From an uncultured cyanobacterium (GTDB lineage: Bacteria > Cyanobacteriota > Cyanobacteriia > PCC-6307 > Cyanobiaceae): DNA of 44,412 nucleotides. A model generated the notes under the pieces. That model had not been told where the DNA came from. It did not search any database and saw nothing but the letters and a program-made list of their open reading frames with translations. The first letter of the stretch is position 1, and each line of letters begins with the position of its first letter. The DNA lies in contig CAJWUF010000003.1 of assembly GCA_913047395.1 (NCBI GenBank), forward strand, positions 1 through 44,412, given 5' to 3'. The translations under genes and the position numbers were made by a program. Of this stretch, positions 1 through 44,412 are shown one piece after another.

Positions 1-121
1 CTTTTTTATCAGCAGCAGCTTTCTTCTCTAGTGCTGCTTTTTGCTCAGCGGCAGCTTTTTTATCAGCAGCGGCCTTTCGCTCAGCTGCTGCCTTTTGATT
101 TGCTGCCTTCTGCTCTGCCAC
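1..121 (-). CDS. Partial Ala/Lys/Glu-rich coiled-coil frame, cut by the window edge
   Basis: A leftward frame opens just after a TGA, with a possible GTG start at 121, and runs off the left edge. It reads as repeats of alanine-rich helix such as AAAEQK, AAADKK and ALEKK. This composition is typical of charged helical linkers (TolA-like or histone H1-like tails), but no family can be named from 40 residues. The low-complexity DNA (repeated CAGCAGC/TTTTTATC) could also be a non-coding remnant. No ribosome binding site is obvious before the GTG. Confidence is low because only one end is visible. Confidence 0.3.
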   Translation of the reverse strand, partial: MAEQKAANQKAAAERKAAADKKAAAEQKAALEKKAAADKK

Positions 122-593
122 TGCTAAACCTGGGATGAATCAACGCATTCAAGCACCAAGGAAGAGTTTGTTTTTTGCGGCATAGAGACCAAATATTCTT
201 TTTTGAGAGTTGCTGCCTTGATTGTCTTGATTGCCACATTGAAGTGGTTCGTTCCCTGATTGGAAACCGTGGGAATTGATCAAGTACGGAAGCTCTTTAC
301 AGATTTTTGGGAAATTTCATGAGATTTCTCAGTGGTTTTTAGGAGGGCAGGAATCTTCCAGAAGCTGCATTGAAACGCAGAGGGCGTCCTTCGGATTTAA
401 CTGAAAAGCACTGCGCTGAATACCTCTGAGTTCCTTCCTTCTTGAAACTCGGCGAAACATACCAACAAAACACCAACATTTTAGATTGTTTTGATACTTT
501 CCAGCGACGTCTACTGAGACAGCTAAATCCCTAAGACCTATTGGGCCGTCATGGATCTGATTGGTCCCAAGAATTCCTGAGACAGGTTTTGAA
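122..593. other. Gene-poor stretch before tRNA-Ser
   Basis: About 470 bases with no convincing coding frame on either strand; the frames present overlap the tRNA or lack recognisable protein character. I see no strong hairpin followed by a T tract and no direct repeat. It may hold the promoter of the leftward Ala/Lys-rich frame and the 3' processing region of tRNA-Ser. Confidence 0.4.
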
Positions 594-682
594 CGGAGAG
601 GGAGGGATTCGAACCCTCGACAGAAGTTGCCTCCTGTAACTCCTTAGCAGGGAGCCGCCTTCAACCACTCGGCCACCTCTCC
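594..682 (-). tRNA. tRNA-Ser (anticodon GCU)
   Basis: The minus strand folds into a class II tRNA of 89 nt. The acceptor arm GGAGAGG pairs with CCTCTCC, with discriminator G. The anticodon arm CTCC/GGAG has loop CTGCTAA, giving anticodon GCU. A long variable arm and a T arm with GGTTCGAATCC are present. No CCA is encoded after the discriminator. The large variable arm and GCU anticodon identify serine, reading AGC/AGU codons. It lies between the 3' end of alr and a gene-poor region. Confidence 0.95.
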
Positions 683-757
683 AGAGGCATGCACACCTTA
701 CCAACAGCCTTATCTCCTCACTAGTTAGCTTTGGCCACGAGGGGGGTGGTTTTAGGC

Positions 758-1954
758 TTAGATCACTATTCTTGGCAGCCGGTGCTTGAAGCTGCAAAGC
801 ACTTCCCAGGGAATCGACCCGCTGACATCGGTCCATTGCTGTGGTGTGATGCAAGCGTCACCGTCTTGACCCAGCAGGGTCACAATGCTGCCTACTTCAA
901 TCTCAGGATGATCTGTGGCATCAAGTATTAGTTGATCCATGGTGATAGCCCCAACTTGGGGGAGAAGCTGGCCATCTGCTATCGCAAAGATTCGACCTGA
1001 TAAAGATCGACTGACGCCGTCGGCATAGCCGATCCCCACGATCGCTAGGCGAGTCGGACGTTGTGTAGTAAAGCGATGGCCATAGCTCACCCCCGTACCA
1101 GCTGGCACATCACGTATGAGAGTTACCCTTGCTTTTACGCTTAGGGCTGGCTTTAGATCTACTTTCCCCTGCAGGTGTTTATTGGGGCTATGGCCATATA
1201 GAGCCAGTCCAACGCGCACCATGTCGTAGTGGAGTCCATGATCTCTAAGGGTGCCGGCGGAGTTCGCAAGGTGTTTGCATAATTGATTGCCTTGCGTTGG
1301 CAGAGACCTCAGGACTGTTTCAAAGGCCTGCTGCTGCTGGCCTGTTATTAGTGCTGCCTCACCTTGTAGGGCCCCATCTGCTAGGGCTAAGTGGCTATAG
1401 ACACCCTTTAGGTCGAGTTGATTGAGGTGAGCGATGGCATCCACCAACCTGGGAGCCTCTTTTAGTTCACAGCCCAGGCGGCTCATCCCGGTATCGATTT
1501 TGAGCTGAACGCTGAATTCCCGCCCGCTCCCGTCTGCAAGGTTCTGGCACAGCAGGGCTTCTCGCATGCTGCTGAGGGTTGGCATTAGTTGCCAATTAAG
1601 GCAGGCCCGCAGATCTTCTGCATGGGTGAGATTGCCCAGTACCAATACCGGAGCAGTTAGGCCTGCTTGACGCAGTTCGATTCCTTCTAGAAGTGTTGCT
1701 ACTCCAAGACTTTTTGCGCCTCCTTGTAGGGCGGCTTTGGCTACAGCTACAGCGCCATGGCCATAGCCATCAGCTTTGACTACCGCCATCAGATCACAAC
1801 CTTTGCAAAGGTATCTACGCAGGCTGTGGCAATTGGCCTCTACGGCGAATGGATTGACTTCTATCCAGGCACGCTGACGTGGATCGGCCTTCGCGAGCTC
1901 CTCAGGGTTTTTGCTCCTGGGTAGATCACCGGGATTGGCGATCAGATCTTGCAT
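758..1954 (-). CDS. alr: Alanine racemase
   Basis: PLP-dependent racemase that makes D-alanine from L-alanine for peptidoglycan, in the cytoplasm. The 398-residue product is close to family length. The PLP lysine is Lys60 in VVKADGYGHG. The second-base tyrosine is near residue 291 in SYGHRF, followed by GIGYADG and a MDQ motif in the C-terminal beta domain. It begins with a roughly 27-residue charged extension before the barrel. It is divergent from the HNH nuclease gene, with about 70 nt between starts, so both probably use promoters in that gap. The downstream neighbour on the same strand is tRNA-Ser. The ATG at 1954 is the only good start before the PLP motif. Confidence 0.95.
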   Translation of the reverse strand: MQDLIANPGDLPRSKNPEELAKADPRQRAWIEVNPFAVEANCHSLRRYLCKGCDLMAVVKADGYGHGAVAVAKAALQGGAKSLGVATLLEGIELRQAGLTAPVLVLGNLTHAEDLRACLNWQLMPTLSSMREALLCQNLADGSGREFSVQLKIDTGMSRLGCELKEAPRLVDAIAHLNQLDLKGVYSHLALADGALQGEAALITGQQQQAFETVLRSLPTQGNQLCKHLANSAGTLRDHGLHYDMVRVGLALYGHSPNKHLQGKVDLKPALSVKARVTLIRDVPAGTGVSYGHRFTTQRPTRLAIVGIGYADGVSRSLSGRIFAIADGQLLPQVGAITMDQLILDATDHPEIEVGSIVTLLGQDGDACITPQQWTDVSGSIPWEVLCSFKHRLPRIVI

Positions 1955-2027
1955 GGGAGCAGGGTAAATAAGGACATTCCGTCAGCCTTGTTCTCTCGGT
2001 AGCATGCCGCTTAATAAGGGAGCTGGC

Positions 2028-2525
2028 ATGGGCCGGGTTCTCGTTCTCAATGCGTCCTATGAGCCCTTGAATATCACTACTTGGCGTAGAGCCATGGTGA
2101 TGATGTTCAAGGGCAAAGCAGAGAGCCTGGAACAGGATTCCAGGCGCATGATTCGCCATGACACCATGCTCCCCACGGTGATTAGGTTGCGGCAGTTTGT
2201 TCGGGTGCCTTTCCGGCAGCTGCCTTTGACCCGTCGCAATGTGCTTCACCGTGATGGCCATTGCTGTCAGTATTGCGGCTATCAAGGAGAGAAACTCTCG
2301 ATAGATCACGTAATCCCTCGCAGCCGAGGCGGTGGCGATACCTGGGAAAACGTCACCACGGCTTGCTTGATTTGCAATGTACGCAAGGGCAGCCGAACTC
2401 CTCAGGAGGCTGACATGCCTTTACATCGTCTGCCCTGGCGGCCGCTCAGTAGTCTCAGTTTTGAGGCAAACCGACAGATTCGTTCGGGCCGCCACAGTGA
2501 GTGGCGAAAGTATGTGATTGGTTGA
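2028..2525 (+). CDS. HNH endonuclease family protein
   Basis: Predicted metal-dependent nuclease of the small HNH family that is widespread in cyanobacteria; its substrate is unknown. From the ATG at 2028 the protein has 165 residues. Zinc-type cysteines are C80/C83 and C113/C116. The HNH core is D93-H94 in SIDHVIPRSRGG, N108, and N117 in ICNVRKG. An ATG at 2004 is in frame, but the 2028 start gives the conserved N-terminus GRVLVLNASYEPL and is preceded by a purine-rich AAGGGAG. It stands alone, divergent from alr. Being chromosomal and flanked by housekeeping genes, it is more likely a conserved cellular nuclease than part of a mobile element. Confidence 0.85.
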   Translation: MGRVLVLNASYEPLNITTWRRAMVMMFKGKAESLEQDSRRMIRHDTMLPTVIRLRQFVRVPFRQLPLTRRNVLHRDGHCCQYCGYQGEKLSIDHVIPRSRGGGDTWENVTTACLICNVRKGSRTPQEADMPLHRLPWRPLSSLSFEANRQIRSGRHSEWRKYVIG

Positions 2526-2557
2526 GACTTTGGTGAATATCAGAATCAGGGTTGTCT

Positions 2558-3649
2558 CTACTCCTGATTACTGAGTTCTTCTATTTGACGGCGTTGCTCA
2601 TCGCCAATGCAGGCGCCAATTAATTCTTCTAGTTGGCCTGTTAGTACTGTCTCTAGGGTGAAATTGCGCCCTAGTCGGTGGTCGGTGGTGCGATTTTCCT
2701 TGAAGTTGTAGGTGCGGATCTTTTCGCTTCGGTCGCCGGTTCCTACTTGAGCTCGTCGCGTTGAGCTTTCGCGCGCGTTGGCTTCTGCAATTTGTCTCTC
2801 TAGTAATTTTGCTCGCAGGATTTCCATGGCACGCTCACGGTTCTGCAATTGGGAGCGTTCCTGGGTGCAGAACACCCTGATGCCAGTGGGCTTGTGATGT
2901 AGGTCGACAGCAGTTTCTACTTTGTTCACATTTTGTCCGCCGGCTCCGCCAGAGCGTGCAGTGCTGATCTCGAGTTCGCTGGGATCGATCTGTACTTCAA
3001 CTGGATCAGCTTCTGGCATCACGGCCACTGTTGCAGTGGATGTATGTACCCGGCCTTGAGATTCAGTGGTTGGCACTCGTTGAACTCGATGCACGCCGGC
3101 CTCGAATTTCAGCTGGCTGAATACGGCATCTCCTTTGACCGAGAGGATTAGTTCACGGAAGCCACCTAGATCAGCCTCTGTTGCACTAACTGGTTTTACT
3201 GACCAGCCAATTCGCTGACCGTAGCGCTCATACATGCGCGCTAGATCACCAGCCCAAAGGCAGGCTTCGTCACCGCCTGCACCGGCACGGATCTCCAACA
3301 TGACGCTGCGTTGATCTCGCGGGTCGCTGGGGAGTAGGGCCAGGGTGAGGCGTTTGATCAGTTCTTCTTTGCGGGCCTCGAGTTGCTGCAACTCTTCTTG
3401 CGCTAAAGCCTCCATTGCTTCATCACCTCTACTCTCGCGTAGTAGATGACGGGTTTCTTGCCACTCCTGCTCTACATGCTGGAGCGTTTCATAATCAACT
3501 ACCAGTGGTTCGAGTCGGGCTCGTTCTCGGGCAATATTTTCAAGAAGTTTGGGATCAACCGCTACATCGGGGTCAGCGAGCTGTCTCTCCAGGCTTTGAA
3601 AACTGGTCTTGGCTGTTTCCAGCTGAGTGATAAGGGTTGAAGAGTCCAT
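2558..3649 (-). CDS. prfA: Peptide chain release factor 1
   Basis: Class I release factor that reads UAA and UAG and triggers peptide release on the ribosome. The catalytic GGQ is at about residues 237-239 within [12 protein letters not shown]. The PxT-type codon-recognition tripeptide lies in [13 protein letters not shown] near residue 193. The length, 363 residues, is normal. In-frame TTG (3658), ATG (3655) and ATG (3649) starts are clustered; I chose 3649 because a GGAG sits about 9 nt before it. It is the last gene of the long leftward ribosomal cluster, after rpmE, which fits a translation role. Confidence 0.97.
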
Positions 3650-3709
3650 GCCCATCAACTCCGGATGTTATTGGTATTGGCACCAAGTGTGGCTTTTGAG
3701 AACAGCAGC

Positions 3710-3991
3710 TCAGGCTTCTTTTGAGCTGCTGTCTTCATTGCTTTTTTTGTCGTCTGCTTTCTTTTCATCTGCAGCAGTATCGCCACTGGCCATGCCGTAT
3801 TTGCGCATGAAGCGATCTACACGCCCTTCAGTATCGAGGATTTTTTGGGTACCGGTAAAGAAGGGGTGATTGCCACTCCATACATCAACATGGAGTTCTG
3901 GCTGGGTGGAACCGGTGGTCATAACCACTTCTCCATTGCAGATCACCTTGGCATCGGGATACCAAGTTGGATGAATATCAGGCTTGGGCAT
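3710..3991 (-). CDS. rpmE: 50S ribosomal protein L31
   Basis: Large-subunit protein L31, near the central protuberance. Family features are PDIHPTWYPDAKVICNGEV at the N-terminus and the region HPFFTGTQKILDTEGRVDRF at about residues 42-61. Only one cysteine (Cys18) is seen, so the four-cysteine zinc site of the C+ form is missing. The C-terminal roughly 25 residues are a charged tail rich in Asp, Lys and Ser that goes beyond the usual 70-residue protein. It lies between rpsI and prfA on the same strand and is probably cotranscribed with them. Confidence 0.95.
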   Translation of the reverse strand: MPKPDIHPTWYPDAKVICNGEVVMTTGSTQPELHVDVWSGNHPFFTGTQKILDTEGRVDRFMRKYGMASGDTAADEKKADDKKSNEDSSSKEA

Positions 3992-4033
3992 GTCAGGTGT
4001 AATTGGAGAGGTAAAAGCAGTATGGGAAGCGGA

Positions 4034-4441
4034 TTAGCGCTTGGAGAATTGAGGAGCTTTGCGGGCTTTCTTTAGACCGTACTTGCGACGTTCTTTGGCG
4101 CGGGGATCTCTGCTGAGATGGCCTTCGGTTTTTAGTGGCTTGCGGTTATCTGCTGACAACTCACATAGGGCTCGTGCTGCACCTTGCTTAATGGCGTCGG
4201 CTTGACCGGTAAGGCCACCACCATGAACATTGACTAAAATGTCGTATGCCTCGTTTAGGCCAAGAGTTTGTAAGGGTGCCTTCACAGCCGCTAGGTAAGC
4301 GGGATTGAAGTTCAGATAGTGGTCGCCGGGACGTCCATTGATAGTGATTGTGCCGTTACCAGGTACAAGGCGTACGCGGGCGACTGAGGTCTTCCGGCGG
4401 CCAGTACCCCAGTAGACAACGCTGTTATTTGTGCTGCTCAT
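4034..4441 (-). CDS. rpsI: 30S ribosomal protein S9
   Basis: Small-subunit protein whose C-terminal tail reaches the P-site tRNA. The 135-residue product contains [17 protein letters not shown] near the N-terminus, [19 protein letters not shown] in the middle, and the basic tail ending in a Lys-Arg pair. The start overlaps the end of rplM by 4 nt, giving the usual rplM-rpsI pair with translational coupling. Confidence 0.98.
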
Positions 4442-4893
4442 TGGGCTTTAGCGGCGGGGTTGAGCTGGAAGGCTTTAGGACTCTGGGCGGCATGGGGGTG
4501 CTCTGGGCCACGGTAGACCTTAAGTTTGCGGAACAACTGCCTACCAAGGGCATTGTGAGGCAGCATCCCTTTGATGGCTTTTTCTACGATCCGCTCAGGT
4601 AGGCGATCCTGTAAACGCTGGAAGGTTTCAACCTTCATCCCTCCGGGGCGACCTGAGTGACGGCGGTAGAGCTTTTGAGTCGCTTTGTTGCCGCTGACTC
4701 TGATTTTCTCCGCATTCACCACAACAACAAAATCACCAGTATCGAGGTGAGGAGTGAAGTTGGGCTTGTTCTTGCCGCGCAGCACAGAGGCCACTTCAGT
4801 GGCAAGTCTGCCGAGGGTTTGATTCTCTGCATCCACCAGAAACCACTGGCGGTCGATCGAATCTATTGAGGGAACTGAGGTCTTGTTCATCAC
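4438..4893 (-). CDS. rplM: 50S ribosomal protein L13
   Basis: Early-assembling large-subunit protein. The 151 residues include [20 protein letters not shown], the conserved [11 protein letters not shown] block, and the motif [20 protein letters not shown]. It is followed immediately by rpsI with a 4-nt overlap and is separated from truA upstream by about 195 nt that contain a hairpin, so a separate promoter or leader is possible. Confidence 0.98.
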
Positions 4894-4998
4894 GCCGGCA
4901 GGCCGGTTCGAAGATGCACTATCGCAAGGGATAGGGCTGGGCAGTGAGCATCGGGCACATTAGATCTGAGCCTGATCAAGCTCGACTGTTAACTCTAG

Positions 4999-5028
4999 CC
5001 TTTCGAGGGAGAGAATTCCCCGAAAAGG
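4999..5028 (-). promoter_or_regulatory. Hairpin in the gap upstream of rplM
   Basis: The plus strand reads CCTTTCG, AGGGA, a six-base loop, TCCC, then CGAAAAGG, forming a nearly continuous stem of about 11 pairs with a bulge. It lies in the 195-nt gap between truA and rplM, about 105 nt before the rplM ATG. No T tract follows on the minus strand, so it is less like a terminator. L13 leaders that bind the protein are known in some bacteria; a role of that kind here is only inference. Confidence 0.35.
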
Positions 5029-5088
5029 TTATTTAGGCAATGGTCGCTGGGGTCCATTTGCTATATCGAGCAGCTTCAGAGGTGGTAT

Positions 5089-5976
5089 TCAGCTTGACCC
5101 TGAAGTAAATGGAGGTTCTAAAGGAGGATCAGTTGTCCCTAGGTAATACCGTGGCTGGCAGTCATACCAGCCACCTTGAGAGAATATGACTTCTTCATAT
5201 CCTGCACGCAGCAGGCAAAGTCCCTTGGCTGGTGCTGATTCTTTTACTTCCTGACGTCGTTTTTCCTTCCAGCGTTGCTCAAATGTCTGAAGGTTGAGTC
5301 GGTGTTCACCTAAGGCCACCAATTGCCCCATCAACAGTCGCACCATGCCGTAGAGGAAGCCGCTTGCCTGGATTTCAACCACTAATAAATCTCCCTGCCG
5401 CTCAACCTGCACCTCTTGAACTGTGGTGCGAGCATGGGCTCTTCGACTGCCTGTTCGTTGAAAGGCGCTGAGGTCGTGTAGCCCTAGGAGCCCATTTAGG
5501 GCCAGCTTCATGATGGTTTCATCAAGACGCACGTGATAGCGGTGCCAGCTCCAGGGGGCGAGGAACAGGTTGGGACGACGACCGTTGTAAATCGTGTAGC
5601 GATACCTTCGGTAGGTAGCTGAATGACATGCGTGCCAAGTAGAGGGGCGCTCTACTGCTTCACGTACACGAATTGTTTTAGGCAGTCTTCCATTTAGGGC
5701 TGCTGGCCAACGTTCTGCTGGTATTGGGCCGCAGCAGTCGAAGTGCACGACTTGTCCGGCGGCATGTACGCCAGCATCTGTGCGCCCGGCTGCAACTGCA
5801 TGAATGGGTCTGAGCGGATCGAGCTGGGAGATTGCTTCTTCTAGTTCACCTTGAACGCTCACCCCATGTGGCTGACGCTGCCAACCACAAAAACCTGAAC
5901 CTTCATATTGCAGACTGAGGGCAATTCGTCGGACTGGTGCTGCTTCTGGCACTTCGCTCGTGGGTTTTGGTGACAT
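5089..5976 (-). CDS. truA: tRNA pseudouridine(38-40) synthase TruA
   Basis: Converts uridines 38-40 in the tRNA anticodon arm to pseudouridine. The catalytic aspartate sits in [19 protein letters not shown] near residue 67. Other family blocks are [15 protein letters not shown] at the N-terminus and [17 protein letters not shown] in the C-terminal half. The length of 295 includes a short disordered C-terminal tail rich in Pro and Gly. It follows rplQ closely on the same strand (about 40 nt), as in many cyanobacteria where truA closes the alpha operon. Confidence 0.96.
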
Positions 5977-6016
5977 TGCTGATCAGCACAGCATGTCGGA
6001 GCAAATCCCTGGATTC

Positions 6017-6367
6017 TCAGACCAGTTCGATGATTGCCATTTCAGCGTTGTCGCCGCGGCGAGGCACAGTACGAATGATGCGGGTGTAACCACCTTGACG
6101 ATCGCCATAACGGTCTTGGGCTTTGTCAAAAAGCGCATGGACCAGTTGCTTGTCGTAGATGTATCCGATCGCGCGTCGCCTTGAAGACAGGCTGCCATCT
6201 TTGGCCAAAGTAATCATCCGTTCAGCTTCGTCGCGCAGGGCTTTAGCTCTGGCTTTGGTTGTGGTAACACGACCTTCACGGATTAGCTGAGTGGTCAGCC
6301 CGCGAAGCATGGCTTTGCGTTGATCAGTTGGGCGCCCCAGCTTGGGGACTCGACATTGGTGACGCAT
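6017..6367 (-). CDS. rplQ: 50S ribosomal protein L17
   Basis: Large-subunit protein near the exit tunnel. From the ATG at 6367 it has 116 residues, beginning [21 protein letters not shown] and containing the conserved [18 protein letters not shown] and [22 protein letters not shown]. The frame is open further upstream into the end of rpoA, but only the 6367 start gives the family N-terminus. It lies downstream of rpoA in the alpha operon arrangement. Confidence 0.97.
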
Positions 6368-6404
6368 TGTTCTCGGGTGGGGCTGGGGCGGGTAAGGGAA
6401 AAAG

Positions 6405-7343
6405 TCAGGCGCTAGTGCGGCTCTGAGGGATTGAGATGCCGATGCGTTCGAGGGCTTCAATGACCTCGTCTGCAGATTTGGACCCGAAGTTTTTGATCTC
6501 TAGCAGATCCTCATAGCTGAACCCCATGAGGTCAGAGACTGAGTTCACCTGGGCACGCTTGAGGCAGTTATAAGCCCTTACAGAGAGGTTTAGTTCTTCA
6601 AGAGGTATCTGTGATTCGGCTGAAGGTTCTGGTTCCAAGCCAGGCTCCTCCACCATGGTGACGGTAGCTAGGGGCTGGAATAGTTCGATCAGTTGGTTGG
6701 CTGATTCTGCAAGGGCGTCATCTGGGGTGGTTGAACCATCGGTGACGATCTCTATGCGGAGTCTTTCACGGGTGGAACCTCCTTCTGCAACAGCGGTCTC
6801 GTCGATGGTGAAGTTCACCCGACGCACGGGCATAAAGACAGCATCGATCTGCAGTAAATCAATGGCACTGATGTCTTCGTTGTGGCGATCAACGGGGCGA
6901 TAGCCGATTCCTCGCTCTACATGAACCTCTAATTCAAGGCTGTGACCTTCGTGCACGGTGGCAATTGGGCGGTCACCATCAATTACCTGTACCTGTGATG
7001 AAAATTGCAGGTCCTTGGCTTTCACTTGTGCGGGTCCAGCAACTACCAGTCGCCCGATCTCTTGTTCATTGGTTCGACTGTTGACTGAAAGTTGCTTACA
7101 GTTCAACAGGATGTCGAGCACATCCTCTCGGACTCCAGGAATAGTCGCGTATTCATGGTTGACACCGGCAATGCGAACGGCAGTGATTGCACTGCCCTCG
7201 AGGCCGCCCATCAGCACCCTGCGTAGGGAATTCCCCAGCGTGGTCGCTTGTCCGCGCTCTAGAGGGCCGATGAGGAACACGCCTGTTTGGGCGCGATCAT
7301 CAGCAACTTGATGCTCGATACGGTCGATCTGGTATTGCAGCAC
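6405..7343 (-). CDS. rpoA: DNA-directed RNA polymerase subunit alpha
   Basis: Assembly platform of RNA polymerase and contact site for activators. The N-terminal domain (about residues 1-230) has the dimerisation segment [16 protein letters not shown] and [12 protein letters not shown]. The C-terminal domain (about 245-312) has the helix-hairpin-helix [19 protein letters not shown] and [15 protein letters not shown], which bind UP elements. The length of 312 is typical of cyanobacteria. It lies between rpsK and rplQ. Confidence 0.98.
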
Positions 7344-7401
7344 GGTCTGAAGCGGGGGGAGGGGTGAGGGGCCAGAGGCCAGGGAGTGAAGCGCAGTTGA
7401 T

Positions 7402-7794
7402 TTACACGCGTCGGCGCTTGGCCCGACGGCATCCGTTATGCGGTAGAGGTGTGACGTCTCTGATCAGGGTGATCTCGAGGCCGGCTACCTGCAAGGCGCG
7501 GATGGCGGTCTCCCGACCTGAGCCGGGACCACGCACAAGCACCTCGATTTGACGCATCCCTTGTTCGAGGGCTCTACGAGCAGCAGCCTCAGCTGCTGTT
7601 TGAGCAGCAAAGGGGGTACCTTTCCTAGCGCCTTTGAAGCCACTGGCTCCGGCAGATGACCAGGAGATGACTTCTCCAGCGCTATCGGTAATCGAAACGA
7701 TGGTGTTGTTGAAGGTGCTCTGAATATGTGCAACGCCGTTGGGAACGTTGCGCTTGGTCTTTTTGGAACCTGTCTTCTTGGTGGGTTTGGCCAT
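7402..7794 (-). CDS. rpsK: 30S ribosomal protein S11
   Basis: Platform protein of the 30S subunit that contacts the Shine-Dalgarno helix. The 130 residues show [32 protein letters not shown] and the C-terminal [17 protein letters not shown]. The N-terminus has a lysine-rich stretch ([14 protein letters not shown]). It lies downstream of rpsM with a 65-nt gap and upstream of rpoA. Confidence 0.98.
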
Positions 7795-7859
7795 GGGCTC
7801 GGGCCTGGTAGATACGGGTTTGCGAGGGTCTGCCTAGGCAGGTTGGGAAGTGGTGAGGA

Positions 7860-8225
7860 TTATTTCTTCTTGCCAGCCACGGTTTTGCGGGCCCCTCGAC
7901 GAGTGCGGGCATTGGTTCGAGTTCGCTGACCGCGAACTGGGAGGCTCATGCGGTGGCGACGCCCCCGTAGGCAACCGATATCTTGCAGTCGCTTGAGGGC
8001 CATGCCCTCCTGACGCCGAAGGTCTCCTTCAATAGTGAAGGCTTCAGTGGCAGTACGTAGTTTCTGAACATCTCCGTCTTCTAGATCCTTCACTCGGATG
8101 TCAGGATTTACGCCGGCTTTTGCCAGGATGGTTTTAGCGCGGGTTAGACCAATCCCATAGATGTAGGTGAGTGCAAATTCAACCCGCTTATCGCGAGGTA
8201 TGTCGACACCAGCAATCCTTGCCAC
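7860..8225 (-). CDS. rpsM: 30S ribosomal protein S13
   Basis: Head protein forming a bridge to the 50S subunit. The 121 residues start [26 protein letters not shown] and contain the C-terminal [20 protein letters not shown] and basic tail. The gene follows rpmJ after about 107 nt and precedes rpsK, matching the usual alpha operon order. Confidence 0.98.
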
Positions 8226-8332
8226 TGAGAAATTAATTCGAGGGGGAAAAGGTACCGCCGTTGGCGGCGGGAAAGGGTGATGATGATTGAGCGGCCAAAA
8301 TAATGCTGTTCAATCACCTAGGGGCCAGAGTT

Positions 8333-8446
8333 TTAGCCTTGACGCTGCTTGTGCTTGGGGGTGGGGCAGATCACCATTACCCTGCCGTGGCGACGGATCA
8401 CCCGGCATTTCTCACACATTTTCTTGACCGAGGCACGCACCTTCAT
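8333..8446 (-). CDS. rpmJ: 50S ribosomal protein L36 (small gene)
   Basis: A 37-residue zinc-ribbon protein of the large subunit. Read leftward from the ATG at 8446, it begins [20 protein letters not shown] and ends KHKQRQG. The zinc ligands are C11, C14, C27 and H32, the normal C+ set. The position between adk and rpsM is the expected one, although infA, often found beside it, is not here. Recognition is secure despite the size because the whole protein is conserved. Confidence 0.96.
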
Positions 8447-8492
8447 TGGGTGTGGCTCTCCATATTTCCAAACGGCAATACTACCATGTTGG

Positions 8493-9041
8493 TCAACTTA
8501 AAACTGCTTCGATACTCGATGTGATTGCTTCGATGCTGCCGTGGGCTTCTACTGTTTCAAGTAATCCTTGATGGCGGTAGTGGTCTATAAGGGGAGCGGT
8601 TTTTTCGCGATAGACCTCTAGTCGATGTCGAATTACGGTTTCGTTGTCATCAGCCCTTCCGCGTGAAAGTAGGCGTTCGATTAAAACGGCATCGTTGAGT
8701 TCTAGTAGTACAACAGCCTGAATTGGTTGCTTGAGTTGTTCAAGCAGTTGTTCGAGTGCTTCGGCTTGGATGACGGTGCGCGGAAATCCATCCAAGAGCC
8801 AACCACCACTTTGTGTGTTTAGCTGTTTTTCGACGATGGCCAGCACTAGATCATCGCTGACTAGTTCGCCACGGTTCATCACAGCAGCAGCCTCTTGACC
8901 TAGAGGGCTGCTGGCGGCGACTTCGGCTCGTAGTAGGTCGCCTGTAGATAGGTGCATCAATCCATGGGAAGCGCAGAGGCGTTCTGCTTGGGTCCCTTTG
9001 CCAGCACCGGGGGGACCTAAGAAGAGGAGGCGTTGCTTCAT
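8493..9041 (-). CDS. adk: Adenylate kinase
   Basis: Interconverts ATP plus AMP and two ADP. The P-loop is [10 protein letters not shown] at about residues 8-17. The AMP-binding [10 protein letters not shown] follows, then [10 protein letters not shown] and the short lid beginning SRGRADDNE, with no zinc cysteines. The product has 182 residues from the ATG at 9041. An ATG at 9050 and a TTG at 9053 are also in frame; 9041 gives the family's usual short N-terminus. It lies between secY and rpmJ, as in most bacterial spc operons. Confidence 0.96.
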
Positions 9042-9080
9042 GGATTTCATCAATGGATTGAAAGTAAAAGGGTGCTTCGT

Positions 9081-10400
9081 TTATTGGCGTACAAGGCCTT
9101 CGTAGCGTTGAGAGATCACATAGGTCTGCACTTGTTTTGCGGTGTCAATCGCCACACCTACAAGGATCAGTAGGGACGTAGCCCCGAGGCCTCGAAAGGT
9201 TGTGACGTTGGTAGCGCGTTCCACCGCAGCGGGAACGATTGCAACGGCACCTAGGAATAATCCGCCTAATAGGGTTAGTCGGTTTTGAACTCCCGAGAGG
9301 TAGTTCGCCGTGGCACTGCCTGGCCTAATCCCTGGAATTGCTACACCTCCTCGTTTGAGGTTTGTGGCGATGTCAATCGGATTGATCGTCAGTGAGGCGT
9401 AGAAGTAAGAAAAACCGACGATTAGCGCAAAAAACACCAAGGCATAGGGCCATGGATTGGGTGCACCTGGGCTCAGGGCACTTGCAGCTTCTATTAGCAA
9501 ACTATTTTTAGTGAAGTTCGCAATTGTCATTGGCAAAAAGATCAGTGCAGAAGCGAAGATGATTGGCATCACACCACCGGCATTGAGCTTCAAGGGCAGA
9601 TAGCTCTGGCGGTTTGGTAGCAAATTGGCACCGCCTATTTGACGTTTTGCGCTCACAATTGGCAGGCGCCGTGATCCCTCCTGCACGAAGATGATCCCTA
9701 CGATTGTTACTAGGAAAACCATTACTAGTACTGCGATGCCGATTACATCGCCGCGATCACCAGTTTGGGCTTTCTCAATTGTTGAAGCGAGTGCTTTTGG
9801 CAGGGTGGCAACGATGTTGAGGAAGATCACCAGGGACGCGCCTTGACCGATGCCTCGGTCGGTGATGATTTCGCTCAACCACATCACGATCATCGAGCCC
9901 GTAACTAGTGCCAGTGCTGTCTGCACAATGGGGGTGAGCCCTTCTACGGCGTAGAGGTTGTTTTGGTGAAGGACTAGGGCGAAAACCACACTTTGTACGA
10001 GTCCCCAACCAAGGGCTACATAGCGAGTGATCTGGGCAATTTTGCGGCGTCCGGCTTCCCCTTCGTTTTTTTGGAGGTCTTCGAGTTGAGGCAGGGCTGC
10101 AGTGAGTAACTGCAGAATGATTGAGGCGTTGATGAATGGCAGTATCCCCAGGGCGAATATCCCCAAGGTGGAGATTCCTCCGCCAGTAAAAATATCGAGG
10201 AATCCTATAAGTGAGCCTCCCTTTTGGAGGAATGCTTGTAAGTTCTCTGGATTAATATTTGGTAGTGGGATGTAGATCCCGAGACGAATAAAAAGCAGTA
10301 ATCCCAGGGTGGTGAGCACTCGGCCACGCAGTTCTGGGTTGAGCACCAGCTGGCTTATTACTTCAGCGGCACTGGGGTTGCGACCCCGACTGACGAGCAT
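9081..10400 (-). CDS. secY: Preprotein translocase subunit SecY
   Basis: Central channel of the Sec translocon, in both plasma and thylakoid membranes in cyanobacteria. The 439 residues contain about ten hydrophobic segments. Family signatures include RLGIYIPLPNINPE near the N-terminus, GFLDIFTGGGIS (plug region), GQGASLVIFLNIVATLP and the cytoplasmic loop around PGIRPGSATANYL. It sits between rplO and adk in the spc operon and is cotranscribed with ribosomal genes. Confidence 0.98.
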   Translation of the reverse strand: MLVSRGRNPSAAEVISQLVLNPELRGRVLTTLGLLLFIRLGIYIPLPNINPENLQAFLQKGGSLIGFLDIFTGGGISTLGIFALGILPFINASIILQLLTAALPQLEDLQKNEGEAGRRKIAQITRYVALGWGLVQSVVFALVLHQNNLYAVEGLTPIVQTALALVTGSMIVMWLSEIITDRGIGQGASLVIFLNIVATLPKALASTIEKAQTGDRGDVIGIAVLVMVFLVTIVGIIFVQEGSRRLPIVSAKRQIGGANLLPNRQSYLPLKLNAGGVMPIIFASALIFLPMTIANFTKNSLLIEAASALSPGAPNPWPYALVFFALIVGFSYFYASLTINPIDIATNLKRGGVAIPGIRPGSATANYLSGVQNRLTLLGGLFLGAVAIVPAAVERATNVTTFRGLGATSLLILVGVAIDTAKQVQTYVISQRYEGLVRQ

Positions 10401-10508
10401 GTACGGAAGGGATTTGGGTGGGTTTGAAGCAACAAAGCCGTCCGCAGATCGAAGAATTGCTGGACGGCTCAGATATTAGAACTGCAGGAGCATTCCCTTG
10501 GCAGAGCT

Positions 10509-10964
10509 TTAGTCAAGGATTTCGCAGCTGCCTCCAGCGGCTTCAATCTTGCTGCGTGCTGTGGCAGTGAATGCAGAAGCCTGAACAGTCAGCTTGACCT
10601 TGAGATCTCCATGCCCAAGCACCTTTAAAGGGTGTTTAGGACTGGTGACGACACCTTGCTTGACAAGGGTATCGAGGTTGATGGTGCTGCCTGCCTTGAG
10701 TTCATTGAGGGCCGCTACGTTCACCACAGTGAACTCCTTCGAGTTCACTATGGTGAAGTGCTTGAGCTTGGGTACGCGCCTGTAAAGGGGCATTTGACCG
10801 CCTTCAAAGCCCGGGCGGGTAGGACGACCAGAGCGGGATTTTTGCCCACGCATGCCGAAACCACAGCTTGCACCTTGGCCAGCGGCAATACCACGACCTT
10901 TGCGCAGCTTGCGGCGCCGAGCCCCAGTGTTGGCCTTTAGAGAGTCGAGTCGAAGAGTAGTCAT
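10509..10964 (-). CDS. rplO: 50S ribosomal protein L15
   Basis: Large-subunit protein with a long Gly/Arg-rich N-terminal extension that penetrates rRNA. The 151 residues include [38 protein letters not shown] and the globular C-terminal domain ending SCEILD. The start lies 6 nt after the rpsE stop. rpmD (L30), often found between rpsE and rplO, is absent, as is normal in cyanobacteria. Confidence 0.97.
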
Positions 10965-10970
10965 GGGGAA

Positions 10971-11630
10971 TCAGGAGTAGATCTGCTCGAGGGAGATCCC
11001 CCGTTCCTTTGCGGTTTCCTTGTGGGTGCGGAGACCGGCTAGGGCCAACATGGCAGCCCTAGCATTGTTTAGAGGTGTTTTGCTGCCGAGGCGTTTGGCT
11101 AGCACGTTTTTGATGCCGGCTAGTTCAAGAACTGTGCGGATCGAACCACCTGCAATCACGCCTGTGCCTGGAGCGGCGGGACGGATTAGTACGTTGGCAG
11201 CTCCATCACGTCCATTGGACAGGGTGGGGATGGAGTTGTGACGCGTGAGCGGAACTTTTACTAGGTGTTTTTTGCCATCGGCGACACCTTTGCGTACAGC
11301 CCCGATCACATCGCCTGCCTTGCCTACACCAACTCCCACTTGGCCACGTTCGTTGCCGACAACGACGATGGCCCTGAAACTCATCTTTTTGCCACCTTTT
11401 ACTGTTTTAGAAACGCGACGAATCTGAACGACTCGTTCTTGCCATTCGGAATCGCGCTCCTGGCCACGGCGGTCGCCACGACGGCCACCTCTGCGCTCAC
11501 GGTCGCCTCCGCGGCCACCACCGCCACGGCGTTGCTGTTGTTGTTGCTCCTTTTGCCCTTCCGCTGCTGCGGGGACATCAGCGGCTGAGGGGATGTCGTT
11601 GGGAGTGGTCTTGGTGTTGGGTTCGGTCAT
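10971..11630 (-). CDS. rpsE: 30S ribosomal protein S5 with an RGG-rich N-terminal extension
   Basis: Small-subunit protein involved in decoding fidelity and mRNA unwinding. The conserved part starts near residue 63 ([20 protein letters not shown]), followed by the S5 domain ([17 protein letters not shown]) and the C-terminal domain ([18 protein letters not shown]). The first 60 or so residues are extra compared with the usual 166-residue protein. They contain a Gln run (about residues 28-33), then an Arg/Gly-rich tract of RGG and GGRGGDR type (about 34-57). It lies between rplR and rplO. The extension may bind RNA; that is inference. Confidence 0.97.
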
Positions 11631-11644
11631 GATGAGAGCAGGTA

Positions 11645-12013
11645 TCAGAATTGAAGGCCCGCTTCCCGGGCGGCATCGGCGAGGGCTTTCACTCTGCCGT
11701 GGTACAGGTTGCCGCCGCGATCGAAGACCACCTGTTGGATGCCCTTGGCGAGGGCGCGTTTAGCTACCAATTCTCCGACGGCGATGGAGGCGTCACAGCT
11801 ACTGCCGTCAGCCTTAAGGTTGCTGCGCAAGTCTTTGTCAATGGTTGAGGCTGCACAAAGAGTGTTTTTAGCCTCATCATCGATGACCTGAGCATAGATG
11901 TGGTTGTTGGAGCGGAATACAGCCAGGCGTGGACGCTCTGCGGTGCCATTGAGATGACGACGCAGGCGACGATGGCGCTTCTGGGTCTGCTGCTTTCGGG
12001 AGAGGATCGACAT
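11645..12013 (-). CDS. rplR: 50S ribosomal protein L18
   Basis: 5S rRNA-binding protein of the central protuberance. The 122 residues show the basic N-terminus [21 protein letters not shown], the [11 protein letters not shown] block and the C-terminal [25 protein letters not shown]. It lies between rplF and rpsE in the spc operon. Confidence 0.98.
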
Positions 12014-12046
12014 GGTGGGGTGTGCGGGTGGAAGTCAGGCAGACCT

Positions 12047-12586
12047 CTATTTCTTGCCGGATTTGCCGGCTTTGCGCAGGATCCGTTCGCCCGCGTACTT
12101 AATGCCCTTGCCCTTGTAGGGCTCGGGGGGGCGAATGGCTCGGATCTTGGCGGCTTCATTGCCTACTAGTTCTTTATCTGCCCCAGAGACGGTGACGTTG
12201 GTGTTGTTCTCTACTGCGAAGGTGATTCCCGCGGGAGGGTCCATTTCAACCGGGTGGCTGAAACCAGCACTCACTACAAGTTTTTTGCCTTTGACTTGTG
12301 CACGGGAGCCCACTCCGACGAGCTCTAGCTTGCGTGTATAGCCTTCGCTTACGCCTTGAACCATGTTGGCGACAAGCGAGCGACAAAGACCGTGACGCTC
12401 ACGCGATTTGCGTTTCTCACTGGTGGGTGTAATCACAAGTGTGTTTTCAACTTGAGAGACGCTTACGCCCTCTGGGAGTGTGCGGTTGAGTTCTCCCTTG
12501 GGACCCTTAACGCTGACCGCAAGCCCATTAAGGGTTACGACCACCTTGTCGGGGATGGGAATGGGATTTTTACCAATACGAGACAT
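12047..12586 (-). CDS. rplF: 50S ribosomal protein L6
   Basis: Large-subunit protein near the factor-binding site. The chosen ATG at 12586 gives the family N-terminus [15 protein letters not shown] and a 179-residue protein. Two homologous domains are visible, the second ending in the conserved [17 protein letters not shown]. The frame is open further upstream into rpsH, but those residues do not resemble L6. Its start is 17 nt after the rpsH stop. Confidence 0.98.
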
Positions 12587-12602
12587 GGTTTCAGGTTCCG
12601 GG

Positions 12603-13004
12603 TCAGTACACGTAGCAGAGCACTTCTCCGCCAACGCCCTGTTTTCGGGCATCGCGGTCGCTCATTACGCCTTTGGAAGTGGAGATGATCGCCATCCCTA
12701 GGCCACCAAGGACCTTGGGTAGGCCACGCGTGTTCTTGTAGATGCGCAGACCTGGCTTACTTACCCGCTGCATTGAGCGGATGGTGGGCTGGCGGTGCTT
12801 GCCGCTGTATTTCAATTCGAGGACTAGATGTGTGCGTACACCTTCACCTTCTTCGCTGATTTCAGAGATGAAGCCCTCTTGTTGCAGCACCTTGGCAATG
12901 CTGCGTGACATGCGGGAGGCAGGAACGCGGGTGGTCTGGTGACGTTTTTCACTCGCATTGCGAATGCGGGTGAGCATGTCTGAGATTGGATCGTGGTTGG
13001 CCAT
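12603..13004 (-). CDS. rpsH: 30S ribosomal protein S8
   Basis: Primary 16S rRNA-binding protein and, in other bacteria, autoregulator of the spc operon. From the ATG at 13004 the protein begins [18 protein letters not shown] and has 133 residues. The C-terminal signature [20 protein letters not shown] and the ending GGEVLCYVY are intact. The longer open frame upstream runs into rplE and is not used. rpsN, often between rplE and rpsH, is not present here. Confidence 0.98.
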
Positions 13005-13029
13005 AGTTTCAGTCGTCTCCGAAGAGGGG

Positions 13030-13569
13030 TTAGTTGCTGCGGAACGGCATTCCCATCTCGCGGAGGAGGGATTGGCCCTCTTCATCCGTACGGGCGCTGG
13101 TCACGATGGTGATGTCCATGCCCCTGATGGCTTCAATTTTGTCGAAGGAAATCTCAGGAAAGATGAGTTGCTCTTTGACTCCAAGTGTGTAGTTGCCACG
13201 GCCGTCAAAGCTCTTGGGGCTTACACCCCTGAAATCTCGGATCCTGGGCAGGGCAAGATTGATCAGGCGCTCCAGGAAGGCGTACATGCGCTCCCCACGA
13301 AGGGTTACAGCACAACCGATTGCCATCCCCTGTCGGATCTTGAAGCCAGCAATGGCCTTCTTCGCCTTAGTCACGACAACTTTCTGGCCAGTGATGGTGG
13401 CCAGTTCGTTAACGGATGCCTCTAACGACTTTGCGTTCTGGGCGGCCTCACCAAGTCCCCGGTTGACGGTGATTTTTAGCACCTTGGGGACTTCGTGAAT
13501 ATTGGAGAGACTTAGGTCTTTCAGCAGTTTGGGCTGAATTGTCTCCCGATAGCGCTGTTTGAGTGACAT
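13030..13569 (-). CDS. rplE: 50S ribosomal protein L5
   Basis: 5S rRNA-binding protein contacting the P-site tRNA. The 179 residues show [24 protein letters not shown] at the N-terminus, [23 protein letters not shown] in the middle and the C-terminal [22 protein letters not shown] 110-nt gap separates it from rplX. It precedes rpsH. Confidence 0.98.
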
Positions 13570-13679
13570 GGCTGGAGGGAAGAGTGCTTCTGGACTTGGT
13601 CAGAAGATCGGAGAAAGGAAGGGAAGGCGGTGGCTGGGGAATTTCTGATTGGGATGTTCCCTGGCTCTGGAGTTGTTAA

Positions 13680-14042
13680 TTAGTCGATCAATTCTCCAGT
13701 TTTCTTGAGTCGGCGCTTTTTGCTGCCATCTTTTTCGACAACCAGCTCGACACGACTAGCGACCTTTTTTTTGCTCGAATAGAGCATCACGTTGGAGGCA
13801 TGAACGGAAGCTTCTTCGCTGACAATCCTCCCGCTCTCTCCCTCTTGTGTGGGTTTGACGTGACGGGTGCGAATGTTTACTCCCTGCACAATGATGCGGT
13901 TTTCAATCGGCAAAGTGCGGAGTACTTCGCCTGTTTTGCCTTTGTCCTTGCCTGTGATGACTTGGACGGTGTCGCCTTTACGTATGCGCATCTTGATGCG
14001 CTCAGTGGGCTTGGCTTTGTTTTTTTGGCTTGTGGTGGTCAT
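13680..14042 (-). CDS. rplX: 50S ribosomal protein L24
   Basis: Assembly initiator near the tunnel exit. The KOW motif is in [20 protein letters not shown] at about residues 23-42. The 120-residue product has a 17-residue N-terminal extension ([16 protein letters not shown]) before MRIRKGD, which is common in cyanobacteria; a shorter start at that internal Met is possible. The stop of rplN and this ATG are separated by only one or two bases, suggesting coupling. Confidence 0.96.
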
Positions 14043-14043
14043 T

Positions 14044-14409
14044 TCAGATCACCTCCGGAGCTAGGGATACGATTTTGGTGAAATTACGCTCGCGAAGCTC
14101 CCTCGCTACTGGCCCAAAAACACGAGTGCCACGAGGGTTTTTGTCGTCGTTAATAAGCACGGCAGCGTTGTCGTCGAAGCGAATTGCGTTGCCGGTATCT
14201 CGTCGCAGTGTTGCCTTAGTGCGAACCACTACGGCTTTGACCACTTCGGACTTTTTGACGCTCATGTTGGGCATCGCATCTTTTACGGCTGCCACGATCA
14301 CGTCGCCTACATGTGCGTAGCGGCGGTTTGAGCCCAGCACACGGATGCACTGGATGCGTTTGGCACCACTGTTGTCGGCAACAGTAAGGAAGGATTCCTG
14401 TTGAATCAT
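14044..14409 (-). CDS. rplN: 50S ribosomal protein L14
   Basis: Interface protein of the large subunit. The 121-residue sequence begins [20 protein letters not shown] and includes [20 protein letters not shown] and the ending [18 protein letters not shown]. All are standard for the family. It overlaps rpsQ by 4 nt. Confidence 0.98.
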
Positions 14410-14672
14410 TTGGATACCTCCTGAGCTTTGGGGCTATTGCTGAGGACTTCAGCAACCGCCCAACGCTTTGATCGACTGAGAGGGCGTGTCTCAGTTATTC
14501 GTACGCGATCACCGACGCGGCAGGTGTTGTCAGCGTCGTGAGCTTTGTAACGGGTGGTGCGGCTGACCGTCTTCTGGTAGATGGGATGAGGAAAGCGGTT
14601 TTCTACCGCTACCACTATCGTTTTATCCATCTTGTCGCTGACGACGGTGCCGATCCTTTCCTTAAGTGCCAT
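14406..14672 (-). CDS. rpsQ: 30S ribosomal protein S17
   Basis: Primary rRNA-binding protein of the small subunit. The 88 residues have [21 protein letters not shown] and the [18 protein letters not shown] block, then [18 protein letters not shown]. The start is 17 nt after rpmC and the end overlaps rplN by 4 nt. Confidence 0.98.
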
Positions 14673-14689
14673 GGGTTCTAAGAGGGGGA

Positions 14690-14902
14690 TCAGGAGGCGG
14701 CGTTGGAGCGGAGGCGCTCCTTCTGCACCGTCAACATCTGGGCCAGCTTGATGCGGGCCTCTTTGAAACGGTGCGTGTTGCTCAGCTGCCGGGTGGCTTG
14801 CTGAAAGCGAAGATCGAACAGTTCGCGGCGGATGCCATCAATTTGTTCGGTTAGGTCTGCGTCGGTGAGCTTGCGCACCTCGGCGGTGTCGGGACGTGCC
14901 AT
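14690..14902 (-). CDS. rpmC: 50S ribosomal protein L29
   Basis: Small helical protein at the tunnel exit, a docking site for trigger factor and SRP. The 70 residues form two helices: the first around [25 protein letters not shown], the second around [22 protein letters not shown]. It starts just after rplP (2 nt gap) and precedes rpsQ. Confidence 0.96.
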
Positions 14903-14904
14903 CG

Positions 14905-15381
14905 TCAGGAATCCACGGTGAGAGCGGGCTGATTGGCAGGTTTGGAGCTGCCAGCAGGCTGTTGTTGATCGTCCAGGCTCAGGAACTTTGTCTTTATGGG
15001 CAGCTTGTATTGCGCAAGACGCATCGCTTCGCGAGCAATGGCTTCGGTGATTTCCTCACCGCCCATCTCAAACAGAATTCGACCTGGCTTGATCACAGCT
15101 ACCCAGAATTCTGGGTTGCCCTTGCCTGAACCCATGCGGGTTTCGGCTGGACGCATTGTGACTGGCTTGTCAGGGAAGATCCTGATCCAGATATTCCCGC
15201 CTCGTTTTACGTAGCGGGTCATGGCCCGGCGGCTGGCCTCGATTTGACGCGAGGTGATCCAGCCACATTCTTGGGCTTGCAACGCAAACTGACCAAAGGC
15301 AATGGTGTTGCCCCTGGTAGCAACGCCACGCATGCGGCCTCGTTGCTGTTTGCGGAATTTGACGCGTTTTGGACTCAGCAT
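14905..15381 (-). CDS. rplP: 50S ribosomal protein L16
   Basis: Positions tRNA in the A site. The 158 residues contain [19 protein letters not shown] at the start, [20 protein letters not shown] in the middle and a C-terminal tail rich in Gln, Ser and Pro (about residues 138-158) beyond the usual end. It lies between rpsC and rpmC. Confidence 0.98.
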
Positions 15382-15398
15382 GATTTAGGGCCTCCTGA

Positions 15399-16127
15399 TC
15401 AACTCTCGTTTGAGCGATCTTCGAATTGTTGGGGCCGCCGGTTGGCCCTACGCCGTGGGCTTGCGCCCACCGGCAGTGGCTGGGCTTCATCGCCCAGTAC
15501 TTCTCCTTTGAAGATCCAGACTTTGATGCCAAGAACTCCGTAGGTGGTGCTGGCTACTTTGGTGGCGTAGTCGATTTCGGCGCGAAGGGTGTGCAGAGGC
15601 ACACGGCCTTCACGGGTCCATTCGGTGCGAGCGATCTCAGCGCCGTTGAGACGACCACCTACTTGGATTTTCAAGCCGAGCACTCCAGCACGCTGTGCCC
15701 GTTGCACAGCCATGCGGATGGTGCGGCGAAAAGCGACTCGCTTTTCAAGCTGCTGGGCGATGTATTCGGCCAGCAGGAAAGCATCGGCATCGACTCGCTC
15801 TACTTCGACCACGTTGATTCGAACCTGTCGGCTGTTATCCCCGATGGTCTTTTGGATCCCGGCGCGCAATTCTTCGATGCCACTGCCCTGGCGGCCGACC
15901 AACACACCTGGGCGTGCAGTCTTCAGTTCCACTTCGAGTTGGTCTGCTTTGCGGGCAATCAACACATCGCTGATGCCTGCGGCGCCGTACTTCTTATGAA
16001 TGAAACGACGAATCCTGTCGTCCTCTTGAAGGAGGATCGGGTAGGTCTTGTTGGTCGCATACCAGCGTGATCGGTGTTCCTGGGTGATCCCCAGGCGTAA
16101 GCCGGTTGGATGGATTTTGTTTCCCAT
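15399..16127 (-). CDS. rpsC: 30S ribosomal protein S3
   Basis: Head protein at the mRNA entry site with helicase-assisting activity. The ATG at 16127 gives the family start [20 protein letters not shown] and 242 residues. The KH domain (around [19 protein letters not shown]) and the C-terminal domain ending [13 protein letters not shown] are intact. An additional open frame upstream is part of rplV read out of frame and is not used. Confidence 0.98.
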
Positions 16128-16146
16128 CGGTCGGTGTCCTCGGGGT

Positions 16147-16512
16147 TCAGGAGTCGGTCTTGGCCGCCACAGCAATGCTGATGTGGCAGGTTTGTTTTTT
16201 GATCGCGAAGGCGCGACCCTGGGCTCGGGGTCTATAGCGCTTCATGGCGGGTCCCATATCGGCGCTTGCCTGGGATATCACCAGCGAGGCTGGATCTAGA
16301 CCAAGGTTGTGCTCTGCGTTTGCTACAGCAGACCTCAGCACTTTTGTGATGGGGCCAGTGGAGCGGTAGGGCATGAATTCGAGCATGATCAGTGCATCGC
16401 GATAGCTGCGACCACGGATTTGATCGAGGACCCGCCGCACTTTTGATACAGATCCGCGGATAAAGCGACCGTGGGCCTTGGCGATAGTTTCCGTTGGGGA
16501 TGACGTCGTCAT
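16147..16512 (-). CDS. rplV: 50S ribosomal protein L22
   Basis: Lines the exit tunnel with its long hairpin. The ATG at 16512 gives 121 residues; upstream open codons overlap rpsS in another frame. Features are [23 protein letters not shown] near the start and the loop [22 protein letters not shown]. Its start lies 4 nt after the rpsS stop. The ATG is preceded by the purine-rich end of rpsS. Confidence 0.97.
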
Positions 16513-16516
16513 GGTT

Positions 16517-16792
16517 TCAGCGGCCTCCTTTTTTGTCTTTGATGTGGCCTTTAAAGGTGCGGGTGGGAGCGAACTCACCCAGCTTGTGACCAACCATCTG
16601 CTCGGTGATGAACACCGGCACATGGCTTCTACCGTTGTGTACGGCAATGGTGTGGCCGATCATCATCGGCAGGATGGTGGATGCTCGAGACCACGTCTTG
16701 ATCACTGACTTGTCGTCGTCAGCGTTTTGCTTTTCAAGCTTGCGGAGCAGGCTGTCAGCAATGAAAGGGCCTTTTTTTAGTGAACGTCCCAT
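16517..16792 (-). CDS. rpsS: 30S ribosomal protein S19
   Basis: Head protein near the A-site tRNA. The 91 residues begin [20 protein letters not shown] and contain the central [21 protein letters not shown] and the ending [17 protein letters not shown]. It lies between rplB and rplV. Confidence 0.98.
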
Positions 16793-16827
16793 GGCGGATT
16801 AAGTGAACGGCAGAACGGTTAGTGACA

Positions 16828-17691
16828 TCAGGAATCGCGTCCTCCACGGCTCCGTTTGGAGGTGCGGCGACGTTTGCGGAGAATGAATCGGTTGCTGGGC
16901 TTGTTCCGCTTGCGTGTTTTTAGACCGAGGGCGGGTTTGCCCCAAGGTGTCACCGGGCCTGAACGGCCAATTGGTGCACGGCCTTCACCACCACCGTGAG
17001 GGTGGTCACAGGGGTTCATAACACTGCCGCGAACTTGAGGGCGACGCCCTAGCCAACGGCGACGACCAGCCTTGCCAAGGCTGGTGTTGCGCACTTCTGA
17101 GTTGCCCACTTCGCCGAGAGTGGCGTAGCACTCATGGCGAATAAGGCGGACCTCGGTGGAGGGCAGCTTGAGGGCAACGTAGTCACCCTCTTTGGCCATT
17201 ACTTGTGCACTAGAACCGGCTGTACGTGCCATCTGTCCACCACGACCGGCATAAAGCTCAACGTTGTGAACGCTTGAGCCGAGAGGGATGGCTGAAAGGG
17301 GTAGAGCATTCCCTGTCTCGATAGGAGATTCAGGGCCAGAAATGACTTGCTGCCCGATGCTGATCCCAGCCGGAGCAAGGATGTAACGCTTCTCGCCATC
17401 GGCGTAGAAAAGTAGCGCTAGGCGAGCCTTGCGATGGGGGTCGTAGTGAATTGCCGCGACTTTGGCGGGAATACCGTGCTTGTTGCGACGGAAATCGACC
17501 ATTCGGTAGAGGCGCTTATGGCCACCACCACGATGGCGGCAGGTGATTACACCTCTGTTGTTGCGACCCTTGCGGCGATGCTTGGCCACCACAAGAGAAC
17601 GTTCGGGTTTGCGGCCGGTGACCTCACTGAAGTCTGTGACCACCCTGGTGCGGGTTCCTGGGGTGTAAGGGCGGAAGGTACGGATTGCCAT
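16828..17691 (-). CDS. rplB: 50S ribosomal protein L2
   Basis: Core rRNA-binding protein near the peptidyl transferase centre. The 287 residues include the RNA-binding block [19 protein letters not shown], the central [15 protein letters not shown]-type region, and the C-terminal [19 protein letters not shown] with the functionally critical histidine. It lies between rplW and rpsS. Confidence 0.98.
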
Positions 17692-17706
17692 GATGTTTCA
17701 GACCCC

Positions 17707-18009
17707 TCAGGACTCAGGGAAGAGTTGGATCGTGTTGCCTTCGGCAAGTCGCACCACGGCTTTCTTTACCTGGGCTCTTTTGCCGGTAAAGCGACCTACT
17801 CGACGGCTGCGCCGCGGTGGATTCATGGTGCTGATGCCGACCACACGGACGTCGAAGAGTTGTTCTACGGCCGCTTTGATATCGGGCTTGGCAGCGCGAT
17901 GGTCAACCTCAAATGTGTACTGGTTCTTTTCCAGAGCACTGGTAGCTTTTTCGGTGATTAACGGACGACGGATCACATCCGCCAGCCGTCCGGTGAAACG
18001 TTCAGTCAT
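17707..18009 (-). CDS. rplW: 50S ribosomal protein L23
   Basis: Tunnel-exit protein that docks trigger factor and SRP. The 100 residues include [22 protein letters not shown] near the start, the [17 protein letters not shown] block and a basic C-terminal loop. It overlaps rplD by 8 nt and precedes rplB. Confidence 0.98.
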
Positions 18010-18637
18010 CTCCGTAAACCTCCTGAATCTTGGCGAGTGCCTCCTCGCTGAGCACCAGAGAATTGGCGTGGAGCAAATCGAAGACGTTTAGTTGATCGGC
18101 GGCGATCAGCTTCACCTTCTCGAGATTGCGCACGGAGCGACGAATGATCTCGGAGGGAGAAGAAAGCACCACCAAAACTTTGGCATCGGCGGCTATGCCT
18201 AGTCGGACCAGTGCATCTGAGATTTCACGGGTTTTAGGAGCCTTAAGGCTGTCGCCGAAGTCTTTTACTACCACTACATCCTCTACACGGGCCATTAGCG
18301 CAGTGCGTAGGGCCAGGCGACGTTCCTTTCGGTTCATCGTCAGGTTGTAGGTGCGTGGCTTTGGCCCAAAGATGATTCCACCGCCTGGACGTAAGGGGGT
18401 GCGAATCGATCCCTGACGGGCCCGTCCGGTGCCCTTTTGCTTATAGGGCTTGCGACCACCACCGCGAACTTCAGCCCGGGTGAGGGTGCTTGCAGTCCCC
18501 TGGCGGCTATGGGCCTGCTGTCTGAGCACTGCACGGTGCATCAGATCAACGGCAGTGGTCTCTTTGGCCACTTTGAGCTCAAGGCTTGTCTTGCCTGTTT
18601 CTTTGCCCTGCCAGTCGCGAATAACACATTCAGCCAT
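18002..18637 (-). CDS. rplD: 50S ribosomal protein L4
   Basis: Exit-tunnel protein; in enterobacteria it also represses the S10 operon. The 211 residues carry the extended loop with [20 protein letters not shown] and the [21 protein letters not shown] block. The ATG at 18637 overlaps the rplC stop as ATGA and has AGGAGG about 7 nt before it. A GTG lies one codon earlier at 18640. Confidence 0.97.
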
Positions 18638-19299
18638 CACTTACCTCCTTGTCCTTGAGCAGGCTTGTTGCCTACACGCTTGGCGGGTTGGATGTTGAGC
18701 AGAGCACCGGGCTTGCCTGGTACCGAGCCTTTGATCACCAGGAGATTGCGGTCGCTGTCCACTTTGATGATGGTTAGTCCGCGAGTGGTGCGCTGCTTGC
18801 CGCCGTAGCGACCAGCCATTCGCTTTCCTGGATAAATCCGACCTGGTGTGGTTCCAGCACCGGTGGAGCCTGGCTCTCTATGGTTTTTGGAACCGTGGGT
18901 CATCGGACCACGGCTGAAGCCGTGGCGCTTTTGATAACCAGAGAAGCCTCGACCCATAGTGTCGCCACTGACATCAACCTTTTGGCCAGCTTCAAAGCTG
19001 CCGACGGTGATCGTTGCGCCCAGTTCTAATCCGTCAAAACCCTCGACGCGATATTCGCGCAGGTGCTTCAAGAGCGCCTCACCAGACTTGGCGAGGTGCC
19101 CCTTGGCGGGCTTGTTGATCAGCTTTTCGCGTGTATCACCAAAACCGATCTGCACGGCGGCATAGCCGTCGGTGTCAGAGGTCTTTAGTTGGGTGATGCG
19201 GCAGGGACCTGCCTCGATCAGGGTGACCGGGACGGCTCTGCCTTGTTCGTCGAAGAACTGGGACATGCCCAGTTTCTTCCCAAGGATGCCGATTGACAT
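18637..19299 (-). CDS. rplC: 50S ribosomal protein L3
   Basis: Assembly-initiating large-subunit protein with a loop reaching the peptidyl transferase centre. The 220 residues start [18 protein letters not shown] and contain [21 protein letters not shown], with the conserved glutamine-region loop, and [15 protein letters not shown]. It is the first gene of the leftward ribosomal cluster here, since rpsJ is not upstream. Its promoter therefore lies in the 19300-19698 gap. Confidence 0.98.
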
Positions 19300-19698
19300 G
19301 GAAGGTAAAAGCGCCAGCGTGAATAACCTCCGCCTGTAGATCCAGTCGGGGGTTTGTAATTAGCGCTGATTAGGGGTAACGCAGTCGTCGCCGAAAAACC
19401 TGAGACCGTCAGAAACGGTGGATGAGGCAATTTCGGATAGGGCTAGCGAGCGAATCAGCTGGCTGGGACTTGGCCGACCTTTTGAGTTGGTTAGTTTCCC
19501 GGCAGTCAGGGGGATTAATCCCTTTGCTGCTCTGGCCTATGGATCCGGCGCAATCGTCGGACCTGCTTCACCTTCTGGAGGCCCGGCTAGCGGACGGGCA
19601 CAGATTTGTGAAGCAAACAAATACTTTACATCACTAGACACTCACAGAGAATGTTCTCCAAGTCAGCTGCCAGACTCATTGCCTCTTGAGTTGTCGTC
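19300..19698. promoter_or_regulatory. Divergent intergenic region of rplC cluster and ndhN
   Basis: About 400 nt lie between the divergent starts of rplC and ndhN. It must supply promoters in both directions, but I cannot place -35/-10 boxes with confidence. A roughly 16-base imperfect dyad centred on AGCGCT lies at 19357-19372, in the untranslated leader side of rplC, where a ribosomal autoregulatory structure could lie. Frames in this gap show no protein-like character. Confidence 0.5.
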
Positions 19699-20160
19699 AT
19701 GCCTCTAGTGCTTTCTGGTCGGGGGTTTCGCCGTGACCTGGAGGCATGCGGGTGTCTGGCCATGTTTGTTCCTCTTGAAGGTGGCACCGAAACCCGTTTG
19801 CTTCGCCGACTTAGGGCCGCTGGATACCGTACCCAGCTCAGTTCAGCTCGTGGGCTTGGGGATCCGGAGGTTTTTCTGTTTCAGATTCACGGTATTCGGC
19901 CTCCCCATCTCGGGCATCAGAGCGTTGGGCGCAATGGAGCTGTAGGTGAGGTTCAGCAGGTCATGCCTCAGTTGGGCGAATTATTTGTAGGTAGTGCTCC
20001 TGTGGTGCTTTGGCTTTTGGAGGGGCAGGTGCTCTCGAGATCCGAGCTCCTGGCACTTTGTGATATCTGTAAGCGTGAGCCGCGTTTGCGGGTAGTTGTT
20101 GAGATGGGTGGTGCTCGCAGTCTCCACTGGCAGCCGATGAATACTTTGCTTGAGGCCTGA
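19699..20160 (+). CDS. ndhN: NAD(P)H-quinone oxidoreductase subunit N
   Basis: Subunit specific to cyanobacterial and chloroplast NDH-1, which moves electrons from ferredoxin to plastoquinone in cyclic flow and respiration at the thylakoid. The 153 residues match the family over their whole length: [19 protein letters not shown] in the N-terminal third, [20 protein letters not shown] in the middle, and [15 protein letters not shown] near the end. It is peripheral, with no membrane segment. ldpA begins about 20 nt later on the same strand, so they may be cotranscribed. Confidence 0.93.
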
Positions 20161-20180
20161 ACGCTATTCCTGTTGGTTCT

Positions 20181-21212
20181 TTGCAGCAGAGCGCTTTAAG
20201 CAGTGAGCTTGCCTTGACCAGTGGGTCTTGGGTGAAATTGATCTGTGGTGCTAGTAATCAAGATCTGCTTGCCATAACTGACCTTTGTGCGGTTTTTGCA
20301 GCTGCAGGTGTTCACTGTGTTGATGTAGCGGCAGATGCTGCCGTGGTCAGAGCAGCTCGTAAGGGGCTTGACTGGGCGCAATCGCGGGGTGGAATTAGGC
20401 CATCGCTGATGGTGAGCATCAGCGATGGCAAGGATGCCCATTTCCGCAAGGCTTGGTTTGATCCTGCGTGTTGTCCAATTGATTGTTTGCGCCCTTGTCG
20501 GCATGTCTGTCCAGCTGAGGCTATTGGTGAGCAAGGGGGGATTCAGCTAAGTCGTTGTTATGGCTGTGGAAGATGTTTGCCGACTTGTCCTCTAGGCCTT
20601 ATTGATGAACATGATCAGCGTCTTGAATTAAAAGACCTTGGTCATCTATTGGTCTCTGTCCGTCCAGACGCTGTGGAGATTCATACTGCTCCTGGGCGGG
20701 CCGAGGCTTTTGAATCCACTGTTGCGGCGGTGATTGCGGCTCAGGTGCCTTTGCAATGGATGGGAGTGAGTTGCGGCCTTGAAGGGCATGGCCTCACGGT
20801 TGAGGCTTTGGCGAGTGAGTTGTGGCAGCGGCACGGTTGCCTAAGGCGTTTTGGGCAGCGACCCCTCTGGCAGCTTGATGGCCGCCCCATGAGCGGCGAT
20901 GTGGGTCCAGGCACGGCTCGGGTCGCTGTGGCGCTTTGGCGGGAGCTTTTGCCATGGGCTCCGCCTGGTCCGCTACAACTGGCGGGAGGTACAAATTCCC
21001 ATACGATTAGATATCTATCAGGCGATAATGGCCCGGCAGGGATTGCCTTCGGAGGCATCGCTCGCAAGCTCTTGCAGCCCTGGTTGCTCGAGGCACAGGC
21101 CCGGCATGTGAGTTTGAGGGAATGGCCAGAGGGTTGGCACGCTGCTCTTGCTCAGGCTAAGAAGTTGGTTGGTCCATGGCTATTGCGTCAGCCTGGGTCT
21201 CAATCCTGCTAG
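20181..21212 (+). CDS. ldpA: LdpA-like iron-sulfur protein (light-dependent period)
   Basis: LdpA in Synechococcus elongatus is an iron-sulfur protein that tunes circadian period to light through redox state. This 343-residue protein has two clustered cysteine motifs at about residues 95-145: CCPIDCLRPCRHVCP, and CYGCGRCLPTCPLG, the second of bacterial ferredoxin type. The C-terminal half is the LdpA-specific domain ending before LLRQPGSQSC. No ATG is available near the N-terminus; TTG at 20181 is the likely start, 20 nt after ndhN. Whether the clock role holds in this organism is inference; many Prochlorococcus clocks lack KaiA. Confidence 0.85.
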   Translation: MQQSALSSELALTSGSWVKLICGASNQDLLAITDLCAVFAAAGVHCVDVAADAAVVRAARKGLDWAQSRGGIRPSLMVSISDGKDAHFRKAWFDPACCPIDCLRPCRHVCPAEAIGEQGGIQLSRCYGCGRCLPTCPLGLIDEHDQRLELKDLGHLLVSVRPDAVEIHTAPGRAEAFESTVAAVIAAQVPLQWMGVSCGLEGHGLTVEALASELWQRHGCLRRFGQRPLWQLDGRPMSGDVGPGTARVAVALWRELLPWAPPGPLQLAGGTNSHTIRYLSGDNGPAGIAFGGIARKLLQPWLLEAQARHVSLREWPEGWHAALAQAKKLVGPWLLRQPGSQSC

Positions 21213-21222
21213 ATAGGCGGGT

Positions 21223-22896
21223 ATGGCTACCACCTCTGCATGGTGGTGGCTGAAGGCCATGAAGCCAAAACGTATTACCGATGATCTAGATCGCTTGCTG
21301 GAGTTGTTGCCTCCTGCGGTTCAGCAGGCTTTGGCTACAACTGAGAGCCGAGAGCAGTTGCTTGAGGTGGTGTTGGATCTCGGCAGAGTGCCAGAAGCTC
21401 GTTATCCGGGGCGAGCGCTGGCTTTAGGAGATCAGTGTCTTACTCGACACGACTTGCAAGCCACCGTTGATCGGTTGGGGCAGTTCGGTGCTGATAACCG
21501 CGCTGGTATTGAACGAACCCTGCATCGAATCAGTGCTATTCGCAATCGCCAGCGAGATGTAGTGGGTCTCACCTGCCGTGTGGGAAGGGCCGTTTTTGGC
21601 ACAGTGGAGATGGTGAGGGATTTACTTGATAGTGGTCAATCGCTGTTGCTGATGGGGCGACCTGGAGTGGGTAAGACCACGGCGCTGCGTGAGATTGCCA
21701 GGGTTCTTGCTGATGACCTGCAGCGAAGGGTTGTGGTGATTGACACCAGTAACGAGATTGCTGGGGATGGGGATATTCCCCATCCCGCTATTGGACGGGC
21801 TAGGCGCATGCAGGTTGCCCTGCCTGAGCATCAACATCAGGTCATGATTGAGGCGGTGGAAAACCACATGCCGGAAGTCATCGTGATTGATGAGATCGGC
21901 ACGGAATTAGAGGCCTTGGCTGCGCGCACTATCGCCGAAAGGGGGGTGCAGCTTGTGGCTACTGCCCATGGCAATGCTTTGGCTAATTTGATTAAGAATC
22001 CAACCCTCAGTGACCTTGTTGGCGGGATTCAGTCCGTCACTCTCGGAGATGACGAAGCACGGCGGCGACGCACGCAGAAAACTGTGCTTGAGAGAGCTGC
22101 GGAGCCGACATTTCCAGTGGCAGTTGAAATGAATTCGCGCCATCGCTGGTCGATTCATGCCGATGTAGCTGCCACTGTTGATCTATTGCTGCGCGGACAG
22201 TCGCCTCGCCCTCAGTTGCGTGAGCTGGGTTCAGATGGATCGGTGCGGCTGGTGGATGCCGAGCCGAGTTGCGCTCTTTCACCTCGTACTCGTCCTGCTC
22301 TGGCGGCTATCCCTCTACCTGATCCCAAGGCACCTTCTGCTCGTGTTGCTTCACCTGCTCAAAAATCTGCTGCCCCAGTTGAGCGATCTGATCAAGGAGG
22401 TTTGCAGGTGCTCTGTTGTGGGATCACTCCCCAGCTTGTGGATGAAGCCATTCGTCGTCATGGCTGGCCCGCTCGTTGGGTAGATGATCTAAATGATGCA
22501 GATGTTGTGCTCAGTATCCGTCAGGGACTTGGTCAGCAGCCGGCTTTGAGGCGTCAGGCTCGTGACTCTCGTGTGCCGATCCTTGTTATTAAGTCCGATA
22601 CCTTGCCGCAGGTAGAGCGTGCCTTGGAGCGATTACTGGCACGCCGCTCTGGCTCGCAGGATCCGCCTCTCCCTTCAGGTTCTAAGGCGGGCGATCGGGA
22701 GGATGCTCTGGCTGCACTTGAGGAGTGCCGGTTAGCAGTGGAAAAGGTAGTGCTGCCCCTTGGAAGGCCGGTCGAGCTATTGCCTCGCAGTGAGCAGGTA
22801 CGTCAGATGCAAGTTGATTTGGTGACGCGTTATCGCCTGCGCAGTGATGTTTTTGGCCAGGCAGATCAACAGCGATTGCGGGTTTATCCCCCTTGA
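21223..22896 (+). CDS. Ycf45-like AAA ATPase with R3H-type C-terminal domain
   Basis: Conserved cyanobacterial and plastid P-loop ATPase related to stage III sporulation protein AA; its role is unknown, possibly nucleic acid binding. The 557 residues show Walker A GRPGVGKT at 145-152, Walker [14 protein letters not shown] near 225, and the sensor-like VATAHGN. A Pro/Ala-rich linker lies at about 350-390, and a C-terminal segment (around 500-557) resembles the R3H single-strand nucleic acid binding domain: [20 protein letters not shown]. The ATG at 21223 begins a short extension; [10 protein letters not shown] at residue 13 may be an alternative start. It follows ldpA after 10 nt. Confidence 0.85.
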
Positions 22897-23000
22897 ATTC
22901 GACTCGCTTTATCAGCATGCATTGACGAAGGACACTCTGCTGTGAGTAACTATTTGGATTCCAGTGAAGTCAACTCTTTGAGGCTGATGAACTGGATCAA

Positions 23001-23072
23001 TGGGCCGTGGCCAAGTGGTAAGGCAGCGGGTTTTGGTCTCGCTATTCCTAGGTTCGAATCCTAGCGGCCCAG
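23001..23072 (+). tRNA. tRNA-Gln (anticodon UUG)
   Basis: The 72-nt cloverleaf starts with acceptor TGGGCCG, pairing with CGGCCCA, with discriminator G. The D arm is GGCCAAGTGGTAAGGC. The anticodon arm GCGGG/CTCGC carries loop TTTTGGT, anticodon UUG, and the T arm is CTAGGTTCGAATCCTAG. The U1-A72 acceptor pair is typical of glutamine tRNA. No CCA is encoded. The HAD-family gene begins about 15 nt downstream, so that gene may share the tRNA transcript. Confidence 0.96.
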
Positions 23073-23087
23073 TTTTTCAAGACTTTG

Positions 23088-23864
23088 GTGAATTCTCGCC
23101 CTTTGTTGGTTTTCGATTTCGATGGGGTCATCATCGATGGGATGGGCGAGTACTGGTGGAGTGCGCGCCAAGCTTGTATGGAGCTAGTGGGTGGAGACTT
23201 TGGTCCTGAACCGTTGCCTGAGTTGGTTCCTGAAGCTTTTCGCTTGCTTAGGCCCTGGATCCATCAAGGTTGGGAGATGGTGCTGCTAGCTGCAGAACTG
23301 TTGCGCTCTGATGGGCCCTTGCTGCAGCGGGGAGTCAAGGCTTTCTCGGCGGATTACCCCTTGCGATCTCAGCAGGCTTTGGAGGTCTGGGGGTGGCGAC
23401 CAGCTCAGTTGCAGGAAGCCTTGGAGCATGTGCGGCGTAGGGCGGTGGCTTCCGATCGGTTGGTTTGGTTGGCGCTCCACCGCCCTTTCCCTGGTGTGGT
23501 TGAGCGCCTGGGTCGCCTTCAAGATGAAGGGGTCGACTGGGCGGTTCTCACGACTAAGGGGGCCGAGTTCACGGCTGAGCTGTTGAATTGCTTTCAACTC
23601 ATGCCAAAAGGGCTATATGGCCATGAGTCTGGTAGCAAGCCTGAGGTGCTGTTGCGATTAGTCGCGGAGCGACCTCTTCGCGGTTTCGTGGAGGACCGTC
23701 GCGCCACCCTCGAGACGGTCCTCTCTACGCCCGGACTGTCCTCTTTGCCTTGTTATTTGGCGAGCTGGGGTTATCTCAAGCCAGAGGATTGTTTTGCTCT
23801 GCCCATGGGCATTCGCTTGCTGGAGCCAGAAGCCTTGGCGGCACCCTTGGCGAGCTGGCCTTGA
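23088..23864 (+). CDS. HAD-superfamily hydrolase-like protein
   Basis: Predicted cytoplasmic phosphatase-type enzyme of unknown substrate. The N-terminal motif I is VFDFDGVIIDGMGEYWW (nucleophile Asp at about residue 9). Motif II is in VDWAVLTTKGAEF, and a lysine is in HESGSKPEVLLRL. Motif III is weak: FVEDRRATLETVL stands where GD..D is usual. The start is ambiguous: TTG at 23085 or GTG at 23088, both without a clear ribosome binding site and 12-15 nt after the tRNA-Gln gene. The length of 258 fits the family. A gap of about 150 nt with a LexA-like box separates it from recA. Confidence 0.75.
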   Translation: MNSRPLLVFDFDGVIIDGMGEYWWSARQACMELVGGDFGPEPLPELVPEAFRLLRPWIHQGWEMVLLAAELLRSDGPLLQRGVKAFSADYPLRSQQALEVWGWRPAQLQEALEHVRRRAVASDRLVWLALHRPFPGVVERLGRLQDEGVDWAVLTTKGAEFTAELLNCFQLMPKGLYGHESGSKPEVLLRLVAERPLRGFVEDRRATLETVLSTPGLSSLPCYLASWGYLKPEDCFALPMGIRLLEPEALAAPLASWP

Positions 23865-23872
23865 TCCGCTAG

Positions 23873-23886
23873 CGTACGCTTGTACT
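23873..23886 (+). promoter_or_regulatory. Candidate LexA (SOS) box upstream of recA
   Basis: The sequence GTACGCTTGTACT matches the cyanobacterial LexA consensus core GTAC-N4-GTAC followed by T, except for the purine expected just before it. It lies about 130 nt before the recA ATG, immediately after the HAD gene stop, where an operator for recA would be expected. No lexA gene is in the window. Confidence 0.6.
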
Positions 23887-24017
23887 ACCTGGGACGGTTT
23901 GTGGTTGTGGTGGCATTGGACCTTTTGGTTGGTGTCCGTCAGCTCTGCCGCAGTGCTTTTTGCTCCGTCTAGGCCAGCAGTCGCCGTTACCCGTGTTCTC
24001 CTTTATTCACCATTGCC

Positions 24018-25157
24018 ATGTCAGTTGACGTGAAAGTAGTCCAATCCTCTAGCCCTGGCTCCCGTCAGACTGAGCAACCTTCGGGAGAGCGTGATAAGGC
24101 TCTTAATTTGGTGCTTGGCCAGATCGAGCGTAATTTTGGCAAGGGTTCAATTATGCGTCTGGGGGATGCCTCTCGGATGCGGGTTGAGACCATCTCGACA
24201 GGAGCGCTAACCCTTGATCTTGCCCTTGGTGGCGGTTACCCGAAAGGTCGAGTTGTAGAGGTGTATGGACCGGAGAGTTCTGGTAAAACGACCCTCACTC
24301 TGCATGCCATCGCTGAGGTGCAGCGCCGTGGCGGCGTAGCGGCTTTTGTAGATGCCGAGCATGCGCTTGATCCGCTCTACGCAGCCTCTTTAGGAGTCGA
24401 TATAGAGAACCTACTGGTATCGCAGCCGGATACGGGGGAGATGGCTTTAGAGATTGTTGATCAGCTTGTTCGCTCAGCTGCTGTTGACATCGTCGTTGTG
24501 GATTCAGTTGCTGCGCTCACTCCCCGGGCTGAGATCGAAGGGGAGATGGGCGATTTGGCTGTAGGTAGCCAGGCTCGTCTGATGAGTCAGGCGATGCGCA
24601 AGATCACTGGCAATATCGGTAAATCAGGCTGCACCGTCATTTTCCTCAACCAGTTGCGCCTCAAGATTGGAGTCACATACGGCAATCCGGAGACCACTAC
24701 TGGTGGTAATGCTCTTAAGTTTTATGCCTCTGTACGGCTCGATATTCGTCGTATTCAGACGCTTAAGCGCGGCACAGAGGAATATGGCATCCGAGCCAAG
24801 GTGAAGGTGGCCAAGAACAAGGTTGCTCCTCCGTTCCGTATCGCTGAATTCGACATCCTTTTTGGTCGTGGAATTAGCACTCTGGGTTGTTTGCTTGATT
24901 TAGCGGAAGAAACCGGTGTCGTTACGCGCAAAGGCGCCTGGTATAGCTACGAGGGTGACAACATCGGTCAGGGACGTGATAACACGATTACTTGGCTTGA
25001 GCAGAATTCAGAAGCCAAGGAGCAGATTGAAGTTCTGGTACGCCAGAAACTCACTGAGGGGACTGAGGTGACTGCTAATTCCATGCGCCCTTTGGCGGCT
25101 GCAGCGCGCACCGCGTCTGCAAAGCCTGCTGTGAGTTCGGCGTCTGAAGCTGCCTAG
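24018..25157 (+). CDS. recA: Recombinase A
   Basis: Forms filaments on single-stranded DNA, promotes strand exchange and stimulates LexA self-cleavage. The 379 residues contain Walker [10 protein letters not shown] at 84-92, Walker [15 protein letters not shown] near 160, loop L1 around EGEMGD and L2 in [25 protein letters not shown] 30-residue Ser/Gln-rich N-terminal extension precedes the first domain, as in other marine cyanobacteria. The C-terminal tail is Ala-rich rather than strongly acidic. A LexA-like box lies upstream and a hairpin follows the stop codon. Confidence 0.98.
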
Positions 25158-25176
25158 TTACGTTCCCCAAAATGAC

Positions 25177-25207
25177 AACCCAAGAAGCTCAAAGTAGTTC
25201 TTGGGTT
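25177..25207 (+). terminator. Hairpin after recA, probable terminator
   Basis: AACCCAAGAA at 25177-25186 pairs perfectly with TTCTTGGGTT at 25198-25207 across an 11-base loop. It begins about 20 nt after the recA stop. The T tract is short (TTTGTTGG), so efficiency is uncertain. It may also serve the convergent DUF2839-type gene. Confidence 0.6.
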
Positions 25208-25265
25208 TGTTGGTGAAGGCAGCGGCGGGGGATGGTTGTCGTGATCTTCTTTGAACCAGGTTTTG

Positions 25266-25505
25266 TTACCTGACATCAGAGGGGCCCCACCACCCTGCCG
25301 CTGGGCCCACAAAGCGTCCCACGATCCAATAAACCACCATCAATCCCATACCAATCCAGGCTCCACGGGTAGTGATTGCATAAAACTGATCTTTTTGCTT
25401 ATGGGTGATGGGAAGCCAGGCAAAGATCCTGGGGGAGTCATCTTTTTGGGATTTTGTTTGGCGTGGTGCCAGGCCCTGATCGGATCTACGTCGGGCTTCA
25501 CCCAT
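25266..25505 (-). CDS. Small membrane protein, DUF2839-type
   Basis: A 79-residue protein of a conserved cyanobacterial family. It starts MGEARRRSDQGLAPRQ, the family's recognisable N-terminus, then a basic and polar region. One hydrophobic segment (about residues 47-70: GAWIGMGLMVVYWIVGRFVG) is a likely membrane span. Function unknown. It is convergent with recA and lies about 40 nt downstream of the helicase-like gene's stop on the same strand. Confidence 0.8.
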   Translation of the reverse strand: MGEARRRSDQGLAPRQTKSQKDDSPRIFAWLPITHKQKDQFYAITTRGAWIGMGLMVVYWIVGRFVGPAAGWWGPSDVR

Positions 25506-25546
25506 GGCCGTCCTCGTTGGTGTTGGCTTGTTAAAGAGTAGTTCGC

Positions 25547-26992
25547 TTAATCCGGTAATAGGCGTTGCAGGGGTGTCCAGGGTTCGAGCGCACGTAGTAC
25601 GTGTTTACCCCAGCTTCGTCCCCTTATACGTCCATCGAGGATTGCAAGTCGTCCTTGACTTTTTCGGAGTGGATCTACCGCTGGAGCTAGCAGGCTTAGG
25701 GCTTCTGGTAAGAGAAGGTCGCGGAACCAGTCGCGACCCTGATGCTTCAGACATTCCACTCGTGCTGCAGTTAGAGGTGATTCCACGCTGGCTAGGGGCA
25801 GTAGAGCCACGATTATTTGTTCTGGCAGTGGCAGTTGTTCGTGGTGCTCAAGCCACCAGGCCCAGCGGCAACAGATGACCCCATTGGATTCCGGAGCGGT
25901 GGTTTCATGAACGACCCTTCGGCCAAATTCAGCTGCCAACTCACTGGTGAGTTGATGGCGGAGTTGTTGATCGTTCAGTAACACCACACTGATGTTTTTA
26001 CGCCCCAAGATCAGTCGTCGGCATTGATCAAGCAGATGCTCTGCATAGATTTCCGTATTTGGTAGTGGTTGTCGACGTGGCGCAAAAAGGGGTATTGGTT
26101 CTTGCAGGTTGGGTTCGCTCAATGTGGCCACAACTGTGGCGGGAAATTCTGCAGCGTCTAATTCAGCTCTAACGAGATCTTTGGGTTTTGATCCCGTCAG
26201 CAGGACAGTTGGTTGGTCTCGTAGTAAGCCAGGAAGATTTTGGAGAGGTTCGAGTGGTTCTAAATGCCATCTCCACTGCAGCAGTTTGTGATCGAGTTCG
26301 GCCCAGCTTGCCCAGAAACGGCTATCGGTTTTTAGTAGTGCAGGCCATGGTGATGGTGAGGGGCCTAGAAGTCTCATCAGGTCTTTGAGGGCCATGATTT
26401 CACTGCCATCTAGTCGCACCTGAGCATCAATGCGGGTGGCATGTGTAAATAAGCTGCGGCTTATTCGTTCGTGCAGCTGCATCAGAGAAGCGTCTGCAGA
26501 AGGGTGTGCTCGTCGTAATTGCTCCCAGTCGTGAGGTGTGATCGATAAGGCCATCGCAGCCCTAAGTCGAGTACTTAGGTGTTCAGCTTCTGGAATGATT
26601 AATTGCCTGGATTTGAGGTGCCCCTGCTGGTGCGCTTCAATCAGCTCAATCGGGTTCATCAGCCAGAGTTGATTCCCAGAAGGAGGAACGGCTCCTTCCC
26701 AGCAAGCGAGCTGGAAGCCTTCTGATTGCAGCAGTGGCAGCTCTACCTTCAACAGTCTCCGCCGCTGCTGCTCGGAAAGAATCAGCACTGCCTTATTTGT
26801 CTCTAGGCAGAGAGGAACAAGTAGAGCAAGCCACCAGAGGTCTTTGCTGCTTGGCTCGAGTTGGATCAGGGTGTGATCCTGGCGTCTCAGACTGCGGGCA
26901 ACGAGGCGGCTCAGTGTGAGGTGATGGGGCCAGGGTGAGGAGTGCCGCAGCAGTAGGTGCTTGAGCTGCTTATGAGTGCGGGCTTCCAGCAT
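25547..26992 (-). CDS. DinG/XPD-like helicase homologue with degraded ATPase motifs
   Basis: The 481-residue protein aligns by eye with DinG-type helicases. At the N-terminus the segment LVPLCLETNKAVLILSEQQ resembles the strand after a Walker A, but the preceding GxGKS is replaced by EPSSKDLWW. The DEAH position reads LIIPEAEHL. The C-terminal half has the second-lobe feature LGRKNISVVLLNDQQ and the DinG-like ending LDGRIRGRSWGKHVLRALEPW, with the usual QGxGRxxR motif VI degraded. It therefore probably lacks ATP-driven unwinding and may act as a structural or DNA-binding relative. It is divergent from tyrA; the 87-nt gap holds a dyad. The assignment rests on remembered motif patterns. Confidence 0.6.
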   Translation of the reverse strand: MLEARTHKQLKHLLLRHSSPWPHHLTLSRLVARSLRRQDHTLIQLEPSSKDLWWLALLVPLCLETNKAVLILSEQQRRRLLKVELPLLQSEGFQLACWEGAVPPSGNQLWLMNPIELIEAHQQGHLKSRQLIIPEAEHLSTRLRAAMALSITPHDWEQLRRAHPSADASLMQLHERISRSLFTHATRIDAQVRLDGSEIMALKDLMRLLGPSPSPWPALLKTDSRFWASWAELDHKLLQWRWHLEPLEPLQNLPGLLRDQPTVLLTGSKPKDLVRAELDAAEFPATVVATLSEPNLQEPIPLFAPRRQPLPNTEIYAEHLLDQCRRLILGRKNISVVLLNDQQLRHQLTSELAAEFGRRVVHETTAPESNGVICCRWAWWLEHHEQLPLPEQIIVALLPLASVESPLTAARVECLKHQGRDWFRDLLLPEALSLLAPAVDPLRKSQGRLAILDGRIRGRSWGKHVLRALEPWTPLQRLLPD

Positions 26993-27026
26993 TGGCAGAG
27001 CTTAGGAAGTCGTTAAGTAAGAGAAC

Positions 27027-27053
27027 GATCAATGTTGATCGACCGATCAACAT
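27027..27053. promoter_or_regulatory. Nested GATCAA/TTGATC dyads between the helicase-like gene and tyrA
   Basis: The element contains GATCAA-TG-TTGATC (27027-27040) and, sharing its right arm, ATGTTGATC-GACC-GATCAACAT (27032-27053, perfect 9-bp arms). It lies in the 87 nt between two divergent start codons (26992 and 27080), where an operator acting on both genes would lie. No regulator is known to me for this pattern. Confidence 0.5.
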
Positions 27054-27079
27054 GGAATGCAGGTGTGAGATCAGTAGGG

Positions 27080-27997
27080 ATGGAGCAGAACAAAAAGCCG
27101 TCAGCTTGCGTCGGAATCGTAGGGCTGGGTTTGATCGGTGGCTCCCTTGGGTTGGACCTACAGGCGCTTGGTTGGCAGGTGCACGGTCTGGTGCATCGCT
27201 CTAGTACTGCCGATCGAGCTCGTGCAAGGGGCCTGGCGCAGCAGGTGAGTACCGATATGGGAATCCTTGCGGATTGTGATCTGGTGATCTTGGCGCTGCC
27301 TTTGGCCCAGTTGCTTGATCCTGATCCGACTCTTCTTCAGTCCTTGCCTGCTGCTGCTGTAGTGACTGATGTGGGTTCAGTGAAGATGCCTGTTTTAGAA
27401 GTTTGGCGTGATCTTCATCCGCGATTTGTTGCTAGCCATCCGATGGCAGGTACCGCTGAAGCAGGTGTGGAAGCTGGGTTGAGAGGTTTGTTTGAGCATC
27501 GCCCTTGGGTGGCGACACCTGATAAGCAAACTGATCCTGAGGCGCTTGAGATAGTGCGTCGATTGGCAGTGTCTTTAGGCAGTCATTGGCTTACGGCGGA
27601 TGCGGCGAATCATGATCAGGCGGTGGCATTGATTTCCCATCTCCCAGTGCTGGTTAGTGCTGCGTTGTTGCGGACAGTAGGGGAAGAGCATGACCCTGCT
27701 GTGGCTGAACTGGCTCGGCTGCTTTCTTCTAGTGGCTTTGCTGATACCACCAGGGTTGGAGGGGGTAATCCTCAGTTAGGGACAGCTATGGCTGCGACTA
27801 ACACTGAGGCGATACTGCGTGGATTGGCTGCCTATCGCTGGAGCTTGGAGCAGCTTGAGGCGGCTGTGATGGAGGGAAGTTGGTCTCAATTACAGGTTGA
27901 ACTGGAACGTACCCAGGCACTACGGCGTAGTTTTTTGATTGATCCCGGTGACGACTTCAAGCCGCCACACGCAGCTGATTCCCCCGCTGAGCCATGA
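27080..27997 (+). CDS. tyrA: Prephenate/arogenate dehydrogenase
   Basis: NAD(P)-dependent enzyme of tyrosine synthesis; cyanobacterial members generally use arogenate with NADP. The nucleotide-binding motif GLGLIGGSLG is at about residues 14-23. The catalytic His region is ASHPMAGTAEAGVEAG, followed by ALISHLPVLVSAALL and SSSGFADTTRVGGGNPQLG. From the ATG at 27080 it has 305 residues; an ATG at 27032 lies inside the dyad and is less likely. Its 3' end overlaps the convergent crtD by 41 nt. Confidence 0.93.
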   Translation: MEQNKKPSACVGIVGLGLIGGSLGLDLQALGWQVHGLVHRSSTADRARARGLAQQVSTDMGILADCDLVILALPLAQLLDPDPTLLQSLPAAAVVTDVGSVKMPVLEVWRDLHPRFVASHPMAGTAEAGVEAGLRGLFEHRPWVATPDKQTDPEALEIVRRLAVSLGSHWLTADAANHDQAVALISHLPVLVSAALLRTVGEEHDPAVAELARLLSSSGFADTTRVGGGNPQLGTAMAATNTEAILRGLAAYRWSLEQLEAAVMEGSWSQLQVELERTQALRRSFLIDPGDDFKPPHAADSPAEP

Positions 27998-29471
27998 GCT
28001 GGCGACATGCCATTAGCGCCGAAAGACTCACCCCTGCGGTGCCTTCACCAGGGTGAATTGAATCACCACAGAGCCAGAGTCCTTGGATTGGAGTACGGCT
28101 TGCCAGTCCGAATGGTCCGAATTGTGATGGATGCTGCCCGAGGCCACCAACAATTCCCATAGGGCGACCGGTCCAGTTTGCAAAGCTCTTTGGGGTTGCC
28201 AGTTCTTGATGCTGCCAATCTTCTGGAGTCAGATCTAGCCATTGTTCAAGTATTTGGCGGATCTCTAGCAGGGCATGTTGTTTGCGTTCTTGATAGACAT
28301 GCTCAGGCAATTCACACCAATCAGCCGTGGCGGTAAACACACTGGCGATCAGTGTGGCTTGACCTGCGGGAGCACGGCCATCTCCCTCGCGGCTGATTGA
28401 TAGGAACAGAGATCCGGGCCGATTGGCGGCCCTTTGAAGATGTACAGGACAGTCGTCAGGCAGGGCGCTCCGACAGATGGCTCCGTAGAAAACCAGCGCT
28501 CCACTTGGTTTAGGCAGTTGCATCAGCCTTTGGCGGTAGGCATTGGGCATGCCTGTTCCTGATGGCATCAGCCAGTTCAGGCATTGAGGTGGCAGGCTGC
28601 AAACCACATCCGATGCATTGAGTTCTAAGTCCTTGCCATTGGGGCACTTGATGCCCACTTGCCAACACCTGTCCTTTGTTAGGACTTTCAGGCCAACCAC
28701 TCGATGACGTAACAATATTTGGGCGCCATTTTTTTTCAGAGCAGCGGTTAGATCAACACTTAGTTTTTGTATTGATCCCTGCAGATGCCAGAGCCCAAGT
28801 GGTGCTTGTGCCATGTGCAGCACAGTGGCTCCATAGAGTGCCGCAGTGCGATTGAGCGGCTCTTGCGAATAGAGCCTTAGCTGAAGGTCTAGGAATTGTC
28901 GAAGGCGCTGATCATGTGCACAGCCGCATAGCTTCAACAGATCTGCCACTGTCAGGCTGCTCATCAGTAGCCCTGAGGTCAGTGTGGCCGGACGCAGCGC
29001 CTGAAGCGTTTGGGCTAGGTCCCAAGAGTTGCGTGGTGGTAGTACCGGATCACGACCGGCAAAGGCCCAGTTGCTTTGGTGTAGATAGGCAGTTAGGGCC
29101 CAAAATGATTCACTGCCTGGGAATTGATATCGCCATTCCTGTTCCCAGCGCTTGGGATCATGCCAGAGCTGAATAGGAGTGGACCCGTCGGCCAGATCGA
29201 CTACGCAAGCTGGATCAAGGAGCTTGGCGGCTGGTAAGGGCAGTTCTAGATGCCTGTAAATGCGTTCATGGCTACCGCCGGGTTCAAGTCCTGCAACTTG
29301 GGTAGCACCAACTTCAAAGGTATAAGGACCGCGCTTGAAGGTGCCTGCGCATCCCCCAGGTTGATGGTGGGCTTCCACCAAGGTGACGGGTAGTCCTTCT
29401 TTCGCTAATAGGGCTGCTGCCGTTAGCCCGGCAATGCCTCCCCCGATCACGATCACCGAGTCTTCTGCCAT
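27957..29471 (-). CDS. crtD: CrtD-type carotenoid desaturase (FAD-dependent)
   Basis: Phytoene-desaturase superfamily oxidoreductase. CrtD acts at C-3',4' in myxoxanthophyll synthesis in Synechocystis. The dinucleotide motif is GGGIAGLTAAALLAKEG near residues 9-25, followed by HHQPGGCAGTFKRG and GATQVAGLEPGG, which are characteristic of this subgroup. The C-terminal FAD-binding block includes GLWLCGDSIHPGEGTAGVS. The ATG at 29471 gives 504 residues. It is divergent from the fructosamine-kinase-like gene with 33 nt between starts. Whether the product is C-3',4' desaturation here is uncertain, since picocyanobacteria are not known for myxoxanthophyll. Confidence 0.8.
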   Translation of the reverse strand: MAEDSVIVIGGGIAGLTAAALLAKEGLPVTLVEAHHQPGGCAGTFKRGPYTFEVGATQVAGLEPGGSHERIYRHLELPLPAAKLLDPACVVDLADGSTPIQLWHDPKRWEQEWRYQFPGSESFWALTAYLHQSNWAFAGRDPVLPPRNSWDLAQTLQALRPATLTSGLLMSSLTVADLLKLCGCAHDQRLRQFLDLQLRLYSQEPLNRTAALYGATVLHMAQAPLGLWHLQGSIQKLSVDLTAALKKNGAQILLRHRVVGLKVLTKDRCWQVGIKCPNGKDLELNASDVVCSLPPQCLNWLMPSGTGMPNAYRQRLMQLPKPSGALVFYGAICRSALPDDCPVHLQRAANRPGSLFLSISREGDGRAPAGQATLIASVFTATADWCELPEHVYQERKQHALLEIRQILEQWLDLTPEDWQHQELATPKSFANWTGRPMGIVGGLGQHPSQFGPFGLASRTPIQGLWLCGDSIHPGEGTAGVSLSALMACRQLMAQRGNQLRVAA

Positions 29472-29504
29472 CGGATCATGCTGGCAAGACCTGGAGAGAT
29501 ATGT

Positions 29505-30398
29505 ATGAACGAGCTTTTGCGGCGGGGCTTGGTGGCAGCTCAAGGACCACTAGCAGGCGCTGTACTAGTTGAAGTTGATTGCGTGGCAGGTGGATGCATT
29601 CATCAGGCCTGGCGTTTGCAGTTGGCGGATGGTCAGCAACTGTTTGCCAAAACCGGGGGGCCAGACGCTCTTTCTATGTTCAAAATCGAAGCTGAGGGGC
29701 TAAAGGCTTTAAAGGCCTGGGCCGATCCGATGTTGTTGGAGGTGCCTGAACCCTTGAGCGTTGATGAAGTCTGCGGCGAAGCGGTATTGCTGTTGCCTTG
29801 GTTGGATTTTCGAGCTGGAAATCAGGACTCCCTGGGTAGTGGATTAGCCCTTCTACATCAAGCCTCTGCCGCGGCAAATCCTGGAAGCTTTGGTTGGCAG
29901 ATGGATGGGTTTATTGGTGCCGGTTCTCAGCCGGGGGGGTGGCGTGAAAGCTGGGGTGAGTGTTTCGTGACGCTGCGTTTGCGTCCACAGCTAATAGAGG
30001 CAGCTCGATGGGGCCTAAATCTGGCCGATGTGGAGCCAATTCTCTACGCGTTAATCCCCTGGTTAGACCGCCACCAACCAAGCCCAAGTCTTGTGCATGG
30101 TGATCTTTGGAGTGGCAATGCCAACGTTCTAGTCGATGGTCGAGGTGTTTTGCTAGATCCTGCTACGTGGTGGGCTGATCGGGAAGTTGATTTAGCGATG
30201 ACAAAATTATTCGGCGGCTTTAGGGAAGACTTCTATTCCGCTTATGCAGATGTATTGCCATTGTCGTCAGGAGCCAGTTCTAGGGTTGAGATCTACAACC
30301 TTTATCACTTGCTTAATCACGCCAACTTATTTGGTGGAGGATATAAACAGCAATGCATTTCAATCTTGAAAAGATTGGCATTTATGGATATGTCCTGA
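29505..30398 (+). CDS. Fructosamine kinase-like protein
   Basis: Member of the fructosamine/ketosamine-3-kinase family, which phosphorylates sugar adducts on proteins and leads to their removal (deglycation). The 297 residues show the ATP-site lysine in QQLFAKTGG, the catalytic loop LVHGDLWSGNANVLVDG and the metal-binding LLDPATWWADREVDLAM. The ATG at 29505 has GGAGAG about 7 nt upstream; an earlier start at 29478 overlaps the crtD promoter region. It is convergent with the CAAD gene. The substrate here is not known. Confidence 0.88.
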   Translation: MNELLRRGLVAAQGPLAGAVLVEVDCVAGGCIHQAWRLQLADGQQLFAKTGGPDALSMFKIEAEGLKALKAWADPMLLEVPEPLSVDEVCGEAVLLLPWLDFRAGNQDSLGSGLALLHQASAAANPGSFGWQMDGFIGAGSQPGGWRESWGECFVTLRLRPQLIEAARWGLNLADVEPILYALIPWLDRHQPSPSLVHGDLWSGNANVLVDGRGVLLDPATWWADREVDLAMTKLFGGFREDFYSAYADVLPLSSGASSRVEIYNLYHLLNHANLFGGGYKQQCISILKRLAFMDMS

Positions 30399-30442
30399 CA
30401 GCTTCAAAGAAGAAGTTAGGAATTAAATTTCTAGCTCAGTAA

Positions 30443-30868
30443 TTATTCCTTCGTGGTGGCAGAAGCCTTTCCAGTTGTAGAACCTAGATATTCTTTACGG
30501 AGACTATCAATCCTCTCCCCCAGAGCAGTGCGCTTCTCGCTAGTGGTGAGGTTCTGCCAGCTCCACTGACCCACCATCACAACGCCTAGCAATTCAAGTA
30601 ATCCAGGTACTACCGGTAGCAAGTTGATCGTGTCCATTACCCCCTTGATCAGTACCTGGGCAATGATCACAGCTGCGAAAATACCCAGAACTTTGCCAAT
30701 ACGGCCCATCTGGCTCCAATCGAGCTTGTTTAGGGTCTCATTGACTTTGCTAACTGCATCGCTGTAGCGCTCAGAGAAATTGATCTCTTCAGTTGCGTTT
30801 TCAACGCTGTTCACGGGGGTCTTGTCAGTGTTGGATTGTTCGTTTGTCACGGTGTTGATGTCGCTCAT
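30443..30868 (-). CDS. CAAD-domain thylakoid membrane protein (CURT1-like)
   Basis: CAAD domains occur fused to some cyanobacterial aminoacyl-tRNA synthetases and as stand-alone thylakoid proteins related to CURT1, which bends membranes. The 141 residues have a polar N-terminus (about 1-45), an amphipathic helix around RYSDAVSKVNETLNKLDWSQ, two hydrophobic segments (about 60-80 and 83-102) and a C-terminal helix with LTTSEKRTALGERIDSLRKEYLG. The ATG at 30868 is preferred over 30874. No synthetase domain is attached. A membrane-shaping role is inference from the family. Confidence 0.8.
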   Translation of the reverse strand: MSDINTVTNEQSNTDKTPVNSVENATEEINFSERYSDAVSKVNETLNKLDWSQMGRIGKVLGIFAAVIIAQVLIKGVMDTINLLPVVPGLLELLGVVMVGQWSWQNLTTSEKRTALGERIDSLRKEYLGSTTGKASATTKE

Positions 30869-30921
30869 GTACACGAAACCGATGGCAAATCTGCGTTGAG
30901 CGTATCGAAAGGACCTTTGTT

Positions 30922-31422
30922 ATGCCAGGCCTGTTGCAGTTTGATCCTAATTGCCTAATGGTTCTTCGTCGCAGTTTGTTGACAGTTGCACCATTGGAAG
31001 GTTGTGCTCTTTTATTGGGTGATCAACAGGATTCCCATACTTATCAAGGTGGCAACATCTGGTGTGTTCGGCTGATATGGCCCTGTTGCAATACGTGGGT
31101 GGCAGGGATGTCATCTTTTCCTGAAGTTTCAGGAGATCCGGATCTTTTCGATAGCTCTTTGCTGTCACGGAAGCATCGCTTTGCTTTAGATCCCCGTGAA
31201 CAGTTGCAGGCTCAACGCTTTGCTAGAGAGCGAAGTTGGCGGGTGTTGGGCAGCGCTCATTCTCATCCTGGCGGGGAAGCAGTTCCTTCGCCTGCGGACC
31301 ATCGCTGGGCTGTCTTTCCTGCATTAATGGTGATCGTTGCCGGCTCTGGCAACGTGCGCGCTTGGTGGCTAACAGGTGTTCAGTCTGATCAGCAGCATGA
31401 GGTGGCTTGTTTGGGACAGTAG
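30922..31422 (+). CDS. JAMM/Mov34-type metallopeptidase
   Basis: Predicted zinc isopeptidase-like enzyme. The 166 residues have the catalytic Glu26 in PLEGCALLLG and the full JAMM motif H113-x-H115 ... S123-xx-D126 in GSAHSHPGGEAVPSPAD. Bacterial JAMM enzymes of this size cut ubiquitin-like sulfur carriers (ThiS/MoaD type) at their C-terminus. The gene stands 16 nt before an E1-like/rhodanese gene on the same strand, a known type of association in sulfur-transfer and ubiquitin-like systems. No ThiS/MoaD gene is seen next to them. A middle segment of about residues 60-90 is longer than in minimal members. Confidence 0.88.
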   Translation: MPGLLQFDPNCLMVLRRSLLTVAPLEGCALLLGDQQDSHTYQGGNIWCVRLIWPCCNTWVAGMSSFPEVSGDPDLFDSSLLSRKHRFALDPREQLQAQRFARERSWRVLGSAHSHPGGEAVPSPADHRWAVFPALMVIVAGSGNVRAWWLTGVQSDQQHEVACLGQ

Positions 31423-31438
31423 GTAAGGCGATGACTTA

Positions 31439-32626
31439 ATGCGCCCTCCTGCCATGGGTCTTGACGACACCCGAGATGTTGATCTGAATCCCGATGAGGT
31501 GGCGCGTTTTTCAAGGCACCTCATCCTGCCCGAGGTGGGCATAACGGGCCAAAAGCGACTCAAGAAGGCTTCTGTTTTGTGCGTAGGTAGTGGCGGGCTC
31601 GGATCGCCGCTATTGCTTTATATGGCTGCTGCTGGTGTGGGTCATATCGGAATTATTGATTTCGATGTTGTTGAGCTCTCCAATCTTCAGCGGCAGGTGA
31701 TTCATGGCACTAGCTGGGTGGGGCAACTGAAAACGGGCTCAGCTAGGGCGCGCATCCTCGAAATCAATCCCAATTGCCAAGTGGATGTTTATGAGAAGGC
31801 GCTCACCTCAGACAACGCCCTCGAGATTATTCAGCCGTACGACATTGTTTGTGACTGCACGGATAATTTCCCTAGCCGTTACTTAGTGAATGACGCTTGT
31901 GTGCTTTTAGGTAAGCCAAATATTTACGGATCGATTCATCGTTTTGAAGGCCAGGCAACCGTGTTCAACCTTGATGCGCAGAGCCCTAATTATCGCGATC
32001 TGGTGCCTGAGCCGCCGCCAGCTGGCTTGGTTCCTTCTTGCGTTGAAGGTGGCGTGATGGGTGTACTTCCTGGATTGATCGGTTTAATTCAAGCAACGGA
32101 GGTGATAAAAATCATTACTGGTATCGGCACTACCTTGAGCGGTCGCCTGTTGATTGTTGATGCCCTGGCGATGAATTTTCGGGAGATGAAGCTGTGTTGT
32201 AGTCAACCAAGAGTTGTAATTAGCGAGCTAATTGACTACCAAGATTTTTGTGGCCTTGGTGGCCATGCATCAACTAAAGGGAAGGACTTTGCCGTGGAGA
32301 GTATTTCAGTTCAGGGTTTGAAGTCTTTGCTCGATAGTAGTGCCGAGGATTTTGTGCTGCTGGATGTGCGCAATCCCCATGAGGCTGAGATTGCCTTTAT
32401 TGATGGTGCGGAATTGATCCCGCTCAATAAGATTGAAAGTGGTGAGGCAATAGAGCAGGTTCGAGAGTTGACCTCTGGTCGCCGACTATTTGTTTATTGC
32501 AAGTTGGGTGGTCGTGCGCAGCAAGCTCTTGTCACTCTCAAGAGCCATGGCATCGAAGGCATCAATGTGACTGGTGGCATTGATGCTTGGGCTCAGCAGG
32601 TTGATAGCTCATTACCTCGCTATTGA
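31439..32626 (+). CDS. moeB: E1-like adenylyltransferase/rhodanese fusion (MoeB/ThiF family)
   Basis: Activates the C-terminal glycine of a MoaD/ThiS-type sulfur carrier by adenylation; the rhodanese domain can supply sulfur. Of 395 residues, about 1-270 are the E1 domain (VGSGGLGSP nucleotide loop at 49-57, NFPSRYLVNDAC, and Cys in VPSCVEGGVMG). About 285-395 are the rhodanese domain with LLDVRNPHEAE and the active Cys in VYCKLGGRA. The two CxxC zinc pairs of E. coli MoeB are missing (NYRD stands where CYRC is expected), which I recall for other cyanobacterial members. The upstream partner is the JAMM peptidase. The true carrier could be MoaD, ThiS or a third protein. Confidence 0.85.
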   Translation: MRPPAMGLDDTRDVDLNPDEVARFSRHLILPEVGITGQKRLKKASVLCVGSGGLGSPLLLYMAAAGVGHIGIIDFDVVELSNLQRQVIHGTSWVGQLKTGSARARILEINPNCQVDVYEKALTSDNALEIIQPYDIVCDCTDNFPSRYLVNDACVLLGKPNIYGSIHRFEGQATVFNLDAQSPNYRDLVPEPPPAGLVPSCVEGGVMGVLPGLIGLIQATEVIKIITGIGTTLSGRLLIVDALAMNFREMKLCCSQPRVVISELIDYQDFCGLGGHASTKGKDFAVESISVQGLKSLLDSSAEDFVLLDVRNPHEAEIAFIDGAELIPLNKIESGEAIEQVRELTSGRRLFVYCKLGGRAQQALVTLKSHGIEGINVTGGIDAWAQQVDSSLPRY

Positions 32627-32752
32627 GTGGGCTAGTGAGCTGCTGTAGGAGCGATAGTCATGCCACTAGATCAACCATTGCTTTGAGATGTTCGCCTTTC
32701 TTTATAGGTGTTGATTTCAGTGGGTTTGAACATTTTGCGTTTAAGCAGTTGT

Positions 32753-33961
32753 TCAGTAATCAACGCCTCGCTTTAGGTCTACGCCCTGCTCTGCATAGTG
32801 CTTGTGGCACACCATTTCTGAGTGAACGCCTGCTAGGTCGAAGTAGGCAGGTTGGTTTTTGCATCTACCAGTAATGATCACTTCGGTTTCAGCTGGCTTG
32901 CGGAGCAGGGTCTGAACAATGGGCTCTACAGGTAATAGCTCGAGATCCACGCTTGGATTGAGTTCATCGAGGATGACAGTTTTATAAAGCCCACTTGCGA
33001 TGGCGGCCCTGGCGATTTCCCAAGCTCGTTCTGCTTCCACATAATCGATCGGTTGCTGTTGCCCTCGCCAGACGATGGCATCACGACCAGAGCGAAGATG
33101 ATCCACTAGGTGGGGGTAACTTTCACGTAGGGCTGCAATGGCGGCATCCTCGGTGTAGCCACTGCCTCCTTTAAGCCATTGCAGGATCAACACCCGATGG
33201 CTTTTGTCTTGGCTGATTCCGCGACCAATGGCCTGTAGGGCTTTGCCTAGGGCACTGGTGGATTTGCCTTTGCCTTCACCTGTGTAGATCTCAATGCCTC
33301 CGGTGGACTTGAAGGGAATGACACTGCCATCCTCAGGTTTAGGACGACGATGTGCGCGCATTTCGGAATGCAAATCTGCCACCTGCACCAGAGCTCGTGG
33401 GGCAGCCCGACCGGTGACGATGATCTCCATGCCATCAGGTCGGTTGCTGAGTGTGTGCACCACATCTTCAACAGCTAGTAGGCCCAGATCCAGCACGGGA
33501 TTGAGTTCATCAAGCACTACTACTGAATAGAGTGCGCTGGCAATAGCTCCTTTGGCTATATCCCAGCCTCGTTGTGCTTCTTGGCGATCAAATGGGGTAG
33601 CTTCCTCGGCGATGAAAAATTCACCACGGCCTGTGCGCACTTGATCGATCAGATGTGGGAAGCCTTGTTGCAGTGCCTCGATCGCAGCGTCTTCGTCGTA
33701 GGCGCGGCCAGGGCCTTTTAGAAACCGCAGCAGCAGCACCCTGGTTCGTCGTTGCTCGCAGATGCCAAGACCGATAGTGCGCAGTACAACGCCAAGTGCG
33801 GCTTGGCTTTTGCCTTTCCCTTCTCCGTCATAGACATGTAGTTGACCATGGCTGCGTTCATTGCTTTCGGCGGCGGTGGCGATGCCAATCCCACGACCTT
33901 TGCTGCTCTTTGCTGCCTTTTTATCTTTGGATTTTTCAGATGCTGCCGCCTGCGAAGCCAT
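32753..33961 (-). CDS. Tandem-duplicated CobO/BtuR-like cobalamin adenosyltransferase
   Basis: CobO adenosylates cob(I)yrinic acid a,c-diamide in B12 synthesis. A normal enzyme has about 200 residues with one P-loop; this 402-residue protein contains two homologous units. Unit 1 (about 38-206) has Walker A GEGKGKS at 46-52 and VVLDELNPVLDL. Unit 2 (about 220-402) has GEGKGKS at 228-234 and VILDELNPSVDL. Both keep the P-loop and the acidic loop, so both may bind nucleotide. The first 37 residues are a Lys/Ala/Ser-rich extension. It is convergent with moeB and divergent from the LarE-like gene. Exact substrate not proven. Confidence 0.82.
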   Translation of the reverse strand: MASQAAASEKSKDKKAAKSSKGRGIGIATAAESNERSHGQLHVYDGEGKGKSQAALGVVLRTIGLGICEQRRTRVLLLRFLKGPGRAYDEDAAIEALQQGFPHLIDQVRTGRGEFFIAEEATPFDRQEAQRGWDIAKGAIASALYSVVVLDELNPVLDLGLLAVEDVVHTLSNRPDGMEIIVTGRAAPRALVQVADLHSEMRAHRRPKPEDGSVIPFKSTGGIEIYTGEGKGKSTSALGKALQAIGRGISQDKSHRVLILQWLKGGSGYTEDAAIAALRESYPHLVDHLRSGRDAIVWRGQQQPIDYVEAERAWEIARAAIASGLYKTVILDELNPSVDLELLPVEPIVQTLLRKPAETEVIITGRCKNQPAYFDLAGVHSEMVCHKHYAEQGVDLKRGVDY

Positions 33962-34016
33962 GGACGGTTCCTCTAGGGTTTGAGCTTAACGAGGTCGATA
34001 GGCTGAGTAGGTATTT

Positions 34017-34892
34017 GTGGGGACGGCTGGAGTAGCGGTGTTTCGTCAGTTGGAACCTTTGCCAGAGCGGGAGCAGACCCAGCTGCAGTTGTTGCGGGAG
34101 TGTCTTGCCAGTCTGGCTCGTGTTTGTGTGGCCTACTCCGGTGGAGTTGATAGTGCGCTAGTGGCGGCGATTGCACGTGAACAACTTGGTTTTAACGCTT
34201 TTGCTGTGACAGGAGTTTCTCCTGCGCTTGCTCCTTATCTTTTAGAAGAAGCCCGCCAACAGGCGGCCTGGATTGATATTCGCCACCATGAATGTGTAAC
34301 CAGTGAATTGGAAGATCCGGCTTACAGAAAAAATCCCGTAGATCGCTGTTTTGCTTGTAAGCGGGAATTACATCGGCATCTAGGAGTGATTGCAAAAGCG
34401 GCAGGTGGAGTACAGGTGGTGGACGGGGTGAATCGCGACGACCTTGATGAGCATCGACCAGGGATTGACGCGGCCCGTCAGGTAGGTGTGCGATCTCCTC
34501 TTGTTGAGCTTGAGATTGACAAAGCAGCTGTGCGCCAGATTTCACGGGCTCTTGGCTTCCCTTGGTGGGATAAGCCAGCTCAGCCCTGTCTGGCCTCACG
34601 TTTTCCCTATGGCAACAGCATCAGCGCTCAACGTTTGCAACAGGTTGGCTTAGCAGAAGCCTGGTTAAGAACAAATGGTTTCCCTGAGGTGCGGGTGCGA
34701 TGCCATGGCCTGGCGGCTCGGATCGAAGTGCCGGCTGATCGGATTGAGGAGTTACTGCTTGATCTTGATCGTATGGAAGTTGTAGGTCATTTTCTTGCCC
34801 TTGGTTTTACCTCGGTAAGCCTCGACTTAGAAGGGTTAGTTAGCGGCAAGCTCAATCGAAGTATTCAAGCTGATAGTGGCGCTGGTAAATGA
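34017..34892 (+). CDS. larE: LarE-like ATP-dependent sulfur transferase
   Basis: PP-loop enzyme of the LarE family, which adds sulfur to the nickel-pincer nucleotide precursor (P2CMN) in lactate racemase maturation. The 291 residues have the pyrophosphate loop AYSGGVDSA at 39-47, a CFAC pair at 111-114 and the conserved block PCLASRFPYG with Cys191 at the place of the sulfur-donor cysteine. The likely start is GTG at 34017, with GAGTAGG upstream; GTG at 34038 is an alternative. No larA, larB or larC is in the window, so its partner pathway is unclear. Confidence 0.85.
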   Translation: MGTAGVAVFRQLEPLPEREQTQLQLLRECLASLARVCVAYSGGVDSALVAAIAREQLGFNAFAVTGVSPALAPYLLEEARQQAAWIDIRHHECVTSELEDPAYRKNPVDRCFACKRELHRHLGVIAKAAGGVQVVDGVNRDDLDEHRPGIDAARQVGVRSPLVELEIDKAAVRQISRALGFPWWDKPAQPCLASRFPYGNSISAQRLQQVGLAEAWLRTNGFPEVRVRCHGLAARIEVPADRIEELLLDLDRMEVVGHFLALGFTSVSLDLEGLVSGKLNRSIQADSGAGK

Positions 34893-35023
34893 ATGCCGGC
34901 ATAGAAAGTTTCTTGACCCCCTTCTTGTAAAGCATTTTTTGCTCATAGCGTTGAAATGAATGCGTTAGCGGAGTTGATTCCTAGCAGCGCCAAGAGTCGA
35001 GTGGTTCTAGTTTTTTGAGCCAG

Positions 35024-35041
35024 ATCACAGAAAGCTGTGAT
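35024..35041. promoter_or_regulatory. Perfect dyad ATCACAG-AAAG-CTGTGAT
   Basis: Seven-base arms separated by four bases. It contains the TCACA and TGTGA words of CRP-type sites in the opposite order, so it could be a hairpin or an operator. It sits 130 nt after the LarE-like stop; no T tract follows, so a terminator is less likely. Confidence 0.4.
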
Positions 35042-35138
35042 GCCAATCATGCTATTTGCATTAGAGCTGAGTGAGAGTTGGTGAGAAGTTGGTTAGGGCC
35101 CTGATTTATTTTGTGGCTATTACTTTGATCTCAGCAGA

Positions 35139-35154
35139 TGTGAGCTAGCTCACA
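35139..35154. promoter_or_regulatory. Perfect CRP-type palindrome TGTGA-N6-TCACA
   Basis: The 16 bases TGTGAGCTAGCTCACA are an exact dyad and match the CRP consensus TGTGA-N6-TCACA; cyanobacterial SyCRP1 uses a closely similar site. It lies 107 nt before the ATG of the double-glycine peptide, a plausible activator position. No CRP-family gene is in the window. Confidence 0.6.
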
Positions 35155-35261
35155 GATATGTTTGCTCTAGATCAACGCCATTTCGGCTGAGAAAAAGCGA
35201 TGGTATGTGCATCGGAGGCAGTTAAGTCTTCGGTATTACACACACTATCAACTTCAAAATC

Positions 35262-35432
35262 ATGACTACTTTTAATAGCACACAACCCAATAGTGAACTC
35301 ATTGATGAGGAACTTGCATTGACAAGCTTGAATGGAATAGCAGGTGGAATTGACTTTGACGAGCCCGATACGCCTGAGGAGGAGAAAGAGCAAGATGAAT
35401 TGCTTATGCGCTGGGTAAGAGGTGAATTCTAA
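35262..35432 (+). CDS. Short peptide with double-glycine leader, acidic core
   Basis: A 56-residue peptide not matched to a named family. Residues 1-29 look like a double-glycine leader: SELIDEELALTSLNGIAGG has hydrophobic residues at -12, -7 and -4 relative to GG, as in substrates of C39-peptidase ABC exporters and Nif11/bacteriocin-like precursors. The remaining 27 residues (IDFDEPDTPEE... ending MRWVRGEF) are strongly acidic with an aromatic basic end and no cysteine. It shares the first five residues MTTFN and about 15 nt of start context with the element at 35572. No exporter or modification enzyme is nearby. Confidence 0.65.
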   Translation: MTTFNSTQPNSELIDEELALTSLNGIAGGIDFDEPDTPEEEKEQDELLMRWVRGEF

Positions 35433-35571
35433 TCGCAATTAGATTAGAAGAAGCCTTGAGCAATCTGAGGCAAGAGACCCATCCTCATCGCAACAGCCTT
35501 ATCAGTGAACTGCTTCACCAAGAGTTTAATTTTTTACATACCTACTAAAGACACCTATTGTCTTCAAACCC
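35433..35571 (+). other. Spacer between the paired peptides with a short helical open frame
   Basis: Between the two peptide genes a frame without usual start (from about 35426 to 35539) reads a helix-like stretch including RLEEALSNLRQETHPHRNS. It has no ATG and no recognisable family. It could be the remnant of a third small gene or chance. Confidence 0.25.
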
Positions 35572-35748
35572 ATGACTACTTTTAATGACGACGGCAACAA
35601 TGCACTGTTCGAACAAGAGCTCTCATGAAAAGTTCTATCGGGTGCAGTCGGTGGCCTTGTTTCAGTATTTAGGAAATCAGTTGAGCAACGATCTGGCACT
35701 ATGCTTGGCAAAATTCCGTGGCATCCCCACTCTTTCCCCAGGCCTTGA
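35572..35748 (+). pseudogene. Second double-glycine leader peptide, interrupted by an in-frame TGA
   Basis: The frame starts MTTFNDDGNNALFEQELS, then meets TGA at 35626-35628 (codon 19). It resumes in the same frame as KVLSGAVGG and continues with a basic, aromatic core (LVSVFRKSVEQRS ... IPWHPHSFPRP) to a final TGA at 35746. Reading through, GG would be at residues 27-28, one residue away from the paralogue at 35262, and the leader words EL-S and VLSGAVGG fit the double-glycine pattern. The TGA replaces a residue (Asp in many such leaders). The simplest view is a recently inactivated paralogue; readthrough or sequencing error cannot be excluded. A strong terminator follows 5 nt later. Confidence 0.55.
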
Positions 35749-35753
35749 CTAAG

Positions 35754-35787
35754 GAAAATCCCCTGTCATTAAAGGGGATTTTCTTTT
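35754..35787 (+). terminator. Strong intrinsic terminator after the peptide pair
   Basis: GAAAATCCCC (35754-35763) pairs with GGGGATTTTC (35774-35783) over a 10-base loop, followed by TTTT. It directly follows the end of the interrupted peptide frame, marking the 3' end of that transcript and supporting a real transcription unit. Confidence 0.85.
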
Positions 35788-36028
35788 GCCTACTCGCATG
35801 CTTGAACTGCTTTATATTATCCGATTCCTAGCATCTTTGTGGCGTCCAAATGCTCATTTATATGTGCTATTGGTTAATAACTAAGCCGACATAAATTGAT
35901 CTGCATTGCAGAGCCAACTATCAATTTCTTGGTATTAATTAATGCATCTATTCCTTAAGTTCGAGTGCCAAAACTGCACGTCAACATCCTTTGTTTCATC
36001 TGCCCTGTGGAACTTCAGTGCAACTTGA
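35788..36028. other. AT-rich gap with a possible 28-residue frame
   Basis: An ATG at 35798 opens a 28-codon hydrophobic frame ending at 35884 (MLELLYIIRFLASLW...). It has no clear ribosome binding site and no family. The rest shows no coding character. An 18-base word, GGAACTTCAGTGCAACTT, at 36009-36026 recurs with two changes at 36804-36821. Confidence 0.3.
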
Positions 36029-36060
36029 TGCCGCCTCATGCTTAGAAGCATGAGGCGGCA
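36029..36060. terminator. 15-bp perfect hairpin, possible bidirectional terminator
   Basis: TGCCGCCTCATGCTT pairs exactly with AAGCATGAGGCGGCA with only AG between them. It lies about 40 nt beyond the stop of the leftward secreted-protein gene, where a terminator is expected, but the following T tract is weak on both strands. It could also be a member of a dispersed repeat family; only this copy is in the window. Confidence 0.55.
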
Positions 36061-36099
36061 ATGTTTGTAGGCAGTCTGCCAGGCATTAACCTTGGCAAA

Positions 36100-36672
36100 C
36101 TAATTGATTGAGATGGCCTTGACATCACCTATGTACTCAACTCCGTTGACCGAGTTGGCTACGTTTTCGGAGGCTGTGAGTACTTTTATATGGTAGAGCT
36201 TGCCGTCCTTGTCGTATCCTTTTACAGGCGAAATGGAATCGTCGGCATGTATTGCCTTGACGTTATGAATTAAGGAATTGTTCGCGAGCAAACCCTTCAC
36301 GTCGATCTTGTTCCCATTGTTGTCAATTCCTTTTACATCAACTATTTCCCCAAGCTCTGTTATTGCTTTAATTGATAGCCTGCCTCCACCTTCATTTTTG
36401 ATTGCCTTAATAGGCGTCTCCTTCCCGTCTATATATGCCCTGACTGAATGCAAACAGATATTAGAATTGCTGTCACAGTTTTCATCAACAATTATTTTGA
36501 CGTCATATAGTGAACCATCCTTGACGGCTTTGACGTCATAAAGATCCTCAAGATCATAATTAAATATCTTTACATGTGCCTTCTCAGGCGAAGCTTGAGC
36601 TTGAGAAGGCATGGCGAGTAGAGGCGCTAGCGATCCTAGTCCCATTAAGGACAGGGCGAGTATTCGTTTCAT
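36100..36672 (-). CDS. Secreted protein made of short VKA/VKG repeats, function unknown
   Basis: A 190-residue protein with a Sec signal peptide: basic MKR, hydrophobic core LALSLMGLGSLAPLLA, cleavage probably after AQA at 27. The mature part contains about eleven short units ending in VKA, VKG, IKA or similar (near residues 45, 57, 76, 87, 100, 112, 124, 137, 149, 161, 183), spaced 11-13 residues apart with turn-forming Asp/Gly/Asn between them, e.g. YDVKAV, VDVKGI, IDVKGL, GDVKAI. This suggests a regular beta structure. Cys66 and Cys73 might form a disulfide. I do not recognise a characterised family. A long hairpin abuts the ATG, and a 15-bp hairpin lies beyond the stop. Confidence 0.75.
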   Translation of the reverse strand: MKRILALSLMGLGSLAPLLAMPSQAQASPEKAHVKIFNYDLEDLYDVKAVKDGSLYDVKIIVDENCDSNSNICLHSVRAYIDGKETPIKAIKNEGGGRLSIKAITELGEIVDVKGIDNNGNKIDVKGLLANNSLIHNVKAIHADDSISPVKGYDKDGKLYHIKVLTASENVANSVNGVEYIGDVKAISIN

Positions 36673-36735
36673 TTTAGAGTGAATGATATTCCATGAAAAG
36701 CCTACCCTCTTTCATGAACTATCATTCACTCTAAA
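36673..36735 (-). promoter_or_regulatory. Long inverted repeat adjoining the start codon of the secreted-repeat gene
   Basis: Arms of 26 nt at 36673-36698 and 36710-36735 match at 24 positions, with an 11-nt loop. The inner arm begins at the base next to the ATG on the minus strand. In RNA it would sequester the entire ribosome binding region; as DNA it could be an operator. No Shine-Dalgarno sequence is visible between the arm and the ATG. Confidence 0.6.
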
Positions 36736-36925
36736 TATTATATTGTGACACTCATAAGTTTAGCTAAATATCACTGTCTCGAATGCCGTTAGCCCTACGG
36801 AACGGAACTTCATTGCAAGTTAGTGAATAACGAACAGCTGATCATCAGAACTACAACCCCTGACTATCTCCTCCCCACAAACCTCTAACGAGTCAGTTGA
36901 GTGGATTCAGCAGGTGGCTAGTCAG
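36736..36925. other. Intergenic region between the secreted-repeat gene and speD
   Basis: About 190 nt without coding character. It is likely to hold the promoter of the leftward secreted-repeat gene (AT-rich TATTATATT at 36736-36745) and the 3' end of speD. It contains the second copy of the 18-base word seen at 36009 (here 36804-36821). Confidence 0.4.
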
Positions 36926-37402
36926 TTAATTCTTTGGATTTCGTGATGCGCTAGCTAGAGCTGCAGGTGTTTCCCGTTGGAAGCTCTTTAGGGCATGGCT
37001 TTTGGCGCCAAGTTCCTGGCGCAGTAGCTCGCAAGCTTGTTCTGGCATCGTTTGATCACCGCAGGTGAATACATCAACAGCCGCATAGCCGTTTTCAGGC
37101 CAGGTGTGTATGGAGATATGAGATTCAGCTAGAAGGGCAAGCCCAGTGACCCCCTGAGGTTCGAATCGGTGGGTGATCAGATTGAGAAGCGTGGCACCAG
37201 CACGTTTTGCTGCAGTTGTGATCGTGGTTCTTACAAAGGCTTCGTCATTGAGCTTGGTTTGATCGCAGTCGTAAAGCTCAAGAATGCAGTGCTTGCCCAC
37301 CATGTCGGTGGCGCTGTGATTGACGGAGCTTGTTGGTTCTTGGTGGCTGATGTCATCCCATCCTGGGTTGGGATGCAGGCACGACAGGTTTCGCTCTATC
37401 AA
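36926..37402 (-). CDS. speD: S-adenosylmethionine decarboxylase proenzyme
   Basis: Makes the aminopropyl donor for spermidine. It self-cleaves to create a pyruvoyl group: the site is Glu93-Ser94 in [14 protein letters not shown], with His99 and the catalytic Cys114 in DVFTCGD. The 158-residue size fits the small bacterial type. The start is TTG at 37402, keeping the N-terminal LHPNPGWDD segment seen in related cyanobacteria; ATG at 37303 ([13 protein letters not shown]) is the alternative. It starts about 25 nt after the recF stop on the same strand and is probably cotranscribed. Confidence 0.93.
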
Positions 37403-37427
37403 GGCAATAAAAAATTAGCCCGCTACC

Positions 37428-38546
37428 TTAACCGACGACATCTGATGGTCTTAAAGATCCCACTTCGATAATTTGTGATTGCGCCTGCCATTCACCCTGG
37501 AAGCCATCTAGATGGGTTGCGCTAACAAGGCATTGGTGCTTTTGGCCTACAGCCTCGAGTAGCAGCAATTGTCTAACGGGATCCAATTCCGCAAGAACGT
37601 CATCAAGTAACAGCAGAGGGGGTTCACCGCAGAGTTCTCCTACGAGTTCTAGTTCGGCAAGTTTTAGTGCCAGCACTACTGTTCGTTGCTGACCAGCTGA
37701 GCCGAAGCGGCGCGCTTCTGAATCGTTGAGCAGTAATTTCACCTCGTCGCGATGAGGTCCCACGCGGCAGCTTCCTAATCGTTCTTCCTCGGCGCGCTGG
37801 TTTAGGAGCTGCGCTTCGATTGCTAATCGCCAGGGTTCTTCTGCTTCCTCTCCTTCTAGTTGGCTGCCAGGCTGGTAGGCGAGTCGCAGCTTCTCGTTGT
37901 TCTTACTGAGGCTCTCTTGCCATCGGGTTGCTAGTGGCTGAAGGCGCGCTAGAGCTCGATTGCGACGTCGATGAATGCGTGTGCTTACTAAAGCCATCTG
38001 CACATCGAAGGCATCTAGCAGTGAATTGCGCTCTTCAATGGAGCCATGACGCCATTGGCGCCATAACTGGCTGCGCTGACGCAGCAGTTTGTTGTAACGA
38101 CTGATCAGTTCGGCATAGATCGGCTCCAGTTGCTGCACCACTCGATCAAGCCACTGACGCCGCAGGGCAGGTTCTCCTCGAACCAGATCAAGATCAAGAG
38201 CACTGAAGCCCACGCAACGGAGTGGACCGATTAGATCCATTTGGCGTGTAAGCAATTTGCCGTTGCGGCGTGCTTGACGGCCGCCTTGTCGTCGCAATTC
38301 CAGTTCTAGTTTTTCACTTTCATCAGCGGTGGCACGTAACAGCGCACGGGACTCTCCCCAGTAGATCAGGTCTTGATCGCTGCTGGCGCGATGCGAGCGC
38401 AGGCTGCCGAGCAGCTCCACAGCTTCAAGAAGGTTTGATTTGCCGATACCGTTTGCTCCGATGACCAGCAGTCGATTGTCCGTCAATTCCAGCTCAAGTC
38501 GGCTGTAATTGCGGTAACACTGGAGTTCGAGCTGGTGAAGCCGAAT
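37428..38546 (-). CDS. recF: DNA replication and repair protein RecF
   Basis: SMC-like ATPase that with RecO and RecR loads RecA at gaps. Walker [10 protein letters not shown] is at about residues 30-38, counting from 38546. The signature region is [20 protein letters not shown] and Walker B is [14 protein letters not shown]. The conserved N-terminus [21 protein letters not shown] is encoded upstream of the first TTG at 38486, but between the upstream TAA (38570) and that point there is no ATG, GTG or TTG. ATT at 38546 is my choice because it gives the family-like N-terminus; this needs protein evidence. Upstream lies tRNA-Arg, divergent. Confidence 0.85.
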
Positions 38547-38633
38547 CGTTTTTGGAGCGGCTTGTGGTTAAGGTACCTTGATTGAGAGGGCTCGAGAGTT
38601 GCTCTCATACAGCGGCATCAAGCCGACATCTGT

Positions 38634-38707
38634 GGGCATGTAGCTCAGTTGGATAGAGCATCAGATTCCGGTTCTGAGGGTCGGGGGTTCGAGTCCCTCC
38701 ATGCTCG
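38634..38707 (+). tRNA. tRNA-Arg (anticodon CCG)
   Basis: The 74-nt cloverleaf has acceptor GGGCATG pairing with CATGCTC, with discriminator G. The D arm is GCTCAGTTGGATAGAGC. The anticodon arm TCAGA/TCTGA carries loop TTCCGGT (anticodon CCG), and the T arm is GGGGGTTCGAGTCCCTC. No CCA is encoded. It lies between recF (divergent) and the GNAT-like gene (convergent). It reads CGG arginine codons. Confidence 0.96.
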
Positions 38708-38729
38708 TATTTCTATTAGGTTCCACCGG

Positions 38730-39185
38730 TTAGCGGAGCCTATAAGTCATGGCTCGGATTCCATCAGGGTCAATGATGAATCCTTGAGCCTTCAATGTTT
38801 TGAGGGTTATGGCCGGAGCCAGTACTGAGATGCTGCAACCGGGCAGGGTTCGGCACAGAGTATCAATAGCTTGATCTACCAGGACTGCAAGCAAATGTTC
38901 TTGCAGTTCGCCTGGTTGCGCAACGAGATCCCAGAGGTTGGCATTTAGGCCGTGGTCGCTTGTGGCGCGTACGAAGCCAGCAAGGTTTCCAGTTGCTTGC
39001 TCAAAAATGCTTAGATGCCAAACACTGCGCTCAAAGGCCAGGACCCATTGCTTTGGAGTGTGAGTGGCTTCTCGGCAGCGAGAGAGCAGTTTGTTGAGGT
39101 CAGCAGGATTGGGAGTTTGTTGACTTTCCAGCATGAAGCCGGAAGGGAGTTGGGGCGGACCATGCTGTTGTCTAAAGGCGAGCAA
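38730..39185 (-). CDS. GNAT-family N-acetyltransferase-like protein
   Basis: Acyl-CoA-dependent transferase fold of unknown substrate. The 151-residue product has QWVLAFERSVWHLSIFEQ and LAGFVRATSDHGLNANLWDLV, matching the central strands of this family, then HLLAVLVDQAIDTL, where the CoA loop and helix should be; the usual R/Q-xx-G-x-G/A motif is not clear. The C-terminus GFIIDPDGIRAMTYRLR ends like GNAT proteins. The start is uncertain: TTG at 39185 keeps the LPSGF segment, while ATG at 39134 is the first standard codon. It starts only 7 nt after ppc, so it may be the last gene of that operon. Confidence 0.7.
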   Translation of the reverse strand: MLAFRQQHGPPQLPSGFMLESQQTPNPADLNKLLSRCREATHTPKQWVLAFERSVWHLSIFEQATGNLAGFVRATSDHGLNANLWDLVAQPGELQEHLLAVLVDQAIDTLCRTLPGCSISVLAPAITLKTLKAQGFIIDPDGIRAMTYRLR

Positions 39186-39192
39186 GGTATTT

Positions 39193-42100
39193 TCAGCCGG
39201 TATTGCGCATGCCTGCGGCTATGCCATTGATGGTGAGTAATGCACCGCGTAGCAGCTCGCTGCGGCTGTAGGTGCGACCATCGCCTTCGGTTAGTGGAGC
39301 CTCGCTCATTGGCGGTTGTCGATTCTGATCACGTAGTCGGCGCAGCAGTGCTACTTGAAGGAAACCTAGTGGCACGATCGTGCGATTGCGAAGATCTACT
39401 GATTGCTGCAGTGCAGGATCGGCCCCAAGCAATCTTGAATGTCCGGTGATATCTAATACCAACCGTCTAGTGAGGTTGTATTCCGCTGAGATGGTCTCGA
39501 AGATGAGATCAAAAGCATCACGGTAATCTTTGCTGCCAAGACTGATCATGTAGTGATGGGCTAGCTCTAGGTCCACTTTCGAAAGGGTCATCTCTACCTT
39601 GGAGATCAACATCCGAAAGAAAGGCCACCGCTGATGCAGTCTGCGCAGAAGGTCGAGCTGATCAGCATCTGATTCAACTTCTGCGGCTAAGGCTGTGCCT
39701 ACGCCAAACCAGCTCGGCAGCAGGAAGCGACTCTGCGTCCAGCCGAATACCCAGGGGATAGCCCTAAGGCTAGAGAGGTCTTTGGCGCCACTTTTGCGTC
39801 TAGCAGGACGGCTGGAGATTTGCAATTTGCTGATTTCTTCTATCGGCGTGACCTGTTGGAAAAAGGCCACTAGATCTGGGTTGTCGTGGACGAGGGCTCG
39901 ATAGTGCTCACGCGAGCGGCCGGCCAATCTGGTCATTAGTTGGTTCCAGCTTGGTGTGGCATCGAGCTGATTTGTTACCAGGCTGTTTTGCAGTACCGCT
40001 GTAGTGAAAGTTTCTAGGTTGTAAAGCGCTAGTTCCGGCAGGCTGTATTTAGATGCCAGGACTTCTCCTTGCTCGGTGATCTTGATGCGGCCGCGCAGGG
40101 TGCCGCTTGGTTGGGCCAGGATTGCTTGGTAGGCCGGGCCACCTCCTCTGCCGACCGAGCCACCGCGGCCATGGAATAGACGTAGGGCTACACCATGACG
40201 GCTAGCTAGGTCTTGCAAGGCAATCTGGGCTTGATGAATCTCCCAATTGCTGGAGAGAAAACCAGAGTCTTTATTGCTATCTGAATAGCCGAGCATTAAC
40301 TCCTGCAGAGGTTGGACCTGCTCGCCAACACGGGGGAGCAAATTGCGGTAGATAGGCGCCTGGAATACTTCCTCCATTACTGCTGGAGCTCGTTGCAGAT
40401 CTTCTACGGTCTCGAATAGGGGGACTACAAGCAGGTCCGCCTGTTTAGATGTGGGATCAACGAGGCCAGCTTCCTTGGCGAGCAGTAGTACCTCCAGTAG
40501 ATCGGAGGCGGTGTGACTCATTGAGATCACATAAGTACGGCAGATTCGACTGCCGAATTCTTCTTGCAGTCGGTGCAGCATGCGAAACACCGCCACCGTT
40601 TCTGATGTACTGGGTGACCAGACCACTGCAGAGGGGATAAGTGGTCGGCGGGTTTGTAGTTCTTCTATTAACCACTGCATCCGTTCTTGCTCGTTCATGT
40701 CGCCATAGGCCTTGGGAAGGTTCAGATAGCGGGTTAATTCGTCGAGGGCATCGCTATGGCGATTGCTTTCCTGGCGGATGTCGAGGCTGGCTAATGAGAA
40801 AGCAAAAATATGTACCTGCGTTAGCAGGGTGTCTAGAGGTTCACAGCTCAGATCTGTGCTGACCAGACTGTTGCGAATCAGTTCAAGGTCGCTTTTGAAT
40901 TCTGCAACTGATCTGTAGTGGAGAGCTTCTCCTGGGTTGGTTGCGTTGCTGCTGGTATTTAGTCCTTCTGGCGGGGTCTGCCAGCCTGCTTCTGCTAGTT
41001 GCTGATTTCGTTGCTGAGTGAGCTTTAACCGCTCAAGGGTATAGCTGAGTTTCAAGCGATAAGGTTCGAGGCGATAGCGGGCTGCCCGTTCCTCGTAAAC
41101 CTCGGGGAAGCGAAGCCGGTCCATCTCCAGCGACTCCAACAGTGGAGTACTTACCTGACTCCATTGCATGGAGATGCTTAGTTGATCTCTGAGGTCTTGA
41201 ACGGCACTGACATAGCGCTCAAGCATCAGTTGACGTTGATAACAGGCGGTGCGCCAGGTGATCTCTGGTGTAACGGAAGGATTGCCGTCTCGGTCGGAGC
41301 CAACCCAAGATCCAAAGGTGCAGAAGGCGGCCTGGGGAATATGTATGTCCGGGTAACTGGCTGCCATTGCTGTTATTAGGCGTCTCCGTAGCTGGGGCAT
41401 GGCATCGAAAAGCACCTGCTGGAAATAGTGGAGGGCGTAATCAACTTCATCCAGCACTGAGGGCTTGAATTGATGAAGTTCATCGGTACGCCACCAGAGC
41501 CGAATCTCCTCTTCAAGTTGCAGTCTCAGGCTTTCCTTTTCAGGCGCAGATTTTGTCGAATCTGATTGCAACTGTTGCAACAGGCTTGCCACTCTGCGCT
41601 GCTTGTGGCGCACGGTATGACGGACGATTTCGGTGGGATGAGCGGTAAAAACTAGGCGGATATCCATCTCCTGTAACAGGGTCTCCAGCTGAGCTGGTGG
41701 CACGTTGAGACTGCGCAGACGTTCGAATAATTCTCTGAATGTGGCAGGGTCTGTCTGACTGGCGAGCGGCGGGGCAAAGGGGTCAAATATTTTGTCTTGA
41801 TCTTTGCTCTCTCGATGATTAGACATGCTGGCGAGATAGCTGTCTTCCTCTATTCGTTGCTCGAGGATGTTTACTAGCTGGAAATAGAGGGAGAAGGCAC
41901 GTGCTGCAGCAATGGCTTCTGCTAGATCCATTTCTCGGATCAACAGCACGATCGCTGTGCTTGTGCTGTTCCCATCAGCTTCTTCAATGGCTAAAGGCTC
42001 ACTAAGTTGCTTCAGGCGCAGCAGTCGTTCTGTTTGCTCCGGTGGACATTCGCTGCGTAGCACCGTTTGCCAAAGGTCTTCCACCAGTTCAAGGCGTTGC

Positions 42101-42210
42101 TGCAGTAGGCGACCTGCACCCTGTTCCCCCATTATTTGCTCGCAATCAGTTGCTTGGCCGGGGGACTGCTGCATCGACGTACTTGTGGACTCAGGTTTGG
42201 CCATGATCAT
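39193..42210 (-). CDS. ppc: Phosphoenolpyruvate carboxylase
   Basis: Fixes bicarbonate on PEP to give oxaloacetate, supplying the incomplete TCA cycle. The 1005-residue protein has the catalytic histidine in [11 protein letters not shown], the PEP-site [17 protein letters not shown], the [16 protein letters not shown] loop and the invariant C-terminal GMRNTG. The ATG at 42210 overlaps the gshA stop as ATGA; ATG at 42204 is an alternative. The N-terminal segment of about 30 residues is Gln/Ser-rich and not conserved. Confidence 0.97.
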
Positions 42211-43349
42211 CCCAAAATGGCCTCGGTTTTAGTTGTGGCGATTTCTTCTACGTTCATTTCGGCAATGCTGTGTTGAATAACAGCTTCCACAGGTTGGCCA
42301 TTGGCATGGGCCTGTAGCCAATGCATTGCTTGATTGCCCTTGCTTAGTACTGAATGCAGCGGGTCAAGTTGCTTTGCCAGATTTAGATCTTTGCTTAAAG
42401 GGGCTACTTCTTCGAGCATTTGTTCGATCCAGGAACGGCAAAGGATGGAGTTGCCATCACGCCAGTGGTGCAGGGGAGCGTTCAAGCTCATTTGAGCGGC
42501 GGCAGAATCGTTTGCATCACAAAGATCGGCCAGTTCTTTCGGGGTTAGTCGACTCACTTCAAGAGGATCTAGCTGGTTTGGCTTCTCAAGCAGGCTGAGT
42601 ACGCGCAATTCCAGCAGAGTAGTCACTGCTAGGAGAACAGAAGGATCAGTAATTAGATCGCAGATACGTAGTTCTAGACGGTTGAGCTCATAAGGGCGGT
42701 GAGGTCCGTTCGGTCGAACCGAAGTCCACAGATGACGCTCGTTTCGCATGCTGCCAATGGCTAGTTGCTCTTCAACCCAACCGACATAGTGAGGATGACT
42801 TAGGAAGAGGGGCACCCGTTCTGGAGTGAGTGGGAATTGCAGCCATCGCTGAGAGTGGCTTCCTGTTGGCAGGCCATCGAGGAATGGCGAGCTTGCGCTC
42901 AGGGCAAGGAAGAGTGCGGCTTCACAACGAACTAAGCGCAGTGCAGCAAACAACAGCGGTAGATCTTCCACCCCTAGGTTGATGTGGACGCTGGTGGTTA
43001 CAACCTTGGTGCCGTAGGTGGTCTCGATAAGATCGTGATAGGGGTTGAGCGGATCAGAGCGCTCAAAGCGATGGCTGTCACCAAGACTGAGGGTGCTGCC
43101 CGGCAAAATGGTGAGTTGCCGTGGTTCTAACCATTTACGCAGTCTTCGCCTTGGAGCTAGAAGTGCCTCCGTCAATGGAGCGTAGTTGGATTCTGGAGCT
43201 GTTATGTATTCAAGGTTGCGCTGGTCTGGTTCAGTTACGAAATCTGGGAGATCCCTCTTTACAGCTGCCGCTACGCCTACGTGCTCACCGCTGAAGCGTC
43301 CTGTGAATAACTCCACCTCAAAGCCTTTAAGCAGTAGCTGGTTGCTCAT
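42207..43349 (-). CDS. gshA: Glutamate-cysteine ligase, cyanobacterial type
   Basis: First enzyme of glutathione synthesis. The 380 residues resemble the cyanobacterial GshA group rather than the E. coli or plant types: [19 protein letters not shown] at the N-terminus (with the conserved Glu), [20 protein letters not shown], and the active-site block [20 protein letters not shown]. The ATG at 43349 overlaps the trpE stop (ATGA), and the gshA stop overlaps the ppc start in the same way, suggesting coupled translation of all three. Confidence 0.9.
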
Positions 43350-44412
43350 GGTTTGCACGGCTCCAGGCAGGCTAGGGCTGTGAGCATCCCTCTTGCCTTA
43401 TTGAGGGTCTCTTCGTATTCGGTGGTGGGTACGGAATCGGCAACTACGCCTGCGCCTGCTTGAACCTTTACCTGCCAGCCACCCTCAGGATGGGGCCGCA
43501 CAATCATGGTGCGAATGGTGATGGCCGTATTAAGAGCACCATTTAGATCAACGGACCCATACACACCCGAATAGGGACCTCGTGCATCGGGTTCGAGTTC
43601 ATTGATGAGCTGCATAGCCCTGATTTTTGGGGCGCCACTAACCGTGCCTGCTGGGAATGAGGCCATTAATAGATCCCATACATCCTTACCTTCAGCAAGG
43701 AGCCCTTCTACTGCGCTCACGATATGCATCACGTGAGAGTATTTCTCGATCACCATTAGCTCCTTCACCGTCACACTGCCTGGTTTGCAGACGCGTCCTA
43801 GGTCATTGCGGCCAAGATCAACCAGCATTACGTGTTCGGCGCACTCCTTGGGATCTGCCATCAACTCTGCTTCTAGATTTTGATCCTCCAGTTCGTTGCT
43901 GCCGCGTGGGCGCGTGCCGGCGATAGGCCGAAGACTGGCCTTGATGCCATCGTCAACTGGCTCAGCCTTGACCATGACCTCTGGGCTTGAGCCAATTAGT
44001 TGCCAGTCACCGAAATCAAAGAAAGCCATATATGGGGAAGGATTCACCATTCGCAGGCTTCGGTAGAGCTCAAGTGGCTGTTGAGAAACTTTGGTTTCTA
44101 GTCTTTGACTAATTACAAGCTGGAACACATCACCTGCGGCGATGTGTTCCTTGGCAGTTTGAACGGCATCTTCAAAACCTGGTTGGCTGTAGTTACTGAT
44201 GGTGGGAGGTGGGGATTGTCCTTTTTGTTGCCAACGCAGTGGTGATGTCGGCGTAAGTGGAGCGGCCATGCGCTCTTCCAAGTCTTGAATGCGCCTTTTT
44301 GCTTTTAGCCATGCGTCCTCGGCAGTTTGTCCTCCGCTTAGGTCTCCGTAGGCCACTGCAGTGATCAGGCGTTTTACTTGATCAATGATCAAGATGCTGT
44401 CCATCAGCATCC
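43346..44412 (-). CDS. trpE: Anthranilate synthase component I, partial (N-terminus beyond edge)
   Basis: Chorismate-using enzyme of tryptophan synthesis. The visible 355 or so residues are the C-terminal catalytic part, with IAGTRPRGSNELED, LVDLGRNDLGRVCKPGSV, GTVSGAPKIRAMQLINELEP and GAGVVADSVPTTEYEETLNKA. The frame runs off the right edge; a Met near the edge is internal, since the N-terminal feedback domain must lie beyond. PabB is an alternative name, but the strong TrpE-type C-terminus makes TrpE more likely. The stop overlaps the gshA ATG. Confidence 0.9.
   Translation of the reverse strand, partial: MLMDSILIIDQVKRLITAVAYGDLSGGQTAEDAWLKAKRRIQDLEERMAAPLTPTSPLRWQQKGQSPPPTISNYSQPGFEDAVQTAKEHIAAGDVFQLVISQRLETKVSQQPLELYRSLRMVNPSPYMAFFDFGDWQLIGSSPEVMVKAEPVDDGIKASLRPIAGTRPRGSNELEDQNLEAELMADPKECAEHVMLVDLGRNDLGRVCKPGSVTVKELMVIEKYSHVMHIVSAVEGLLAEGKDVWDLLMASFPAGTVSGAPKIRAMQLINELEPDARGPYSGVYGSVDLNGALNTAITIRTMIVRPHPEGGWQVKVQAGAGVVADSVPTTEYEETLNKARGMLTALACLEPCKP

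Follow-up and report, generated by a model that had tools for sequence, protein, structure and literature searches.

A protein of 481 aa encoded in the 44,412 nt stretch of cyanobacterial DNA analyzed here (the window) is a DinG/XPD-fold protein without ATPase motifs. It belongs to a type already described, the "sDinG" that a 2025 review of DinG-like proteins defined from Nostoc sp. PCC 7120 (PMC11981726), and our family fits that description, which is the basis of the assignment. The review reports that sDinG has no Fe-S domain, lacks the ATP-binding residues and has a plugged ATP site, lists it for the Nostocales, Chroococcidiopsidales and Pleurocapsales, and states that its function was not studied (PMC11981726). 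Beyond the review and passing mentions, we found no literature on the function of sDinG, DUF1815 or DUF2839. New here are the near-universality of sDinG, its vertical origin, the purifying selection on it, a recurrent sDinG-DUF2839-DUF1815 cassette and rare clean losses. Because a motorless version has been kept under strong selection in almost all cyanobacteria since their common ancestor, sDinG probably does another job than unwinding.

Table 1. Features of the sDinG locus, with positions in the window.
Feature	Position	Strand	Basis or remark
sDinG-type pseudohelicase CDS, 481 aa	25547..26992	(-)	Frame, family membership, predicted fold
Newly invariant N-terminal block, residues 21-36, WPHHLTLSRLVARSLR	26885..26932	(-)	Replaces DinG Q-motif Arg/Gln
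Degenerate Walker A (motif I), residues 46-54, EPSSKDLWW	26831..26857	(-)	Aligns with GTGSGKS
Degenerate Walker B (DEAH), residues 134-137, PEAE	26582..26593	(-)	Alignment
Shortened Arch-like helical insertion between motifs II and III, residues 153-221; no Fe-S domain	26330..26536	(-)	Alignment and model
Counterpart of DinG P motif, residues 398-406, LPLASVESP	25775..25801	(-)	Both prolines in 57/57
DWFRDLLLP, residues 421-429; F423 aligns with E. coli DinG F638	25706..25732	(-)	W422, F423, L428 and P429 in 57/57
Degenerate motif VI, residues 436-443, APAVDPLR	25664..25687	(-)	GR Arg is P in 45/57, R in 0/57
Second-lobe C-terminal block, residues 452-462, LDGRIRGRSWG, noticed in the initial annotation	25607..25639	(-)	D453, R455 and R459 in 57/57
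Small DUF2839 protein (79 aa) with a single strongly hydrophobic stretch; recurrent partner, 41 bp downstream	25266..25505	(-)	Neighborhood survey

Fold and Family Assignment

The initial annotation had proposed a DinG/XPD-like helicase fold in an intact frame of 481 codons, and both proposals hold. The ORF is unbroken from an ATG start. An AlphaFold2 model, built from an alignment of 71 rows (the window protein plus picocyanobacterial loci), has a pLDDT of 91.1 and a pTM of 0.87 and superposes as a whole on DinG, with DinG-like MD1, MD2 and Arch. The top Foldseek match in the PDB is E. coli DinG (6fwr, E 4.9e-18, TM 0.75 by query length). Among the 50 PDB matches shown, the best 39 are DinG, CasDinG, XPD or TFIIH-type helicases, except for one chain named Hna; the assignment to superfamily 2 therefore stands.

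Sequence models see less in the single protein. Pfam and NCBIfam give weak C-terminal matches only, to Helicase_C_2, DinG and YoaA, far under the curated cut-offs. The NCBIfam scores are 37 bits (cut-off 598) and 33 bits (cut-off 680); both are below threshold, although this shortfall is a weak criterion alone since canonical DinGs from the phylum likewise score below. A weak Pfam match to KH_PARP14_4 was dropped, being under its cut-off and given no support by the AlphaFold2 model. At the family level, 35/35 scanned members match the NCBIfam models of YoaA and DinG, the best with an E of 4.6e-32, and a profile of 35 relatives matched E. coli DinG (6fwr) among PDB sequences with an E of 2.7e-11 over stretches in both lobes. 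The profile match extends beyond the C-terminus to the surroundings of motifs Q/I.

The window protein shares with sDinG of Nostoc PCC 7120 its cyanobacterial host, two motor lobes, a compact Arch, the missing Fe-S domain and the absent ATP-binding residues. The review describes an extra short helix after strand 1 (before helix 3) at the nucleotide site of the Nostoc protein (PMC11981726), where the ATP-site region of our model has only a 3-residue helix (47-49) after strand 41-45. The window copy is also more eroded, with PEAE in place of the DG[AV]D found in many sDinG copies from outside the picocyanobacteria. With YoaA and DinG of E. coli (6fwr) it shares the fold, the order of elements, the P motif, DWF..LP and LDxR..[KR].[YW]G. 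Both E. coli proteins are Fe-S helicases that run 5'-3' on ATP and have every motif; the window protein has no ATPase motif, lacks the Fe-S domain and is shorter by about 150-230 residues.

Loss of the Motor

We placed the motifs by aligning 57 family members with eleven canonical DinGs of the phylum and with E. coli DinG and YoaA. None of the hallmarks of an active helicase (Walker A, DEAH, motifs III, V and VI) is found in the window protein. The initial annotation had read the P-loop as replaced by EPSSKDLWW, DEAH as replaced by PEAEH and motif VI as eroded, and the alignment confirms each of these readings. At the position of the Walker A Lys the 57 members carry W (26), Y (24), H (4), F (2) or C (1), and never K. 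PEAE in the window protein retains the E and A of DEAH, while D has become P and H has become E. DEAH is gone from the family as a whole, with D replaced by P or another residue in most members and H by E, D or G, one member excepted. The SATL of canonical DinG aligns with TGSK, and QGFGRLIR with PAVDPLR. By alignment, SAT, GVD, QGxGR, the motif VI Arg and the Fe-S cysteines occur in 0/57 members. The Fe-S cysteine columns are gapped in at least 56/57 and hold Cys in none; the Fe-S region is deleted. The motifs have not moved, and the alignment found no alternative P-loop or DEAH elsewhere in any of the 57 proteins. One copy, likely from Gloeobacter (see below), retains relics: SGSG in motif I, DGAH for DEAH and QRG in motif VI.

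Across the family 70 alignment columns are at least 90% conserved. In the N-terminal block W21 and R29 are 100% conserved and H23 and R33 96%; W21 occupies the position of an invariant Arg in DinG. The invariants restricted to the family are E3, H7, W21 and R29 at the N-terminus, with R33 near-invariant, and L344, A353, G357 and R359 in lobe 2. The P motif of E. coli DinG touches ssDNA, as does its F638, which stacks on deoxyribose (PMC6300356).

Distribution, Ancestry, and Selection

One sDinG copy is listed in 139/141 sampled genomes of the class Cyanobacteriia, Prochlorococcus included, and the two genomes without it are of the same genus. The range thus extends from the three orders named in the review to nearly all sampled Cyanobacteriia. 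Other classes of Cyanobacteriota have a canonical DinG or no match. The DinGs of the non-photosynthetic classes (L071-L079) are among the canonical DinGs closest to the family in DWF(K/R)xYxLPEA and LDxRL; unlike sDinG, they have DEAH and QGFGRLIR intact in 9/9, and motif I and the Fe-S cysteines are present where aligned. A canonical DinG accompanies sDinG in only 2/60 relatives, L080 (in genome G048) and L081 (G055) being the only canonical Fe-S DinGs among them; L080 shares the likely Gloeobacter genome with an sDinG. The initial annotation had proposed looking for a second active copy, and we found no canonical DinG in the window's genome, which is 86% complete.

In a maximum likelihood tree the sDinG family is a single clade (UFB 100). 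The basal copies come from a genome that also carries a canonical DinG, which we take to be Gloeobacter violaceus PCC 7421, and from one further genome, presumably Synechococcus JA-2-3B'a. This basal branching agrees with the expected species order, and the topology fits vertical descent of sDinG from the class ancestor. The loss of the ATPase motifs seen in the initial annotation was real, but it is no picocyanobacterial event. The motifs are absent class-wide, a recent picocyanobacterial erosion is ruled out, and the data support a loss ancestral to essentially all Cyanobacteriia. A scan of viral contigs gave no relative that would indicate phage origin or carriage.

The suspicion that selection holds a form without ATPase activity is also supported. 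Between the window sDinG and close relatives dN/dS is 0.09-0.11, compared with 0.13 for the neighboring tyrA and 0.04 for recA. Together with the presence of sDinG in 139/141 class genomes, a dN/dS near 0.1 puts the pattern well outside what chance would give. The sDinGs of high-light Prochlorococcus (L029, L090, L210-L212) sit on a very long branch of 1.96 substitutions per site. They are still constrained, since dN/dS within the clade is 0.15-0.19, close to that of tyrA. The branch length points to a burst of substitution when the clade arose, with purifying selection still acting.

Losses are rare. In one picocyanobacterium (L215, G029:C1:389500-397500) sDinG is cleanly deleted while tyrA, DUF2839 and recA are still in order, making this genome a natural knockout. 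In two genomes of one genus (G058 and G318, family f23, 99% complete) sDinG and DUF1815 were not found and DUF2839 is kept, a possible co-loss.

Genomic Context

DUF2839 lies immediately downstream of sDinG on the same strand in 26/47 loci, with a median gap of 69 bp. The protein has an N-terminal MGEA[KR]RR motif and a hydrophobic stretch typical of a membrane helix. It occurs in 54/60 relatives and is missing from seven genomes of other classes. DUF1815 is downstream of sDinG on the same strand in 17/47 loci; it turned up neither in the window's genome nor in its sampled Prochlorococcus relatives. Where sDinG has relocated, DUF2839 and DUF1815 frequently still form a pair. On the divergent side, tyrA lies upstream of sDinG in 17/47 loci and Psb28 is the neighbor in 6. 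Elsewhere in the window (21223-22896, + strand) is an AAA ATPase in which a SpoIIIAA-like region is joined to a C-terminal domain; Pfam identifies this domain as PTPase (PF25516).

Two contextual clues were discarded. recA adjoins sDinG in 12/47 loci, 10 of them picocyanobacterial, and we dropped it as a functional clue because its adjacency is largely confined to that group. A strict dependence of DUF2839 on sDinG is ruled out by the genome in which DUF2839 survives the deletion. Since DUF2839 outlives sDinG and is not adjacent to it in the basal genomes, a physical sDinG-DUF2839 complex is not implied.

Possible Functions

We give an about even chance to sDinG being a DinG/YoaA-type XPD helicase turned motorless fold that serves DNA maintenance as an ATP-independent nucleic-acid scaffold or loading platform. 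This is the likeliest role, and a plausible one. Loss of the Fe-S domain and of every ATPase motif from a DinG/YoaA-type ancestor would date to the last common ancestor of the Cyanobacteriia or earlier, the motorless fold then being retained across the class. The protein would neither bind nor hydrolyze ATP, which should be impossible because the nucleotide site is filled, with an aromatic residue in place of the Walker A Lys in nearly all members. An AlphaFold3 model of Nostoc sDinG set DNA on lobe 2 only, and ATP could not be placed (PMC11981726). Single-stranded or forked nucleic acid may sit passively in the groove that lobe 2 has kept (P motif, DWF..LLP), although the invariant residues of this lobe could serve structure instead of DNA binding, and many members have I or L in place of the P-motif Phe. 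The invariant surfaces WPHHLTxxRLVARxLR at the N-terminus and LAAEFGxRV in lobe 2 may bind a partner, and the co-oriented DUF2839 protein could provide a membrane link. A fuller scenario, which we offer tentatively and consider improbable as a whole, has an ancestral Fe-S DinG/YoaA becoming a motorless, Fe-S-free nucleic-acid scaffold, with canonical DinG retained in the likely Gloeobacter genome and lost almost everywhere else, and the scaffold joining DUF2839 and DUF1815 in a membrane-linked module for cyanobacterium-specific genome maintenance.

It is possible, if unlikely, that sDinG has instead abandoned nucleic-acid work for a photosynthesis- or membrane-linked role with DUF2839 and DUF1815, the groove residues being kept for the fold alone. 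sDinG and DUF2839 turned up in the photosynthetic class and in none of the sampled non-photosynthetic classes, and the membrane-like stretch of DUF2839, the loci with divergent Psb28 and the lack of both sDinG and DUF1815 in family f23 point the same way. Yet the adjacency of Psb28 and tyrA is patchy, Prochlorococcus keeps sDinG without DUF1815, and the best-conserved part in common with DinG consists of second-lobe nucleic-acid elements.

We think it quite unlikely that the nucleic acid is RNA and that sDinG takes part in rRNA maturation as a structural pseudohelicase instead of maintaining DNA. The model for such a role is Utp25, a validated SF2-fold pseudohelicase of ribosome assembly in the eukaryotic SSU processome, which like sDinG has an SF2 fold without ATPase function and is under selection (PMC9539457). 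Utp25 is of the DEAD-box type and RNA-linked, and has no family-level kinship with sDinG. XPD-type grooves accommodate single-stranded nucleic acid, and a study in Listeria reports a DinG exonuclease serving rRNA quality control (PMC12774634). Against this, the sampled class-wide loci contain no recurrent ribosomal or RNA neighbor; ribosomal genes lie near a few picocyanobacterial loci only.

It is very improbable that sDinG is an active helicase whose ATPase motifs are displaced or non-canonical: the overall fold is intact, but the motif positions hold Trp/Tyr, Pro and Ala, no member has a substitute P-loop or DEAH, and the Nostoc protein could not be modeled with ATP (PMC11981726). The least probable reading, a decaying pseudogene or neutral relic, is contradicted by the measured selection. 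The three genomes without sDinG (one by clean deletion between intact neighbors) and the long high-light Prochlorococcus branch might speak for it; against it stand a dN/dS of about 0.1 that stays low even in that fast clade, frames that are open class-wide and the many highly conserved columns.

Implications

Kinases and nucleases offer well-known examples of pseudoenzymes. Among helicases, Utp25 is the only pseudohelicase called fully validated in the literature we found (PMC9539457). In sDinG, nearly all cyanobacteria, even streamlined Prochlorococcus, hold a dead helicase under strong selection, and almost none of them has the active version. An annotation of "helicase" or "DinG" in cyanobacteria is usually wrong on activity. 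With sDinG, laboratory cyanobacteria allow a direct test of what a helicase fold does once its motor is gone.
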